A stretch of 47,566 nt of DNA, from NCBI GenBank assembly GCA_015232315.1, contig JADFZZ010000038.1, positions 1 through 47,566 of the forward strand, read 5' to 3'. The position numbers and the translations under genes were made by a program. The notes beneath the pieces were generated by a model. That model worked only from the letters and a program-made list of their open reading frames with translations, did no database searches and was not told the origin of the DNA. Shown here piece after piece: positions 1 through 47,566 of this stretch (positions are counted from its first letter, which is position 1; each line of letters begins with the position of its first letter). The stretch comes from SAR324 cluster bacterium (GTDB lineage Bacteria > SAR324 > NAC60-12).

Positions 1-1
1 T

Positions 2-70
2 CGAAAATGTTCCTCTGAATTGGTCAATTTAGAACCAGTTGATGAGCTCTCTTTGGAAAAAGCCGCCTAG
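2..70 (+). CDS. C-terminal tail of a gene cut by the window edge
   Basis: An open frame runs from the left edge to a TAG at 68-70 and would encode the last 22 residues of a protein ending ELSLEKAA. The piece is too short to recognise a family. It could be the end of a gene upstream of the PIN relic, but chance openness over 22 codons cannot be excluded. Confidence 0.25.
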   Translation, partial: RKCSSELVNLEPVDELSLEKAA

Positions 71-138
71 CGCATAAACCGTGCCAGTGCTTTAAATTGT
101 CAAAGAAATTTTTTTAGAAAACCCGAGCATATAAATTA

Positions 139-409
139 GTCAAAAGCCAACAAGGTATAGCAGTGGATCAGTGGGTGCCATTTTTGCCACGTATGTTATC
201 AGATGATCAGTTCATCTAACGATCAAAGTTCAGTTTCGCCCTACTTCCCACTGACTGTTGGCGAAACATATTATTGAAATCAGTCGAATGCCCTTTCCTC
301 ATCGTGATCCATTTGACCGCATGATTATTGCTAAAACAAGGTGGATGCTCCTCCTACTTTAACAGACGATCCCTATTTTGCTTCCTACGATATAGATCTT
401 CTGTGGCAA
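139..409 (+). pseudogene. VapC-type PIN-domain toxin relic
   Basis: Pieces in different frames match the second half of a VapC-like PIN-domain toxin. One frame (139-219) reads QQGIAVDQWVPFLPRMLSDD and ends in TAA. A second (about 253-334) contains PFPHRDPFDRMIIA, the characteristic HRDPFDR segment that carries a conserved acidic residue of the nuclease site. A third (from about 340) reads PTLTDDPYFASYDIDLLW, the usual end of the family. One missing base near 338-341 would restore the last junction. The N-terminal third with the first catalytic Asp is not visible. PIN toxins are RNases inhibited by a neighbouring antitoxin, and no antitoxin is recognisable here. I infer an inactive gene remnant. 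Confidence 0.7.
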
Positions 410-506
410 CCCAAATCACCGAAAGATAATTATTTCCATTCACTGTCGCATTGCTTTTTCTACCGGATTTGTCAAAGAGAAGAAAGTTGCGATTTGATTA
501 AACGGT

Positions 507-513
507 AGGAGGG
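507..513 (+). promoter_or_regulatory. ribosome binding site of the HsdR-like gene
   Basis: AGGAGGG lies 8 bases before the ATG at 522. This is a near-perfect Shine-Dalgarno sequence and supports that start codon. Confidence 0.75.
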
Positions 514-521
514 AACCCAGC

Positions 522-3500
522 ATGTCTAATTTTGCGTTTTTAGCCAAAGAATGGTCAGAACTGTTAGAAACAGCCCAGGAAGCGGAGAAGAACGTCTATT
601 TGGCTCCAAGAACATGTTGTTTTTATTCACGGTTCACGTTGGAGAGGGCGGTCAAATGGCTCTACAAGCATGATCCCGACCTTCATCAACCTTATGATGA
701 TAACCTGTCTGCGCTCATCCATGAGCAAACCTTTAAAGACAACCTCAGACCTGACCTTTTCCCAAAAATCAAAACCATCCACAAGATTGGAAACCTTGCG
801 GTTCATAGCTCACGACCTATTGGGCATAACGAGTCCGTCCATGTGTTAAGGGAGTTGCATCATTTCCTCTATTGGCTGTATCGTGACTATACAGGTGAGA
901 CCTCTCCAACCAATGTTATCTTTGATCAAGCGCTCCTGCCCCAAGCACAACCTGCTTCTGATCTCACCTTAAAACAACTCAAGGAACTGGACGAAAAGCG
1001 AAAGCAGCAAGAAGCGGAGATTGAGGCAAAAAAAGTGGAATTGTTGCTACAGGAAGCTCACAGAAAGGCGGAACTCCAGGAAAAAGAAGCTCTATTACAA
1101 AAAACAGAGGAAGAGAAAAAGTCTCTCCTGAAAAAATTGCTAGAATATGAGGAAAAGGAACGAAAACAACAAGTTGAGGAAAACAAGGCTCGTAATCAAA
1201 CCCTTCCTGATCCACATGATTATAATGAAGCGGAAACCCGTAAGTATATTATTGATCTTTTGTTACAAGAGGCGGGTTGGAATCCAGGCCAGAAAGAGGT
1301 GCAGGAATACGAAGTCGAAGGGATGCCTTATGGAACCGGAAAAGGTTATGTCGATTATGTATTGTGGGGCGATAATGGACTGCCTTTAGCCGTTGTGGAA
1401 GCCAAAAAAACCACCAAAGACGCAACCGCCGGGAAACACCAGGCTAAACTCTATGCGGACTGTCTTGAAAAAATGAAGGGACAACGTCCTGTTATCTTTT
1501 ATACAAATGGCTATGAAACCTACTTGTGGGACGACTTGAATTACCCTCCTCGTCTGGTGCAAGGGTTTTATAAAAAGGATGAATTAGGACGCTTGATCGA
1601 AGCCCGTCAAAATCGAAAAAGTCTATCCAAGGCTCCCATCAATAAAAATATATCCGGTCGTTATTACCAGGAAGCAGCTATCCGCTACATTACGGAGAGT
1701 TTTGAACATAAAAACCGGAAAGCCTTGCTGGTGATGGCAACAGGCACAGGCAAAACACGCACCGTCATTTCACTCATTGAGTTGTTACAAAAACAGGGAT
1801 GGGTCAAAAACGTGCTCTTTTTAGCGGATCGCAACGCACTCCTCCATCAAGCCAAACAAGCTTTTGCGGAACACCTGCCTCATTCAACGGCAACCATCAT
1901 TTCCTCTTCGGATACCCAGATCCCCAATCGGATTTGCCTATCGACCTATCAGACGATGATCCACCGAATTGATGAAGCCAAAATGGAAGGGAGCAAATTG
2001 TTCAGCCCCGGTCATTTTGAGCTTCTGGTGATTGACGAAGCTCATCGTTCTATTTATCGAAAATATAAAGCCATCTTTGATTATTTTGATTCCTTATTGG
2101 TGGGACTGACCGCAACCCCTAAAGACGAAGTGGACAGGAACACGTACTCGCTATTTGACCTGGAATCTGGAGTTCCGACTTATGCTTATGAGTCTGAACA
2201 AGCCTGGCAAGATGGCTTTCTGGTTCCCCCCAAAGCCTTCAGTGTTCCCTTGAAGTTTCATCGGGAGGGCATCAAATATGCTGAACTTTCGGAGGAAGAA
2301 AAAGAAGACTATGAAATGACCTTTGAGAATGAGGAAACGGGAGAACTCCCCGAATCCATTGATTCCTCCGCCCTGAATCAATGGTTGTTTAATGAAGATA
2401 CCGTGGATAAGGTACTCAAACACCTGATGGAAAACGGTATCAAAGTGGAAGGCGGAGATCGCTTGGGAAAGACTGTGATTTTTGCAAAAAACCATAAACA
2501 TGCGGAATTTATTCAGAAACGGTTTGACGCAAACTATCCTCACTTGATGGGACATTTCACCGCCGTAATTGACAACTACAACAGTTACGCTCAATCCTTG
2601 ATTGATTCCTTCAAGGTTGAAAAAAGTCCAACGATTGCTGTCAGCGTGGACATGATGGATACGGGGATTGATGTGCCTGAAATTGTCAACCTGGTGTTTT
2701 TCAAGATGGTACGATCCAAAAGCAAGTTTACGCAGATGATTGGGCGAGGGACTCGTCTGTGTCATGATTTGTTTGGGTTGGGTGTCGATAAAACCCATTT
2801 TCTGATCTTTGATTATTGTGAGAACTTTGAATTCTTTCAACAAACCCCTGAAGGCGTCAAACCGTCCAAACAAGTCAGTTTATCCGATTCCATTTTTATC
2901 AAACGTTTAAAAATTGCCCACAAACTCAGCCAAGCGGAAGATCCTCAACAAAAGGAATTGCGAACCCAAATCCTGAATATTCTGCACCATGAAATCGCCC
3001 ACATGAACAAACAAAACTGCATTGTGCGGCCAAAACTCAAGTTTGTGGAAAAATACGATAAACGGGAGACCTGGAATGAACTTACGGCTGAAGGAATTGC
3101 GGAAATTGAAGAGCATTTGATGGGGCTACCTTCTGAAATTCCAAATGAGGATTACTTCGCCAAACGATTTGATTCGCTGATTCTATCGTTGCAAATGAGC
3201 TTGCTCACAGGAGCAGGCAACTACTCTAAAAATCAAAGCAAGGTGGTGGAGATTGCGTCTCAACTGGAGGAAAAACGAAGCATTCCGATGGTCAATGTGC
3301 AGATGGAACTGATCCTTGAACTTCAAACGGACGACTTCTGGCAGGACATGACCCTTCCCATTTTGGAAGATGTTCGAACACGAATACGAAATCTGGCTCA
3401 TTTCATCGACAAACAACATCAGAATCTTGTCTACACTGATTTTGAAGACACGATAGGGGACGTCAAAGAGATTGACACCGTTTATATAACAGCCAGTGAG

Positions 3501-3977
3501 CTTAAACAATATCGACTGAAAGTAGAATCATTCATACGAAAACAGGAGAATCATTTGGTGATTCAAAAGCTAAAGCGAAATCTCCCAATAACCTCCGTTG
3601 ATCTTCAAATGCTCGAAACGCTCTTATTTTCGTCGGAAGTCGTCGGCAATAAAGAAACTTTTGACAAGGCTTTTGAATTGAACACTCCGTTAAGTGTGTT
3701 TATCCGCAGACTGATCGGTTTGGATCGGGAAGCGGCAAAACAGGAGTTTGCACGCTATTTGGATGAGCACTTTTTCAATGCCAGACAGATTGAGTTTATC
3801 AACAAGATCATCAATTATCTCACACAAAACGGAGTGATGGAAATTGACCTACTCTATCAATCTCCTTTCACCGACATGCATCATGAAAGTGTGGATGGTC
3901 TGTTTCCTGAAAAAGATGCCGACACCATCGTTAATATCATCAAACACATCAATGATAATGCTCGACTAGTGGCTTGA
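522..3977 (+). CDS. hsdR: type I restriction enzyme R subunit (HsdR-like DEAD/DEAH helicase-nuclease)
   Basis: This 1151-residue protein is the ATP-dependent translocase and nuclease subunit of a type I restriction system. Residues 1-125 resemble a DUF4145 domain. Residues about 150-230 are a charged coiled coil. Residues 235-350 form the HSDR_N nuclease domain, with D278 and the E293-A-K295 motif. The helicase core has Walker A ATGTGKT (406-412, K411), DEAH-box motif II at D505-E-A-H508, motif III GLTATP and motif VI QMIGRGTRL. The C-terminus resembles the EcoEI R subunit C-terminal domain. No stop or frameshift is seen, so it is probably intact. No hsdM or hsdS is in the window; they could lie left of position 1 or be lost. 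The flanking relics place it in a mobile defence island. A stand-alone helicase-nuclease role is the alternative. Confidence 0.9.
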   Translation: MSNFAFLAKEWSELLETAQEAEKNVYLAPRTCCFYSRFTLERAVKWLYKHDPDLHQPYDDNLSALIHEQTFKDNLRPDLFPKIKTIHKIGNLAVHSSRPIGHNESVHVLRELHHFLYWLYRDYTGETSPTNVIFDQALLPQAQPASDLTLKQLKELDEKRKQQEAEIEAKKVELLLQEAHRKAELQEKEALLQKTEEEKKSLLKKLLEYEEKERKQQVEENKARNQTLPDPHDYNEAETRKYIIDLLLQEAGWNPGQKEVQEYEVEGMPYGTGKGYVDYVLWGDNGLPLAVVEAKKTTKDATAGKHQAKLYADCLEKMKGQRPVIFYTNGYETYLWDDLNYPPRLVQGFYKKDELGRLIEARQNRKSLSKAPINKNISGRYYQEAAIRYITESFEHKNRKALLVMATGTGKTRTVISLIELLQKQGWVKNVLFLADRNALLHQAKQAFAEHLPHSTATIISSSDTQIPNRICLSTYQTMIHRIDEAKMEGSKLFSPGHFELLVIDEAHRSIYRKYKAIFDYFDSLLVGLTATPKDEVDRNTYSLFDLESGVPTYAYESEQAWQDGFLVPPKAFSVPLKFHREGIKYAELSEEEKEDYEMTFENEETGELPESIDSSALNQWLFNEDTVDKVLKHLMENGIKVEGGDRLGKTVIFAKNHKHAEFIQKRFDANYPHLMGHFTAVIDNYNSYAQSLIDSFKVEKSPTIAVSVDMMDTGIDVPEIVNLVFFKMVRSKSKFTQMIGRGTRLCHDLFGLGVDKTHFLIFDYCENFEFFQQTPEGVKPSKQVSLSDSIFIKRLKIAHKLSQAEDPQQKELRTQILNILHHEIAHMNKQNCIVRPKLKFVEKYDKRETWNELTAEGIAEIEEHLMGLPSEIPNEDYFAKRFDSLILSLQMSLLTGAGNYSKNQSKVVEIASQLEEKRSIPMVNVQMELILELQTDDFWQDMTLPILEDVRTRIRNLAHFIDKQHQNLVYTDFEDTIGDVKEIDTVYITASELKQYRLKVESFIRKQENHLVIQKLKRNLPITSVDLQMLETLLFSSEVVGNKETFDKAFELNTPLSVFIRRLIGLDREAAKQEFARYLDEHFFNARQIEFINKIINYLTQNGVMEIDLLYQSPFTDMHHESVDGLFPEKDADTIVNIIKHINDNARLVA

Positions 3978-4014
3978 GTCAAAAGAGTCATTCAAACAAA
4001 TAACTTGATTGGGA

Positions 4015-4152
4015 ATGCAGCATCTCCAGTTTCACAACGTCAATTTGGTAAGCAGAACGGGGATAATTGGGGGATTTCTCGGTAAATCTTTGAATATCCC
4101 TCAGGAAGCACAGCAGAAATATGCTGATAAAAAAGCAACAGGATATTCATGA
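4015..4152 (+). CDS. small unrecognised ORF
   Basis: A 45-codon frame starts with ATG at 4015 and ends with TGA at 4150-4152, in the gap after the restriction gene. It encodes a short protein containing TGIIGGFLGKSLNIPQ and no signal or known motif. There is no convincing ribosome binding site. It may be a remnant of a longer gene rather than a real one. Confidence 0.2.
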   Translation: MQHLQFHNVNLVSRTGIIGGFLGKSLNIPQEAQQKYADKKATGYS

Positions 4153-4369
4153 GACGAAGGACGAGTATGAGAAACTTTGATAATACCCACAAAATCTTGT
4201 CACAAATTAGTAACAGATTAGTAACATACTTCCGTATCCATACGTACTGGAACGGACGTAAAGCGGTTTGGAACCTGACACCCTGTCTGGGTTAATAATG
4301 GGTATAACTCACAGAAAACACTGAGATTCCTAGTGTTTTTCAACTTTAATGAATTGCTGTTTCGTCTCT

Positions 4370-4414
4370 TTGCCAAGGTTGAGGTCGCGGGTTCGAACCC
4401 CGTTTCTCGCTCCA
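4370..4414 (+). tRNA. 3' fragment of tRNA-Gly(GCC), probable attachment site
   Basis: The sequence begins in an anticodon loop TTGCCAA (4370-4376, anticodon GCC at 4372-4374). It continues through the variable loop, a T arm with GGGTTCGAACCCC, a 3' acceptor strand ending TCTCGC, discriminator T and an encoded CCA at 4412-4414. This matches the 3' half of tRNA-Gly(GCC). The 5' half, including the D arm and the 5' side of the anticodon stem, is absent, so it cannot be a functional tRNA. Such 3' tRNA halves are the usual att duplications of tyrosine-integrase elements, and a truncated integrase lies 130 bases away. Confidence 0.8.
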
Positions 4415-4545
4415 AAAAATCAATGACTTACAAGATTTTTCCCTCCAAAATCAAAATCCGTTCCACTTTGAGAACCATTCAAACGATATTTGAACCATAA
4501 GAGAGAAATTCAGATCCATCAAAATTTTTTGGCAAAAATTTGTTT

Positions 4546-5016
4546 TTACTCGATATTTTCTCGCATCACCGGAACAATTCGACCGACTTGCTTTCTTTTT
4601 TTAACAATCCCTTCCAATACCCGTTCATCATGCAATGGATCATAATGAAGCCGATTCACCCGTTCGGAGTTGCCGATCAAGGTTCCCGATTCTTCATGCG
4701 AAAATCCATGTTCCCGTAATTTGGTGTTATGATAACGTCTCAAATCATGAAGCGTGATGTGTTGCGTACCTGATTCTTCCCGCAAATTCGTCCAGGCAGT
4801 TTTCACGCTGACAATACGAGAATATTCTTTCAGACGAAACTCGCACTGTTCACTATCCCGATTCAAGGGGCATTTACAGCACTTGACAACATGAGAGTCA
4901 TTCGTGTTTTTTAACAGACATTTGTCGGATATACGAATGCGTAATTTGGGAAAAATGAAAGAAGAAACATGCGGTTGGAAGAAGAATGGGTGATTGACGA
5001 ATGGTCTCCGATCCAT
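4546..5016 (-). pseudogene. truncated tyrosine recombinase (integrase) C-terminal part
   Basis: The frame encodes 156 residues. The part after about residue 90 matches the catalytic end of phage-type integrases: TLHDLRRYHNTKLREHG carries the H-x-x-R box, and GNSERVNRLHYDP aligns with the GHS...Y box. The third catalytic His of GHS is Asn here. The N-terminal DNA-binding domain and the first catalytic Arg region are missing; the first 60 residues look unrelated. The 5' end overlaps, antisense, an ATPase fragment on the plus strand (4945-5139), so the gene was cut by a rearrangement. It ends next to a tRNA-Gly 3' fragment, which fits the boundary of an integrated element. It is almost surely inactive. 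Confidence 0.7.
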
Positions 5017-5139
5017 TTGAGAAAAATCCTGGAAAGTTGGTATTTCAAGGACGGCGTTACGGAAGTTTCCGCCTTAAAAGTGTGGCAGGATAGTTGCCAT
5101 TACCTGTATTTGCCAAGACTGATCAACGATCAGGAATAA
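4945..5139 (+). pseudogene. fragment of a DUF499-like ATPase
   Basis: An open frame from 4945 (after TAA at 4942-4944) to TAA at 5137-5139 contains [16 protein letters not shown] and [18 protein letters not shown]. This resembles a segment of the large DUF499 ATPases, where a W-(E/Q)-D-x-x-x-Y-L-Y-L-P-R-L signature follows a region of predicted DNA-linked function. The first internal ATG is at 4969. The piece is under 70 residues while the family is around 1000, so it is a remnant. DUF499 proteins often sit beside DNA methylases in defence islands, which suits the neighbouring restriction gene. The family call is from memory of the motif. Confidence 0.5.
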
Positions 5140-5198
5140 CGTGCCCCACGGGACGTAGGGCACGAGCAAACTTTTACAACTTATTCTTTTGCCGTTCC
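5136..5198. repeat. 63-bp dispersed repeat, copy 1
   Basis: This stretch recurs in inverted orientation at 12762-12827 with about two differences. It contains GTGCCCCACGGGACGTAGGGCAC, quoted here only as a hairpin with arms GTGCCC and GGGCAC. It ends exactly where the transposase homology starts to be unique, so it may be the end region of an insertion element. Confidence 0.7.
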
Positions 5199-5375
5199 AA
5201 TGCGGTCACGCGCACCTTTCAAGTGAGTAAAAACAGCGTTTACCGTTGGCAGGAAAACCTGAGCAAACTCTAGGATGTTTTGTTTCGGTACTCCCTTTGT
5301 CACAGTATTTTACAGCAAATAATCGAAGGGGATGAACTGTATACTAACAACGGCAGCAGAATCTCATTCCCGTGA
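5181..5375 (+). pseudogene. transposase remnant with in-frame stop
   Basis: The frame reads NAVTRTFQVSKNSVYRWQEN, a helix-turn-helix typical of IS transposases. It then meets TAG at 5271-5273 and continues in the same frame to IIEGDELYTNNG and a TGA at 5373-5375. The DELYT segment resembles the position of the first catalytic Asp of IS1-like DDE transposases. The rest of the catalytic domain is missing. One nonsense codon and a 3' truncation make it inactive. It follows directly on the 63-bp repeat. Confidence 0.5.
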
Positions 5376-5419
5376 AGGACTAAAACACAGTGTGACAGAC
5401 GTTCTCAAAAGGGAACGCA

Positions 5420-5818
5420 TCAATAATCATAAATCACATTCACATACCCTGTGTCTTCGCTGGTTTCAGCACCATCGTTGATATAGGCGATGGCTTTGAC
5501 TGTGATTTTATACACCCCTTTTTCCGATAAACTGTAATAACAGCCAGTGGTGTTGGCGCACATTTGGTGGCCTTCAATCCGGATGATCACCTTGTCCGCA
5601 CCAGTAGTGCCAGAAGCGTCTACCAGAAATTCCTGATTCACCGCCACTTTGGATGGTTCAATTTTCAATTTGGCATTCAACGCTGTTCGCTTGGGCGCAT
5701 TGATACAAGTCAGATCAAGATCACCGCAGGTGTCACTTTCTGAACAGGCATTGATGGTTGCAATAAAAAAAATTCCAAACACTATGATCCATTTAGTTTT
5801 AGTCCCCGAAACTTTCAT
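5420..5818 (-). CDS. small putative lipoprotein with an Ig/PKD-like fold
   Basis: The 132-residue product starts with a positively charged, hydrophobic leader ending in INAC, a lipobox, so Cys25 is likely lipidated and the protein anchored in the outer or inner membrane. The mature part has a pattern of beta strands (KLKIEPSKVAVNQEFLVDAS, then a GVYKITVKA strand) like PKD or bacterial Ig-like domains, plus several Cys that may form disulfides. A good ribosome binding site, GGAGGAAG, precedes the ATG. The leader architecture and the opening (lipobox, then a strand rich in V/I/D) resemble the N-terminal part of the lipoprotein at 23865. Function is unknown. Confidence 0.7.
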   Translation of the reverse strand: MKVSGTKTKWIIVFGIFFIATINACSESDTCGDLDLTCINAPKRTALNAKLKIEPSKVAVNQEFLVDASGTTGADKVIIRIEGHQMCANTTGCYYSLSEKGVYKITVKAIAYINDGAETSEDTGYVNVIYDY

Positions 5819-5975
5819 AATCTTCCTCCAATCAAAAAAATGATTCTTCCAAACTACTTGGATACATCCCCGGATAATTACGTTCTAACAATTTTTTTAA
5901 TCTCTTGGAAATTTTAGCTCTGTTTGCTAAAGACGCTCTCAAAGCCCTCAACAATATTTTTTACTGCAAGGTCTT

Positions 5976-6365
5976 ATGTCTGCTTCAGAAAAACATATTC
6001 TGGTTGTTGATGATGCAATCTCCATGAGAAAATTTATCATTAAAACCTTGATGCAGCAAGGGTACCGTGAATTCACGGAAGCCGAAGATGGGGTGCAGGC
6101 TCTTGATATTCTGACACAATCCGTTGGCGGTAAAAAAATTGATCTGGTTATTCTTGACTGGAGCATGCCAAGAATGAACGGGTTTGAATTGCTTGAGAAA
6201 ATGAAAAACAATTCTCTTCTGCAAACCATTCCGGTTTTGATGGTCACCGCTGAATCGCTGTATGATCATGTCATTCAGGCACTCAGGGTCGGAGCGAAAA
6301 ACTACATCATCAAACCGTTCACACCTGATCTGTTAATCGAAAAAGTCGAAAAAATACTCCGTTAA
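5976..6365 (+). CDS. CheY-like single-domain response regulator
   Basis: The 129 residues form one receiver domain and nothing else. D12 and D13 make the acidic pocket, D61 (in VILDWSMPRMNG) is the phospho-acceptor, MVTAES supplies the conserved Thr, and K in IIKPF is the switch lysine. Such proteins carry a phosphoryl signal from a histidine kinase to a partner by protein contact. Its stop codon overlaps the last bases of the convergent SpoIIE phosphatase gene (6362-6365). It is not in the chemosensory operon at 28405-37447, yet it is the only free receiver in the window and could serve that CheA or the hybrid kinase at 13371. Confidence 0.9.
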   Translation: MSASEKHILVVDDAISMRKFIIKTLMQQGYREFTEAEDGVQALDILTQSVGGKKIDLVILDWSMPRMNGFELLEKMKNNSLLQTIPVLMVTAESLYDHVIQALRVGAKNYIIKPFTPDLLIEKVEKILR

Positions 6366-8152
6366 TTCAATACTTCAAAACCGACCATCGTGATGTCATC
6401 ATTGAAATAAATATCAGTCGCCTTGTCATCCACAATTGCCTGCATTGGTGAATAACCTGAATAATCATGGGCAAACTTAACAATCTTTTTTACAAGTTCT
6501 TCACAAGGCAATTGGCAGTTCTTTTTCAAAAAGTCAAAAAAACGCTCCTTCCCCATCTGATTTCCATTGCTGTCAGCTAATTCGATGATTCCATCCGTAT
6601 AAAGCAGGACCTTGTCGCCTTGTTCAAGAGTGATGCTGTTTTCCACATAGGTGATCATGCTGTTGGGAAACAGTCCAACCATGGTTCCGCGTGTGGTGAT
6701 GGGGAGCACTTCTTTCGTATGTTTTCGAATCACTACCGCTGGTGGATGACCAGCATTACAATAGGTCAGAATGCGGGTTCTTGTGTCATAAATTACATAG
6801 AACATGGTGGCAAATTTTCCCGATTCCAGTTTGTTTTCCAGGTAGCCATTGGTCATGGTTATCACGAGTGAGGGGGATAACCCGGATTTGATACTTTCAT
6901 GAAAAATCGCTGAAACCATGAACGCGATCAAGGCGGCCGAAACACCATGACCTGTTACATCGGCGACCACCATCCCATAAACATCTTTTTCAAGTTCCAT
7001 GATATTATAAAAATCTCCACCAATCTGGAGCATCGGGATGTATTTGGAAAAAAATTTGATGTCAGGATGGACAGGCAATGTGCCTGGCAGCAATATCCTC
7101 TGGGTATCTCTTGCCTGTTCCAGTTCTTCCACCATCTGTAATTGCTGGGATTTCAAGCTTTGAAAGGCTTCCTGAAAGGTTTGTTCCACAAACTGTCTTA
7201 ATTCCATTTCCTTGAGCAACTCCTCATTCAGTTGCCTGGTGGTTGAAAGTGCCTCCTGAACTTCTTTGACCATCTGCAGATTTTTAATCACGGTCACGGT
7301 CATACGAGCCAACGTTTGGGCAAAATCCCAGTCTTCATCATGGAATTTAACCTTTCCAGGCATGCCTGAGAGATTCAGGACACCTACGACGGTTTGATGA
7401 TCCATGAGGGGAACACAAATCAGTGTTTTGGGGAAATCATTCCCGTGCAGAATATATTCAGGATATTCCAGCGTGTTGGGCACAAAGATGATTTGTTTAG
7501 TCACAGCCGATTTGCCAATGACGCCTTCCCCCATCTTGAAACTTCGGGCATAAAACTGCTTTTGCGCATCATCCACGGAGTGTGCTTCATCGAACAGAAG
7601 CACACTGTCATCTTCTTTCTCTGAATAAAAGGTCACAAATTTTAAACAATCCTGCGAGAGGAGATACGCCGATCCCCAGTCGATATTGGTGCGTATCTGC
7701 AATATCCTCATGACATGTTTCAGAGCCTCTTCCTCATTCAAAATACCACTTAGAACTTCACCCGCGACATTGATTGTGGTCAGATCATCAATTTTGTGCC
7801 GTAACCCATTCTGAATGGCCTTCAAATGTTCAACAATCTCATTCATTTCGGAGGTCTGTGGACGCTGAATGGCTACCTGGATATTTCCAGCGGCGATCTG
7901 ATCCATGTCATGGAGAATCCCTTGCAGGGCATTGTTGAGAACCGTTGACAGTTTCATCACGCCAAGCAGCAGGATTGTCCCTGTCAAAAGCAACAGACCT
8001 CCCATTTTCAACCAGATCATTGGTTCGTATTTCAACTGAGCAGGGACAACCCCGATCACGATCCCGATCACGCCCAGAATGGTGATAACGTAGAGGACAA
8101 ATGCCCCGGCAATCAATAGGCTCTTCACGCTTTTATTCATGTGCTCCTTCAA
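6362..8152 (-). CDS. membrane HAMP-GAF-SpoIIE (PP2C-type) serine phosphatase
   Basis: The 596-residue protein has two N-terminal membrane helices (about 12-35 and 45-65), a HAMP-like segment to about 120, a GAF domain at about 130-295, a coiled-coil linker and a SpoIIE/PP2C domain at about 365-595. Metal-binding motifs of PP2C phosphatases are visible: VADVTGHGVSAAL, YTDGIIE and FNDDITMVGF. These enzymes typically dephosphorylate STAS anti-anti-sigma or similar proteins in partner-switching systems, and the GAF domain would sense a ligand. It overlaps the convergent receiver gene by four bases. A STAS protein is encoded at 37145 and is a possible, unproven substrate. Confidence 0.9.
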   Translation of the reverse strand: MKEHMNKSVKSLLIAGAFVLYVITILGVIGIVIGVVPAQLKYEPMIWLKMGGLLLLTGTILLLGVMKLSTVLNNALQGILHDMDQIAAGNIQVAIQRPQTSEMNEIVEHLKAIQNGLRHKIDDLTTINVAGEVLSGILNEEEALKHVMRILQIRTNIDWGSAYLLSQDCLKFVTFYSEKEDDSVLLFDEAHSVDDAQKQFYARSFKMGEGVIGKSAVTKQIIFVPNTLEYPEYILHGNDFPKTLICVPLMDHQTVVGVLNLSGMPGKVKFHDEDWDFAQTLARMTVTVIKNLQMVKEVQEALSTTRQLNEELLKEMELRQFVEQTFQEAFQSLKSQQLQMVEELEQARDTQRILLPGTLPVHPDIKFFSKYIPMLQIGGDFYNIMELEKDVYGMVVADVTGHGVSAALIAFMVSAIFHESIKSGLSPSLVITMTNGYLENKLESGKFATMFYVIYDTRTRILTYCNAGHPPAVVIRKHTKEVLPITTRGTMVGLFPNSMITYVENSITLEQGDKVLLYTDGIIELADSNGNQMGKERFFDFLKKNCQLPCEELVKKIVKFAHDYSGYSPMQAIVDDKATDIYFNDDITMVGFEVLN

Positions 8153-8312
8153 GAAAATATTTGGCTATCAGGATTGATCTAACAAAAATCGTGCAAAGAG
8201 AAAATGCTTTGCCGCAAATATCATAAAAAAACTTGCATTTAAGTGGCTGGAACATACAAAACAGCATCCATAAAAATTGAACCATCAATGCTATTGCCGC
8301 AAGAATGACAAA

Positions 8313-9239
8313 ATGACGTTAATACAAAAATGGATTTACGCTTTGAAACCAGCCAGTTGGCCCAAACTGCTGGTACCATGTCTGCTCGGTCAATCAATTG
8401 GCATCATGCATCTGGGACAACTCCATATTGCCCCCATGCTCCTCGGCCTGATTTATACAGTGTTCCTTACTGCTTTTATTGTGTTTATGAATGACTGGGC
8501 CGATCAGGATACCGATGCCATCAAGCGTTCACTGTTTCCAGACGGTTGCTCTCCCAAAACAATTCCAGACAAAATTCTTCCAGCATCCTCAGTGCTCAAG
8601 GCGGGAATCGCTATGGGGGTTCTGGCGGGAATTGTTTCCATCCTCGGAGGATTTCTGCTGGATAAACCGGAAACAGGCTGGTGGGGAATCCTGGGGATTT
8701 TAATTTTTTATTCCTATTCCTTCGGTCCGTTGAAACTAAATTATCGGGGAGGAGGCGAACTTCTTGAAATGCTGGGAACCGGTTTTGTGTTGCCGGCATT
8801 CAATACGTTTTTGTTATGTGGAGAAGCGTTTCCCCGTGAAAGTTTTTATATTCTGCCCGTTTTTGGATTGCTGTGTATGGGAAGCGCGATTGCCAGTGGT
8901 TTCAGTGATGAAGAAAGTGACAGAATGGGTGGAAAACGGACCATTGTGACTATGTGGGGTAACAGGTTGGCCAAAATCGTCATCCGACGGCTCGTCCAGC
9001 TCGCGATGGTTTGCGGTTTGTTGTTGGCGATGTGTCCCCAAGCTCCGGTTTCAGGGGTCCTGGAATTGATTTTTGTGCTGATCATGTTGCATTATGCCAC
9101 AAAAATGCGGATGTGTGAGTTTGCCGTTGTCACCAATGCGTTTGCTGTTCAGGGACTCTATAAGACGCATCTGCACAAGCTGATCTGGTACAGCCATATA
9201 TTTTTATCGCTCGTTTTTATGATGCACCCCAAGGCGTAA
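8313..9239 (+). CDS. UbiA-family prenyltransferase (MenA-like)
   Basis: The product (308 residues from ATG 8313) is a polytopic membrane protein with about eight helices. Two Asp-rich motifs bind Mg and prenyl diphosphate: NDWADQDTD (N60, D61, D64, D68) and SDEESD (D199, D203). YSFGPLKLNYRGGGELLE resembles the MenA/UbiA signature. It would transfer a polyprenyl chain to an aromatic or related acceptor in the membrane, for instance in quinone synthesis. The acceptor cannot be read from sequence, and no menaquinone or ubiquinone genes are adjacent. An in-frame TTG at 8277 would add 12 residues; ATG 8313 fits the family start better. Neither has a strong ribosome binding site. Confidence 0.8.
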   Translation: MTLIQKWIYALKPASWPKLLVPCLLGQSIGIMHLGQLHIAPMLLGLIYTVFLTAFIVFMNDWADQDTDAIKRSLFPDGCSPKTIPDKILPASSVLKAGIAMGVLAGIVSILGGFLLDKPETGWWGILGILIFYSYSFGPLKLNYRGGGELLEMLGTGFVLPAFNTFLLCGEAFPRESFYILPVFGLLCMGSAIASGFSDEESDRMGGKRTIVTMWGNRLAKIVIRRLVQLAMVCGLLLAMCPQAPVSGVLELIFVLIMLHYATKMRMCEFAVVTNAFAVQGLYKTHLHKLIWYSHIFLSLVFMMHPKA

Positions 9240-9275
9240 GGGGGGGCCGGTCGCTCGTGCAGCGTTAATCACCAC

Positions 9276-10040
9276 ATGATGGCCATGAAAATGTTAGACA
9301 ATATCATTCAGTCTTTTCAAATTATTGAAACGTTTCTCAATTCCAGAATTCAGAATCCGCGGTCCCTGTCTCCTGAGCATGAACATGTCATGTCGTTCAC
9401 TCAATTGGGACAACAGATGATTCATTTGTTTGGAAACTCCAGAGACTGTCTTGATTTGTTGAGCGAGGTGGGTCGTTCATTTTTGCATATTGTCGAAGCT
9501 CAATACACTCATTTTCCAGAAAATATTTTCTGGGACTTTGATTATTTTCTGGTGTGCCTGATTCGGGATGCGCTTGCTGAAAAAGAAAATAGCCTGCGTT
9601 ATGTCAGGGAAATTGAAAAAAAAATGATCATGCTTCAGGAACTCTTTGGCATCCAGTCCCCCCTGAAATTTCGCTATGTACATGATTTCATGTATGGCTA
9701 TGACTGGATCAAGTGGGTTCAGAAAGATGCTGAAAACAGGAAGGACCGAGGACCTTTTTCCTCAGAATTTCTGGATTATTTGATCATGCGAGGCCTGGAA
9801 CTGCATCAAAACATTCATCAGAAAACGGATATGGATTACCAACCCCTGTCCCATGAAAGCGAATTCAGAAATGTGTTTTCTTTTTCCAGAGAACCTGATG
9901 TGGAAATCCGGTTGTTTTCACATCTTGCCAGACAGCATTTAATTCCTGTGGAAACCTGGAATGCGGAGGCCCGTCCCGATTGGAACAAGCCGTATTACGA
10001 TCTCAGGGAGAAAAAAGCTGTGGAACTGGAATCAACTTAA
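9276..10040 (+). CDS. hypothetical protein
   Basis: The 254-residue product is soluble, largely helical and rich in aromatic residues (for example ENIFWDFDYFLVCLIRD and YGYDWIKWVQKD). No signal peptide, membrane helix or family motif is recognised. Several ATGs are close together (9276, 9279, 9285, 9291), so the start is uncertain. It follows the prenyltransferase by 36 bases on the same strand and may be co-transcribed with it. Its end faces the convergent phosphatase gene at 10073 with a 32-base gap. Confidence 0.7.
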   Translation: MMAMKMLDNIIQSFQIIETFLNSRIQNPRSLSPEHEHVMSFTQLGQQMIHLFGNSRDCLDLLSEVGRSFLHIVEAQYTHFPENIFWDFDYFLVCLIRDALAEKENSLRYVREIEKKMIMLQELFGIQSPLKFRYVHDFMYGYDWIKWVQKDAENRKDRGPFSSEFLDYLIMRGLELHQNIHQKTDMDYQPLSHESEFRNVFSFSREPDVEIRLFSHLARQHLIPVETWNAEARPDWNKPYYDLREKKAVELEST

Positions 10041-10072
10041 AACGTAAGCGTTCAGCCGTCAGCTATCAGTTT

Positions 10073-12721
10073 TCAGAAATTCTCAAAGACTGGAAGCTTA
10101 ACGATATCTGGTAATTCCAGTTGAAAGCCAACAATGGTGACATCATCCTTCCAGTCACCGTGTGGCAGAAAATTGTCTAAAGCGGCTTCCACAACCGACA
10201 GCAGTTCATTTATAGCCAAATGACTGTGAGCTCTCAACACGGAGAACAGTCGATCCATTCCGAACAAGCCTTCATTGGAATGACATTCTGTCACCCCATC
10301 GGTATAAATCAAAAATTTATCGCCGTTTCGGAGCTGATACACCTGTTCAGTGTAGGCTTCCACTTCTTCCTCCAGCACCCCTAACGGCATACTGATTTTC
10401 TGTGCGGGTAAAAACGGAGTTCCTGTATCCGCGGGAATGATGATCAATTCCGGATGCCCCGCATTGCAGAAGGTGAGTTCCCCTTCGGGTGTCATGCATA
10501 AATAAATTCCGGTAATAAACGTATGCGGCGGAATGCATGAGGCCAGACAGATGTTCAATTCATGCATGATTTGCGCGGGGCTTTTGAGAGATGAAAGATT
10601 GTTCAGGCCCATTTTGGTCATCATGGTGATCAGTGCCGCAGACATGCCGTGTCCCGTGGCATCGCCCAGAAACATTCGCAAATGTCCTTCCCGATTCAAA
10701 TATCCGTCATAATAATCGCCTGAAACGGTATTGCAGGGAGAAAAAACAACGGCACCCTTGATCCTGCTGGAGTCTGGTGGAAAGCGCATGGTAAAATTTT
10801 GTATTTCAGACGCCAGATTCAGGTCCTGTAGCATATTCTGATTCAGATGTTCCAGTTCCAGGGAGGTGTTTTTTAAATTTTCATAGAGTCGTGCGTTGTT
10901 GATGGCCGTTTCGAGTTGATGGACATAACGTTCCACTGTCACCAGAATCGTTTCCTGCAGATCAAAGGGGTCTTGGGTGTTGTTGAAAAAGATGACGCCA
11001 ATGGATTGGTTCTGAACCAGAAGGGGATAGAGCAGACTGGCTTTGATAGGATTGAAACTGTAAATTTTTTGATCGAGTGCAGAAAAATTCCTGGCGGATG
11101 TCGCTGTCACCGGTGAAAGACAGAAAGGCTTTTGCTGGAGGAACACATCGCTGATATAACTGACACCCTGCTGAAGTGGCACGGGAACGCGTTTGAGTGT
11201 TTTAGCTTTTTCCAGATCCATCAGCCCTTCATAAAACCGATAAAGGCTCAATTCTGTTTTTTCGGGGTTCACCAGGAATATTCCCACCTGATCAAACTGG
11301 AAAATTTCCGAAAGCACCTGTTTGACCATGGACATGACCTGATCCAGATCAAGGGTGGCATTTACGGTCTGTGCCACATGATTGAGATGGACCAGTTCAC
11401 GGGTACGTTCCCGGATTGTTTTTTCCTGATTTTCAAGGGTCTGATGCAGTTGCAGGTTTTTTTCTTTCAGTGACAGGCCCAGTTCTTCCACTCTGACAAA
11501 CGCCCGCGAAAACCGGATTGAAAGCACCACTGACTGTGAAAACAGAAACAGCAACAATCCCCAGGACGCAATGTATCCGCTATGGACCAGATAATTGTTA
11601 TACAGAAGATCATTGAGGATGGTGAGACAAAACAGGAAAAATCCCCCCAGAAAAACCAGGGCGCCTTCACGTTTATGAGCTCCGGCAAGAATCAGAACAT
11701 AAACCAGATACATCAGACTGACCAGCAGCAAAGGCTCCCACACGGTGTTTGCATAGGAATAAATTCGTGGTGGTGTCAGCAAGACCAGCAGGAAAAACGC
11801 ACCGGAAATCCAGTTGATGGTTCGAAGAAAGACGCGGTTCCACTCTTCAGGATAAAGATGGTACACAAACAGGAAGATTGCCGGCAATGCCAGATACGCA
11901 CTCAGAAACTCAACCTTGAGAATCCACGACCACCAGTTTTGAGGCATGACTGAATAGAAAAACTGTTCTCCCACCGTCAGGGTTCGTATCGCCAGCGACA
12001 AACAGAACAGACCGAAATACAGTGTGGTCCGATCCTTCTTTCTGAGAAAGAATAAACCGAAATGATAACAGGCCATGATCAGAATACTGCCAAACAAAAA
12101 CCAATCCCAACGAACCATTTGTTTGTCGAGTTCCATGACTTGCGCTTGTTCTCCAAAAAAGATTTGGTGCCAGATTCCCCCCCGGCGATGATGGAAATTG
12201 GACACACGCATGGTGAGATGAATGGTGGAACCTGAGCGCGGAATACTCACCAGGTGGGGAACATAGGCCGGGATCGACTGTTCTGCGGAGGTTCCTACCA
12301 AACCATTTTTCGCGACCACGGTGCCATTGACTTCGAGTTGGTAGGCTGTTCCCACGCAACTGATTCGTAACGCAGGTTGACGCAGATTCTCAGGAAGCAG
12401 AATGTTGAGATGAAACGTCGCATAACCATCGCCCCCCGGTTTTTCTCCGGCAACCTCATAGCCATTCCAAATACCGGGTACCTGAATAACACCGGTCTTT
12501 GTTGACTCAACACCTGATTTCACTTCGTGTTCTGAAAGCAGTTTTTTCCAGTAAAAATCCCACTCGCCATTGAGGGAAAGCACTCCGGTTTTTGAGAAAT
12601 CCCATGTGCTCAAATCCAGCACACCGTTGACCGCGCCCGGAGCTTCGACGCTCTCAGAACGACAAGCGAGTAACCCGAGGCAGAGCGGAAGGATTATCAA
12701 ACTCAGAAAGATTTTTTTCAT
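10073..12721 (-). CDS. 7TMR-DISM receptor with GAF and SpoIIE phosphatase domains
   Basis: The 882-residue protein begins with a lipoprotein-type leader ending LLAC. It then has a beta-rich extracytoplasmic domain (about 35-200, a 7TMR-DISMED-like or galactose-binding fold), seven membrane helices (about 205-420, 7TMR-DISM), a coiled coil, a GAF domain (about 450-600) and a SpoIIE/PP2C phosphatase (about 660-870). The PP2C motifs GDATGHGMSAAL, YTDGVTE and WKDDVTIVGF are all present. It is likely a sensor that controls dephosphorylation of a STAS-type target in response to an extracellular ligand. It pairs in output with the phosphatase at 6362, so two inputs may converge on one switch. Confidence 0.9.
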   Translation of the reverse strand: MKKIFLSLIILPLCLGLLACRSESVEAPGAVNGVLDLSTWDFSKTGVLSLNGEWDFYWKKLLSEHEVKSGVESTKTGVIQVPGIWNGYEVAGEKPGGDGYATFHLNILLPENLRQPALRISCVGTAYQLEVNGTVVAKNGLVGTSAEQSIPAYVPHLVSIPRSGSTIHLTMRVSNFHHRRGGIWHQIFFGEQAQVMELDKQMVRWDWFLFGSILIMACYHFGLFFLRKKDRTTLYFGLFCLSLAIRTLTVGEQFFYSVMPQNWWSWILKVEFLSAYLALPAIFLFVYHLYPEEWNRVFLRTINWISGAFFLLVLLTPPRIYSYANTVWEPLLLVSLMYLVYVLILAGAHKREGALVFLGGFFLFCLTILNDLLYNNYLVHSGYIASWGLLLFLFSQSVVLSIRFSRAFVRVEELGLSLKEKNLQLHQTLENQEKTIRERTRELVHLNHVAQTVNATLDLDQVMSMVKQVLSEIFQFDQVGIFLVNPEKTELSLYRFYEGLMDLEKAKTLKRVPVPLQQGVSYISDVFLQQKPFCLSPVTATSARNFSALDQKIYSFNPIKASLLYPLLVQNQSIGVIFFNNTQDPFDLQETILVTVERYVHQLETAINNARLYENLKNTSLELEHLNQNMLQDLNLASEIQNFTMRFPPDSSRIKGAVVFSPCNTVSGDYYDGYLNREGHLRMFLGDATGHGMSAALITMMTKMGLNNLSSLKSPAQIMHELNICLASCIPPHTFITGIYLCMTPEGELTFCNAGHPELIIIPADTGTPFLPAQKISMPLGVLEEEVEAYTEQVYQLRNGDKFLIYTDGVTECHSNEGLFGMDRLFSVLRAHSHLAINELLSVVEAALDNFLPHGDWKDDVTIVGFQLELPDIVKLPVFENF

Positions 12722-12761
12722 GGGCCGGGCAAAACGATCGAGTGTTGAATAATGATATTGT

Positions 12762-12827
12762 TAGGAACGGCAAAAAAATAAGTTGTAAAAGTTTGCTCGT
12801 GCCCCTACGTCCCGTGGGGCACGTTAT
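12762..12827. repeat. 63-bp dispersed repeat, copy 2 (inverted)
   Basis: The reverse complement matches 5136-5198 with about two differences (one extra G, one C/T change). It contains a GC-rich hairpin, GTGCCCC with GGGGCAC, and no transposase sequence follows. It lies just upstream of the 7TMR-DISM gene start. Confidence 0.7.
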
Positions 12828-12869
12828 CCACCAGGCGAAGCTCGGCTTCGCACCCACAGGAGGTGGGTC

Positions 12870-13001
12870 ATGGAAGACTCAACTGAATCCATAGAGTTTG
12901 AAATCAGAAAAGACAATCAGATTCCCCGCAACGACAACATCATGAATGAAAATATTGATTCAACCAGACTTTTCCGGAGCCTTAAGGAAGGGAGGCCTTA
13001 G
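12870..13001 (+). CDS. possible 43-residue ORF
   Basis: ATG 12870 follows a strong ribosome binding site (AGGAGG at 12859-12864). The frame runs to TAG at 12999-13001 and encodes a charged, soluble peptide. No family is recognised. The binding site sits between short complementary arms CCCAC and GTGGG, which could shade it. The ORF may be a remnant. Confidence 0.3.
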   Translation: MEDSTESIEFEIRKDNQIPRNDNIMNENIDSTRLFRSLKEGRP

Positions 13002-13070
13002 TCATCGTTTAGCCAGTGAGTGGCGAACCGGGAAGGACGATACCGGGAACGGTAGCCCCGGGTTACGTCC

Positions 13071-13225
13071 CAATGTCATCAACTTAAGCATTCTGAATGG
13101 TGCTGTGTTTCAATTCCCCCTTGATTCAAGTGGGTTGGGGGATGTAATTCTGAGCGTTAAATCCCCCATACCCCCTTTGAAAAGGAGGATTCCTCGGCGA
13201 AGAACGCCTTAAGTTGACGACATTG
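13071..13225. mobile_element. MITE copy a (155 bp)
   Basis: The element begins CAATGTCATCAACTTAAG and ends CTTAAGTTGACGACATTG; the ends are inverted repeats with one mismatch in 18. The interior is an imperfect palindrome of CCCCC/GGGGG blocks. There is no coding capacity. No clear target duplication is seen at this copy. It sits inside a GGTAGC...GGGTTACGTCC repeat. Confidence 0.8.
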
Positions 13226-13370
13226 GCCTTTACCCGACAGAGTGCGGTACGAGCGCCGAGGGATCTTAATGCACTGAGTGAACATCAGACTAGAATGTTT
13301 TGAACATAAGACTTACCATGCTTCAAAATGACACCATTTAGAATTGAAAATTAAATAAGATCCGATCGGG

Positions 13371-16300
13371 ATGACACAAAAAATGAATGACCCGACAGCC
13401 ACCACCAGTCCTGCGTCACAGGACGAAAAGGATATTATGGGCAAACTCAATTACCTGGTTTTATTTCTGATGGGACTTATCCCCTTATGGCTGACTTCTG
13501 TGGCTTCAGCCTTTGGCAACCAGCCTCAACACCTTGTGGTGGGAAGCGAACTGGATTTTCCGCCCTATGCGTTGGTCAACGAAAAGGGGGAGGCCGATGG
13601 TTTTTCGGTAGATCTGATGAAAGCTGTGGCAAAGGTCATGAACCTGGAAGTGGAATTCAGGGTAGGCCCCTGGAATGTTATTCGTCAAGAGCTGGAAGAT
13701 AACAAAATTGATGCTCTGCCCCTGGTTTCTGATACCCTCAAGCCCTACGTATCCTTTGAATTGTCTGCAACACATACCATAGCGTATGATGCTTTTTTTG
13801 CGCGCAAGGGTCACCCCGGTTGCACGTCGTTGGCCGATTTGCCCGGTAAGCGGATTCTGGTCAAGCAAGCGAATGTCGCCCATGAAGAATTGATCGCACG
13901 TGGTTTTGCCGCCCAGATTCTGGAGACAGCCACAATTGACGAGGCCCTGCAACGACTCTCACAAGGCGAGGGGGATTGTGCCTTGATGCCTCACCTGACA
14001 GGGTTGTTGACGCTTAAAAAATTAAAACTCAACAACCTGCAAACCTCCAGTCCACCCCTTTCTGAGTATCATCGTAATTTTTGCTTTGCGGTATCCCGTG
14101 GCAACAGCAGATTGCTCGAATTATTCAATCAGGGAATCGCAATCCTTCATGCCACGGGTCAATATGATGAAATTTATGAAAAATGGTTTGGTGCGCTGCT
14201 GTCTGAAGGTATTGACTGGAAGCGTTGGCTCGAATACGGGGCCAGTGTCATTTTTATCTTTACGCTATTGCTGACAGGCCTTCTGGTGTGGAACAGGGCC
14301 CTTCAACGCCAGGTGGCGGAAGAAATTAAAAAATACCGGTCATCTCAGGAAAACCTGAGGCAAAGTGAGCAACGGATCCATCATTTTTTTGAACAACCCC
14401 TGATGGGAATGGCAATCCTCACCCCTGACGCACGATGGTTGGCTGTCAATGACAGACTGTGTGAACTCCTGGGTTATTCGCGGGAGGAACTGCTGACGAT
14501 GAAATGGTCCGCGCTGACTCATCCCGATGATCTGGTTGATGATCTGGAGCAATACAACCGGATTTTTTCAGGAGAAACAGAGGGCTTTTCCCTGGAAAAA
14601 CGTTATCTGCGCAAAGACGGGCAGGTGATGTATGCGCTGATCTCGGTACAAGGTTCCAGAAACCCGGAGGGAACGGTCGAGTATTTCTATGCCATGGTTC
14701 AGGATATCACCATCCGCAAACAATACCTGAAAGCATTGCTGACCAATAATGAATTGCTGGAACGAGTGTTTGCGACAACCCATTTCTGTGTGGTCTATCT
14801 CGATACAAAATTCAACTTCATCCGTGTCAACAAGGCCTATGCTCAAGTCTGTGGATACCCCACAGAGTTTTTCTCCGGAAAAAACCTGTTTCAATTATAT
14901 CCTGACGCGAAAAATGAAGCCATTTTTCAGGAGGTGATCACCACCGGGAACACTTTCACTATCCAGGCCAGATCATTCAGGTTTTCCGATCATCCTGAAC
15001 GGGGAGCCACCTTTTGGGACTGGACCTTACATCCGCTTCTGGATGCCAAGGGTGACGTTGAAGCACTCCTGTTTGTGTTGCTGGATGTGACTGAGAGCAC
15101 CCGCTTGAAAGAAAATCTGCTGGAAACCCGTGAACTGTTGAATGAAGTTCAAAAAATTTCAAAACTTGGTGGCTGGAAATATGACGTCAATACGCGTCGT
15201 CTGCTATGGACCGATGAGGTGTATGCCATTTATGGTGTCTCCCATGATTATGATCCCAACAATATTGCCAGGGATATCGGTTTTTTCCATCATGAAGATA
15301 TGTTGACGATTGGACAGGCTTTTGAAAACGCTGTTCATGAAGGAATACCCTATGACCTGGAACTCCGCTTCATTCGGATGAATGGAGAGCACATCTGGGT
15401 GCGAACCATGGGCACCCCCATCCTGGAAAATAACCGTGTAGTCCGGGTGCTCGGCAATATCATGGATATTACAGATCGCAAAGAGACAGAATTACACCTG
15501 CTACGACAGGAAACAGAACTGAAAGAAGCACAACGCATTGCCCATGTAGGGAACTGGACTCTGGACACAAAAACCAATCATGTCTTCTGGTCGGAAGAAT
15601 TGTATCACATGTTCGGTCTGGATCCGGCAGAGCCACCTCCTGATTACAACTATCACTCCCGGTTGTTTACCCCTGAAAGTTGGGAATGCCTGAACACACA
15701 TTTGTCATTTACCCGGGAACGCGGGATTCCCTATGAGCTTGAACTTGAGATGGTCAGGAAGGATGGGTCCAAAGGCTGGATGCTTGCACGAGGGGAAGCC
15801 ATCAACAACGAAAAAAGGGAAGTCATAGGCCTTCGTGGAATGGCACAGGACATCACTGAAAGAAAACGTATCGAGGCAAAACTGAAGGAAAGTGAAACAC
15901 GATTCCGAACCATCGCTGAGTGGGCCAATGTGGGCTTTTCCCTGATCGTTGACCGACAACAGCGGTGGGTCAATCAAAAATGTGCGGAAATATTCCAGTA
16001 TCCCAAAGAAGACTTGGAGAATCAGACCACGCGTAAACTGTATCCCTCTCAGGAAGCCTATGAACAGTTAGGAAAAGAGGCTTATCCAATCCTCGCTGGT
16101 GGTCAGGTCTATGAAACGGATCAACAGTTGCTCCGACGGGATGGAACAACCATCTGGGTACACTATAATGGCAAAGCGATTGACCCTGACGATATTTCGC
16201 AAGGCACGATCTGGGCGTTGGAAGACATCACGGAACGCAAACGCAATGAGGAGGCCCTGAAACAGGCTAAGCAAGTCGCCGAACAGGCCTTGCGTTCCAA

Positions 16301-17870
16301 AGCGGAGTTTCTGGCAAACATGAGTCATGAAATCCGCACGCCATTGAATGGTGTGATCGGCATGACCAGTTTGCTCATGACCACACCATTGGATGAGACA
16401 CAACAGGACTATGCCAGAACAATTCAGTTGAGCAGTGATCATCTGCTGACCCTCATCAATAACATTCTGGATTTTTCCAAAATTGAATCCGGCAAAATGG
16501 CCCTGGAAAGCGAACCGTTTGAAATTCATGAACTGATTGAACAGACCATGAGGCTGATGGAAGGGAAAGCCCTTGAGAAAAATATTGAGTTGCGGAGCCA
16601 TATTTCACAGGATGTTCCGCTGGTATTGAGAGGGGATGTCACACGAATCCGGCAGATCCTGATTAATCTTCTGGGCAATGCGTTGAAATTTACGCAAACA
16701 GGGAGCGTTGTTGTGTTTGTAGGCCTGAAGCGGTTATCGCTGCTGAAGGAACCCGGACTTGCCGGGGTTGAACTCCTGTTTAGTGTTCGCGACACCGGGA
16801 TTGGAATTCCGGCTGATAAAATAGATAGATTGTTTCAGGAATTTTCACAAATTGACGCGTCCACAACTCGCAAATATGGTGGCTCTGGTCTGGGCCTCAC
16901 CATTTCTAAAAGGCTGGTGGAACTGATGCAGGGGAAAATCACTGTGGAGAGTATTCCGGGCCATGGCTCGACATTTTCTTTTACGCTCTCCCTGATGGCA
17001 TTGATCGATCAGTCACCCCTCAAAACGAACGAAGCCGGGTCTCCTCTGAACCAAAGTGTCATTGATTCCGAAATGGCTCAAAAACGTTCTTTACGGATTT
17101 TGCTGGCAGAAGATAATCCGGTGAACCAGAAAATGACCTTGCTGATGCTGGAAAAATTGGGCTATTCGTCGGATGTCGCGCTCAATGGCCTGGAAGTTCT
17201 GGAGTTGCTGAAGCAGAAAACCTATGATGTGATTTTCATGGATATTCAGATGCCGGACATGGATGGTCTGGAAGCAACCCGTCAGATTGTTGCGCAGTAT
17301 TCCCCTCCAAACAGACCCTGGATTATTGCCATGACCGCCAATGCCCTGCCCGGAGACAGGGAAGTCTATTTGCAAGCCGGAATGGATGATTACCTCAGCA
17401 AGCCCATGACCCTTCAAAGCCTGATGAAAGCCTTGAATCAATATTCTGATCACAGAACTATTGAGCCGGAAGCTCCAACCGGGAAAGACAGTCCGGTTTC
17501 ATCCGACACAGGCAACATTGAACCAGAAGAGTTGCTGGATTTTAACCTGTTGAATGAGCTACAAAGTGCAGTCGGACTCCACGTGTTTCAGCAAATGCGA
17601 ACGTTGTTTGAACAGCAAATGACCGAGGCTCTCCCTGAATTTCAGCATTTCATCAACATCCAGGAACGTGCGCCACTCCGACGGATAGCTCACAAACTCA
17701 AGGGTTCGGCAATCTGTATTGGAGTCATTCAACTGAAAAATCTGCTGAATCAATTGCAATACCTTTCTGATTCTATAGATCCAGACCCTCTGCCTGAACT
17801 GTTGCGGCAACTTCAGCAAAGTTATGACCATACCATGCAGTTGTTGAAGGACTGGGAAAAAACGCTTTAG
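13371..17870 (+). CDS. hybrid sensor histidine kinase: SBP3-TM-5xPAS-HisKA-HATPase-REC-HPt
   Basis: The 1499-residue protein is a complete phosphorelay in one chain. After a signal sequence (about 27-50) comes a periplasmic solute-binding domain of the SBP_bac_3 type (about 55-275), one membrane helix (about 290-312) and about five PAS/PAC repeats (330-975). HisKA has H986 in ANMSHEIRTPLN; HATPase_c is at about 1090-1210; the receiver has D1291 in IFMDIQMPDMDG; the C-terminal HPt has H1441 in RIAHKLKG. It would sense an amino-acid-like ligand and pass phosphate onward to a separate receiver, perhaps that at 5976. ATG 13437 (residue 23) has AAGGA upstream and places the signal peptide at the true N-terminus, so it may be the real start. 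Confidence 0.92.
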   Translation: MTQKMNDPTATTSPASQDEKDIMGKLNYLVLFLMGLIPLWLTSVASAFGNQPQHLVVGSELDFPPYALVNEKGEADGFSVDLMKAVAKVMNLEVEFRVGPWNVIRQELEDNKIDALPLVSDTLKPYVSFELSATHTIAYDAFFARKGHPGCTSLADLPGKRILVKQANVAHEELIARGFAAQILETATIDEALQRLSQGEGDCALMPHLTGLLTLKKLKLNNLQTSSPPLSEYHRNFCFAVSRGNSRLLELFNQGIAILHATGQYDEIYEKWFGALLSEGIDWKRWLEYGASVIFIFTLLLTGLLVWNRALQRQVAEEIKKYRSSQENLRQSEQRIHHFFEQPLMGMAILTPDARWLAVNDRLCELLGYSREELLTMKWSALTHPDDLVDDLEQYNRIFSGETEGFSLEKRYLRKDGQVMYALISVQGSRNPEGTVEYFYAMVQDITIRKQYLKALLTNNELLERVFATTHFCVVYLDTKFNFIRVNKAYAQVCGYPTEFFSGKNLFQLYPDAKNEAIFQEVITTGNTFTIQARSFRFSDHPERGATFWDWTLHPLLDAKGDVEALLFVLLDVTESTRLKENLLETRELLNEVQKISKLGGWKYDVNTRRLLWTDEVYAIYGVSHDYDPNNIARDIGFFHHEDMLTIGQAFENAVHEGIPYDLELRFIRMNGEHIWVRTMGTPILENNRVVRVLGNIMDITDRKETELHLLRQETELKEAQRIAHVGNWTLDTKTNHVFWSEELYHMFGLDPAEPPPDYNYHSRLFTPESWECLNTHLSFTRERGIPYELELEMVRKDGSKGWMLARGEAINNEKREVIGLRGMAQDITERKRIEAKLKESETRFRTIAEWANVGFSLIVDRQQRWVNQKCAEIFQYPKEDLENQTTRKLYPSQEAYEQLGKEAYPILAGGQVYETDQQLLRRDGTTIWVHYNGKAIDPDDISQGTIWALEDITERKRNEEALKQAKQVAEQALRSKAEFLANMSHEIRTPLNGVIGMTSLLMTTPLDETQQDYARTIQLSSDHLLTLINNILDFSKIESGKMALESEPFEIHELIEQTMRLMEGKALEKNIELRSHISQDVPLVLRGDVTRIRQILINLLGNALKFTQTGSVVVFVGLKRLSLLKEPGLAGVELLFSVRDTGIGIPADKIDRLFQEFSQIDASTTRKYGGSGLGLTISKRLVELMQGKITVESIPGHGSTFSFTLSLMALIDQSPLKTNEAGSPLNQSVIDSEMAQKRSLRILLAEDNPVNQKMTLLMLEKLGYSSDVALNGLEVLELLKQKTYDVIFMDIQMPDMDGLEATRQIVAQYSPPNRPWIIAMTANALPGDREVYLQAGMDDYLSKPMTLQSLMKALNQYSDHRTIEPEAPTGKDSPVSSDTGNIEPEELLDFNLLNELQSAVGLHVFQQMRTLFEQQMTEALPEFQHFINIQERAPLRRIAHKLKGSAICIGVIQLKNLLNQLQYLSDSIDPDPLPELLRQLQQSYDHTMQLLKDWEKTL

Positions 17871-17932
17871 GAACGTTCAAAAAATAACTGTGATTTAAAA
17901 CCATTTCCGCTAATTTTTAATAAAAAGCCCTT

Positions 17933-19723
17933 ATGCCAGCCTCCTTACTCGTCAGTGCGCAATCCATTTCAAAATCTTTTGGTGTCCATTCATTGTTCTC
18001 CGACATTTCCCTCAGTTTTTTTGAGGAAGAACGCCTTGGTTTGATAGGTCCGAATGGCGCGGGAAAATCTACTTTGCTTAAAATCATGGCTGGTCTGGAA
18101 ACTCCGGATTCAGGGTCGGTTTCATTGAAACGGGGAACACATCTGGTTTATCTGGCCCAGAAAGATCAGCTTGATGCTGAAAAAACCGTCGAACAAACGT
18201 TGCTGGATTCCATGCCGGCTGAACTTGGCGATGCCGAGCATTTCAGCCGTATCCGTGAAGTGACCCGGTTGATGGCGTTTGAGAAACTGGACCAAAAAGT
18301 GGGAACTCTGTCTGGAGGGTGGCGCAAGCGCCTTTCGATTGTCCAGGCCCTGATTCAAAAGCCGGATATTCTACTGATGGATGAACCCACCAACCATCTG
18401 GATCTACAGGGGATTCTGCAACTGGAAAGCCTGTTGAAGCAGGCACCTTTCGCCTTTGTGCTGGTCAGTCATGACCGTTATTTCCTGGAAAACACCACCA
18501 ACCGTACCGTGGAACTCAATCGACAATTCCCTGGAGGATTTCTCAAAATTGATGGAAATTACAGCGAGTTTTTGCAAAATAAAGAGGACTTCCTCGCCGG
18601 ACAACTGCAACAGGAATCGGTGCTGGCCAACAAGGTTCGACGTGAAATTGAATGGCTCCGCAGAGGCCCCAAAGCACGATCCACCAAAGCCCAATACCGG
18701 ATTGACAGCGCGTATCAGTTACAAAATGAACTGGGCGAGGTCAAGGCCCGCAATGCCCAGAATAAATCCGCGCAGATTGATTTTGAAGCGACTCACCGCA
18801 AAACCAGACTATTGGTGGAAGCCACTGATCTTAAAATCGCACGGAGTGAAACAACATTGTGCGAACATCTGAATCTGCAACTCTCTCCAGGTAAATGTCT
18901 TGGAATTCTGGGACAGAATGGTAGCGGGAAAAGTTCACTGATTCATGCTCTGACCGGAGATTTAAAACCTGAACATGGAACCATCACCCGAGCCGAGGGC
19001 ATCAGGATGGTGATTTTTGATCAGAAACGGGAACAACTCAATTATAACCAGACCCTGCGGCAAGCCCTTTCTCCAGCCGGAGACAGTGTCGTATTTCGGG
19101 ATCGGTCCATCCATGTCGCATCCTGGGCAAAGCGTTTCCTGTTTTCCAGTGACCAGTTGGGCATGCCGGTAGCGGATCTTTCAGGAGGTGAGCAGGCACG
19201 GATCCTGATCGCCAATCTGATGCTGAAACCCGCTGATGTGCTGTTGCTGGACGAACCCACCAATGATCTGGATATTCCAACGCTGGAAGTTCTCGAAGAA
19301 AGTCTTGGCGAATTTCCCGGGGCCCTCGTGCTGATCACCCATGACAGGTTTCTCATCGACCGCCTCAGCGATCAACTGCTCTATCTGGATGGAAACGGAC
19401 ATGCGGAATATTTTGCGGATTATGACCAGTGGCTCCAGTCCTGGAACCGGCAACAGTCGCTTCAGAAAAACGCGGGGAAAGATCCACAAAAGAAACAGAC
19501 CAAAAAACTGACGTTTGAAGAACAGAAGGAATTGGGAAGGATTGATAAAAAAATTGAAAAAGCCGAAGAAGCCGTGGCCGTGCTCCAACAGAAAATGCAC
19601 GAATCTGAAATCACCAGCAATGTCCAGAAACTTTCCGAACTCTACGCCCAGCTTCAGGAGGCGGAAGACAAGGTTGCCCAACTTTATCAACGATGGGAAG
19701 AACTGGAAGCACTCAGCCAATGA
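17933..19723 (+). CDS. uup: ABC-F family ATPase, Uup-like
   Basis: The 596-residue soluble protein has two ABC cassettes and no membrane helices. The first has Walker A GPNGAGKST, signature LSGGWRKRL and Walker B DEPTNHLDL. The second has GQNGSGKSS, LSGGEQARI and DEPTNDLDI. A linker of the ABC-F type separates them, and the C-terminus (about 525-596) is a charged coiled coil like the Uup C-terminal domain, which binds DNA or ribosomes in the family. ABC-F proteins act on ribosomes; Uup is also tied to precise transposon excision and replication. The C-terminal coiled coil favours Uup over EttA or YheS. It stands alone, 62 bases after the hybrid kinase. Confidence 0.88.
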   Translation: MPASLLVSAQSISKSFGVHSLFSDISLSFFEEERLGLIGPNGAGKSTLLKIMAGLETPDSGSVSLKRGTHLVYLAQKDQLDAEKTVEQTLLDSMPAELGDAEHFSRIREVTRLMAFEKLDQKVGTLSGGWRKRLSIVQALIQKPDILLMDEPTNHLDLQGILQLESLLKQAPFAFVLVSHDRYFLENTTNRTVELNRQFPGGFLKIDGNYSEFLQNKEDFLAGQLQQESVLANKVRREIEWLRRGPKARSTKAQYRIDSAYQLQNELGEVKARNAQNKSAQIDFEATHRKTRLLVEATDLKIARSETTLCEHLNLQLSPGKCLGILGQNGSGKSSLIHALTGDLKPEHGTITRAEGIRMVIFDQKREQLNYNQTLRQALSPAGDSVVFRDRSIHVASWAKRFLFSSDQLGMPVADLSGGEQARILIANLMLKPADVLLLDEPTNDLDIPTLEVLEESLGEFPGALVLITHDRFLIDRLSDQLLYLDGNGHAEYFADYDQWLQSWNRQQSLQKNAGKDPQKKQTKKLTFEEQKELGRIDKKIEKAEEAVAVLQQKMHESEITSNVQKLSELYAQLQEAEDKVAQLYQRWEELEALSQ

Positions 19724-19909
19724 ACATCTGGCTATGAAGTACACGAAGAACACAAAGTAAAAAAGGGAATATGCACCAGTAAACTTGAAAATCATGGTTT
19801 TACTGAGGACTTCATTTATATAAAAACCTTTTTATTCGTGTTCTTAGCGTTCTTAGCGGCTCATTTTCAAAAGCCGTGAAGTTCCCTTTCACTCTGCTCA
19901 GGAGGCCTC

Positions 19910-21676
19910 ATGCTCAAACCCGGAGTCCGCAACATCGCTTACGGTGCGTCTGACTTTGAACGCATCCGTACAGAAAACCGCTATTATGTGGATAAAACCC
20001 GTTTCATTCCGATGCTGGAAGAAAATTACTACCAGTTTTTGATCCGCCCGCGGCGGTTCGGGAAGTCGCTGTGGGTGTCCATTCTGGAGACGTATTACGA
20101 CATCACCAAAAAAGACCGGTTCGAGAATTTTTTCAAGGGACTCTGGATCGGGGATCATCCCACGGAGGAACGGAATTCCTATCTGGTGCTGGCGCTCAAT
20201 TTTTCAGGTGTGAGTTCGGATATCCGGGAAGTTCGTACCAGTTTTGAAGCGTATTGCCACATCAGGATTAGGGGCTTTTTGTATCGGTACCGTCAGTTTT
20301 TTACAGAACAGGAAATCCAGAAATGGAACAATCCCGCTTTGCCGGTGGCGACCTTGCTGTCCGACCTGTTTGAGACCTGCCTGCAACGTGAGTTGCCGTT
20401 GTATCTCCTCATTGATGAGTATGACAATTTCGCCAACACCATTCTTTCGACCGCGGGAACCGAAGCCTATCATGACCTGACGCACGGCGAGGGTTTTTTC
20501 CGGAATTTCTTCACGGTGCTCAAGGAAGGCACGAGTCACAGTGGTTCGGGGCTGAAGCGGCTGTTCATCACCGGGGTCTCGCCCGTGACAATGGATGATG
20601 TGACCAGCGGTTTCAACATCGGCAGTAACCTCAGTCTGTCGCCGTCCCTCAACGCAATGGTGGGATTCACCCGTGAAGAAGTTCTGGAGATGCTGGACTA
20701 TTACCAGCGCGAAGGCGCATTTGTTCAGGACAGGGACGAAACCATGGACATTTTTGATGAATGGTATGACGGCTACCAGTTCGCGCCGGGACAGCGTGAC
20801 AGTCTGTATAACACGGACATGGTCGTGTATTATATGCGGGATTGTATCCAGACCGGTCAACCGCCGTATGAACTGCTGGATCAGAACATCCGTATCGACT
20901 ATGGCAAACTGCGGCATCTACTGCTGGTGAGCCGTCAGCTCAACGGCAATTTCGATCTGCTCAAAAATATCATGGATACCGGACAGGCGCTGAGTCCGAT
21001 CCACACGAGTTTTCCGTTGGAGCACCTGACGATCCCTGACAACTTCATGTCCCTGCTGTATTTTTTCGGCCTGCTGACCATTGAGGCCGAGGAGATGGGA
21101 GATTTCCACCTGAAAATTCCCAACCGGACCATCGGGCTACTGATGTATGAATATCTGCGGGAAGCGTGGCGGGATGTGGGAACGTTTCGGGTGGAACTGT
21201 GGAAACTGCGGAGCCTGGTTCGGGACATGGCCTGGAAAGGCGACTGGGAACCGTTCTTTGATTTTCTGGCCGGGGCGGTGGCGGCGCAAACCAGTATTCG
21301 GGACTACATGAAAGGCGAAAAAGTGATTCAGGGTTTTTTGCTGGCCTATCTGCATCTGAATGATTTTCTGCTGAGTCACAGCGAACGGGAACTGGGCAAA
21401 GGCTACGCGGATCTGTTTCTGGAACCGTTTCTGCTCAAATACCCCGAAATGTCGTGGGGCTATCTCATCGAATTGAAATATATCAAACGCGACGAACTCA
21501 CCGACACCCGGCTTGAGCAGGAAATCACGAAAGCCCAAACCCAGTTGCGGCAATATCTGGCGGATGACCGACTCAAACAATACCCCGCTCATGTGACCTT
21601 CACCGGCATCATCCTGGTCTATCACGGCTGGGAACTGGTGTATCGGGGAGCGGTCCAGTCAATGTCATCAACTTAA
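19910..21676 (+). CDS. AAA-ATPase_like / PD-(D/E)XK nuclease family protein
   Basis: The 588-residue protein has the N-terminal AAA-ATPase_like domain (Walker-A-like RPRRFGKS at 46-53, Walker B LLIDEYDN at 166-173, sensor-like FITGVSPVTMDDVTSGFN). Its C-terminal PD-(D/E)XK domain (PDDEXK_9 type) has an acidic residue near YADLF and E521-L-K523 in LIELKY. The family is widespread and expanded in many genomes but its function is unknown; a nuclease role is inferred from the fold. AGGAGG precedes the ATG by 4 bases. The last residues (SMSST) and the stop come from a MITE inserted at 21660; the domain itself seems complete. A truncated paralogue faces it. Confidence 0.85.
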   Translation: MLKPGVRNIAYGASDFERIRTENRYYVDKTRFIPMLEENYYQFLIRPRRFGKSLWVSILETYYDITKKDRFENFFKGLWIGDHPTEERNSYLVLALNFSGVSSDIREVRTSFEAYCHIRIRGFLYRYRQFFTEQEIQKWNNPALPVATLLSDLFETCLQRELPLYLLIDEYDNFANTILSTAGTEAYHDLTHGEGFFRNFFTVLKEGTSHSGSGLKRLFITGVSPVTMDDVTSGFNIGSNLSLSPSLNAMVGFTREEVLEMLDYYQREGAFVQDRDETMDIFDEWYDGYQFAPGQRDSLYNTDMVVYYMRDCIQTGQPPYELLDQNIRIDYGKLRHLLLVSRQLNGNFDLLKNIMDTGQALSPIHTSFPLEHLTIPDNFMSLLYFFGLLTIEAEEMGDFHLKIPNRTIGLLMYEYLREAWRDVGTFRVELWKLRSLVRDMAWKGDWEPFFDFLAGAVAAQTSIRDYMKGEKVIQGFLLAYLHLNDFLLSHSERELGKGYADLFLEPFLLKYPEMSWGYLIELKYIKRDELTDTRLEQEITKAQTQLRQYLADDRLKQYPAHVTFTGIILVYHGWELVYRGAVQSMSST

Positions 21677-21903
21677 GCTCCCTCGCCCTGGAAGGGAGAG
21701 GGTTGGGGCAATGTCATCAACTTAAGCTCCCTCACCCTGGAAGGGAGAGGGTTGGGGCAATGTCATCAACTTAAGCTCCCTCGCCCTGGAAGGGAGAGGG
21801 TTGGGGTGAGGGTGAAACCTGGCAGAATCGCTCCCTTTTCCCCCTCACCTAACCTCTCCCCAAAGGGGCGAGGGACTGGTTTTTTCTTAAGTTGACGACA
21901 TTG
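21660..21903. mobile_element. MITE copy b with tandem triplication (244 bp)
   Basis: The ends match the MITE family (CAATGTCATCAACTTAAG and CTTAAGTTGACGACATTG). The left end plus an adjacent CTCCCTC...GGTTGGGG segment occurs three times in tandem (from 21660, 21711 and 21762; about 51 bp each). The interior differs from copies a, c and d. A perfect 10-bp direct repeat GCGGTCCAGT flanks the element (21650-21659 and 21904-21913), which is a target-site duplication. It supplies the 3' ends of both flanking ORFs. Confidence 0.85.
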
Positions 21904-23163
21904 GCGGTCCAGTCGGTCCGGAGAATGGTTCGGGTTTCCACCCCCGGAACGTTCCTCCAACACCTCGGCAAAAAATTGCCAGTACAGACCTTCCATCACA
22001 TAGTTGGGAATTTTGAATCGCAGACGGTTGCCCATGTCCTGATCGATGCTGATGAGTCCGAGATAAAACAGCAGGCTGATGAAATCCTGGGTGGTGAAGC
22101 GTTTGTCAAAACTGAACTGGGAAGTCAAAGAGGAATACAGACAGCCTTCCCGCATGAGCTGATCCAGCACCTCATGATTCCGCTGTCGGTCGCGTAAATC
22201 AAACAGTCTCCGGATCTTGCCGTAGTCACTGGCGATGTTGACGTCCAGCATCTCACGGGGATATTTGAGTTCGTGGGAATATTCATTGGCGAAATACAGC
22301 ACCATGTCCGGATTGTAGAACCGGGGGCAGTCGGGTTCAAAGCGATAACCGTTATACCACTTGCGGGCATCGGCCATAACCGCCTCAATCCGGTCTTCCG
22401 TACAACCAACTCCCTGGAAAATCTCACGGGTTTCCTCTTCGGTAAAACCCATCATCGGATGGAAAATTTTGCTCAGACTCAGATGTTTGGCAATGTTGAA
22501 TCCACTGGTCAGGCTGTCGAGAGTGACAGGGGAAACACCGGTGATGAACATCCGGTCGATAATTCCCCGGCCCGTGGCTTCCTTGATCGCCTCGTAAAAT
22601 TTGCGCACAAATCCGTTTCCGCTCACCATGTCGGAAAAATGATCGAACTGGAAGCCCAGGATCTCATTGGCGAAATGGTCATATTCGTCAATCAGCAGAT
22701 AGATCTTTTTGTCCTTATGCTGATCCAGAAACTGCTTCAGCAGTTGGGACGCCTCCAGATTGTCCGCGAAATCAAGCGGAGTCAGGCCATAGTCCTGCTC
22801 AAAATTCCGGAGTCCGCTCAGAACATTGAAGGCAAAACCCTGACGTGTGCTTTCCGGTGTGTCGGTGTGAATCCCGCTGAACTCAAACCTCAGGACATGG
22901 TAAGTTCCGGCTAGGGGTGTGGGCTGTTGCCCGATCCGGTATTTGCCGAACAATTCCCCGAACCGATGTTTGTGTTCCAGGCCGTAATAGTGATGCAGAA
23001 TCGAAATCCACAGGCTCTTGCCAAAGCGTCGGGGACGCAGAAACACCAGATAGGCTTCCGGGAGATTTTCCAGTTTTTCCAGAAACGGAGTGCGGTCGAT
23101 GAAATGATAATTTTCGTTCACCAGTTTGGGAAAATGGCTGATACCATAGGGAAGTCGGAGCAT
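21766..23163 (-). pseudogene. truncated AAA-ATPase_like paralogue lacking the nuclease domain
   Basis: The frame encodes 465 residues. The first about 400 match the AAA-ATPase_like domain (RPRRFGKS at 43-50, LLIDEYDH at about 155, FITGVSPVTLDSLTSGFN). The order of motifs matches the gene at 19910. After FFAEVLEERSGGG the sequence leaves the family: the PD-(D/E)XK domain (about 170 residues in the partner) is missing, and the remaining about 55 residues are encoded by the MITE. The break lies near 21940, inside the junction with the convergent gene, so a rearrangement removed the 3' part before the MITE came in. An ATPase-only product could still be made. Confidence 0.75.
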
Positions 23164-23194
23164 TCTGCCTTTCAGAAGAAAATCAGGAGCAAGC

Positions 23195-23350
23195 CAATGT
23201 CATCAACTTAATCATTCTGAATGATGCTGAGTATTAATTCCCCCTTGGTTTAAGGGGGATAGGGGGATGTGATTCTGCGTGTTAAATCCCCCATGCCCCC
23301 TTTGTAAAGGGGGATTATCCAGCGAAGAATTTCTTAAGTTGACGACATTG
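23195..23350. mobile_element. MITE copy c (156 bp)
   Basis: The ends are of the family type, and the interior closely matches copies a and d. It is flanked by GGAGCAAGC (23186-23194) and GGAGCAAAC (23351-23359), a 9-bp target duplication with one change. It lies just upstream of the start of the minus-strand ATPase gene. Confidence 0.85.
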
Positions 23351-23724
23351 GGAGCAAACCCACCACGAGGTGGAAATAACGTGAGCGGGAATTTTGAAGC
23401 AACAGGACCTCCCACCCTGATTTATTCTGACAAGGACGCGCTACTTGAGCAAGCGATTTTTATGCTCGCGTTTTATTCAAAAAGGGACTTTCCGAATCCT
23501 TTCATAAAGAGAAGTGAATATGGATTCCCATGGAATTTCCGTCTGTCCGACCCTCACCGGATTCAAATCCACATACGCCATGCAGGTTATAACTCACCTT
23601 CATTTTATTCCTTGACAGGCCTCAATCCGTTTGTCACAAACCAGACATGGCGGGAATGATGTCAATTTCCGGTCATCTCATTAGTCCATATTTAGTGGGG
23701 CAGATAAGTCCGGAACCAATTATT

Positions 23725-23790
23725 GCCACAGAGCCACAAAGACACAGAGAATTTTTTAAAACATACTCTGTGACACTGTGACACTGTGGC
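23725..23790. repeat. imperfect inverted repeat
   Basis: GCCACAGAG at the left end pairs with CACTGTGGC at the right, with further ACAGAG/CTCTGT pairing inside. It would form a long hairpin in RNA. It has no T-run, so it is probably an interspersed repeat rather than a terminator. Confidence 0.5.
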
Positions 23791-23864
23791 TAAATTCTTT
23801 TGCCATTTTGCGCAGAATTTAACTTCCAAGATTCTAACCAGAATGGAAAACAATGGGGGAATCC

Positions 23865-25517
23865 ATGAAAAAAGCGATCCGTTTACAAATGGTCATGATG
23901 GGGTGTATCGTTTCACTGTTGAGTGGCTGTGCCGAAGAAGAAAAAGCGACGGCCAGCATAAAAGTGGACCAGACACAGGTAGTTTCAGGAGAATCTCTGA
24001 TCTTTGACGCACAAGACGCGATTTTTGATGAGATCGAATGGTATCAGGATGACCAGAAGATTCCAGATTGTCAGAACAGCGATCAATGCCAGATCACGTT
24101 CTACTACGACCAACTCACCGCCACAGAGGAAACCTCCTCCAACGGTCTGCAAAAACAGTCCAGTGTGAAAATCAAGGTCAAGAAGGCCAAAGCATCCGGG
24201 GATATTCCGCTATTAGGCGATTTGATGAATCCTTCACAAGATTCCTCGGATGAGGGCACCTTGACCCTCCTCGTCTCACCGGCAGAGGAATTATCCACGA
24301 CCGTGGCAACGGACGAGACCACCAACAGTTCCGACAGTTCAAGTTCCAGCACGACAACCACCACGACAGCGGACACCACTACTTCTTCGTCAACCACGAC
24401 AGCGGACACCACCGTTCCATCCAGTCAATCTGTTTCGATCAACAATGGAGCCTCATCAACGACGAACACCGCCGTTACCTTGACGTTGTCAGCGAAAGAT
24501 AATGTGGGAGTGACAGGCTATTATGCTTCGGAAAGTTCAACTCCCACCCCATCCCAGTCTGTGGCAGGGTGGACTGCGGTGACCGCGACCGCCAATTATT
24601 CGGCTACAGTGAATTTTACGCTGAGCAGTGCCAGTGGCGTGGGAAGTTATACCCGCACAGTGTATGTGTGGTTCAAGGATGCGGCGGGAAATGTATCAAC
24701 CTCAGCCAGTGCCACCATTCAACTGGTCATCGCGGAGACCACCGTTCCTGCCAGTCCCGCTATTGTCCTCAACAAGGTCGGTACAGGTTCCGGAGCCTAT
24801 GGCACATCGTTCAGCACAATAGCTCTTTCTTTGTCTGCTACGGACAATGTGGGTGTCACCGCCTGGTACGCTTCAGAAACAGCGACAACCCCGGCGGCGA
24901 CAGACGGGGCGTGGACCAGTGTGACGGCGGCAACCAGTTATTCCGGAACCGGCGGTTTTGTGCTGAGTGCAGGCAATGCCACCAAAACCGTTTATGCCTA
25001 GTTCAAGGACGCGGCGGGAAATATTTCTGCGTCAGCGAATGACACCATCGTGTATCAGACGGTCTCAGCGTTGACACTACCTGATACCGGACAAACGACT
25101 TCATACACCAGCACTTTCGGTGAAGACCATGATTACACACTCCGTGCACCGTCTTACACCAACAATGGCAGTACGATCACGGACAATATCACCGGACTGG
25201 TGTGGCAGAAGGAAGATGACAACAATATCTACCCCTGGGGCGGCGCGGTAACGTATTGTGATAATCTGACGCTGGGCAGTCAATCGGACTGGCGCTTGCC
25301 CACCCGCCGGGAACTGATGAGCATCGTGGATTATGGAGTGTTCAATCCAGGCATCAACAGTACGTATTTCCCGAACACGAATTCCTCGTCGTATTGGTCT
25401 TCGTCGTCGAACGCCAACAATTCGAGCGAAGCATGGCGCGTATACTTCGACTTCGGCAACGTGAGCTCCACCCTTAAGTTCTTTAGCTACAATGTCCGGT
25501 GCGTTCGTGGAGGGTGA
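23865..25517 (+). pseudogene. lipoprotein with Ig-like repeats and a DUF1566 (Lcl_C) domain, split by an amber codon
   Basis: ATG 23865 follows GGGGGA. The leader ends LLSGC, a lipobox. The mature part has a beta-rich N-domain, a Ser/Thr linker (about 145-185) and two Ig-like repeats of about 85 residues, each with DNVGVT and a terminal FKDAAGN(V/I)S. TAG at 24999-25001 stands where the first repeat has TGG (VYVWFKDAAGN against VYA-stop-FKDAAGN). The frame then continues without shift to TGA 25515-25517, encoding a DUF1566 domain (GLVWQKEDD, DWRLPTRREL, YWSSSS, NVRCVRGG). One G-to-A change explains the break, so this is one gene of 550 codons. An internal ATG at 25050 might allow a secreted-signal-less C-terminal product. 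The last 66 bases look like a hypervariable segment. Confidence 0.85.
25443..25508 (+). other. candidate DGR variable region, copy A
   Basis: Aligned with 26417-26482 without gaps, these 22 codons keep all 22 third bases while 12 codons differ at the first and/or second base (for example TAC/CTC, GAC/ATC, TTC/GGC, AAC/TCC, TTT/GGT). Every changed codon ends in C or T. This fits mutagenesis of AAC and AAT codons of a template. Confidence 0.7.
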
Positions 25518-25536
25518 GACGGTGATTTGGTAATTT

Positions 25537-25554
25537 GGTGATTTGTTCCACAGG
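25537..25554 (+). other. conserved block downstream of variable region A
   Basis: GGTGATTTGTTCCACAGG begins 20 bases after the stop codon and recurs at 26514, also 20 bases after its stop. A second shared block, GAGACAGGG followed by a CGCC...GTCAGG motif, starts 64 bases further on (25601). These may be retrohoming signals or simply duplicated flank. Confidence 0.45.
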
Positions 25555-25648
25555 CAGTGGAGTGGCGGGAACAAGGTTTGAGGAGTAGTCTCGTTGTTAT
25601 GAGACAGGGGAATCCCGCCGTCAGGCTGGCTTTATTTTTTTGTCAGCG

Positions 25649-25812
25649 GAACGCCGGTAGCGTCGGGTTACGTCCCGACGTTTTGTGGAATGATCCCATG
25701 CCAGAGCGAACGCCGGTAGCGTCGGGTTACGTCCCGACGTTTTGTGGAATGATCTCCTGCCAGAGCGAACGCCGGTAGCGTCGGGTTACGTCCCGACGTT
25801 TTGTGGAATGGC
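25649..25812. repeat. tandem 59-bp repeats with hairpin
   Basis: Three direct copies start at 25649, 25708 and 25767; the third is incomplete. Each carries CGTCGGG, a 6-base loop and CCCGACG, a perfect 7-bp stem. An inverted relative of the GGTAGC...GGGTTACGTCCC motif follows at about 25811-25840. No coding role is seen. Confidence 0.85.
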
Positions 25813-25863
25813 AGTGGGACGTAACCCACTGCTACCGTTTTCGTTCTGACTGATTCATGTTAC

Positions 25864-25908
25864 GTGTACAATACCAACTATGTGCGGTGCGTTGGTGGAG
25901 GAAAGTGA
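25864..25908 (+). pseudogene. tail fragment of a third DUF1566 gene
   Basis: The frame reads VYNTNYVRCVGGGK and stops at TGA 25906-25908, matching the last residues of the two DUF1566 domains. The last variable-type codons are AAT ACC AAC TAT, again varying at bases 1 and 2 only relative to the other two copies. Everything upstream is lost and replaced by the tandem repeats. Confidence 0.6.
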
Positions 25909-26051
25909 TCCGGCTGGAACTCTATAAACAGAAAGCCCACCAGCAAGGGCTGAATTATATCGTCGTAGCGAAAGACGGTTATTATCTGAAGAATCTGAAA
26001 AAACGAACGGTCACGGAAATAGTCACCTTTATCACAACGGAGAAGCTATGA
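25905..26051 (+). CDS. small protein upstream of the DUF1566 gene
   Basis: GTG 25905 overlaps the stop of the DUF1566 tail fragment, and the stop TGA overlaps the ATG of the next gene (ATGA at 26048-26051). The 48-residue product is basic, with LNYIVVAKDGYYLKNLKK. No family is recognised. The overlaps suggest translational coupling in a small operon. The start is uncertain, as an in-frame ATG lies at 25857. Confidence 0.45.
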   Translation: MIRLELYKQKAHQQGLNYIVVAKDGYYLKNLKKRTVTEIVTFITTEKL

Positions 26052-26494
26052 AAGCAATCATTCAAGGACTCATGTTATGCGGATGGATCTTCATTCAGGG
26101 CTGGAATGTTCACGCCGCCATCCCCTACACGGACAACGGGAACGGCACGGTGACTGACAGTTGGACTCAACTGGTGTGGCAAAAGGAAGATGATGACACC
26201 ACCCGCACGTGGGAACAGGCGTTGACCTATTGTGAAGCACTGGTGCTGGGCGGACAGAACGACTGGCGCCTGCCCAACATCCGTGAACTGGAATCCCTTG
26301 TGGATGCCGCCACCTATTCCCCGGCAATCAACAGCACGTATTTCCCGAATACGAATTCCTCGAACTATTGGTCTTCGTCGTCGAATGCCAACTATTCGAG
26401 TGACGCGTGGATGGTGCTCTTCATCGGCGGCTCCGTGGGCTACGGCAATAAGTCCGGTACCTACTATGTCCGGTGCGTTCGTGGAGGATCGTGA
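26048..26494 (+). CDS. secreted DUF1566 (Lcl C-terminal) domain protein
   Basis: The 148-residue product has a signal peptide (about 1-23, cleavage likely after VHA) and one DUF1566 domain: GNGTVTDSWTQLVWQKEDD, DWRLPNIRELESLVD, FPNTNSSNYWSSSSNANYSS and a C-terminal YYVRCVRGGS. The domain is C-type-lectin-like and is found in surface and ligand-binding proteins, some of them targets of diversity-generating retroelements. The two paralogues share almost identical sequence around FPNTNSS and YWSSSSNAN but differ strongly in the following segment (25443-25508 against 26417-26482). It overlaps the small gene before it. The likely role is binding at the cell surface or outside. Confidence 0.85.
   Translation: MKAIIQGLMLCGWIFIQGWNVHAAIPYTDNGNGTVTDSWTQLVWQKEDDDTTRTWEQALTYCEALVLGGQNDWRLPNIRELESLVDAATYSPAINSTYFPNTNSSNYWSSSSNANYSSDAWMVLFIGGSVGYGNKSGTYYVRCVRGGS
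26417..26482 (+). other. candidate DGR variable region, copy B
   Basis: This is the partner of 25443-25508. Outside it, the 13 preceding codon pairs show ordinary third-base changes (AAC/AAT, AGC/AGT, GCA/GCG, GTA/GTG); inside it none occur. The encoded residues lie where the ligand surface of C-type-lectin-fold DGR proteins sits. Confidence 0.7.
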
Positions 26495-26513
26495 GTCGGT
26501 GCTTTGGTGCTTG

Positions 26514-26531
26514 GGTGATTTGTTCCACAGG
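26514..26531 (+). other. conserved block downstream of variable region B
   Basis: Identical to 25537-25554 and at the same distance (20 bases) from the stop codon. The second shared block starts at 26577 and runs into the hairpin at 26587. Confidence 0.45.
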
Positions 26532-26586
26532 TCGAGGATGTGGGTTGTCGTGAGTGCGGGAGAGGGTCGGAATTCAGAGACAGGGA

Positions 26587-26604
26587 ACCGCCCGTCAGGG
26601 CGGT
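26587..26604. other. 7-bp stem, 4-base loop hairpin
   Basis: ACCGCCC, loop GTCA, GGGCGGT. It lies 93 bases after the DUF1566 stop and has no T-run. DGR targets often carry a GC-rich short hairpin downstream of the variable region; a plain transcription-end hairpin is the alternative. The loop does not fit the GRNA pattern reported for phage DGR hairpins. Confidence 0.4.
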
Positions 26605-27150
26605 CGAAATCTGACTGAACATGAAACATGTCGCTAAACTTTCGAGACAGGAAAAAATCCAGGGGCTTGATCTGATTTACGGCTACACCAAACCATTATT
26701 TTTGATTACTCCCTATGAAGTGAGTGAGTTATGAAACCGAATGAAATGCCAACGGCCTTAAAGGAGGTTTGCCCAGGCTTCCTTCAGACATTCCCTCACG
26801 GGTTTGCCCTTGCCATCGGCTAGAAGTTTATGACATACATCCTGTTAGGAAGAGGTTTGTTTTCTCGGTTTGCCGCCTGGTTTTCCGGCGGTTCCACACT
26901 ATTTCTTCCATGAGAAATGGTGCCAGTGGCTACTCTTCAGGGGACTTTCACCCCATCGTACACAAGTAAATTGAAAGTATTTTTTGACCACCGCAATTTT
27001 TTCAAAAGATCTTGCAAAGTTGTTTGTTCATTACTTTTTCAAGGTTCAACAGAGTGGTCAAAAAAACTCTCATTCATGGCGTTGGACTTGTGGCCTTTGT
27101 AACCTTAAGAAGCCGTATAATAGTCTGAATTTTTAAATTTTGTTGAGACG
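26605..27150. other. gene-poor region
   Basis: Two tiny overlapping frames exist: 26621-26734 (37 codons, containing YTKPLFLITPYEVSEL) and 26731-26823 (30 codons), joined by ATGA. Neither is recognised, and they may be remnants. A 12-bp inverted repeat, TTTTTTGACCAC at 26980-26991 and GTGGTCAAAAAA at 27054-27065, encloses 62 bases and could be a small mobile or regulatory element. TATAAT at 27116-27121 is a possible -10 box for the next gene. Confidence 0.4.
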
Positions 27151-27465
27151 ATGAAACAAAAAGAGTTAATTCAACACGTGAAACAAGCTATTTTTGAAGT
27201 AGAACCTAATGCCGAAGTGATTCTGTATGGTTCACGTTCGCGTGGTGATTTTAACAATGATTCGGATTGGGATTTTCTAATTTTAGTAGACCGAGTGGTC
27301 TCTGATAAGCAGGTTGATTGTATCAGACATCGTCTATATGAAATCGAGTGGCAAGCGGGAGAAGTTATTTCCTCCATTATACGAAGTCGCCAAGAGTGGA
27401 ATAGCCCCCTGTACCAAGTGATGCCCTTACATCAGCGTATTGAACAGGAAGGAATCAAAGTGTGA
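27151..27465 (+). CDS. MNT-type minimal nucleotidyltransferase (antitoxin MntA-like)
   Basis: The 104-residue protein has the polymerase-beta-like nucleotidyltransferase motif GSRSRGDFNNDSDWDFLI, with the GS and the D-x-D metal ligands intact. In MNT-HEPN pairs the MntA protein inactivates the HEPN RNase toxin by adenylylating it. The stop overlaps the GTG start of the HEPN gene (GTGA), the usual coupled arrangement. It appears intact while its partner is broken. Confidence 0.85.
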   Translation: MKQKELIQHVKQAIFEVEPNAEVILYGSRSRGDFNNDSDWDFLILVDRVVSDKQVDCIRHRLYEIEWQAGEVISSIIRSRQEWNSPLYQVMPLHQRIEQEGIKV

Positions 27466-27749
27466 CAGAATCCATTAAAGACTTGGTAAATTATCGTTTG
27501 ACACGTTCTGAGGAGACTTTGGAAGAAGCTAGAATTTTAGCCAATGTCGGACACTGGAACGCCTGTGTTAATCGTCTCTACTATGCTTGTTTCTATGCGG
27601 TATCCGCTCTATTAATTCTGGATAATCTTTCTTGTTGTGGTCTAATAACTTTGGAGTATGCATATTCCCGATCCTCTGCTAAAGTGAAGAAAAAGGAGGT
27701 GGATTTTCTGGATTCCAGGGTTTTCGCCCGGAATGATACTGTGGAGTGA
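27462..27749 (+). pseudogene. HEPN-domain toxin, 3' part replaced
   Basis: The first about 55 residues match HEPN proteins paired with MNT enzymes (YRLTRSEETLEEARIL, then NRLYYACFYAVSALLI). After residue about 55 the expected C-terminal half, including the R-x4-6-H RNase motif, is absent. It is replaced by sequence running into a TTCGCCCGGAATGA-type interspersed repeat. The product would lack the active site. GTG 27462 is coupled to the upstream stop. Confidence 0.7.
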
Positions 27750-27755
27750 TTGTCA

Positions 27756-27774
27756 TGCCGGACTTGATCCGGCA
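27756..27774. repeat. hairpin of an interspersed repeat
   Basis: TGCCGGA, loop CTTGA, TCCGGCA: a perfect 7-bp stem. GTCATGCCGGACTTGATCC is a familiar bacterial interspersed repeat motif. It sits right after the stop of the broken HEPN gene, and related CGCCCGGAATGA text occurs at 27726 and 27889. Confidence 0.7.
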
Positions 27775-27993
27775 TCCAGGGGAGCCAAAACTAACGTTTT
27801 CTGTCTGGGATTGGTTTAATCACATAACTTACTGTAATTAGATCACTTGTTAAGTACAGACCCAAATTCACTCACGGGTATTGTGCTACGCCCGGAATGA
27901 CAAAATTCCAGATTTCACCCATCCCGGGTATAAACCAACGAAATCCTGAAACCGGTCATTCAAAACCGACATCATCCTACAGAAAGGAACGAC

Positions 27994-28338
27994 ATGATAG
28001 AATCCATAGAATATCCTTTTCCCCTCGGCAAGGAATCAGAGTATCCTCTCGGCAGGGAAGTCTGGTACAGCCACATGGAGTATCATAACGAACATACAGG
28101 AATTCGGGGATATCCGTATTATCTGGTCACCCAACAGGAAGACTATTCCGCAACCAGGCAACCCATCATGTATTATTTGTGGAAACTGGAAATGCGGGAG
28201 CATGAGAAACGTATGTATCGAATCATAGAAACCAGTACCGATTCCAGTTGGATTTGTGACAAGGGAGTGGAACTGGAGCGAATTGTTAAAGAGGAATATC
28301 GCAAGGCGCATCCGCACTGGTACAGTGGATGGAGGTGA
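27994..28338 (+). CDS. hypothetical protein
   Basis: The 114-residue soluble product is rich in Tyr, Glu and Arg, with an internal near-repeat (EYPFPLGKE and EYPLGREVW). AAAGGA lies about 10 bases before the ATG. There is no signal, membrane helix or known domain. It stands alone between the MNT/HEPN region and the convergent cheB gene. Confidence 0.55.
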   Translation: MIESIEYPFPLGKESEYPLGREVWYSHMEYHNEHTGIRGYPYYLVTQQEDYSATRQPIMYYLWKLEMREHEKRMYRIIETSTDSSWICDKGVELERIVKEEYRKAHPHWYSGWR

Positions 28339-28404
28339 AGCAATTCCCGGCTGAATCTGAGAGGGACTTTCCAAAGCAGGTCATAAAGGGCAGTGAAGGC
28401 CGAA

Positions 28405-29460
28405 TCAGATCAAGCCGGTCAGTGACAACACTTTGAAGGAAATGGCAGAAAGCGGGAGCACGAAGTCCACAGCGCCTTTCTGGATCGCGATTTTGGGCAT
28501 ACCAAACACCACGCAACTTTTTTCATCCTGCGCAATCGTCTGTGCGCCTGCCTGCTTCATTTCGAGCAATCCCTGAGCGCCATCATTTCCCATTCCGGTC
28601 ATGATAATTCCCAACGCCTGTTTTCCAACGACAGAGGCCACTGAATGAAACAACACATCCACCGAGGGGCGATGTCTGTTGACAGGTTCGCCTTCATGCA
28701 ACTCAACCATGAACAGTCCATTGCCCACGGTCTTGAGCACCATGTGTTGATCACCCGGAGCGAGAAGCACATGCCCGGATCGCAGTATGTCGCCAGTGAC
28801 AGCTTCCTTGACAGACAGTGCTGTCTGATCATTGAGCATGGCGGCGAAGGATCGGGTAAATCCCGGTGGCATGTGCTGAACAATCACTATTGGCGGAATC
28901 CCGGGAGGAAGCGCTTTCAAAACTTCCATCAAGGCTTCAGTTCCGCCGGTGGAGGCACCGAAGGCGATTACCTGGTATGGAGTGGACGACCGGGAAACGG
29001 ACATTTCCGTTTGTTTCCTGCTCACTGCTGACGCAGGTGTTTCCGGACGGGTTCGAACTGTTTTGACGGGAGGCGCGGTTTTGACAGCCTGTATGATTTC
29101 AGCAGACAATTCCTGAAGCTGGTGCCTCAAATCCGCTTTGGGTTTGGCAATGACAGACACCGCTCCCAGTTTGAGTGCCGCAACGGAGGCTGGCGCGTCT
29201 TTCTGGCCCAAGGTGCTCACCACCACCACCGGCAAGGGTTGGGTTTTCATCAATCGTTCCAGAAAAACCAGCCCATCCATTTCCTGCATTTTCAGTTCGA
29301 GGATCAATACCTGCGGATTCAACGTGCGGATCTTGTTCAACGCGATATGCGCGTCCGAGGCGGTTCCAACCACTTCAATGTCAGGATCTGATGCCAGGAT
29401 CTGGCTCAAAACCTGCCTTGCCAGTGCTGAATCGTCAATGATCAGAACCTTGATGGTCAC
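28405..29460 (-). CDS. cheB: CheB protein-glutamate methylesterase with altered receiver
   Basis: The 351-residue protein has a receiver domain (1-120), a linker and a CheB methylesterase domain (about 165-350). The catalytic motifs are present: FGASTGGTEAL (Ser), VVQHMPPGFT (His) and GMGNDGAQG (Asp). It removes methyl groups from, and deamidates, the MCP. In the receiver, D9 and D10 are present, but the phospho-acceptor Asp is Glu: LILELKMQEMDG has E55 where CheB normally has LDIEMPxMDG. Phosphorylation would be lost, and Glu may mimic it. It is the last gene of the che operon, 25 bases after cheR. Confidence 0.93.
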   Translation of the reverse strand: MTIKVLIIDDSALARQVLSQILASDPDIEVVGTASDAHIALNKIRTLNPQVLILELKMQEMDGLVFLERLMKTQPLPVVVVSTLGQKDAPASVAALKLGAVSVIAKPKADLRHQLQELSAEIIQAVKTAPPVKTVRTRPETPASAVSRKQTEMSVSRSSTPYQVIAFGASTGGTEALMEVLKALPPGIPPIVIVQHMPPGFTRSFAAMLNDQTALSVKEAVTGDILRSGHVLLAPGDQHMVLKTVGNGLFMVELHEGEPVNRHRPSVDVLFHSVASVVGKQALGIIMTGMGNDGAQGLLEMKQAGAQTIAQDEKSCVVFGMPKIAIQKGAVDFVLPLSAISFKVLSLTGLI

Positions 29461-29484
29461 GAAAACTCCTGTGAGATCTTATGA

Positions 29485-30348
29485 TTAAAAAAAATCGGAT
29501 TTCTGAAAAATATTGTATTTCAACCGGATGAAGCCCTGAAGGCCTTGCAACGATTCTGAATGACCAAGGCATAAATAACCTCCGGGAGCCAGCATGTTCT
29601 GAAAACGTTGTGTCAGCATTCCCTGGGTTTCCTTGTTAAAATAAATCAGCACATTACGGCAGAAAATCAGATCAAACAGTGTTTTGACCGGATATTCAGG
29701 TGCCAGGAAATTAATGATGCGAAACTGAATCAGTGCCCTGAGACTGTCATCGACACGATAGACAATTTCGCCATGTCTTCGGCCTTTCTGAAAATATTTT
29801 TCCACATACAAGTTCGGGAGTTTCGACACATCGTCTTCAGTATAAAACCCTTCTTCGGCTTTTTGTAACGCAGAGGTGCTGACATCAGATGCCAGAATGC
29901 GAGTGTCCCATTCTTTCATTCGGCGAGATCCCAAATTTTCCAGGGTCAGCATCGCCAGTGTGTAAGCCTCTTCCCCAGTGGAACATCCCGCGCTCCAGAT
30001 TCTTAATTTCCGTCCTGCTGGCGGATTCTCGATTATCGCGGGAAAAAAATCCTGTATCAAAAAATCAAATTGGTGATTTTCTCTGAAAAATTCAGTGGTA
30101 TTGGTTGTCACCGCATTGATCATTTGCTGATATTCAGCAACGTTTTGCTTCAGATAGTCGATGTACTGGCTGAAACTCTGGAGACCGAGTGTCAATAATC
30201 TGCGCCGCAAGCGGGTATATGCCAGATCGACTTTTGTCGTATCCCACTGAATTCCAATCTGTTTAAAAACCAGGATGCGGAGTTGCTCAAATTCTTCGGC
30301 TGTCGGGCGTTTGATATCTTCAGGAAACAGAGCAGAATGGTGAGTCAT
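29485..30348 (-). CDS. cheR: CheR chemotaxis protein methyltransferase
   Basis: The 287-residue protein has the CheR N-terminal helical domain (about 15-75) and the SAM-dependent methyltransferase domain. Visible are TEFFRE, the SAM-binding loop IWSAGCSTGEEAYTLAM and DLIFCRNVLIYF. It methylates glutamates of the MCP using S-adenosylmethionine, opposing CheB. It lies between the MCP and cheB genes with short gaps (36 and 24 bases), consistent with one transcript. It has no TPR or other C-terminal extension. Confidence 0.94.
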   Translation of the reverse strand: MTHHSALFPEDIKRPTAEEFEQLRILVFKQIGIQWDTTKVDLAYTRLRRRLLTLGLQSFSQYIDYLKQNVAEYQQMINAVTTNTTEFFRENHQFDFLIQDFFPAIIENPPAGRKLRIWSAGCSTGEEAYTLAMLTLENLGSRRMKEWDTRILASDVSTSALQKAEEGFYTEDDVSKLPNLYVEKYFQKGRRHGEIVYRVDDSLRALIQFRIINFLAPEYPVKTLFDLIFCRNVLIYFNKETQGMLTQRFQNMLAPGGYLCLGHSESLQGLQGFIRLKYNIFQKSDFF

Positions 30349-30384
30349 CCCTTGCCTTGTAATGCGGGTTAGTCAGTGAAATCT

Positions 30385-32943
30385 TTAGTCAAAATCAGGC
30401 AGATCGTCTTCCGGCTTTTGTTTGCCCGCTTCCAAAGCTGTCAGCAACGGTCTTGAAACCTGGGCTGTTAACTGATTTTGTGTCAGGTCAGGATGTTCTT
30501 CGCTCACTCTGAAACCGCTGATAATGGCCATGAGTTCCCGTGCCTGATCGGCCATCACCTGACTGCTGGTGGTCGACTGTTCCACCAGTGACGCATTTTG
30601 CTGGGTGATCGAATCCATATCGACGACCGCACTGCGGATCTGCCTGATTCCTTCGGCCTGTTCTGTGGATGAAATGCTGATATTTTCCACCAGATCGGAA
30701 ACCTCAGTCACGACATCAATGATCTGTCTCAGACTGGTTTCCATCTGTGCGGCAAGGTCTCTGAGCATGGTGTGGGACTGTGTCTGAAAATCATTGAGGG
30801 TATTTTCTGCGTTCTGACTCATTTCCTGAACAGACTGGTTAGCGTATTCCATGAGTTTGTTGCCATTGGCAATGAATTCCATGCTGTTTTCAATCAGTAA
30901 TCCGATTTCTGACGCCGCTTTGGCGGAACGGTGCGCCAGTTTTCTCACTTCAGCCGCGACTACCGCAAAACCGCGTCCGTGTTCACCCGCACGGGCGGCT
31001 TCTACGGAGGCGTTCAACGCCAGTAAATTGGTTTGAAAGGCGATATCATTGATGACCGTCGTGATGGTGGAGATTTTTTTTGAACTGTTGGCAATATCCT
31101 TCATGGCCGCGACGGACTCGCCATTGATCATTTCCACGGTCTGAAAAAATTGTTGATTGCTCTGTTTCACCATTTCAAGAGTCTGGTTGCTTTGTTCAAT
31201 GGTATTTCCGACTTGCCGGGTCAGTTGCTCTGATCCTGTCTGTGCGATCCGTTTGGCGTTTTTACTGATATCGTTCACATGAATCGCGTTATCCGCATTG
31301 CTTTGAATGGTGGAGGTCATTTCTTCGATCGCCGCGGCGGTTTCAGCCAGTGATGCGGCCTGTTTGTGTGTTCGCTGGGCAAAGTCCTCATTTCCTGCGG
31401 CAAGTTCCTGGGAAGAAAGAGAAATCTGGGTGGCGCTTTCCTTGACCTGGACAATCATTTTTGAAAAATTACTGATCATTTTTTTCATGGCTTTCAACAA
31501 CCAGCCTGTTTCATCCGCGATTTGCCGTTCCAGTTTCTGCTGGTCACCCTCTGTAAGCACCAGATTGCCCTGGGCGATTTCATCCACAACATGCACCGCG
31601 ATAGTGATGTTTCCTACAAGTTGCCGGGTCAACACATAAATCACACAGAAACTGATCAGGAACGCCAGCAGGGCAAACAGGACCAGGCCTTGAATAATAT
31701 CCTTCACATGCTGATTCAGGAATTGGGATTTTTCTGATTTCTGATCCTGGATGGCCTGTGTCGAAAACGAAGTACCAAGGGCCCAGCCCCAAGGTTCAAA
31801 ATGCCGGATATATCCCAGACGTTTCTGGTAGACATCCTTATTGTCGGGATCACTCCATTCAAAGGGCATGAATGTTTCCTTATAGCGTCCCAGAAGCAGG
31901 TTGATGGAGGGAAACAACGGTTTTTCCAAGGTTTCCTGATTGCCGGAAACCAGGATCTCACCTTTCCGGGAGCCTGAAGCAAAGCGGAGTTCGGCAAGAT
32001 CCCCGGTTTTCCACTGAGCCATGTCGGGATGCACCAGCATGGTGGTTTTTTCAGGATGTTCGCCATCATACGTGTGAACCCAGAGGTAGCCGTCATGGTT
32101 TTTACCATATCTGAAATTAAGGAGCATGTGCAGTAGTTCCTGCTGAACCTGTGACTCTTCGGCTTCCACATAGGCACCTGTTCCCAAAACCCAGCCCCAG
32201 GGCTTAAACAACCGGACATAAGCGATTTTTGGCTGTTGTTCCATCAATCCTTCCGTGGTGGGGCGATACCAGTCATAGCCCACAAAGCCTTCGCCATTTC
32301 TTGCCACCTCACGGTTCATCTGAACCACAAACGGCACCTTATCTTCCTGCCCTGTGGCGAAAATCGTCTGCCCTTTACGTTCTCCGGAGGAATAGCGCAG
32401 GATCGAAATATCTGAGCCTTCCAGTTGTGTGGATACGGGGTGCATGAGCATCATGGGCACATCGATGTTTGCCTGATCAAAAGAATGGATCCAGATGTAA
32501 TCGTCGCCTGTATTTCCAGTCCGGAAATTCCGGATTAATTCCACCATTTCCTGTTTGAGTTGTTTGACCGATTGCTCAGGTGTTTTGCTGTTTAAGGCCT
32601 GACGATAGCTCGACTCCAGCAAATTGAAAACCAGGTCCATTTTGAGTCTGAGACGTTTTTGAACGACCAGTACCAGATGTTCCTGATCATGCACATCATT
32701 ATAAGTGTTCTGCACCGTAGCATACGCCAGTCCAACCACATCTTTCATCTGTTGCTGTTGAAGCACCAGGGCTTCATCAACCGCCAGGCGCGTTTGCTGT
32801 TCCGCACTGATTTTAGTCAGATGCACCACATAAATCCCGATAAACATCGTGGTGAATACAACGGCCATTACTCCGAGCATCATGATTTTGAAATGAAGAC
32901 TGTTTCTCAGATTCAATATTTTATGGGTCCGGTGTTGTGACAC
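30385..32943 (-). CDS. methyl-accepting chemotaxis protein with two Cache domains
   Basis: The 852-residue receptor has a membrane helix at about 20-42 and a large periplasmic region with two single-Cache-type repeats: [10 protein letters not shown]...[19 protein letters not shown], and [10 protein letters not shown]...[17 protein letters not shown] second membrane helix follows at about 435-457, then HAMP, then the signalling domain with the conserved tip [20 protein letters not shown]. Cache domains sense small ligands such as organic acids or amino acids. The C-terminus lacks the NWETF-type pentapeptide. It is the only MCP in the operon, so it is the probable input of this CheA. Confidence 0.93.
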
Positions 32944-33034
32944 GTTGCCTCCTGAAAAGATAAAATGCTGTGATGGATGAGATCATCCTGTTCTGCCTAA
33001 ATTCTCTATTTTGAGAATGATAAAAATGGAAAAA

Positions 33035-33565
33035 TTAAAGGGAAATCAATCCCAGTTCTTCTTCTGACATGATGCCTTCAATGTCGATGAGGATCATCAG
33101 GTTGTCCTTGATCTGTGCCATTCCCTGAAGAAACCGGACATCAATCGTTTCTGAAAAGGCTGGTGGCGGTTGAATGTTCGCTGACGACAGGAATGTCACA
33201 TCTGAAACAGCATCAACGATAACGCCCATTAGTTTTTGCCCCACCTGGACCACAATAATGATGGTGTATTTGGTATAGGGCCGCTCGGGAAATCCAAATT
33301 TTTTTCCAAGATCAACCACAGGCACAATAACGCCTCTCAGATTGATCACACCACAGATGAAGGCCGGCACATTGGGAATTTGCGTGATTCGGGTGAAGTT
33401 GATGATTTCCATGACTTTGAGAATATCAATCCCATACGTTTCATTCATCAGGGAAAACACCAGCACCTGGGTGCCATCTTCACCATAATGCAGGTCCAGA
33501 TCAATATCCTCGTAATTGTCCAGCAGATTCCACTGCGCCAGTTCTTCGTTGATGTCTGATGTCAT
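33035..33565 (-). CDS. cheW: CheW coupling protein
   Basis: The product (176 residues from ATG 33565) is a single CheW domain: VLVFSLMNETYGIDILKVMEI, GVINLRGVIVPVVDL and VIVDAVSDV are typical. It couples the MCP to CheA. An upstream in-frame start at 33631 would overlap cheA and add 22 unrelated residues, so 33565 is preferred; it lies 8 bases after the cheA stop. A short acidic N-terminal extension (about 25 residues) precedes the domain. Confidence 0.92.
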   Translation of the reverse strand: MTSDINEELAQWNLLDNYEDIDLDLHYGEDGTQVLVFSLMNETYGIDILKVMEIINFTRITQIPNVPAFICGVINLRGVIVPVVDLGKKFGFPERPYTKYTIIIVVQVGQKLMGVIVDAVSDVTFLSSANIQPPPAFSETIDVRFLQGMAQIKDNLMILIDIEGIMSEEELGLISL

Positions 33566-33573
33566 AATTGAAA

Positions 33574-35682
33574 TTATCCTGCTAAAGAAACAGATGATGC
33601 CGTAACAGATGGAGTCGATGACGGATTCCATGCCATTCGTATGACTCCCGGAACATCAATGATCAGGGAAACCTGCCCATCGCCCAAAATCGTTGCGCCG
33701 GCAATTCCCGGGACGCGCGCAAAATTCTCTTCAAGGTTTTTGATGACAATCTGCTGTTGATCAATCAGTTGATCCACCATCATGCAGATTTTCTGTCCAT
33801 GATCCTGTACCACGACCAGCATTGCTGCTTCGGGGTTGTTGTATTTTGAGGGCAAATGGAACAGTTCACTCATCCGTACCAGTGGAATGTATTCACCTCG
33901 CACCTCAATGAGCAGATGTTTCTGCTGTACCGTTTTTATTTGTGACGGCAAGGGACGCAACGATTCAACAATGGCTATCAACGGGATGGCAAACAACATT
34001 TCACCAATGGAAACCAGCATGCCATCAGTAATGGCCAGAGTCAGTGGCAGTTTAATCCTGAAACAGGTTCCACGACCGGGCCAACTCTGAATTTCAAGAC
34101 GCCCCCTGAGCCGTTCAATATCTTTTTGAACAGCGTCCATGCCGACACCTCTTCCTGAAACATCTGTCACATTTGTTGCAGTGCTGAAACCCGGCTTACA
34201 AATAATCGCGTAAATTTCTTCGTCCTGAAGTTTATCATTGGGGTTGATGATCCCCAGATCAAGAGCCTTTTTCAGGATTTTTTCCTGATTCAATCCCTGT
34301 CCATCGTCGCTCACCTCAATCCAGATATAGCCATCCCGGTGGCTTGCCTTCAGTGAGATGGTTCCTTCCGGCGGTTTACCACGAGACTGCCGAACTGCCG
34401 GGGCTTCGATGCCATGATCCATGGAATTCCGGACCAGATGTTTCAGGGAACCGCTGATTTGTTCGGTGATGGTCTTGTCAATTTCCGTGTGTTCTCCGTC
34501 CATCTTGAGGACAATGCGTTTGCCTGATTTGGCTGAAAAATCACGAATCAATCGCTGAAGCGGCTGAAAGACGTGAACGATGGGAACCATTCTCAGTAGC
34601 AGTACATGATCCTGCATTTCTCTGACATTCCGGTCATTATCGTCCAGAACCTGTAACAATTGATCCGCCATTTCCTGGTGCAACGGCTCAACCTGTTCAT
34701 GAAATTGAAACAAGCGGGATTGATTGATCACAGATTCGCCCACCAGATTGATGAGTTTATCCAGTTTGGTGATGTCCACCCTTAAAAAGCGGGAGCTGTT
34801 TTTTTCGTCGTGCGTTGAATTTTTTTCTGGCAAAACTTTATGCTCTTTTGATTCTTTGGGGGGGATCTCCCCGGAGGCCTCAATATTTCGAGTTTTTCCG
34901 CTGGTGAGACTGCCAGTGGAACGTTCAATGACTTTCTGGTTGTCCGGTTCCACAGGAGTCCGGGATGCGGTCAAGACCACCGACTGTCCCTCCAGAATGA
35001 GTTTGATGGCGTCATCCATGGCTTCAGGCGCAATGGTGGTTTCAAGTTTCACATGCCACCAGAGATATAATAATTCAGGATTCAACTGCTCCAGCGAGGG
35101 AACTGCTGAAATATGAGGAATCACTGTCAACTCTCCCAAATCCGCCAGATCCCGAAAAACGACCAGAGGCTCCAATCCGTTGCGCAAACTATCCTGATTC
35201 AGTTTCAACTCAATCAACCATGAGTGTCCTGTGCCTCCAACCGCAGGGGTTTCGGGTGTCGGTTGTTTCTCAGCAAAAACCGGGCTTGAGGACGCTGTTT
35301 CCCTGTCGTTCAGCAAACAGGCCTGAACCTGACTTTGAAGCTCTTGAATTCTTGCGGGAACTGTTGGCGTTATACCCGTTTTTCTAAGGATATTGAAACC
35401 ATCCAGCGCCTCCAGAAGCAAACCGATCAAGGTGGCGTCAACCGGAATTACAGCGGCCCGGACCTGTACCAGCAGATTTTCCAGCGCATGAGCGAATTCG
35501 GCCAGTCCGGTCCATCGGCACATACCCGCCCCACCCTTGATGGTATGCACACCCCGAAATATTTTATGAATCAAGGCCATGGGATCCTCTGTGGATTCCA
35601 TGGCAAGAATATCCGCTTCAATCTGTTCCAGCAGATCGTCAAGCTCTTCATAAAATATTTGCAGAATTTCCTGGTCGTTCAT
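33574..35682 (-). CDS. cheA: CheA histidine kinase
   Basis: The product is 702 residues from ATG 35682, which has GGAAAG upstream; an earlier in-frame start at 35736 is less likely. HPt domain with H46 in FRGVHTIKGGAGM; a linker with a P2-like segment (about 150-245); dimerisation domain (about 305-370); HATPase with N-box RNSMDHGIE, SDDGQGLN and GRGVGMDAV; and a C-terminal CheW-like domain. It phosphorylates itself at H46 and passes phosphate to receivers. No receiver is fused. The nearest acceptors are the cyclase receiver upstream and CheB downstream, the latter without its Asp. Confidence 0.94.
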   Translation of the reverse strand: MNDQEILQIFYEELDDLLEQIEADILAMESTEDPMALIHKIFRGVHTIKGGAGMCRWTGLAEFAHALENLLVQVRAAVIPVDATLIGLLLEALDGFNILRKTGITPTVPARIQELQSQVQACLLNDRETASSSPVFAEKQPTPETPAVGGTGHSWLIELKLNQDSLRNGLEPLVVFRDLADLGELTVIPHISAVPSLEQLNPELLYLWWHVKLETTIAPEAMDDAIKLILEGQSVVLTASRTPVEPDNQKVIERSTGSLTSGKTRNIEASGEIPPKESKEHKVLPEKNSTHDEKNSSRFLRVDITKLDKLINLVGESVINQSRLFQFHEQVEPLHQEMADQLLQVLDDNDRNVREMQDHVLLLRMVPIVHVFQPLQRLIRDFSAKSGKRIVLKMDGEHTEIDKTITEQISGSLKHLVRNSMDHGIEAPAVRQSRGKPPEGTISLKASHRDGYIWIEVSDDGQGLNQEKILKKALDLGIINPNDKLQDEEIYAIICKPGFSTATNVTDVSGRGVGMDAVQKDIERLRGRLEIQSWPGRGTCFRIKLPLTLAITDGMLVSIGEMLFAIPLIAIVESLRPLPSQIKTVQQKHLLIEVRGEYIPLVRMSELFHLPSKYNNPEAAMLVVVQDHGQKICMMVDQLIDQQQIVIKNLEENFARVPGIAGATILGDGQVSLIIDVPGVIRMAWNPSSTPSVTASSVSLAG

Positions 35683-35745
35683 GTATTGCTTTCCGGTTGG
35701 GTGATGAAAATTTCCGACATGCTCCATTCTCTTCAAAACAGAGAA

Positions 35746-37152
35746 TTATTTGAATGTCAACTGAATGGCTCCATTCCAATCAGAATCGGGGGGATTCGTT
35801 TGATATTCGTCACAGCGTCTCCGCATCAAACCGGAGGGTACGTCCTCTGGCAGGAGGTTCATGCAGTTTTCAAATTTCATAGCCGCAGTCGACCAGTCAC
35901 GCTGTTGAAACAACTCAATTCCTTCATGATAAATTGGCGCCATCCGCTGTTTTTTATCACGTAGAGGTTCCGGATCACTTTCAAAAATTTCATACATGGC
36001 AATTGCTTCCGTCTTTCCCTTGACGGTCACCAGATCCAGTTTCCGGTATGCCGGATGATAATCTGGAGGAAGTTTACTGATCACTGAATCAGACGTGATG
36101 ATGGGGCAGCCATAATGTTTGGTCAGATTTTCCAGACGGGCGGCCACATTCACCGCATCACCAATGGCGGTGGAATCCATGCGTGTATCATTACCCAGTG
36201 TCCCGATCATGACCTGACCGACATGCAGGCCGATGCCGATGCGGATAGGCGGATAACTGTGGCGTTGGCGGTGAAGGTTATATTCCCGTAAGGATTCCTG
36301 CATGGCGATGGCAGACAGCAAGCTGTTGCGTACCTGTTCCTGCTGGTTTTTCTGGTCAAACAGGGCCATGATCGCGTCTCCCATAAATTTATCGACAAAC
36401 CCGCCATTCCGTTCAATGCAGGGAAGCATGCGTGAAATATAGGAATTGAGAAAACGGAACACCTCCATGGGCTTCATGGCTTCAGACAGATTGGTGAAAG
36501 AACGGATATCGCTGAATAAAATAGTCAGGGTTTCGTGAACCACATCACTGAAGTCAAGCGAACCCACACCATTCTGGGCAATCCGCTGAAGAAACTGGCG
36601 GGGAACAAATTTTTCAAAAACCCGGCTCATCGCGGCAAAGGCTTCTGTTTCGGCAAGTTTGATTTTTGTGGTTTTGAGCTGTTGAAAAGCTTCCTGCTGG
36701 GCGGCAATTGCCTGATTGAGTTCAGCATTTTTTGACCTCAGCAATTCTTCTGTTTTTTTGATCCGTGCCAGTATCTTGATCCGTGCCAGCAATTCCTTTG
36801 GATCAAAAGGTTTCGGCAGATAGTCATCCGCTTGAAGTTCTTCCAGGCCTTTGACCAGTTCCTTCTGGTCGCTTTGTGCTGTCAAAAACAGCACTGGAAT
36901 GTGCCGCCACAGTTCATCTGCTTTGAGAATACGTATGCTTTCATCCCCTGAAAGATGAGGCATGTTCCGGTCGAGCAGGATCACATCCGGAATATCCTCT
37001 CGTGAAATGGCACACAGCCACTTGAGTGCCTTAAATCCATTTTCCGCCTCATTGATTTTAAATGGAGTGCCGGAGTGTTCCAGGATTGTTTTCACAGTGG
37101 TTCTGACGGTTATGGAATCATCCACAATCAGGATTTTGACGCAATCATCCAT
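35746..37152 (-). CDS. receiver domain fused to class III adenylate/guanylate cyclase
   Basis: The product is 468 residues from ATG 37152. An N-terminal receiver (1-125; VDDS, phospho-acceptor Asp in ILLDRNMPHLSG, KPF) is followed by a coiled coil (about 130-180) and a class III nucleotidyl cyclase domain. The metal-binding Asps are in LFSDIRSFT and GDAIMALF, and DAVNVAARLE is typical. It would make cAMP or cGMP when the receiver is phosphorylated, likely by the adjacent CheA. About 50 C-terminal residues (YHEGIELFQQRDWSTAAMKFE) resemble one TPR-like unit. The start overlaps the end of the STAS gene (ATGGATGA), so the two are coupled. AGGGG precedes this ATG. Confidence 0.9.
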   Translation of the reverse strand: MDDCVKILIVDDSITVRTTVKTILEHSGTPFKINEAENGFKALKWLCAISREDIPDVILLDRNMPHLSGDESIRILKADELWRHIPVLFLTAQSDQKELVKGLEELQADDYLPKPFDPKELLARIKILARIKKTEELLRSKNAELNQAIAAQQEAFQQLKTTKIKLAETEAFAAMSRVFEKFVPRQFLQRIAQNGVGSLDFSDVVHETLTILFSDIRSFTNLSEAMKPMEVFRFLNSYISRMLPCIERNGGFVDKFMGDAIMALFDQKNQQEQVRNSLLSAIAMQESLREYNLHRQRHSYPPIRIGIGLHVGQVMIGTLGNDTRMDSTAIGDAVNVAARLENLTKHYGCPIITSDSVISKLPPDYHPAYRKLDLVTVKGKTEAIAMYEIFESDPEPLRDKKQRMAPIYHEGIELFQQRDWSTAAMKFENCMNLLPEDVPSGLMRRRCDEYQTNPPDSDWNGAIQLTFK

Positions 37153-37447
37153 GAAGCCCCTGTTCACCCAAAAAAGTATCCAGGCCCAACGCCTCCATAG
37201 CCAGGCGAAAGGCGTCGCTCATGGGCAGGACCAGGAGTTCTTTTCCCCTATTCCGTGCGGTGATTCTGGCAGACACCATGACTTGCAGAATTGCGGTGTC
37301 CACTTCATTGAGCATTGCGGTGTCCACAACGATACAATCGAGTTTGGACCCCAGCGCATGCCGCAATTCGGAGGCCAGCAGTGGGGCATCAGACAGTGTG
37401 GCTGTTCCTTCCATCACAAAACCGTCCGGGGTGGCATTCAATCGCAT
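37145..37447 (-). CDS. STAS-domain protein (anti-anti-sigma-like)
   Basis: The 100-residue protein is a single STAS domain (CIVVDTAMLNEVDTAILQVM, then GKELLVLPMSDAFRLAMEALGL). In STAS regulators the motif D-S-S/T-G carries the phosphorylated Ser; here the equivalent reads DTAI, leaving a Thr. It may act by binding partner proteins of a phosphatase/kinase switch. It is the first gene of the che operon and overlaps the cyclase gene by 8 bases. The SpoIIE phosphatases at 6362 and 10073 are candidate partners. Confidence 0.85.
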   Translation of the reverse strand: MRLNATPDGFVMEGTATLSDAPLLASELRHALGSKLDCIVVDTAMLNEVDTAILQVMVSARITARNRGKELLVLPMSDAFRLAMEALGLDTFLGEQGLHG

Positions 37448-37653
37448 GATTTATTCTCAATAAGTTTTCTGAAGTTGTTTTCATGGCCTAACTTAACTTG
37501 TCAGTGACAAATCCCGTTCAGTTTGGCAAGCAGGAATTGAGAATGGCGACCCTCGACATTATTTCAGGAAATTCCTGCCGGACAAAAACAATCTCCCTCA
37601 CCGCATCAATCCATTTTTTAAGCTTGATTATCGATATTGTCTTTTACAAGGAA

Positions 37654-37683
37654 TAGACAGTAGCATTCATTTTTTATTATAAT
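37654..37683 (+). promoter_or_regulatory. putative sigma-70 promoter of the 37709 gene
   Basis: TAGACA (37654-37659), an 18-base spacer and TATAAT (37678-37683): five of six and six of six consensus bases. It precedes AGGAGAG and the ATG at 37709 by a short leader. Confidence 0.5.
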
Positions 37684-37708
37684 TTACACATCATGACAGG
37701 AGAGAGGC

Positions 37709-39463
37709 ATGGTATCGTTGATCATTAAAATGGTGGTTTTTATCGGGATCGTGATTGGACTGGGGATCTGGATCGAGCCGCATGTGGCTGTTTCAGGATG
37801 GATCCGATATCTGGGATCGTTCGGTGCAACGATCCTGCTGTTTTATCTGTATGGAAAAATCAGTAGCATCTTTATCAAGCAGAAACCGGCATTTCATTCC
37901 AGTGAGGCTTCAGCAATCCCTGAGATTGAAGCCCCTTCACAGGCCGAAACCGAAACCACCATGGTTGAGTCTGTTGAAGCTGGCGACACCCCACCGCAAC
38001 CGCCTAAAAAAACCAGGATGCCCACAATTTATTACATCACGCCACTCCCAACCGATATTGCGGAACAGATTCTGATCGCGCTGGATCACATTCGTCAGAA
38101 TCCGCGTGAAAAGATCAACACGGATGAATTGCTGGATGCCATCATGGATGTGACCGAGAGTTCCGTGGGCGAAATCGTGATCATGATCACAGACCTGATC
38201 CATGCCAGCAACATTGCCCGTAAATTGTTGAGTTCAGGAATTGGAACCATTTTGAGCATCACCCGTAAAACCGGCAAAAAAGTATTCAAGGATCTTTCCC
38301 ATGAGCAATTGATGCTGATTGTTCGCTGGGCGGAAGACATTCTTAAAGTCGCAGACATGGATTTTGACGCGGTTCTGCCCATCAAACTCAATGCCAGCTA
38401 TATGTCGGCCATGCCGCTGGATCGTCAGTTGTCCAATAAATCCATTGAACTGCTGCAGGCGATTCTGGAAAATCCGATTGAGGGGTATTATTCAAAAGTA
38501 ACGGTGGATGTGGCCATGCGGATCGTTGAGGAAGTGTGCCAGTTTTACGTGATAAAGCCGACTGAAATGATGGGTGTTGGCGCCTTTGCCAGAAAGATCA
38601 TTGACTTCGCGATTGGCATCAGTCTCAAGGTTTCACGACCGGCACTTGAAAAAATCTTTGATAGCATGGCCAAAGATGACATGCTGGTGGCCGCCAACGC
38701 TTACAAAAATCTGATCCGCCCGCTTGAAGTGGAGATCAACGCGGAAGATGATGAACGGGTCATGGCTGATTTTGTCGCACCGTCCGTGGATGAGGCCCCT
38801 GCAAAAGATGGCGCCGTAGCAACCGATTCGTCACGTTCAGTGGTCATTGCGGAAAACAGTGTCATTGGTATTAAAAATGATCAAATGCTGGATACGTTTG
38901 TGGATATCACCAAAGCTTTTGTCATGCATTACCTGAATGCCGGACTGGGCATGGTTCAGGCTGGCGGACTTGTCGATGGACTGGTACGGCAGGCGGCTAA
39001 CACCAGCATTGAAATCATGCGCCGAACCATCAAACGTCTGCTGTCAGTTCGTGAAATCACCCAGGAACAATTGGCGGACATGATTGCCTGGGGTGAAAAA
39101 GTGTTACGGCCAAACAGCTCGGATTTTGTGAGGGCGTTGCCTTATTCCAAAGAACAGGCACAACAGATTTTTGATTTGGTCAATGCCATTCGCAATGATC
39201 CGAAACCCGGAAAACACACGGATGAAATCATCAATTTATCCGTCATGCTGACCAGGGTTTCAGCCACTTTTTACATCAATGACCCGATGAAAAAAAATAA
39301 AATCACACCCATTGGCCAGGGGATTGTCAATATGGGGGTTGGGGCATCCATTCAATTGTTACGCACAACCGGCCGCATGATTGTCAATAAAATGGACAAG
39401 GATAATCTACTTCTGGTCGCGGATCGTGCAGAAAACTTTTTTCAACCACTGCAACCCCGGTGA
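37709..39463 (+). CDS. membrane protein with internal repeats, function unknown
   Basis: The 584-residue protein has two membrane helices (about 4-22 and 33-52) and a cytoplasmic helical body made of two related halves (about 115-345 and 390-582). Each half ends with a similar motif: a small-residue helix, R-x-x-x-x-I, M-x-x-D-x-L-L/M-x-x-A and a terminal PL. For example SMAKDDMLVAANAYKNLIRPL in the first half (quoted in part) aligns with KMDKDNLLLVADRAENFF in the second, and TPIGQGIVNMGVG aligns with MMGVGAFARKIIDF. I recognise no family. It is divergent from the che operon and has its own promoter. Confidence 0.75.
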   Translation: MVSLIIKMVVFIGIVIGLGIWIEPHVAVSGWIRYLGSFGATILLFYLYGKISSIFIKQKPAFHSSEASAIPEIEAPSQAETETTMVESVEAGDTPPQPPKKTRMPTIYYITPLPTDIAEQILIALDHIRQNPREKINTDELLDAIMDVTESSVGEIVIMITDLIHASNIARKLLSSGIGTILSITRKTGKKVFKDLSHEQLMLIVRWAEDILKVADMDFDAVLPIKLNASYMSAMPLDRQLSNKSIELLQAILENPIEGYYSKVTVDVAMRIVEEVCQFYVIKPTEMMGVGAFARKIIDFAIGISLKVSRPALEKIFDSMAKDDMLVAANAYKNLIRPLEVEINAEDDERVMADFVAPSVDEAPAKDGAVATDSSRSVVIAENSVIGIKNDQMLDTFVDITKAFVMHYLNAGLGMVQAGGLVDGLVRQAANTSIEIMRRTIKRLLSVREITQEQLADMIAWGEKVLRPNSSDFVRALPYSKEQAQQIFDLVNAIRNDPKPGKHTDEIINLSVMLTRVSATFYINDPMKKNKITPIGQGIVNMGVGASIQLLRTTGRMIVNKMDKDNLLLVADRAENFFQPLQPR

Positions 39464-39530
39464 GTGGTGCTGAACAAAACAAATTGGATCAAGAGGCCCG
39501 GATAAAAAATCGGAATTTATTGGGTGGATG

Positions 39531-39557
39531 TAGAGACGGGTTTCAAACCCGTCTCTA
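39531..39557. repeat. perfect 13-bp palindromic repeat
   Basis: TAGAGACGGGTTT, one base, AAACCCGTCTCTA. This hairpin is common in bacterial interspersed repeats. It lies 68 bases after the 37709 gene, without a T-run, and might still aid transcript ending. Confidence 0.8.
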
Positions 39558-39684
39558 TGGTGGGCAGAATCATTCTCCGGTGAGTGGCGGGATATAATGA
39601 AACAAGGCCTTGTCGTTTGGTGGTAAAACCGTTACAGCTACGTATGTCGTCAATCTTGAACTAATTCCAACCTCAAAGAGCAAT

Positions 39685-40014
39685 ATGCTGGCATTCGACA
39701 CTCACCACTATATCAAAAGCCTCATGGCGGTCGGCGTTTCCATGGAACAGGCCGAGGTCCAGGCCGATACCCTCAAAACCATCCTGATGCATGACGCGGT
39801 CACCAAACCTGATCTGGAACTGGCCAAAACCGAACTCCAGCGCGACATTAAAGAACTCGACGCCAGGATCGAAACCACCAGGCTCGAACTCCAACATGAC
39901 CTCAAGGAACTGGAACTGAGGCTCTCTTCTGAAACCCACCTCCTCAAATGGATGACAGGCCTCATGCTCGGTGGTGTCATTGCGCTGATCGTCAGAACTT
40001 TTTTTCCGTTTTGA
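39685..40014 (+). CDS. DUF1640-like coiled-coil membrane protein
   Basis: The product (109 residues from ATG 39685, preceded by AAAGAG) begins FDTHHYIKSLMAVGVSMEQAE, typical of the DUF1640/CCDC90-like family. A long coiled coil with LELAKTELQRDIKEL follows, then a C-terminal membrane helix (LLKWMTGLMLGGVIALIV). Such proteins are small membrane-anchored coiled coils, often near mobile or toxin-like genes, with no established bacterial function. A frame extension to 39610 adds 25 unrelated residues. Confidence 0.75.
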   Translation: MLAFDTHHYIKSLMAVGVSMEQAEVQADTLKTILMHDAVTKPDLELAKTELQRDIKELDARIETTRLELQHDLKELELRLSSETHLLKWMTGLMLGGVIALIVRTFFPF

Positions 40015-40120
40015 GGAATCTTTTCAAAATTTGGCGCCTTTCAAATCACGTTTGACAGTTTATCATAGCAAAAGATTCAGGTATGCATGAACCCATGAGG
40101 AATCATAAATCTGGAAAAAT

Positions 40121-41026
40121 ATGACAAAATTTATCAAGGAAACCCTGCCCCTCCATCATACCGCGTCTGGATGCCGGTATGACCTGGATGTATGGCGTTA
40201 TTCTCCACCCCGGGCGACCCGGACTGTTTATCTTCAGGGGGGGATCCACGGCATTGAAATCACTGGAATCCCGGTGCTTTATGAATTCATGGAAGTGATA
40301 GAACAGCATCAACTTCCCGACCGGTTTATTTGTGTGCCACAGGCGAACCCGATGGGGCTGGACAGCCAGATGATGGCGGTGCAAACCGGTTACAACAATC
40401 TGCACACCAATCCACAAAATTGTCTGAACTGGAACCGCATCACCAACCTGGGTGAGCATGCCGGGATTGAAGGCTACTGGATTCAGCAGCTTCTGCGTCT
40501 GGCCGAGGAAGCGGAGGTGGTTCTTGATCTGCACACGGCAGGTGCCGAAGCGTTGCCGCATGTGTATAGCCATGCCAGCCAGATTGCCACTGTGACCGGC
40601 TTGGGAATTCCGCACATTCTGTCCTGGACCGGTATTTCTACCAGTTTTTCAGATACCTGTTTCCAGAGAGGAAAGACAGCCACCACTTTTGAACTGTCTG
40701 CCAGCCGGAAAGTGGAAATGTCATGGGTGAGCCGCAGTGTGGATTATCTGAAACGTTATTTTGGTTTGTTGCCTCCTATTGAGGGTTCCCGCATCTGGAT
40801 TGTTGAGAAACAATATAAAAGTCTCTATTCCCCGTTTCATGGTGTTTTATGCTGGCTTCGTGAAACAGGAGACGAAATTTGTCAGGGCGAGCCACTGGCT
40901 TTTGTGTATTCACGGGACGGAAAACAAACATTGATTTCTCCGTACAACGGTGTGTTGTTGATCAAATACCCGATCCATGCGCCTTATGAACGTCAGGAGG
41001 TTGCCAAAATACTGGTTGCGGAATGA
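40121..41026 (+). CDS. AstE/AspA-family zinc metallohydrolase
   Basis: The 301-residue protein belongs to the succinylglutamate desuccinylase/aspartoacylase family of M14-like zinc enzymes. The zinc ligands are visible: H43 and E46 in GGIHGIE, and H138 in LDLHTAG. A C-terminal beta domain (about 215-300, with SPYNGVLLI) is typical. It probably hydrolyses an amide bond of an acylated amino acid or small peptide; the substrate is not clear. It stands alone, convergent with the peroxidase gene at 41053. Confidence 0.85.
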   Translation: MTKFIKETLPLHHTASGCRYDLDVWRYSPPRATRTVYLQGGIHGIEITGIPVLYEFMEVIEQHQLPDRFICVPQANPMGLDSQMMAVQTGYNNLHTNPQNCLNWNRITNLGEHAGIEGYWIQQLLRLAEEAEVVLDLHTAGAEALPHVYSHASQIATVTGLGIPHILSWTGISTSFSDTCFQRGKTATTFELSASRKVEMSWVSRSVDYLKRYFGLLPPIEGSRIWIVEKQYKSLYSPFHGVLCWLRETGDEICQGEPLAFVYSRDGKQTLISPYNGVLLIKYPIHAPYERQEVAKILVAE

Positions 41027-41052
41027 ATTAAGATTTTTCTGAAACACGATAT

Positions 41053-41982
41053 TTATTTCAGATTTTGAACGTTCCTTAATGTTTCCAGTGATGGTGTGAA
41101 AAACATGGCACCAGTGACAGGTGTAGTGTAATTCATCAGATGATCGGTCAAGCCATCGCCACTGGTTCCAAACATGTTGGACAACATTTTATCGACAATG
41201 GTGAGATCTTTGGTGTAGGCCAGAAAAAACAGGCCTTTCTCTCCGGAAAGAGAATAATAAGGCAAACTGTGCCGGACAATTTGCAATTCGTCTCCTTCTT
41301 CCTCAATAACCACACGACTGATATGCGAAGTTGGTGGTTTCACATCCTCAGCAAGTTCCACAGAATCCGGTTTGGTGCGACCAATGATATTTTCCTGTTC
41401 GCCTTGTGAGAGCTTGTTCCAGGATGTCATTTTATGAACAAAGCGTTGTGAAAATACATAACTTCCCCCGGCAAATTCCGGATCCTCCTCACCAATCAAT
41501 GCGGCTTCCGCACGTTCATCGCCTTGGGGATTTTCGGTTCCATCAATAAAACCGGTCAGATCCCGTGAATCCAGATATTGTTTTGCCTGCACGTCTTCAA
41601 CAACCGAGACCTGACTTCCCAGTTGTTCGAGGAGCGGTTGCAGAAGTTCATAATTCAAATCCGGACGGCTTGAATGAACATGAAACAGAATGTCTCCTCC
41701 AGTAGCGGGTATCTGTTGCTGACTGCCGGATATTGTCTGGAATGTTTTTAATTGTAACGGACGTTTTTGCGGCGAAATCAAATTCCAGAAAGTTGCGCCA
41801 AAACTAATGGTTCCGCATAAATTCGCGGAGGTGTCCATTTGGCTGATCGCGGTCAACAGTTCAGGAAACTTTGAACAGATCCTGAATACCTGTTGAGCCT
41901 GTGTCTGTGGGTTTTGCACATTCAAAACCACAAAGAGTCCATGTTTTCCTGCTTCGGGAGTAATACCAGTTTGAGGAGTCAT
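41053..41982 (-). CDS. Dyp-type peroxidase
   Basis: The 309-residue protein has the family motif GFIDGTENP (144-152, catalytic D147), the proximal haem ligand H220 in SHISRV, and R237 in IVRHSLPY near the distal pocket. FFLAYTKDLTIVDKMLSNMFG is typical of the C-terminal half. It is a haem enzyme that uses peroxide to oxidise dyes, or possibly other aromatics or haem precursors. No Tat or Sec signal is seen, so it is cytoplasmic or encapsulated; no encapsulin gene is adjacent. It sits next to the iron importer genes. Confidence 0.92.
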   Translation of the reverse strand: MTPQTGITPEAGKHGLFVVLNVQNPQTQAQQVFRICSKFPELLTAISQMDTSANLCGTISFGATFWNLISPQKRPLQLKTFQTISGSQQQIPATGGDILFHVHSSRPDLNYELLQPLLEQLGSQVSVVEDVQAKQYLDSRDLTGFIDGTENPQGDERAEAALIGEEDPEFAGGSYVFSQRFVHKMTSWNKLSQGEQENIIGRTKPDSVELAEDVKPPTSHISRVVIEEEGDELQIVRHSLPYYSLSGEKGLFFLAYTKDLTIVDKMLSNMFGTSGDGLTDHLMNYTTPVTGAMFFTPSLETLRNVQNLK

Positions 41983-42111
41983 TGTTTCTCCTTATTTTCG
42001 AAGTTCATAAAAGTTGTGTGAATCCATCTGAATGATGGCCTGTTTCTTCGCATACAATAAATTATGTTTTCAAACAAGGTGTCTTTTCAACGAATCAGAA
42101 TTAACACCATT

Positions 42112-43128
42112 TCATACGAAGGAGTGATGATGAATACGCAGACAAACGCTTTCTCCGGCAGTCCATGTTTCTCGTGAATGAACACGGCAATGAGCACTTG
42201 CGCCTCCTGCTGTTTTTAACCAGAGCCACTGCTGACTGCCGTGAAATTCAACCTTCTCAATCAATACCGTGCCTGAAAGGGCGTCAGAACATTTTTCAAC
42301 CGTAATATCCTCGGGACGTATCATGATTTGTTTTCCGCTTTCCCGATACTCAAAAACATGATCCGGGAAAAACGCTTGAAATTCCACATCGGAAAAGAAA
42401 TTGGCATCTCCCACAAATGCGGCCGCCCAGGCTGAGACAGGAGCATGGTATATCTCCGCAGGAAGTCCTTCCTGAATGATGGCGCCCTGATGGAGCAACA
42501 GCATTCTATCCGCAAAAGAAAACGCCTCGATCTGATCATGCGTCACCAGAATGGCGCTCAACCCCTTGCGTTTCAGAATGTCACGCACTTCTGCGCGCAA
42601 TTTGACGCGCAATTGGTAATCAAGGCTACTGAACGGTTCATCCATCAGCAATAATGCCGGTTCCGGAGCCAAAGCCCTCGCAATGGCGACACGCTGTTGC
42701 TCACCGCCTGAAAGTTCATGCGGCATTTTGGCGCCATAGCCCTCAAGATTAACCAGTTCAAGCATTTCATCAACAATCCTGGAAGTGAACTTGCCGCGGG
42801 CAATTCCAAACGCGATATTCTCCGCAACAGATAAATGAGGAAACAGCGCGATATCCTGAAACACCATCCCCACTTTTCGTTTTTCAGGCGGAATGTTCAT
42901 GCCTGAATCAAATACAGCCTTTCCATGCAGTCTGATGTTTCCTTTATCAGGGGACTGTAATCCGGCTATCATCCTGAGGAGCGTTGATTTGCCGCATCCG
43001 GAAGGTCCCAGAAGGACCATCAGTTCATGCTGATACAGCCCGAAACTGATGTCGTTCACAGCAGACATCCCGTTAAAATGTTTGCTCAATCCATTGCATT
43101 GGAGAAGTAACTCAGACGTCGTATTCAT
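42112..43128 (-). CDS. fbpC: Fe(III) ABC transporter ATP-binding protein
   Basis: The 338-residue ATPase has Walker A GPSGCGKST, Q-loop, signature LSGGEQQR, Walker B LLLMDEPFSSLD and the switch His in LVTHDQ. The C-terminal domain (about 240-338) is of the TOBE/FbpC type. It powers the ferric importer with the permease at 43125. The ATG overlaps the permease stop (ATGA), so the two are translated together. Other members of this CUT/POPT group carry spermidine or sulfate; the ferric-binding partner at 45104 favours iron. Confidence 0.88.
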   Translation of the reverse strand: MNTTSELLLQCNGLSKHFNGMSAVNDISFGLYQHELMVLLGPSGCGKSTLLRMIAGLQSPDKGNIRLHGKAVFDSGMNIPPEKRKVGMVFQDIALFPHLSVAENIAFGIARGKFTSRIVDEMLELVNLEGYGAKMPHELSGGEQQRVAIARALAPEPALLLMDEPFSSLDYQLRVKLRAEVRDILKRKGLSAILVTHDQIEAFSFADRMLLLHQGAIIQEGLPAEIYHAPVSAWAAAFVGDANFFSDVEFQAFFPDHVFEYRESGKQIMIRPEDITVEKCSDALSGTVLIEKVEFHGSQQWLWLKTAGGASAHCRVHSRETWTAGESVCLRIHHHSFV

Positions 43129-44813
43129 GATAAATCTCCATCTTTTTCAGGTTTTGTGCGTCCAGATCGAATCAGTAGCCATACAGGAATGATCGCAATC
43201 ATGACGATTGTCAGCGCTGGCAGGGCGGCATCTGCCCAATAGGATTCCTTGGTCAATTGCCAAATTCTGGTGGCGAGTGTGTCCTGACCAAAACTTCTGA
43301 GAATGAGGGTGGCAGGCAGTTCTTTCATGACATCTACAAAGATTATGATGAATCCTGTGAGGAGTCCGCCTTCGATCATGGGTAAATGGATTTTCCGCAG
43401 AATGCTGATTCTGGACGCACCCAGTGTTTTGGCCGCCATATCCATAGAGGGCAAAACCCTGACAAGACTCGAATCTACCGCACTGAAGCCCACAGAAAGG
43501 AAACGCACCACGTAAGCAAAGAGCATTCCCACGATAGTGCCTGTAAATATAAGGCCCACAGGCTGATGCCAAAGCTGTTCGCTCCAGTCATTCAATGTGC
43601 GGTCCAGCCAGCCCAGTGGAATCAAGACTCCCACAGCGATGACGGTGCCCGGCAAGGCATAACCCATACTGGAAAAACGGATCATGCCTGTGATCATTTT
43701 GAAGGGAAAAAGCCGCTTTCCATAAGCCAGAAGAATCGCCACGGCCAAAGTGATCATTGCGGCCAGACCTGCCAGTTTAAGCGTATTGAACAGCGCATCC
43801 AGATAACGATGATCGAATTTTTCATCGATTCCGGATGTAACCCAGAACAGAAGAATTCCAACCGGATAGAAAAAACTCATGGTAAGAACAAGCATGGGGT
43901 ACCCTGCCGCAATCAAGGCTTTCACTCCTGAAAGCGGTTTTGGCATCAAAGGTTTCCGTTTCCCATGCAGTTGGAAATATTCTGCTTTTCCACGGGTTTT
44001 TCTTTCAATCCAGAACAAGGCCAGCGTACAAAGCAACAGCATTCCAGCCAGTTGTATGCCGGCATGACGGTCGTACATGCCATACCACATTTCATAAATC
44101 GCAGTAGTGAAGGTGTCATAGGAAAAAGTTCCGACTGTTCCAAAATCCGCCAGACATTCCATCAGTGCCAGAGCCATGCCCGCAGTGATGGAAGGACGTG
44201 CCAGGGGGAGCGCAAGGCGGGTAAATAGCTGACGGTGGCTGGTTCCCAGTAAACGCGCGGCGTTGAGTAATTCCTGATTCTGTTCGCGGAAAGCGGCACG
44301 GGCGGCAAGATACACATAGGGATACAACACCAGCGACATGACCATCGCGACCCAGAAAAAGGAATGGACATCTGGAATCCAGCTATCTTTGCCGAACCAC
44401 GAACGGATCATTGTTGGAAATACCCCAAAATAATCCCATTGGGACACCACCACAAACGCGAGCACATATCCCGGCATGGCCAGCGGCAACAGCAACAGTC
44501 CTTCCAGCCATTTTCTGCCCGGAAAGGAATACATGACGACCAACCACGCCAGGCTGGTGCCAAGGATAAAGGTTCCCACACCTACAGCGGCCGCAAGCCT
44601 CACGGTATTCCAGATCAATTCTGGAAGGCGGGTTTCCCAGAGATATTTCCAGATCTCCCATCTCGGTTGAAAGAGTGTGAACGCGATTCCAACAAGAGGA
44701 ATTGAAACAAGACCTGCCGTCATTATAATTCCGGCAAACCATAGGTAGCCTTGGTGTTTGATTTTCAAATCCGATGCTCCTTCTGAAGGATTATTATGAG
44801 AGCTTGTTACCAC
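43125..44813 (-). CDS. fbpB: Fe(III) ABC transporter permease (fused two-domain)
   Basis: The 562-residue permease has about twelve membrane helices in two homologous halves, each with an EAA-type loop (LNAARLLGTSHRQLFTRLALP and AAKTLGASRISILRKIHLP; both contact the ATPase). This is the FbpB/SfuB layout. Start is GTG 44811-44813; no close ATG alternative exists. A MITE separates it from the substrate-binding gene, so it may depend on read-through or a separate promoter. Confidence 0.88.
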   Translation of the reverse strand: MVTSSHNNPSEGASDLKIKHQGYLWFAGIIMTAGLVSIPLVGIAFTLFQPRWEIWKYLWETRLPELIWNTVRLAAAVGVGTFILGTSLAWLVVMYSFPGRKWLEGLLLLPLAMPGYVLAFVVVSQWDYFGVFPTMIRSWFGKDSWIPDVHSFFWVAMVMSLVLYPYVYLAARAAFREQNQELLNAARLLGTSHRQLFTRLALPLARPSITAGMALALMECLADFGTVGTFSYDTFTTAIYEMWYGMYDRHAGIQLAGMLLLCTLALFWIERKTRGKAEYFQLHGKRKPLMPKPLSGVKALIAAGYPMLVLTMSFFYPVGILLFWVTSGIDEKFDHRYLDALFNTLKLAGLAAMITLAVAILLAYGKRLFPFKMITGMIRFSSMGYALPGTVIAVGVLIPLGWLDRTLNDWSEQLWHQPVGLIFTGTIVGMLFAYVVRFLSVGFSAVDSSLVRVLPSMDMAAKTLGASRISILRKIHLPMIEGGLLTGFIIIFVDVMKELPATLILRSFGQDTLATRIWQLTKESYWADAALPALTIVMIAIIPVWLLIRSGRTKPEKDGDLS

Positions 44814-44888
44814 GATTTAAGCCGGAATTTCTCCCTTGGGTTTGAAATGAAATTCCCCTAATCCTTTAAACCAGGGGGCGTTGGTGCC

Positions 44889-45043
44889 CAATGTCATCAA
44901 CTTAAGCCTTCTGAATGGTGCTGAGTATTAATTCCCCCTTGGTTTAAGAGGGATAGGGGGATGTAATTCTGAGTGTTAAATCCCCCATACCCCCTTTGTA
45001 AAGGGAGATTATCCAGCGAAGAATTTCTAAGTTGACGACATTG
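44889..45043. mobile_element. MITE copy d (155 bp) between fbpA and fbpB
   Basis: Ends of the family type (the right end lacks one T). Flanking direct repeats CGTTGGTGCC (44879-44888) and AGTTGGTGCC (45044-45053) match at 9 of 10 bases, a target duplication of 10 bp. It lies in the gap of the fbp operon and could form a strong hairpin in its mRNA. Confidence 0.85.
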
Positions 45044-45103
45044 AGTTGGTGCCGGTACCGTCAGAGAGCGTAACTTAACAGCCTTGACGATACCCTGCCG
45101 GGA

Positions 45104-46111
45104 TTATTTATATCCTGCTCGTGTCATGAGCTGGACAGCCTGTGCCTGATATTCTCCAGCCGCCGAGATGTTGACGGAATCCTGCCTGAACTGACTTCCC
45201 CACCATTGCGACAGTCTCGGACTTGCGGAGACGTTCTGATTGGCGGGATACTCCAAATTATCATCAGCAAACAGATTCTGGGCTTCTGCCGAGGAGAGAA
45301 ACTCGATCAATTTAATGGCATCCGCCCTGTTTTTGGCGTATTTCGTGATTCCGGCTCCGGAAATATTGACATGAGTGCCTGTGGTCTGCTGATTGGCCCA
45401 GAACAATCCGACCGGGAACTCCGGATTGGCCAACAGCTCATTGCCAAGATAATAGGTATTGACGAGGCCTACATCACATTGTCCCGCGGCAATTGCCTTG
45501 AGAACATCTGAATCTTTTGCATGGATCACCGGTTGGTTGGCCATCCAGCCTTCAACAGTCTGTCGAGCGAAATCCTCTCCCTTTGATTTGATCATCGTTG
45601 CGACCATTGATTTGTTGTATACTTTTTTGGACGTTCTCAGACACAGTTTGTTTTTCCAGCGGGGATTTCCCAAATCCTCATACGTGGATAGCAAGGAGGG
45701 ATTGACACGTTCCTTGCTGTAAACAATGGTTCTTGCACGCAAGGTCAATCCGAACCAGAATCCCTCCGGATCACGCAAATGTGGCGGAATCTGACTGAAG
45801 ATCGTCCAGGATTCCACGCTTTGAAGAACCCCTTCTTTTTTGGCAAGCCACAAATTACCGGCATCTACGGTGAGAAGCACATCCGCGGATGTCTGTTTTC
45901 CCTCTGCTTTCAGACGTTCTATCAATTCCGCTTCATCAGCGGTTAAATATTTCACTTCAATCCCGGTTTTCCGTGTGAACGCGTCAAACGCTGGTTTGAT
46001 CATTTTTTCAATCCGTGCGGAATACACATGAACTGTTTGCCCCATGACACCTGAAGCGGTTCCTCCTATACCGATCAGTACTATACTGATCCACCATATT
46101 ATTTTTTTCAT
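45104..46111 (-). CDS. fbpA: Fe(III)-binding periplasmic protein (FutA/FbpA type)
   Basis: The 335-residue protein has a Sec signal peptide (cleavage likely after VMG, residue 24) and a solute-binding fold. Features are VYSARIEKMIKPAF near the N-terminus, YSKERV, and the adjacent tyrosines in NTYYLGN that bind Fe(III) in this family. It delivers ferric iron to FbpB. GGAG precedes ATG 46111. A promoter-like pair and a Fur-like site lie upstream, and the MITE lies downstream. Confidence 0.92.
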   Translation of the reverse strand: MKKIIWWISIVLIGIGGTASGVMGQTVHVYSARIEKMIKPAFDAFTRKTGIEVKYLTADEAELIERLKAEGKQTSADVLLTVDAGNLWLAKKEGVLQSVESWTIFSQIPPHLRDPEGFWFGLTLRARTIVYSKERVNPSLLSTYEDLGNPRWKNKLCLRTSKKVYNKSMVATMIKSKGEDFARQTVEGWMANQPVIHAKDSDVLKAIAAGQCDVGLVNTYYLGNELLANPEFPVGLFWANQQTTGTHVNISGAGITKYAKNRADAIKLIEFLSSAEAQNLFADDNLEYPANQNVSASPRLSQWWGSQFRQDSVNISAAGEYQAQAVQLMTRAGYK

Positions 46112-46123
46112 GTTTTCTCCATA

Positions 46124-46141
46124 AATAGAATTATCATTCTT
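46124..46141 (-). promoter_or_regulatory. possible Fur box of fbpA
   Basis: AATAGAATTATCATTCTT contains ATTATC, the Fur hexamer GATAAT in reverse, flanked by weaker ones. It sits between the likely promoter and the start of an iron-uptake gene, where a repressor would act. The match is partial. Confidence 0.35.
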
Positions 46142-46159
46142 GAGACTAAGAGAAAAATT

Positions 46160-46187
46160 AGTCTATGCGAATAATTATAAATTTCAA
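46160..46187 (-). promoter_or_regulatory. putative sigma-70 promoter of fbpA
   Basis: On the minus strand TTGAAA (46182-46187) is followed by a 16-base spacer and TAGACT (46160-46165). It lies about 50 bases before the start codon. Confidence 0.45.
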
Positions 46188-46273
46188 TACTTAAAAAAAT
46201 TAATGCGTAGCATGGGTCTGATTTTCTGCGACTTGCTGCATGGGTCCTTTGGTAATTGCCGTGGTAACGCATC

Positions 46274-46349
46274 GTGTCATTTCGAACGAGGAGAGAAATT
46301 TTTAATACATTCTGTTTTTAAGAGCCCTCACATTCGTTCAGGATGACAC
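46274..46349. repeat. 76-bp imperfect inverted repeat
   Basis: GTGTCATTTCGAACGA at the left pairs with the complement of TCGTTCAGGATGACAC at the right (13 of 16). It resembles known GTCATTTCGAACGAG-type interspersed repeats of bacteria. It lies between fbpA and the transposase. Confidence 0.7.
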
Positions 46350-46405
46350 CGTTTACAGTCCTTTCGCTTATTTTTAGGACCCATTATGAATTTGATTTTG
46401 AATCG

Positions 46406-47566
46406 TCAAGAAGGAGCGGTCTTTGGTTCGTTATGAACCAGGTAAACGTCCTGTGGGATTTGTAGTAGTTTGAGAACAAGGCACTGAATATCTGAAAGAG
46501 CCTCGACGAGAACAACGCTTTGGTGTTTCTCAGTGTCTTCGATCAAAAGATGTAGTGATTGAAAAACGGCTAATAAGCGTTCCGCAGAAGGTCGCGCGGT
46601 TTTCATTTTTGGATTTCCGGGAACCAATCCTGATAGTTCTTGTTTGTTTACCGCTAATTCTCGGCGCGCGACAAATTCCAGAAGCGTCAAAGCTTGCAAA
46701 GCCAGAGTTAACAGAAACATCAATCCGCGAATGCGCGTCTCAATCCGCAGGAAAAGCGGTAGGGCAGGTAAACTGCCTTTTTTCCAGTGTTGTATATCGT
46801 GTTCTACCTCCCATTGATCACGATAATAGCTGATGGCCTGATTCAAGGAGAGTTCTTTGACTGGAGCATTAACGACGTAGATCCGCCATCCGGCCAGGAG
46901 CATCGCTTTATCAATAGCTTTCTGGTTTCTTGTGAAATTGAAGCGGAATTGAGAATGAATTTCATGCCGTGACGGCGTATTGGGCCCGGGGCGTCCCGCG
47001 CAGAGATATTTTATGGTTTCAACACGCTCTTCGGTGATATTCCATTGGATGTACTCAGAAACGCGAAAGCGTTGCAAAATAGTGTCAATTTTACCCTTGA
47101 GTTTTTCTGGATCGTCAAAAATTTTCGTTTGTAGACGACCCAATTCTTCCGCAGTTTTTTGCAGACGTTTTTCCAAACTTTCGCGCTGTCCGTTCGCATG
47201 AGCGGGACTTTGGATGACCAACCATCGCTCTTGCCATGAGAACGGATCTTCCGAGGAAAAACTCATGGTTCGAGAAAACTCAAAACCTTTAGCGACGCAA
47301 CGAGTTGTTCCATCACGGTAAGTATGCCAAAGCAGTTCCAAAAAACAATGTTGAGGATCGAGAACTGTTTGGGTGAGGATCTCAGGAACTTCGCCGGTCA
47401 TAGGCAGCGGAAAGAGGTAACGTCCGCCTTCCCTGGCAATCGTGGCGCGGGTCTCTATGGCCGCCCCTTTGCTATCAGCAACATAAAGAAAAGCCGGATG
47501 ACCAATAGCCGCGGTCATTTGACGCCAGGCTGGAATATAGAGCGGATCGTCCGCGTTATGACCCGC
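46406..47566 (-). CDS. DDE transposase (IS4/IS1634-like), start beyond window
   Basis: The frame is open to the window's right edge (the part shown is 386 residues), so the N-terminus is cut off. Preceding ATG 47518 the frame still reads HNADDPLYIPAWRQ. DDE features are FLYVADSKG (second Asp of the triad), YLFPLPMTGEVP, and a C-terminal YYRDQWEVEHDIQHWK with the catalytic Glu in the YREK-like motif. This is typical of IS4-superfamily transposases, most like IS1634. It appears intact in the visible part. A link to the MITE family cannot be judged, since the element's ends are not both in the window. Confidence 0.8.
   Translation of the reverse strand, partial: AGHNADDPLYIPAWRQMTAAIGHPAFLYVADSKGAAIETRATIAREGGRYLFPLPMTGEVPEILTQTVLDPQHCFLELLWHTYRDGTTRCVAKGFEFSRTMSFSSEDPFSWQERWLVIQSPAHANGQRESLEKRLQKTAEELGRLQTKIFDDPEKLKGKIDTILQRFRVSEYIQWNITEERVETIKYLCAGRPGPNTPSRHEIHSQFRFNFTRNQKAIDKAMLLAGWRIYVVNAPVKELSLNQAISYYRDQWEVEHDIQHWKKGSLPALPLFLRIETRIRGLMFLLTLALQALTLLEFVARRELAVNKQELSGLVPGNPKMKTARPSAERLLAVFQSLHLLIEDTEKHQSVVLVEALSDIQCLVLKLLQIPQDVYLVHNEPKTAPS

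What the first reader, a model, noticed from the sequence alone, without database searches (positions are those of the whole stretch)
25443..26482. DGR-type hypervariable ends in two DUF1566 genes
The 22 codons at 25443-25508 and 26417-26482 align without gaps. All 22 third bases are identical, but 12 codons differ at base 1 and/or 2 (19 changed bases), all in codons ending in C or T. The 13 codons just before show the opposite: about nine third-base changes. Ordinary divergence gives mostly third-base changes. Adenine-directed mutagenesis of AAC/AAT codons from a template repeat gives this pattern. The domain is C-type-lectin-like, as in known DGR targets. No RT or template repeat lies in the window, so a trans-acting or lost DGR is implied.
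Basis: partly seen in the sequence, partly recalled or inferred. Interest (0 to 1): 0.88.

Follow-up and report, generated by a model that had tools for sequence, protein, structure and literature searches.

The report
Hypermutated lectin genes, broken retroelement
Two neighbouring lectin-like genes (and three more copies elsewhere in the same bacterial genome) carry the mutation signature of a diversity-generating retroelement, and the gene-scrambling machinery itself is still visible between them as a broken stump, so this is a recently dead member of a known system rather than a new one.

Summary
Five copies of this block exist in the genome (window x2, C1 x2, C2 x1). Across all five, 0 of 22 third positions vary, against 12/22 and 12/22 at positions 1 and 2; in the 23 preceding codons 11/23 third positions vary. 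The base and amino-acid spectrum resembles that of 44 template/variable repeat pairs in related DUF1566 DGRs. The DGR reading is therefore supported.

Between the two genes lies a broken DGR core: the last 39 nt of a template repeat (25867-25905), which contains RT codons 1-10, followed after an internal deletion of about 450 codons by the RT's last 47 codons (25908-26051), ending on the start of the second target. Intact relatives have the same order (target, template, RT with MutS-like tail, target), including one in the same class, Ca. Lambdaproteobacteria RIFOXYD2_FULL_56_26, whose template also matches two remote variable repeats. No intact RT, Avd or template is in this 95%-complete assembly.

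Orphan DGR targets are already known (Treponema denticola). Verdict: new member of a known kind, decayed, diversified until recently.

The parts
23853..25517 (+). Target gene 1: lipoprotein-like N-terminus and a C-terminal Lcl_C (DUF1566) domain. One reading frame is interrupted by a single in-frame TAG at 24999-25001 (Trp in the same motif of the C2 homologue), so it is probably a pseudogene.
25383..25513 (+).
25655..25810 (+). Three 59-bp tandem units with an 18-nt palindrome (GTCGGGTTACGTCCCGAC), found only here in the genome, sitting where relatives carry avd and the 5' part of the template
25867..25905 (+). Template repeat remnant (last 39 nt): TAC AAT ACC AAC TAT GTG CGG TGC GTT GGT GGA GGA AAG. 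It has A at the positions that vary in the five VRs and ends with the template-type GGAAAG.
25880..25909 (+). RT pseudogene, first 10 codons (MCGALVEESD), overlapping the template end as in intact relatives
25908..26051 (+). RT pseudogene, last 47 codons (MutS-like tail) after an internal out-of-frame deletion of about 450 codons; the stop codon overlaps the ATG of target 2
26048..26494 (+). Target gene 2: signal-peptide-like start plus Lcl_C (DUF1566) domain at 26144-26482
26357..26487 (+).

Best explanation
The two DUF1566 genes are targets of a diversity-generating retroelement that once lay between them as target 1 - (avd) - template repeat - RT with MutS-like tail - target 2. In its working state the RT copied the template repeat, misincorporated at adenines, and the cDNA replaced the C-terminal block (variable repeat) of these two genes and of three further lectin domains on two other contigs. 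This randomised the first two bases of Asn (AAY) codons on what is inferred to be the binding surface of a C-type-lectin-like domain of predicted surface lipoproteins. The core has since been destroyed in place: the 5' part of the template and the avd region are gone, and the RT has lost about 450 internal codons out of frame, leaving 10 N-terminal and 47 C-terminal codons. Shown by sequence: the five-copy VR pattern, the remnants and their junction, and the lack of another RT, Avd or template in the assembly. Inferred: former activity, its recency, and a ligand-binding role for the targets.
For: VR pattern: 0/22 third positions vary over five copies, against 12/22 and 12/22 at positions 1 and 2; pairwise third-base differences 0/220 in the block, 52/230 just upstream. 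Template evidence: the same-class genome G043 (Ca. Lambdaproteobacteria RIFOXYD2_FULL_56_26) has a complete DGR with bAvd, an RT with the DGR motif PIGNLTSQ and a template whose two cis VRs differ at 19 and 16 A positions and 0 non-A positions; the same template matches two remote VRs on another contig (15 and 19 A changes, 4 and 5 non-A). Spectrum: at AAY positions base 1 is A36 T30 G26 C8 % here and A35 T33 G26 C6 % in 44 relative pairs; base 2 is A44 G28 T20 C8 against A58 G27 T9 C7. Remnants: the tail peptide matches RT C-termini of DGR loci (E=5e-9 to 1e-4), and a tail profile finds it in the whole genome at E=1.8e-7, the only better hit being ordinary MutS. An inferred-template BLAST finds the five VRs and the 25866-25901 remnant, all other hits being E>=2. 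RT-MSL relatives share GGAAAGTG, mostly GGAAAGTGATC, at the template end running into the RT start, as the window does. Gene order matches intact loci. Fold: AlphaFold model pLDDT 90, best PDB hit the Legionella Lcl C-terminal domain 8q4e (E=2.5e-5), then C-type lectins.
Against: No intact RT (PF00078), bAvd or template is in the genome, so activity cannot be shown. The inferred template beyond its last 39 nt is a reconstruction from the VRs, and the BLAST query included the remnant's own TACAATACCAAC, so that hit is partly circular. Target 1 has two non-A departures from the template remnant (AGC for ACC, AAT for TAT), and one C1 copy has TTG for GTG. The AAG codon holds two adenines but never varies, although relatives show the same (46 of 48 pairs unchanged). 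The known VR-downstream hairpin is not convincingly present.
Confidence: 0.92

Rival explanations
1. The targets are still being diversified in trans by an intact DGR that the assembly lacks (unassembled ~5%, another replicon, or a phage or mobile element).
For: The third bases are still identical in all five copies (0/220 pairwise differences), so the last homing was recent; the same-class intact DGR has remote VRs on another contig; the assembly is 95.18% complete in 88 contigs.
Against: No RT, bAvd or second template in the assembly. The cis core is deleted. Viral-contig hits with a similar skeleton differ at the 3' anchor. In the 30 other genomes of the family the G043 DGR RT finds only weak hits (best E=1.4e-13, about 30% identity).
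Confidence: 0.12
2. Ordinary paralogue divergence with gene conversion or positive selection on a ligand-binding loop, without any retroelement.
For: Positive selection can raise first/second-base change, and gene conversion can keep paralogues alike.
Against: Neither predicts zero third-base change with nearly every variable codon of the NNC/NNT type, nor a spectrum close to that of DGRs, nor a DGR template end and RT tail in the intergenic gap.
Confidence: 0.02
3. The gap between the genes is an assembly error: an intact RT was collapsed or mis-joined.
For: Tandem repeats lie upstream (25655-25810), and the assembly is a draft in 88 contigs.
Against: The junction has only about 3 nt of possible microhomology (ATC), not a k-mer-length repeat; an intact RT would be expected on another contig but none is found.
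Confidence: 0.06

Closest known systems
Ca. Lambdaproteobacteria RIFOXYD2_FULL_56_26 DGR (G043:C42; MFNF01000042.1)
   Same: Same taxonomic class, DUF1566 targets on both sides of template and RT, RT with MutS-like tail, homologous template, remote VRs
   Different: Intact: RT 509 aa, bAvd, full template; the window's copy is a deletion remnant
RT-MSL DUF1566 DGRs of Desulfoarculaceae (L114), Desulfocapsa (L116), Nitrospinota (L099), Nitrospirae (L121, L125), Trichlorobacter (L130)
   Same: Template end GGAAAGTGATC overlapping the RT start, target after the RT, tail homologous to the window peptide (up to 51% identity)
   Different: RT open or nearly so (L121 and L125 look frameshifted); other phyla
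Treponema denticola DGR isolates lacking RT and TR (PMC4891356)
   Same: Orphan targets with VRs in genomes without RT or template
   Different: Those are recognised from sister strains; here the stump of the core itself is in place
Pseudogulbenkiania NH8B distal targets with a strongly mutated RT nearby (PMC3521204)
   Same: Decayed RT near VR targets
   Different: There another RT remains in the genome; here none is found
Bordetella phage BPP-1 DGR
   Same: Adenine-directed mutagenesis, C-type-lectin-fold target
   Different: Complete; target Mtd; hairpin 4-34 bp downstream of VR in phage DGRs (PMC3240598), not clearly found here

Membership tests
Functional diversity-generating retroelement | Intact DGR-clade reverse transcriptase | tested here: not met
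   No PF00078 match in the genome; only RT codons 1-10 and the last 47 codons remain at 25880-26051
Functional diversity-generating retroelement | Template repeat | tested here: inconclusive
   Only the last 39 nt remain (25867-25905); no full copy by pattern or BLAST
Functional diversity-generating retroelement | Avd accessory protein | tested here: not met
   No PF22296 match even at E<=1
DGR variable-repeat targets (decayed DGR) | Variable repeats differing at template adenines only | tested here: met
   Five copies, 0/22 third positions variable, spectrum similar to known template/VR pairs; tested directly against the template only over its last 39 nt
DGR variable-repeat targets (decayed DGR) | VR at the C-terminus of a C-type-lectin-fold protein | tested here: met
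   Lcl_C; model and Foldseek to Legionella Lcl C-terminal domain and C-type lectins
DGR variable-repeat targets (decayed DGR) | Hairpin or cruciform shortly downstream of VR | tested here: inconclusive
   ACCGCCC-GTCA-GGGCGGT lies about 100 nt after VR2 and one C1 VR, further than 4-34 bp and with a loop outside GRNA
DGR variable-repeat targets (decayed DGR) | Variation among strains or cells restricted to A positions | not testable with these tools
   No reads or same-species genomes available here

The most novel reading that the evidence does not exclude
The cis core died but the targets are still diversified by an RT supplied in trans from an unassembled or mobile element, so that orphan lectin genes depend on a foreign DGR.
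Probability: 0.12. Interest if true: 0.65.

Novelty: new member of a known kind. Interest (0 to 1): 0.5.

Why it matters
DGR surveys mostly start from the RT, so genomes that have lost it are missed. This case shows that VRs can be recognised from target genes alone (third-base identity with first/second-base scrambling), and that the deletion which ended the system can be read at base level. It gives a way to find orphan DGR targets and ask what becomes of a hypervariable lectin once its diversity is frozen. I found no paper in the open-access library joining DGRs with SAR324 or Lambdaproteobacteria, though that library is incomplete.

Tried and rejected
1) An RT elsewhere in the genome: PF00078 search and protein search with the G043 RT; no intact RT. 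2) The C40 hit of the RT-tail profile (E=4.6e-9) looked like a stand-alone MutS-like accessory gene, but it is the N-terminus of ordinary MutS, apparently frameshifted. 3) Avd-like hits in L051 (E about 0.01-0.04) lie antisense to the target gene; rejected. 4) The window remnant as a third variable repeat: less likely than template, because it ends in the template-type GGAAAG and runs into RT codons 1-10. 5) A second intact copy of the template: pattern and BLAST found none. 6) A conserved VR-downstream hairpin: too far from the VR and present at only two copies. 7) Sister genomes of the same family with the same VRs: none.

Full report
Observation. The two blocks align as stated: 22/22 third bases identical, 12 codons changed, 19 changed bases, all at codon positions 1 or 2. 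Both genes end in an Lcl_C (DUF1566) domain (E=4e-35 and 3e-39). A genome-wide pattern search that fixes the non-A skeleton and leaves the variable bases free finds five copies and none for the reversed control: window x2, C1 x2 (tandem domains of one 865-aa gene) and C2 x1 (gene). Over all five, variable sites by codon position are 12/22, 12/22 and 0/22; in the 23 codons before, 9/23, 7/23 and 11/23. Pairwise third-base differences are 0/220 in the block and 52/230 before it. Two more Lcl_C domains on C66 show the same kind of pattern with a slightly different skeleton (GTC for GTG, two third-base differences) and may come from another template.

What makes such a block. The same-class genome G043 has a complete DGR: RT with motif PIGNLTSQ, bAvd (PF22296), a template repeat and DUF1566 targets on both sides. 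Its template differs from its two cis VRs at 19 and 16 A positions and at no other position, and from two remote VRs on contig C61 at 15 and 19 A positions with 4 and 5 others. A template-type pattern found 17 viral and 35 genome loci. In the template/VR pairs read from them, adenines of Asn codons had changed in 551 of 1018 cases (54%) and non-A bases in 50 of 2220. The spectrum of the window family at presumed AAY codons (base 1 A36 T30 G26 C8 %) resembles that of relatives (A35 T33 G26 C6 %), as does the order at base 2 (A>G>T>C in both); Ser and Tyr head the list here, Tyr, Asn and Ser in relatives. A reconstituted BPP-1 DGR also favours Tyr, Ser and Asp from AAC (PMC12875486).

The core is in the window, broken. 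Searching the genome with the G043 RT gave one weak hit, at window 25914-26033. Against DGR loci the same peptide matches the MutS-like C-terminal tail of RTs with E=5e-9 (L114, 47%), 3e-8 (L116), 9e-8 (L121, 51%), 3e-6 (L099) and others. A profile of that tail finds it in the whole genome at E=1.8e-7; the only better hit is ordinary MutS. Just upstream, 25867-25905 reads TAC AAT ACC AAC TAT GTG CGG TGC GTT GGT GGA GGA AAG. At its first five codons the VRs read TCC/TTC/TCC/TAC/TCC, GGT/TTT/TAT/GAT/GTT, ACC (AGC once), TAC/TAC/AAC/TCC/TAC and TAT (AAT once). Over the first 35 nt, 5 of 7 A positions in these codons vary and 2 of 28 others do, both in target 1 (Fisher p=0.001). RT-MSL DGRs share a template end GGAAAGTG, mostly GGAAAGTGATC, where VRs mostly have GGACAG or GGATAG; the window has GGAAAGTGATC. 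In those relatives the RT start codon lies inside the template end, and the window keeps RT codons 1-10 (25880-25909). It then jumps to the tail, out of frame, with a possible ATC microhomology. By comparison with the 509-aa G043 RT about 450 codons are missing. The tail's stop overlaps the ATG of target 2 at 26048; relatives likewise start a target just after the RT.

How it worked, and its state now. The inferred order is target 1 - (avd) - template - RT - target 2, with further targets in trans. The 5' part of the template and the avd region are replaced by a locus-specific array of three 59-bp palindromic units. No PF00078 RT, bAvd or full template occurs elsewhere in the 95.18%-complete assembly. 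Target 1 has an in-frame TAG at 24999-25001, further decay. With no third-base change over 22 sites in five copies, the last homing must be recent (by a rule of three over about 110 branch-sites, under roughly 3% per lineage; my estimate). The RT was therefore lost recently or is supplied from unseen DNA; the first is more likely.

Target fold. An AlphaFold2 model from a 27-sequence alignment has mean pLDDT 90.3. Its best PDB match is the Legionella Lcl C-terminal domain 8q4e (Foldseek E=2.5e-5), followed by C-type lectins; a sequence profile also finds 8q4e (E=2e-7).

Comparison with the known. DUF1566 is a recognised DGR target domain (PMC4159848, PMC6642488), multiple VRs per template are common, and MSL (PF01624) is a known DGR accessory (PMC10053308). 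Orphan targets without RT or template are known in T. denticola (PMC4891356), and a mutated RT near distal targets in Pseudogulbenkiania (PMC3521204). This locus is a new member of that kind. What is uncommon is that the stump of the core can be read base by base between two of its targets.

Limits. No reads or sister strains were available, so activity and strain variation are untested. The full template is inferred. The AAG codon at 25476 and 26450 has two adenines and never varies; in relatives it is unchanged in 46 of 48 pairs, which I attribute to selection on a family-conserved lysine, though protection from mutagenesis is not excluded.

Noticed in passing
25476-25478 and 26450-26452; loci: An AAG codon inside the hypervariable block stays unchanged in all five VRs and in 46 of 48 relative template/VR pairs, although Asn-codon adenines change at 54%. 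Selection on a conserved Lys or local protection from mutagenesis.
   Followed up: partly
L053 (G000:C66) 2461-3195: Two further tandem Lcl_C domains with DGR-like blocks on a different skeleton (GTC for GTG), suggesting a second, older template.
   Followed up: partly
24999-25001: In-frame TAG in target 1 at a Trp-type position (VYA*FKDAAGN, compare VYVWFKDAAGN): nonsense mutation or sequence error.
   Followed up: partly
25655-25810: Three 59-bp tandem units with palindrome GTCGGGTTACGTCCCGAC, found nowhere else in the genome at up to 3 mismatches, with a diverged palindrome just downstream.
   Followed up: partly
26588-26606; L051 about 6700-6725 (- strand): Hairpin ACCGCCC-GTCA-GGGCGGT about 100 nt after VR2 and after one C1 VR; degraded after VR1. 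Terminator or remote VR hairpin.
   Followed up: partly
27151-27746: Nucleotidyltransferase and HEPN gene pair (MNT/HEPN type), the HEPN frame apparently truncated.
   Followed up: no
19910-23163: Two convergent AAA-ATPase_like genes (PF09820), one with a PDDEXK_9 nuclease domain, side by side upstream of target 1.
   Followed up: no
L152 (G043:C61): Two remote VRs matching the G043 template on another contig: evidence for trans diversification in the intact relative.
   Followed up: yes
L149 7569-9304 (G000:C40): The chromosomal mutS reading frame appears shifted about 100 codons in, followed by a masked stretch.
   Followed up: no
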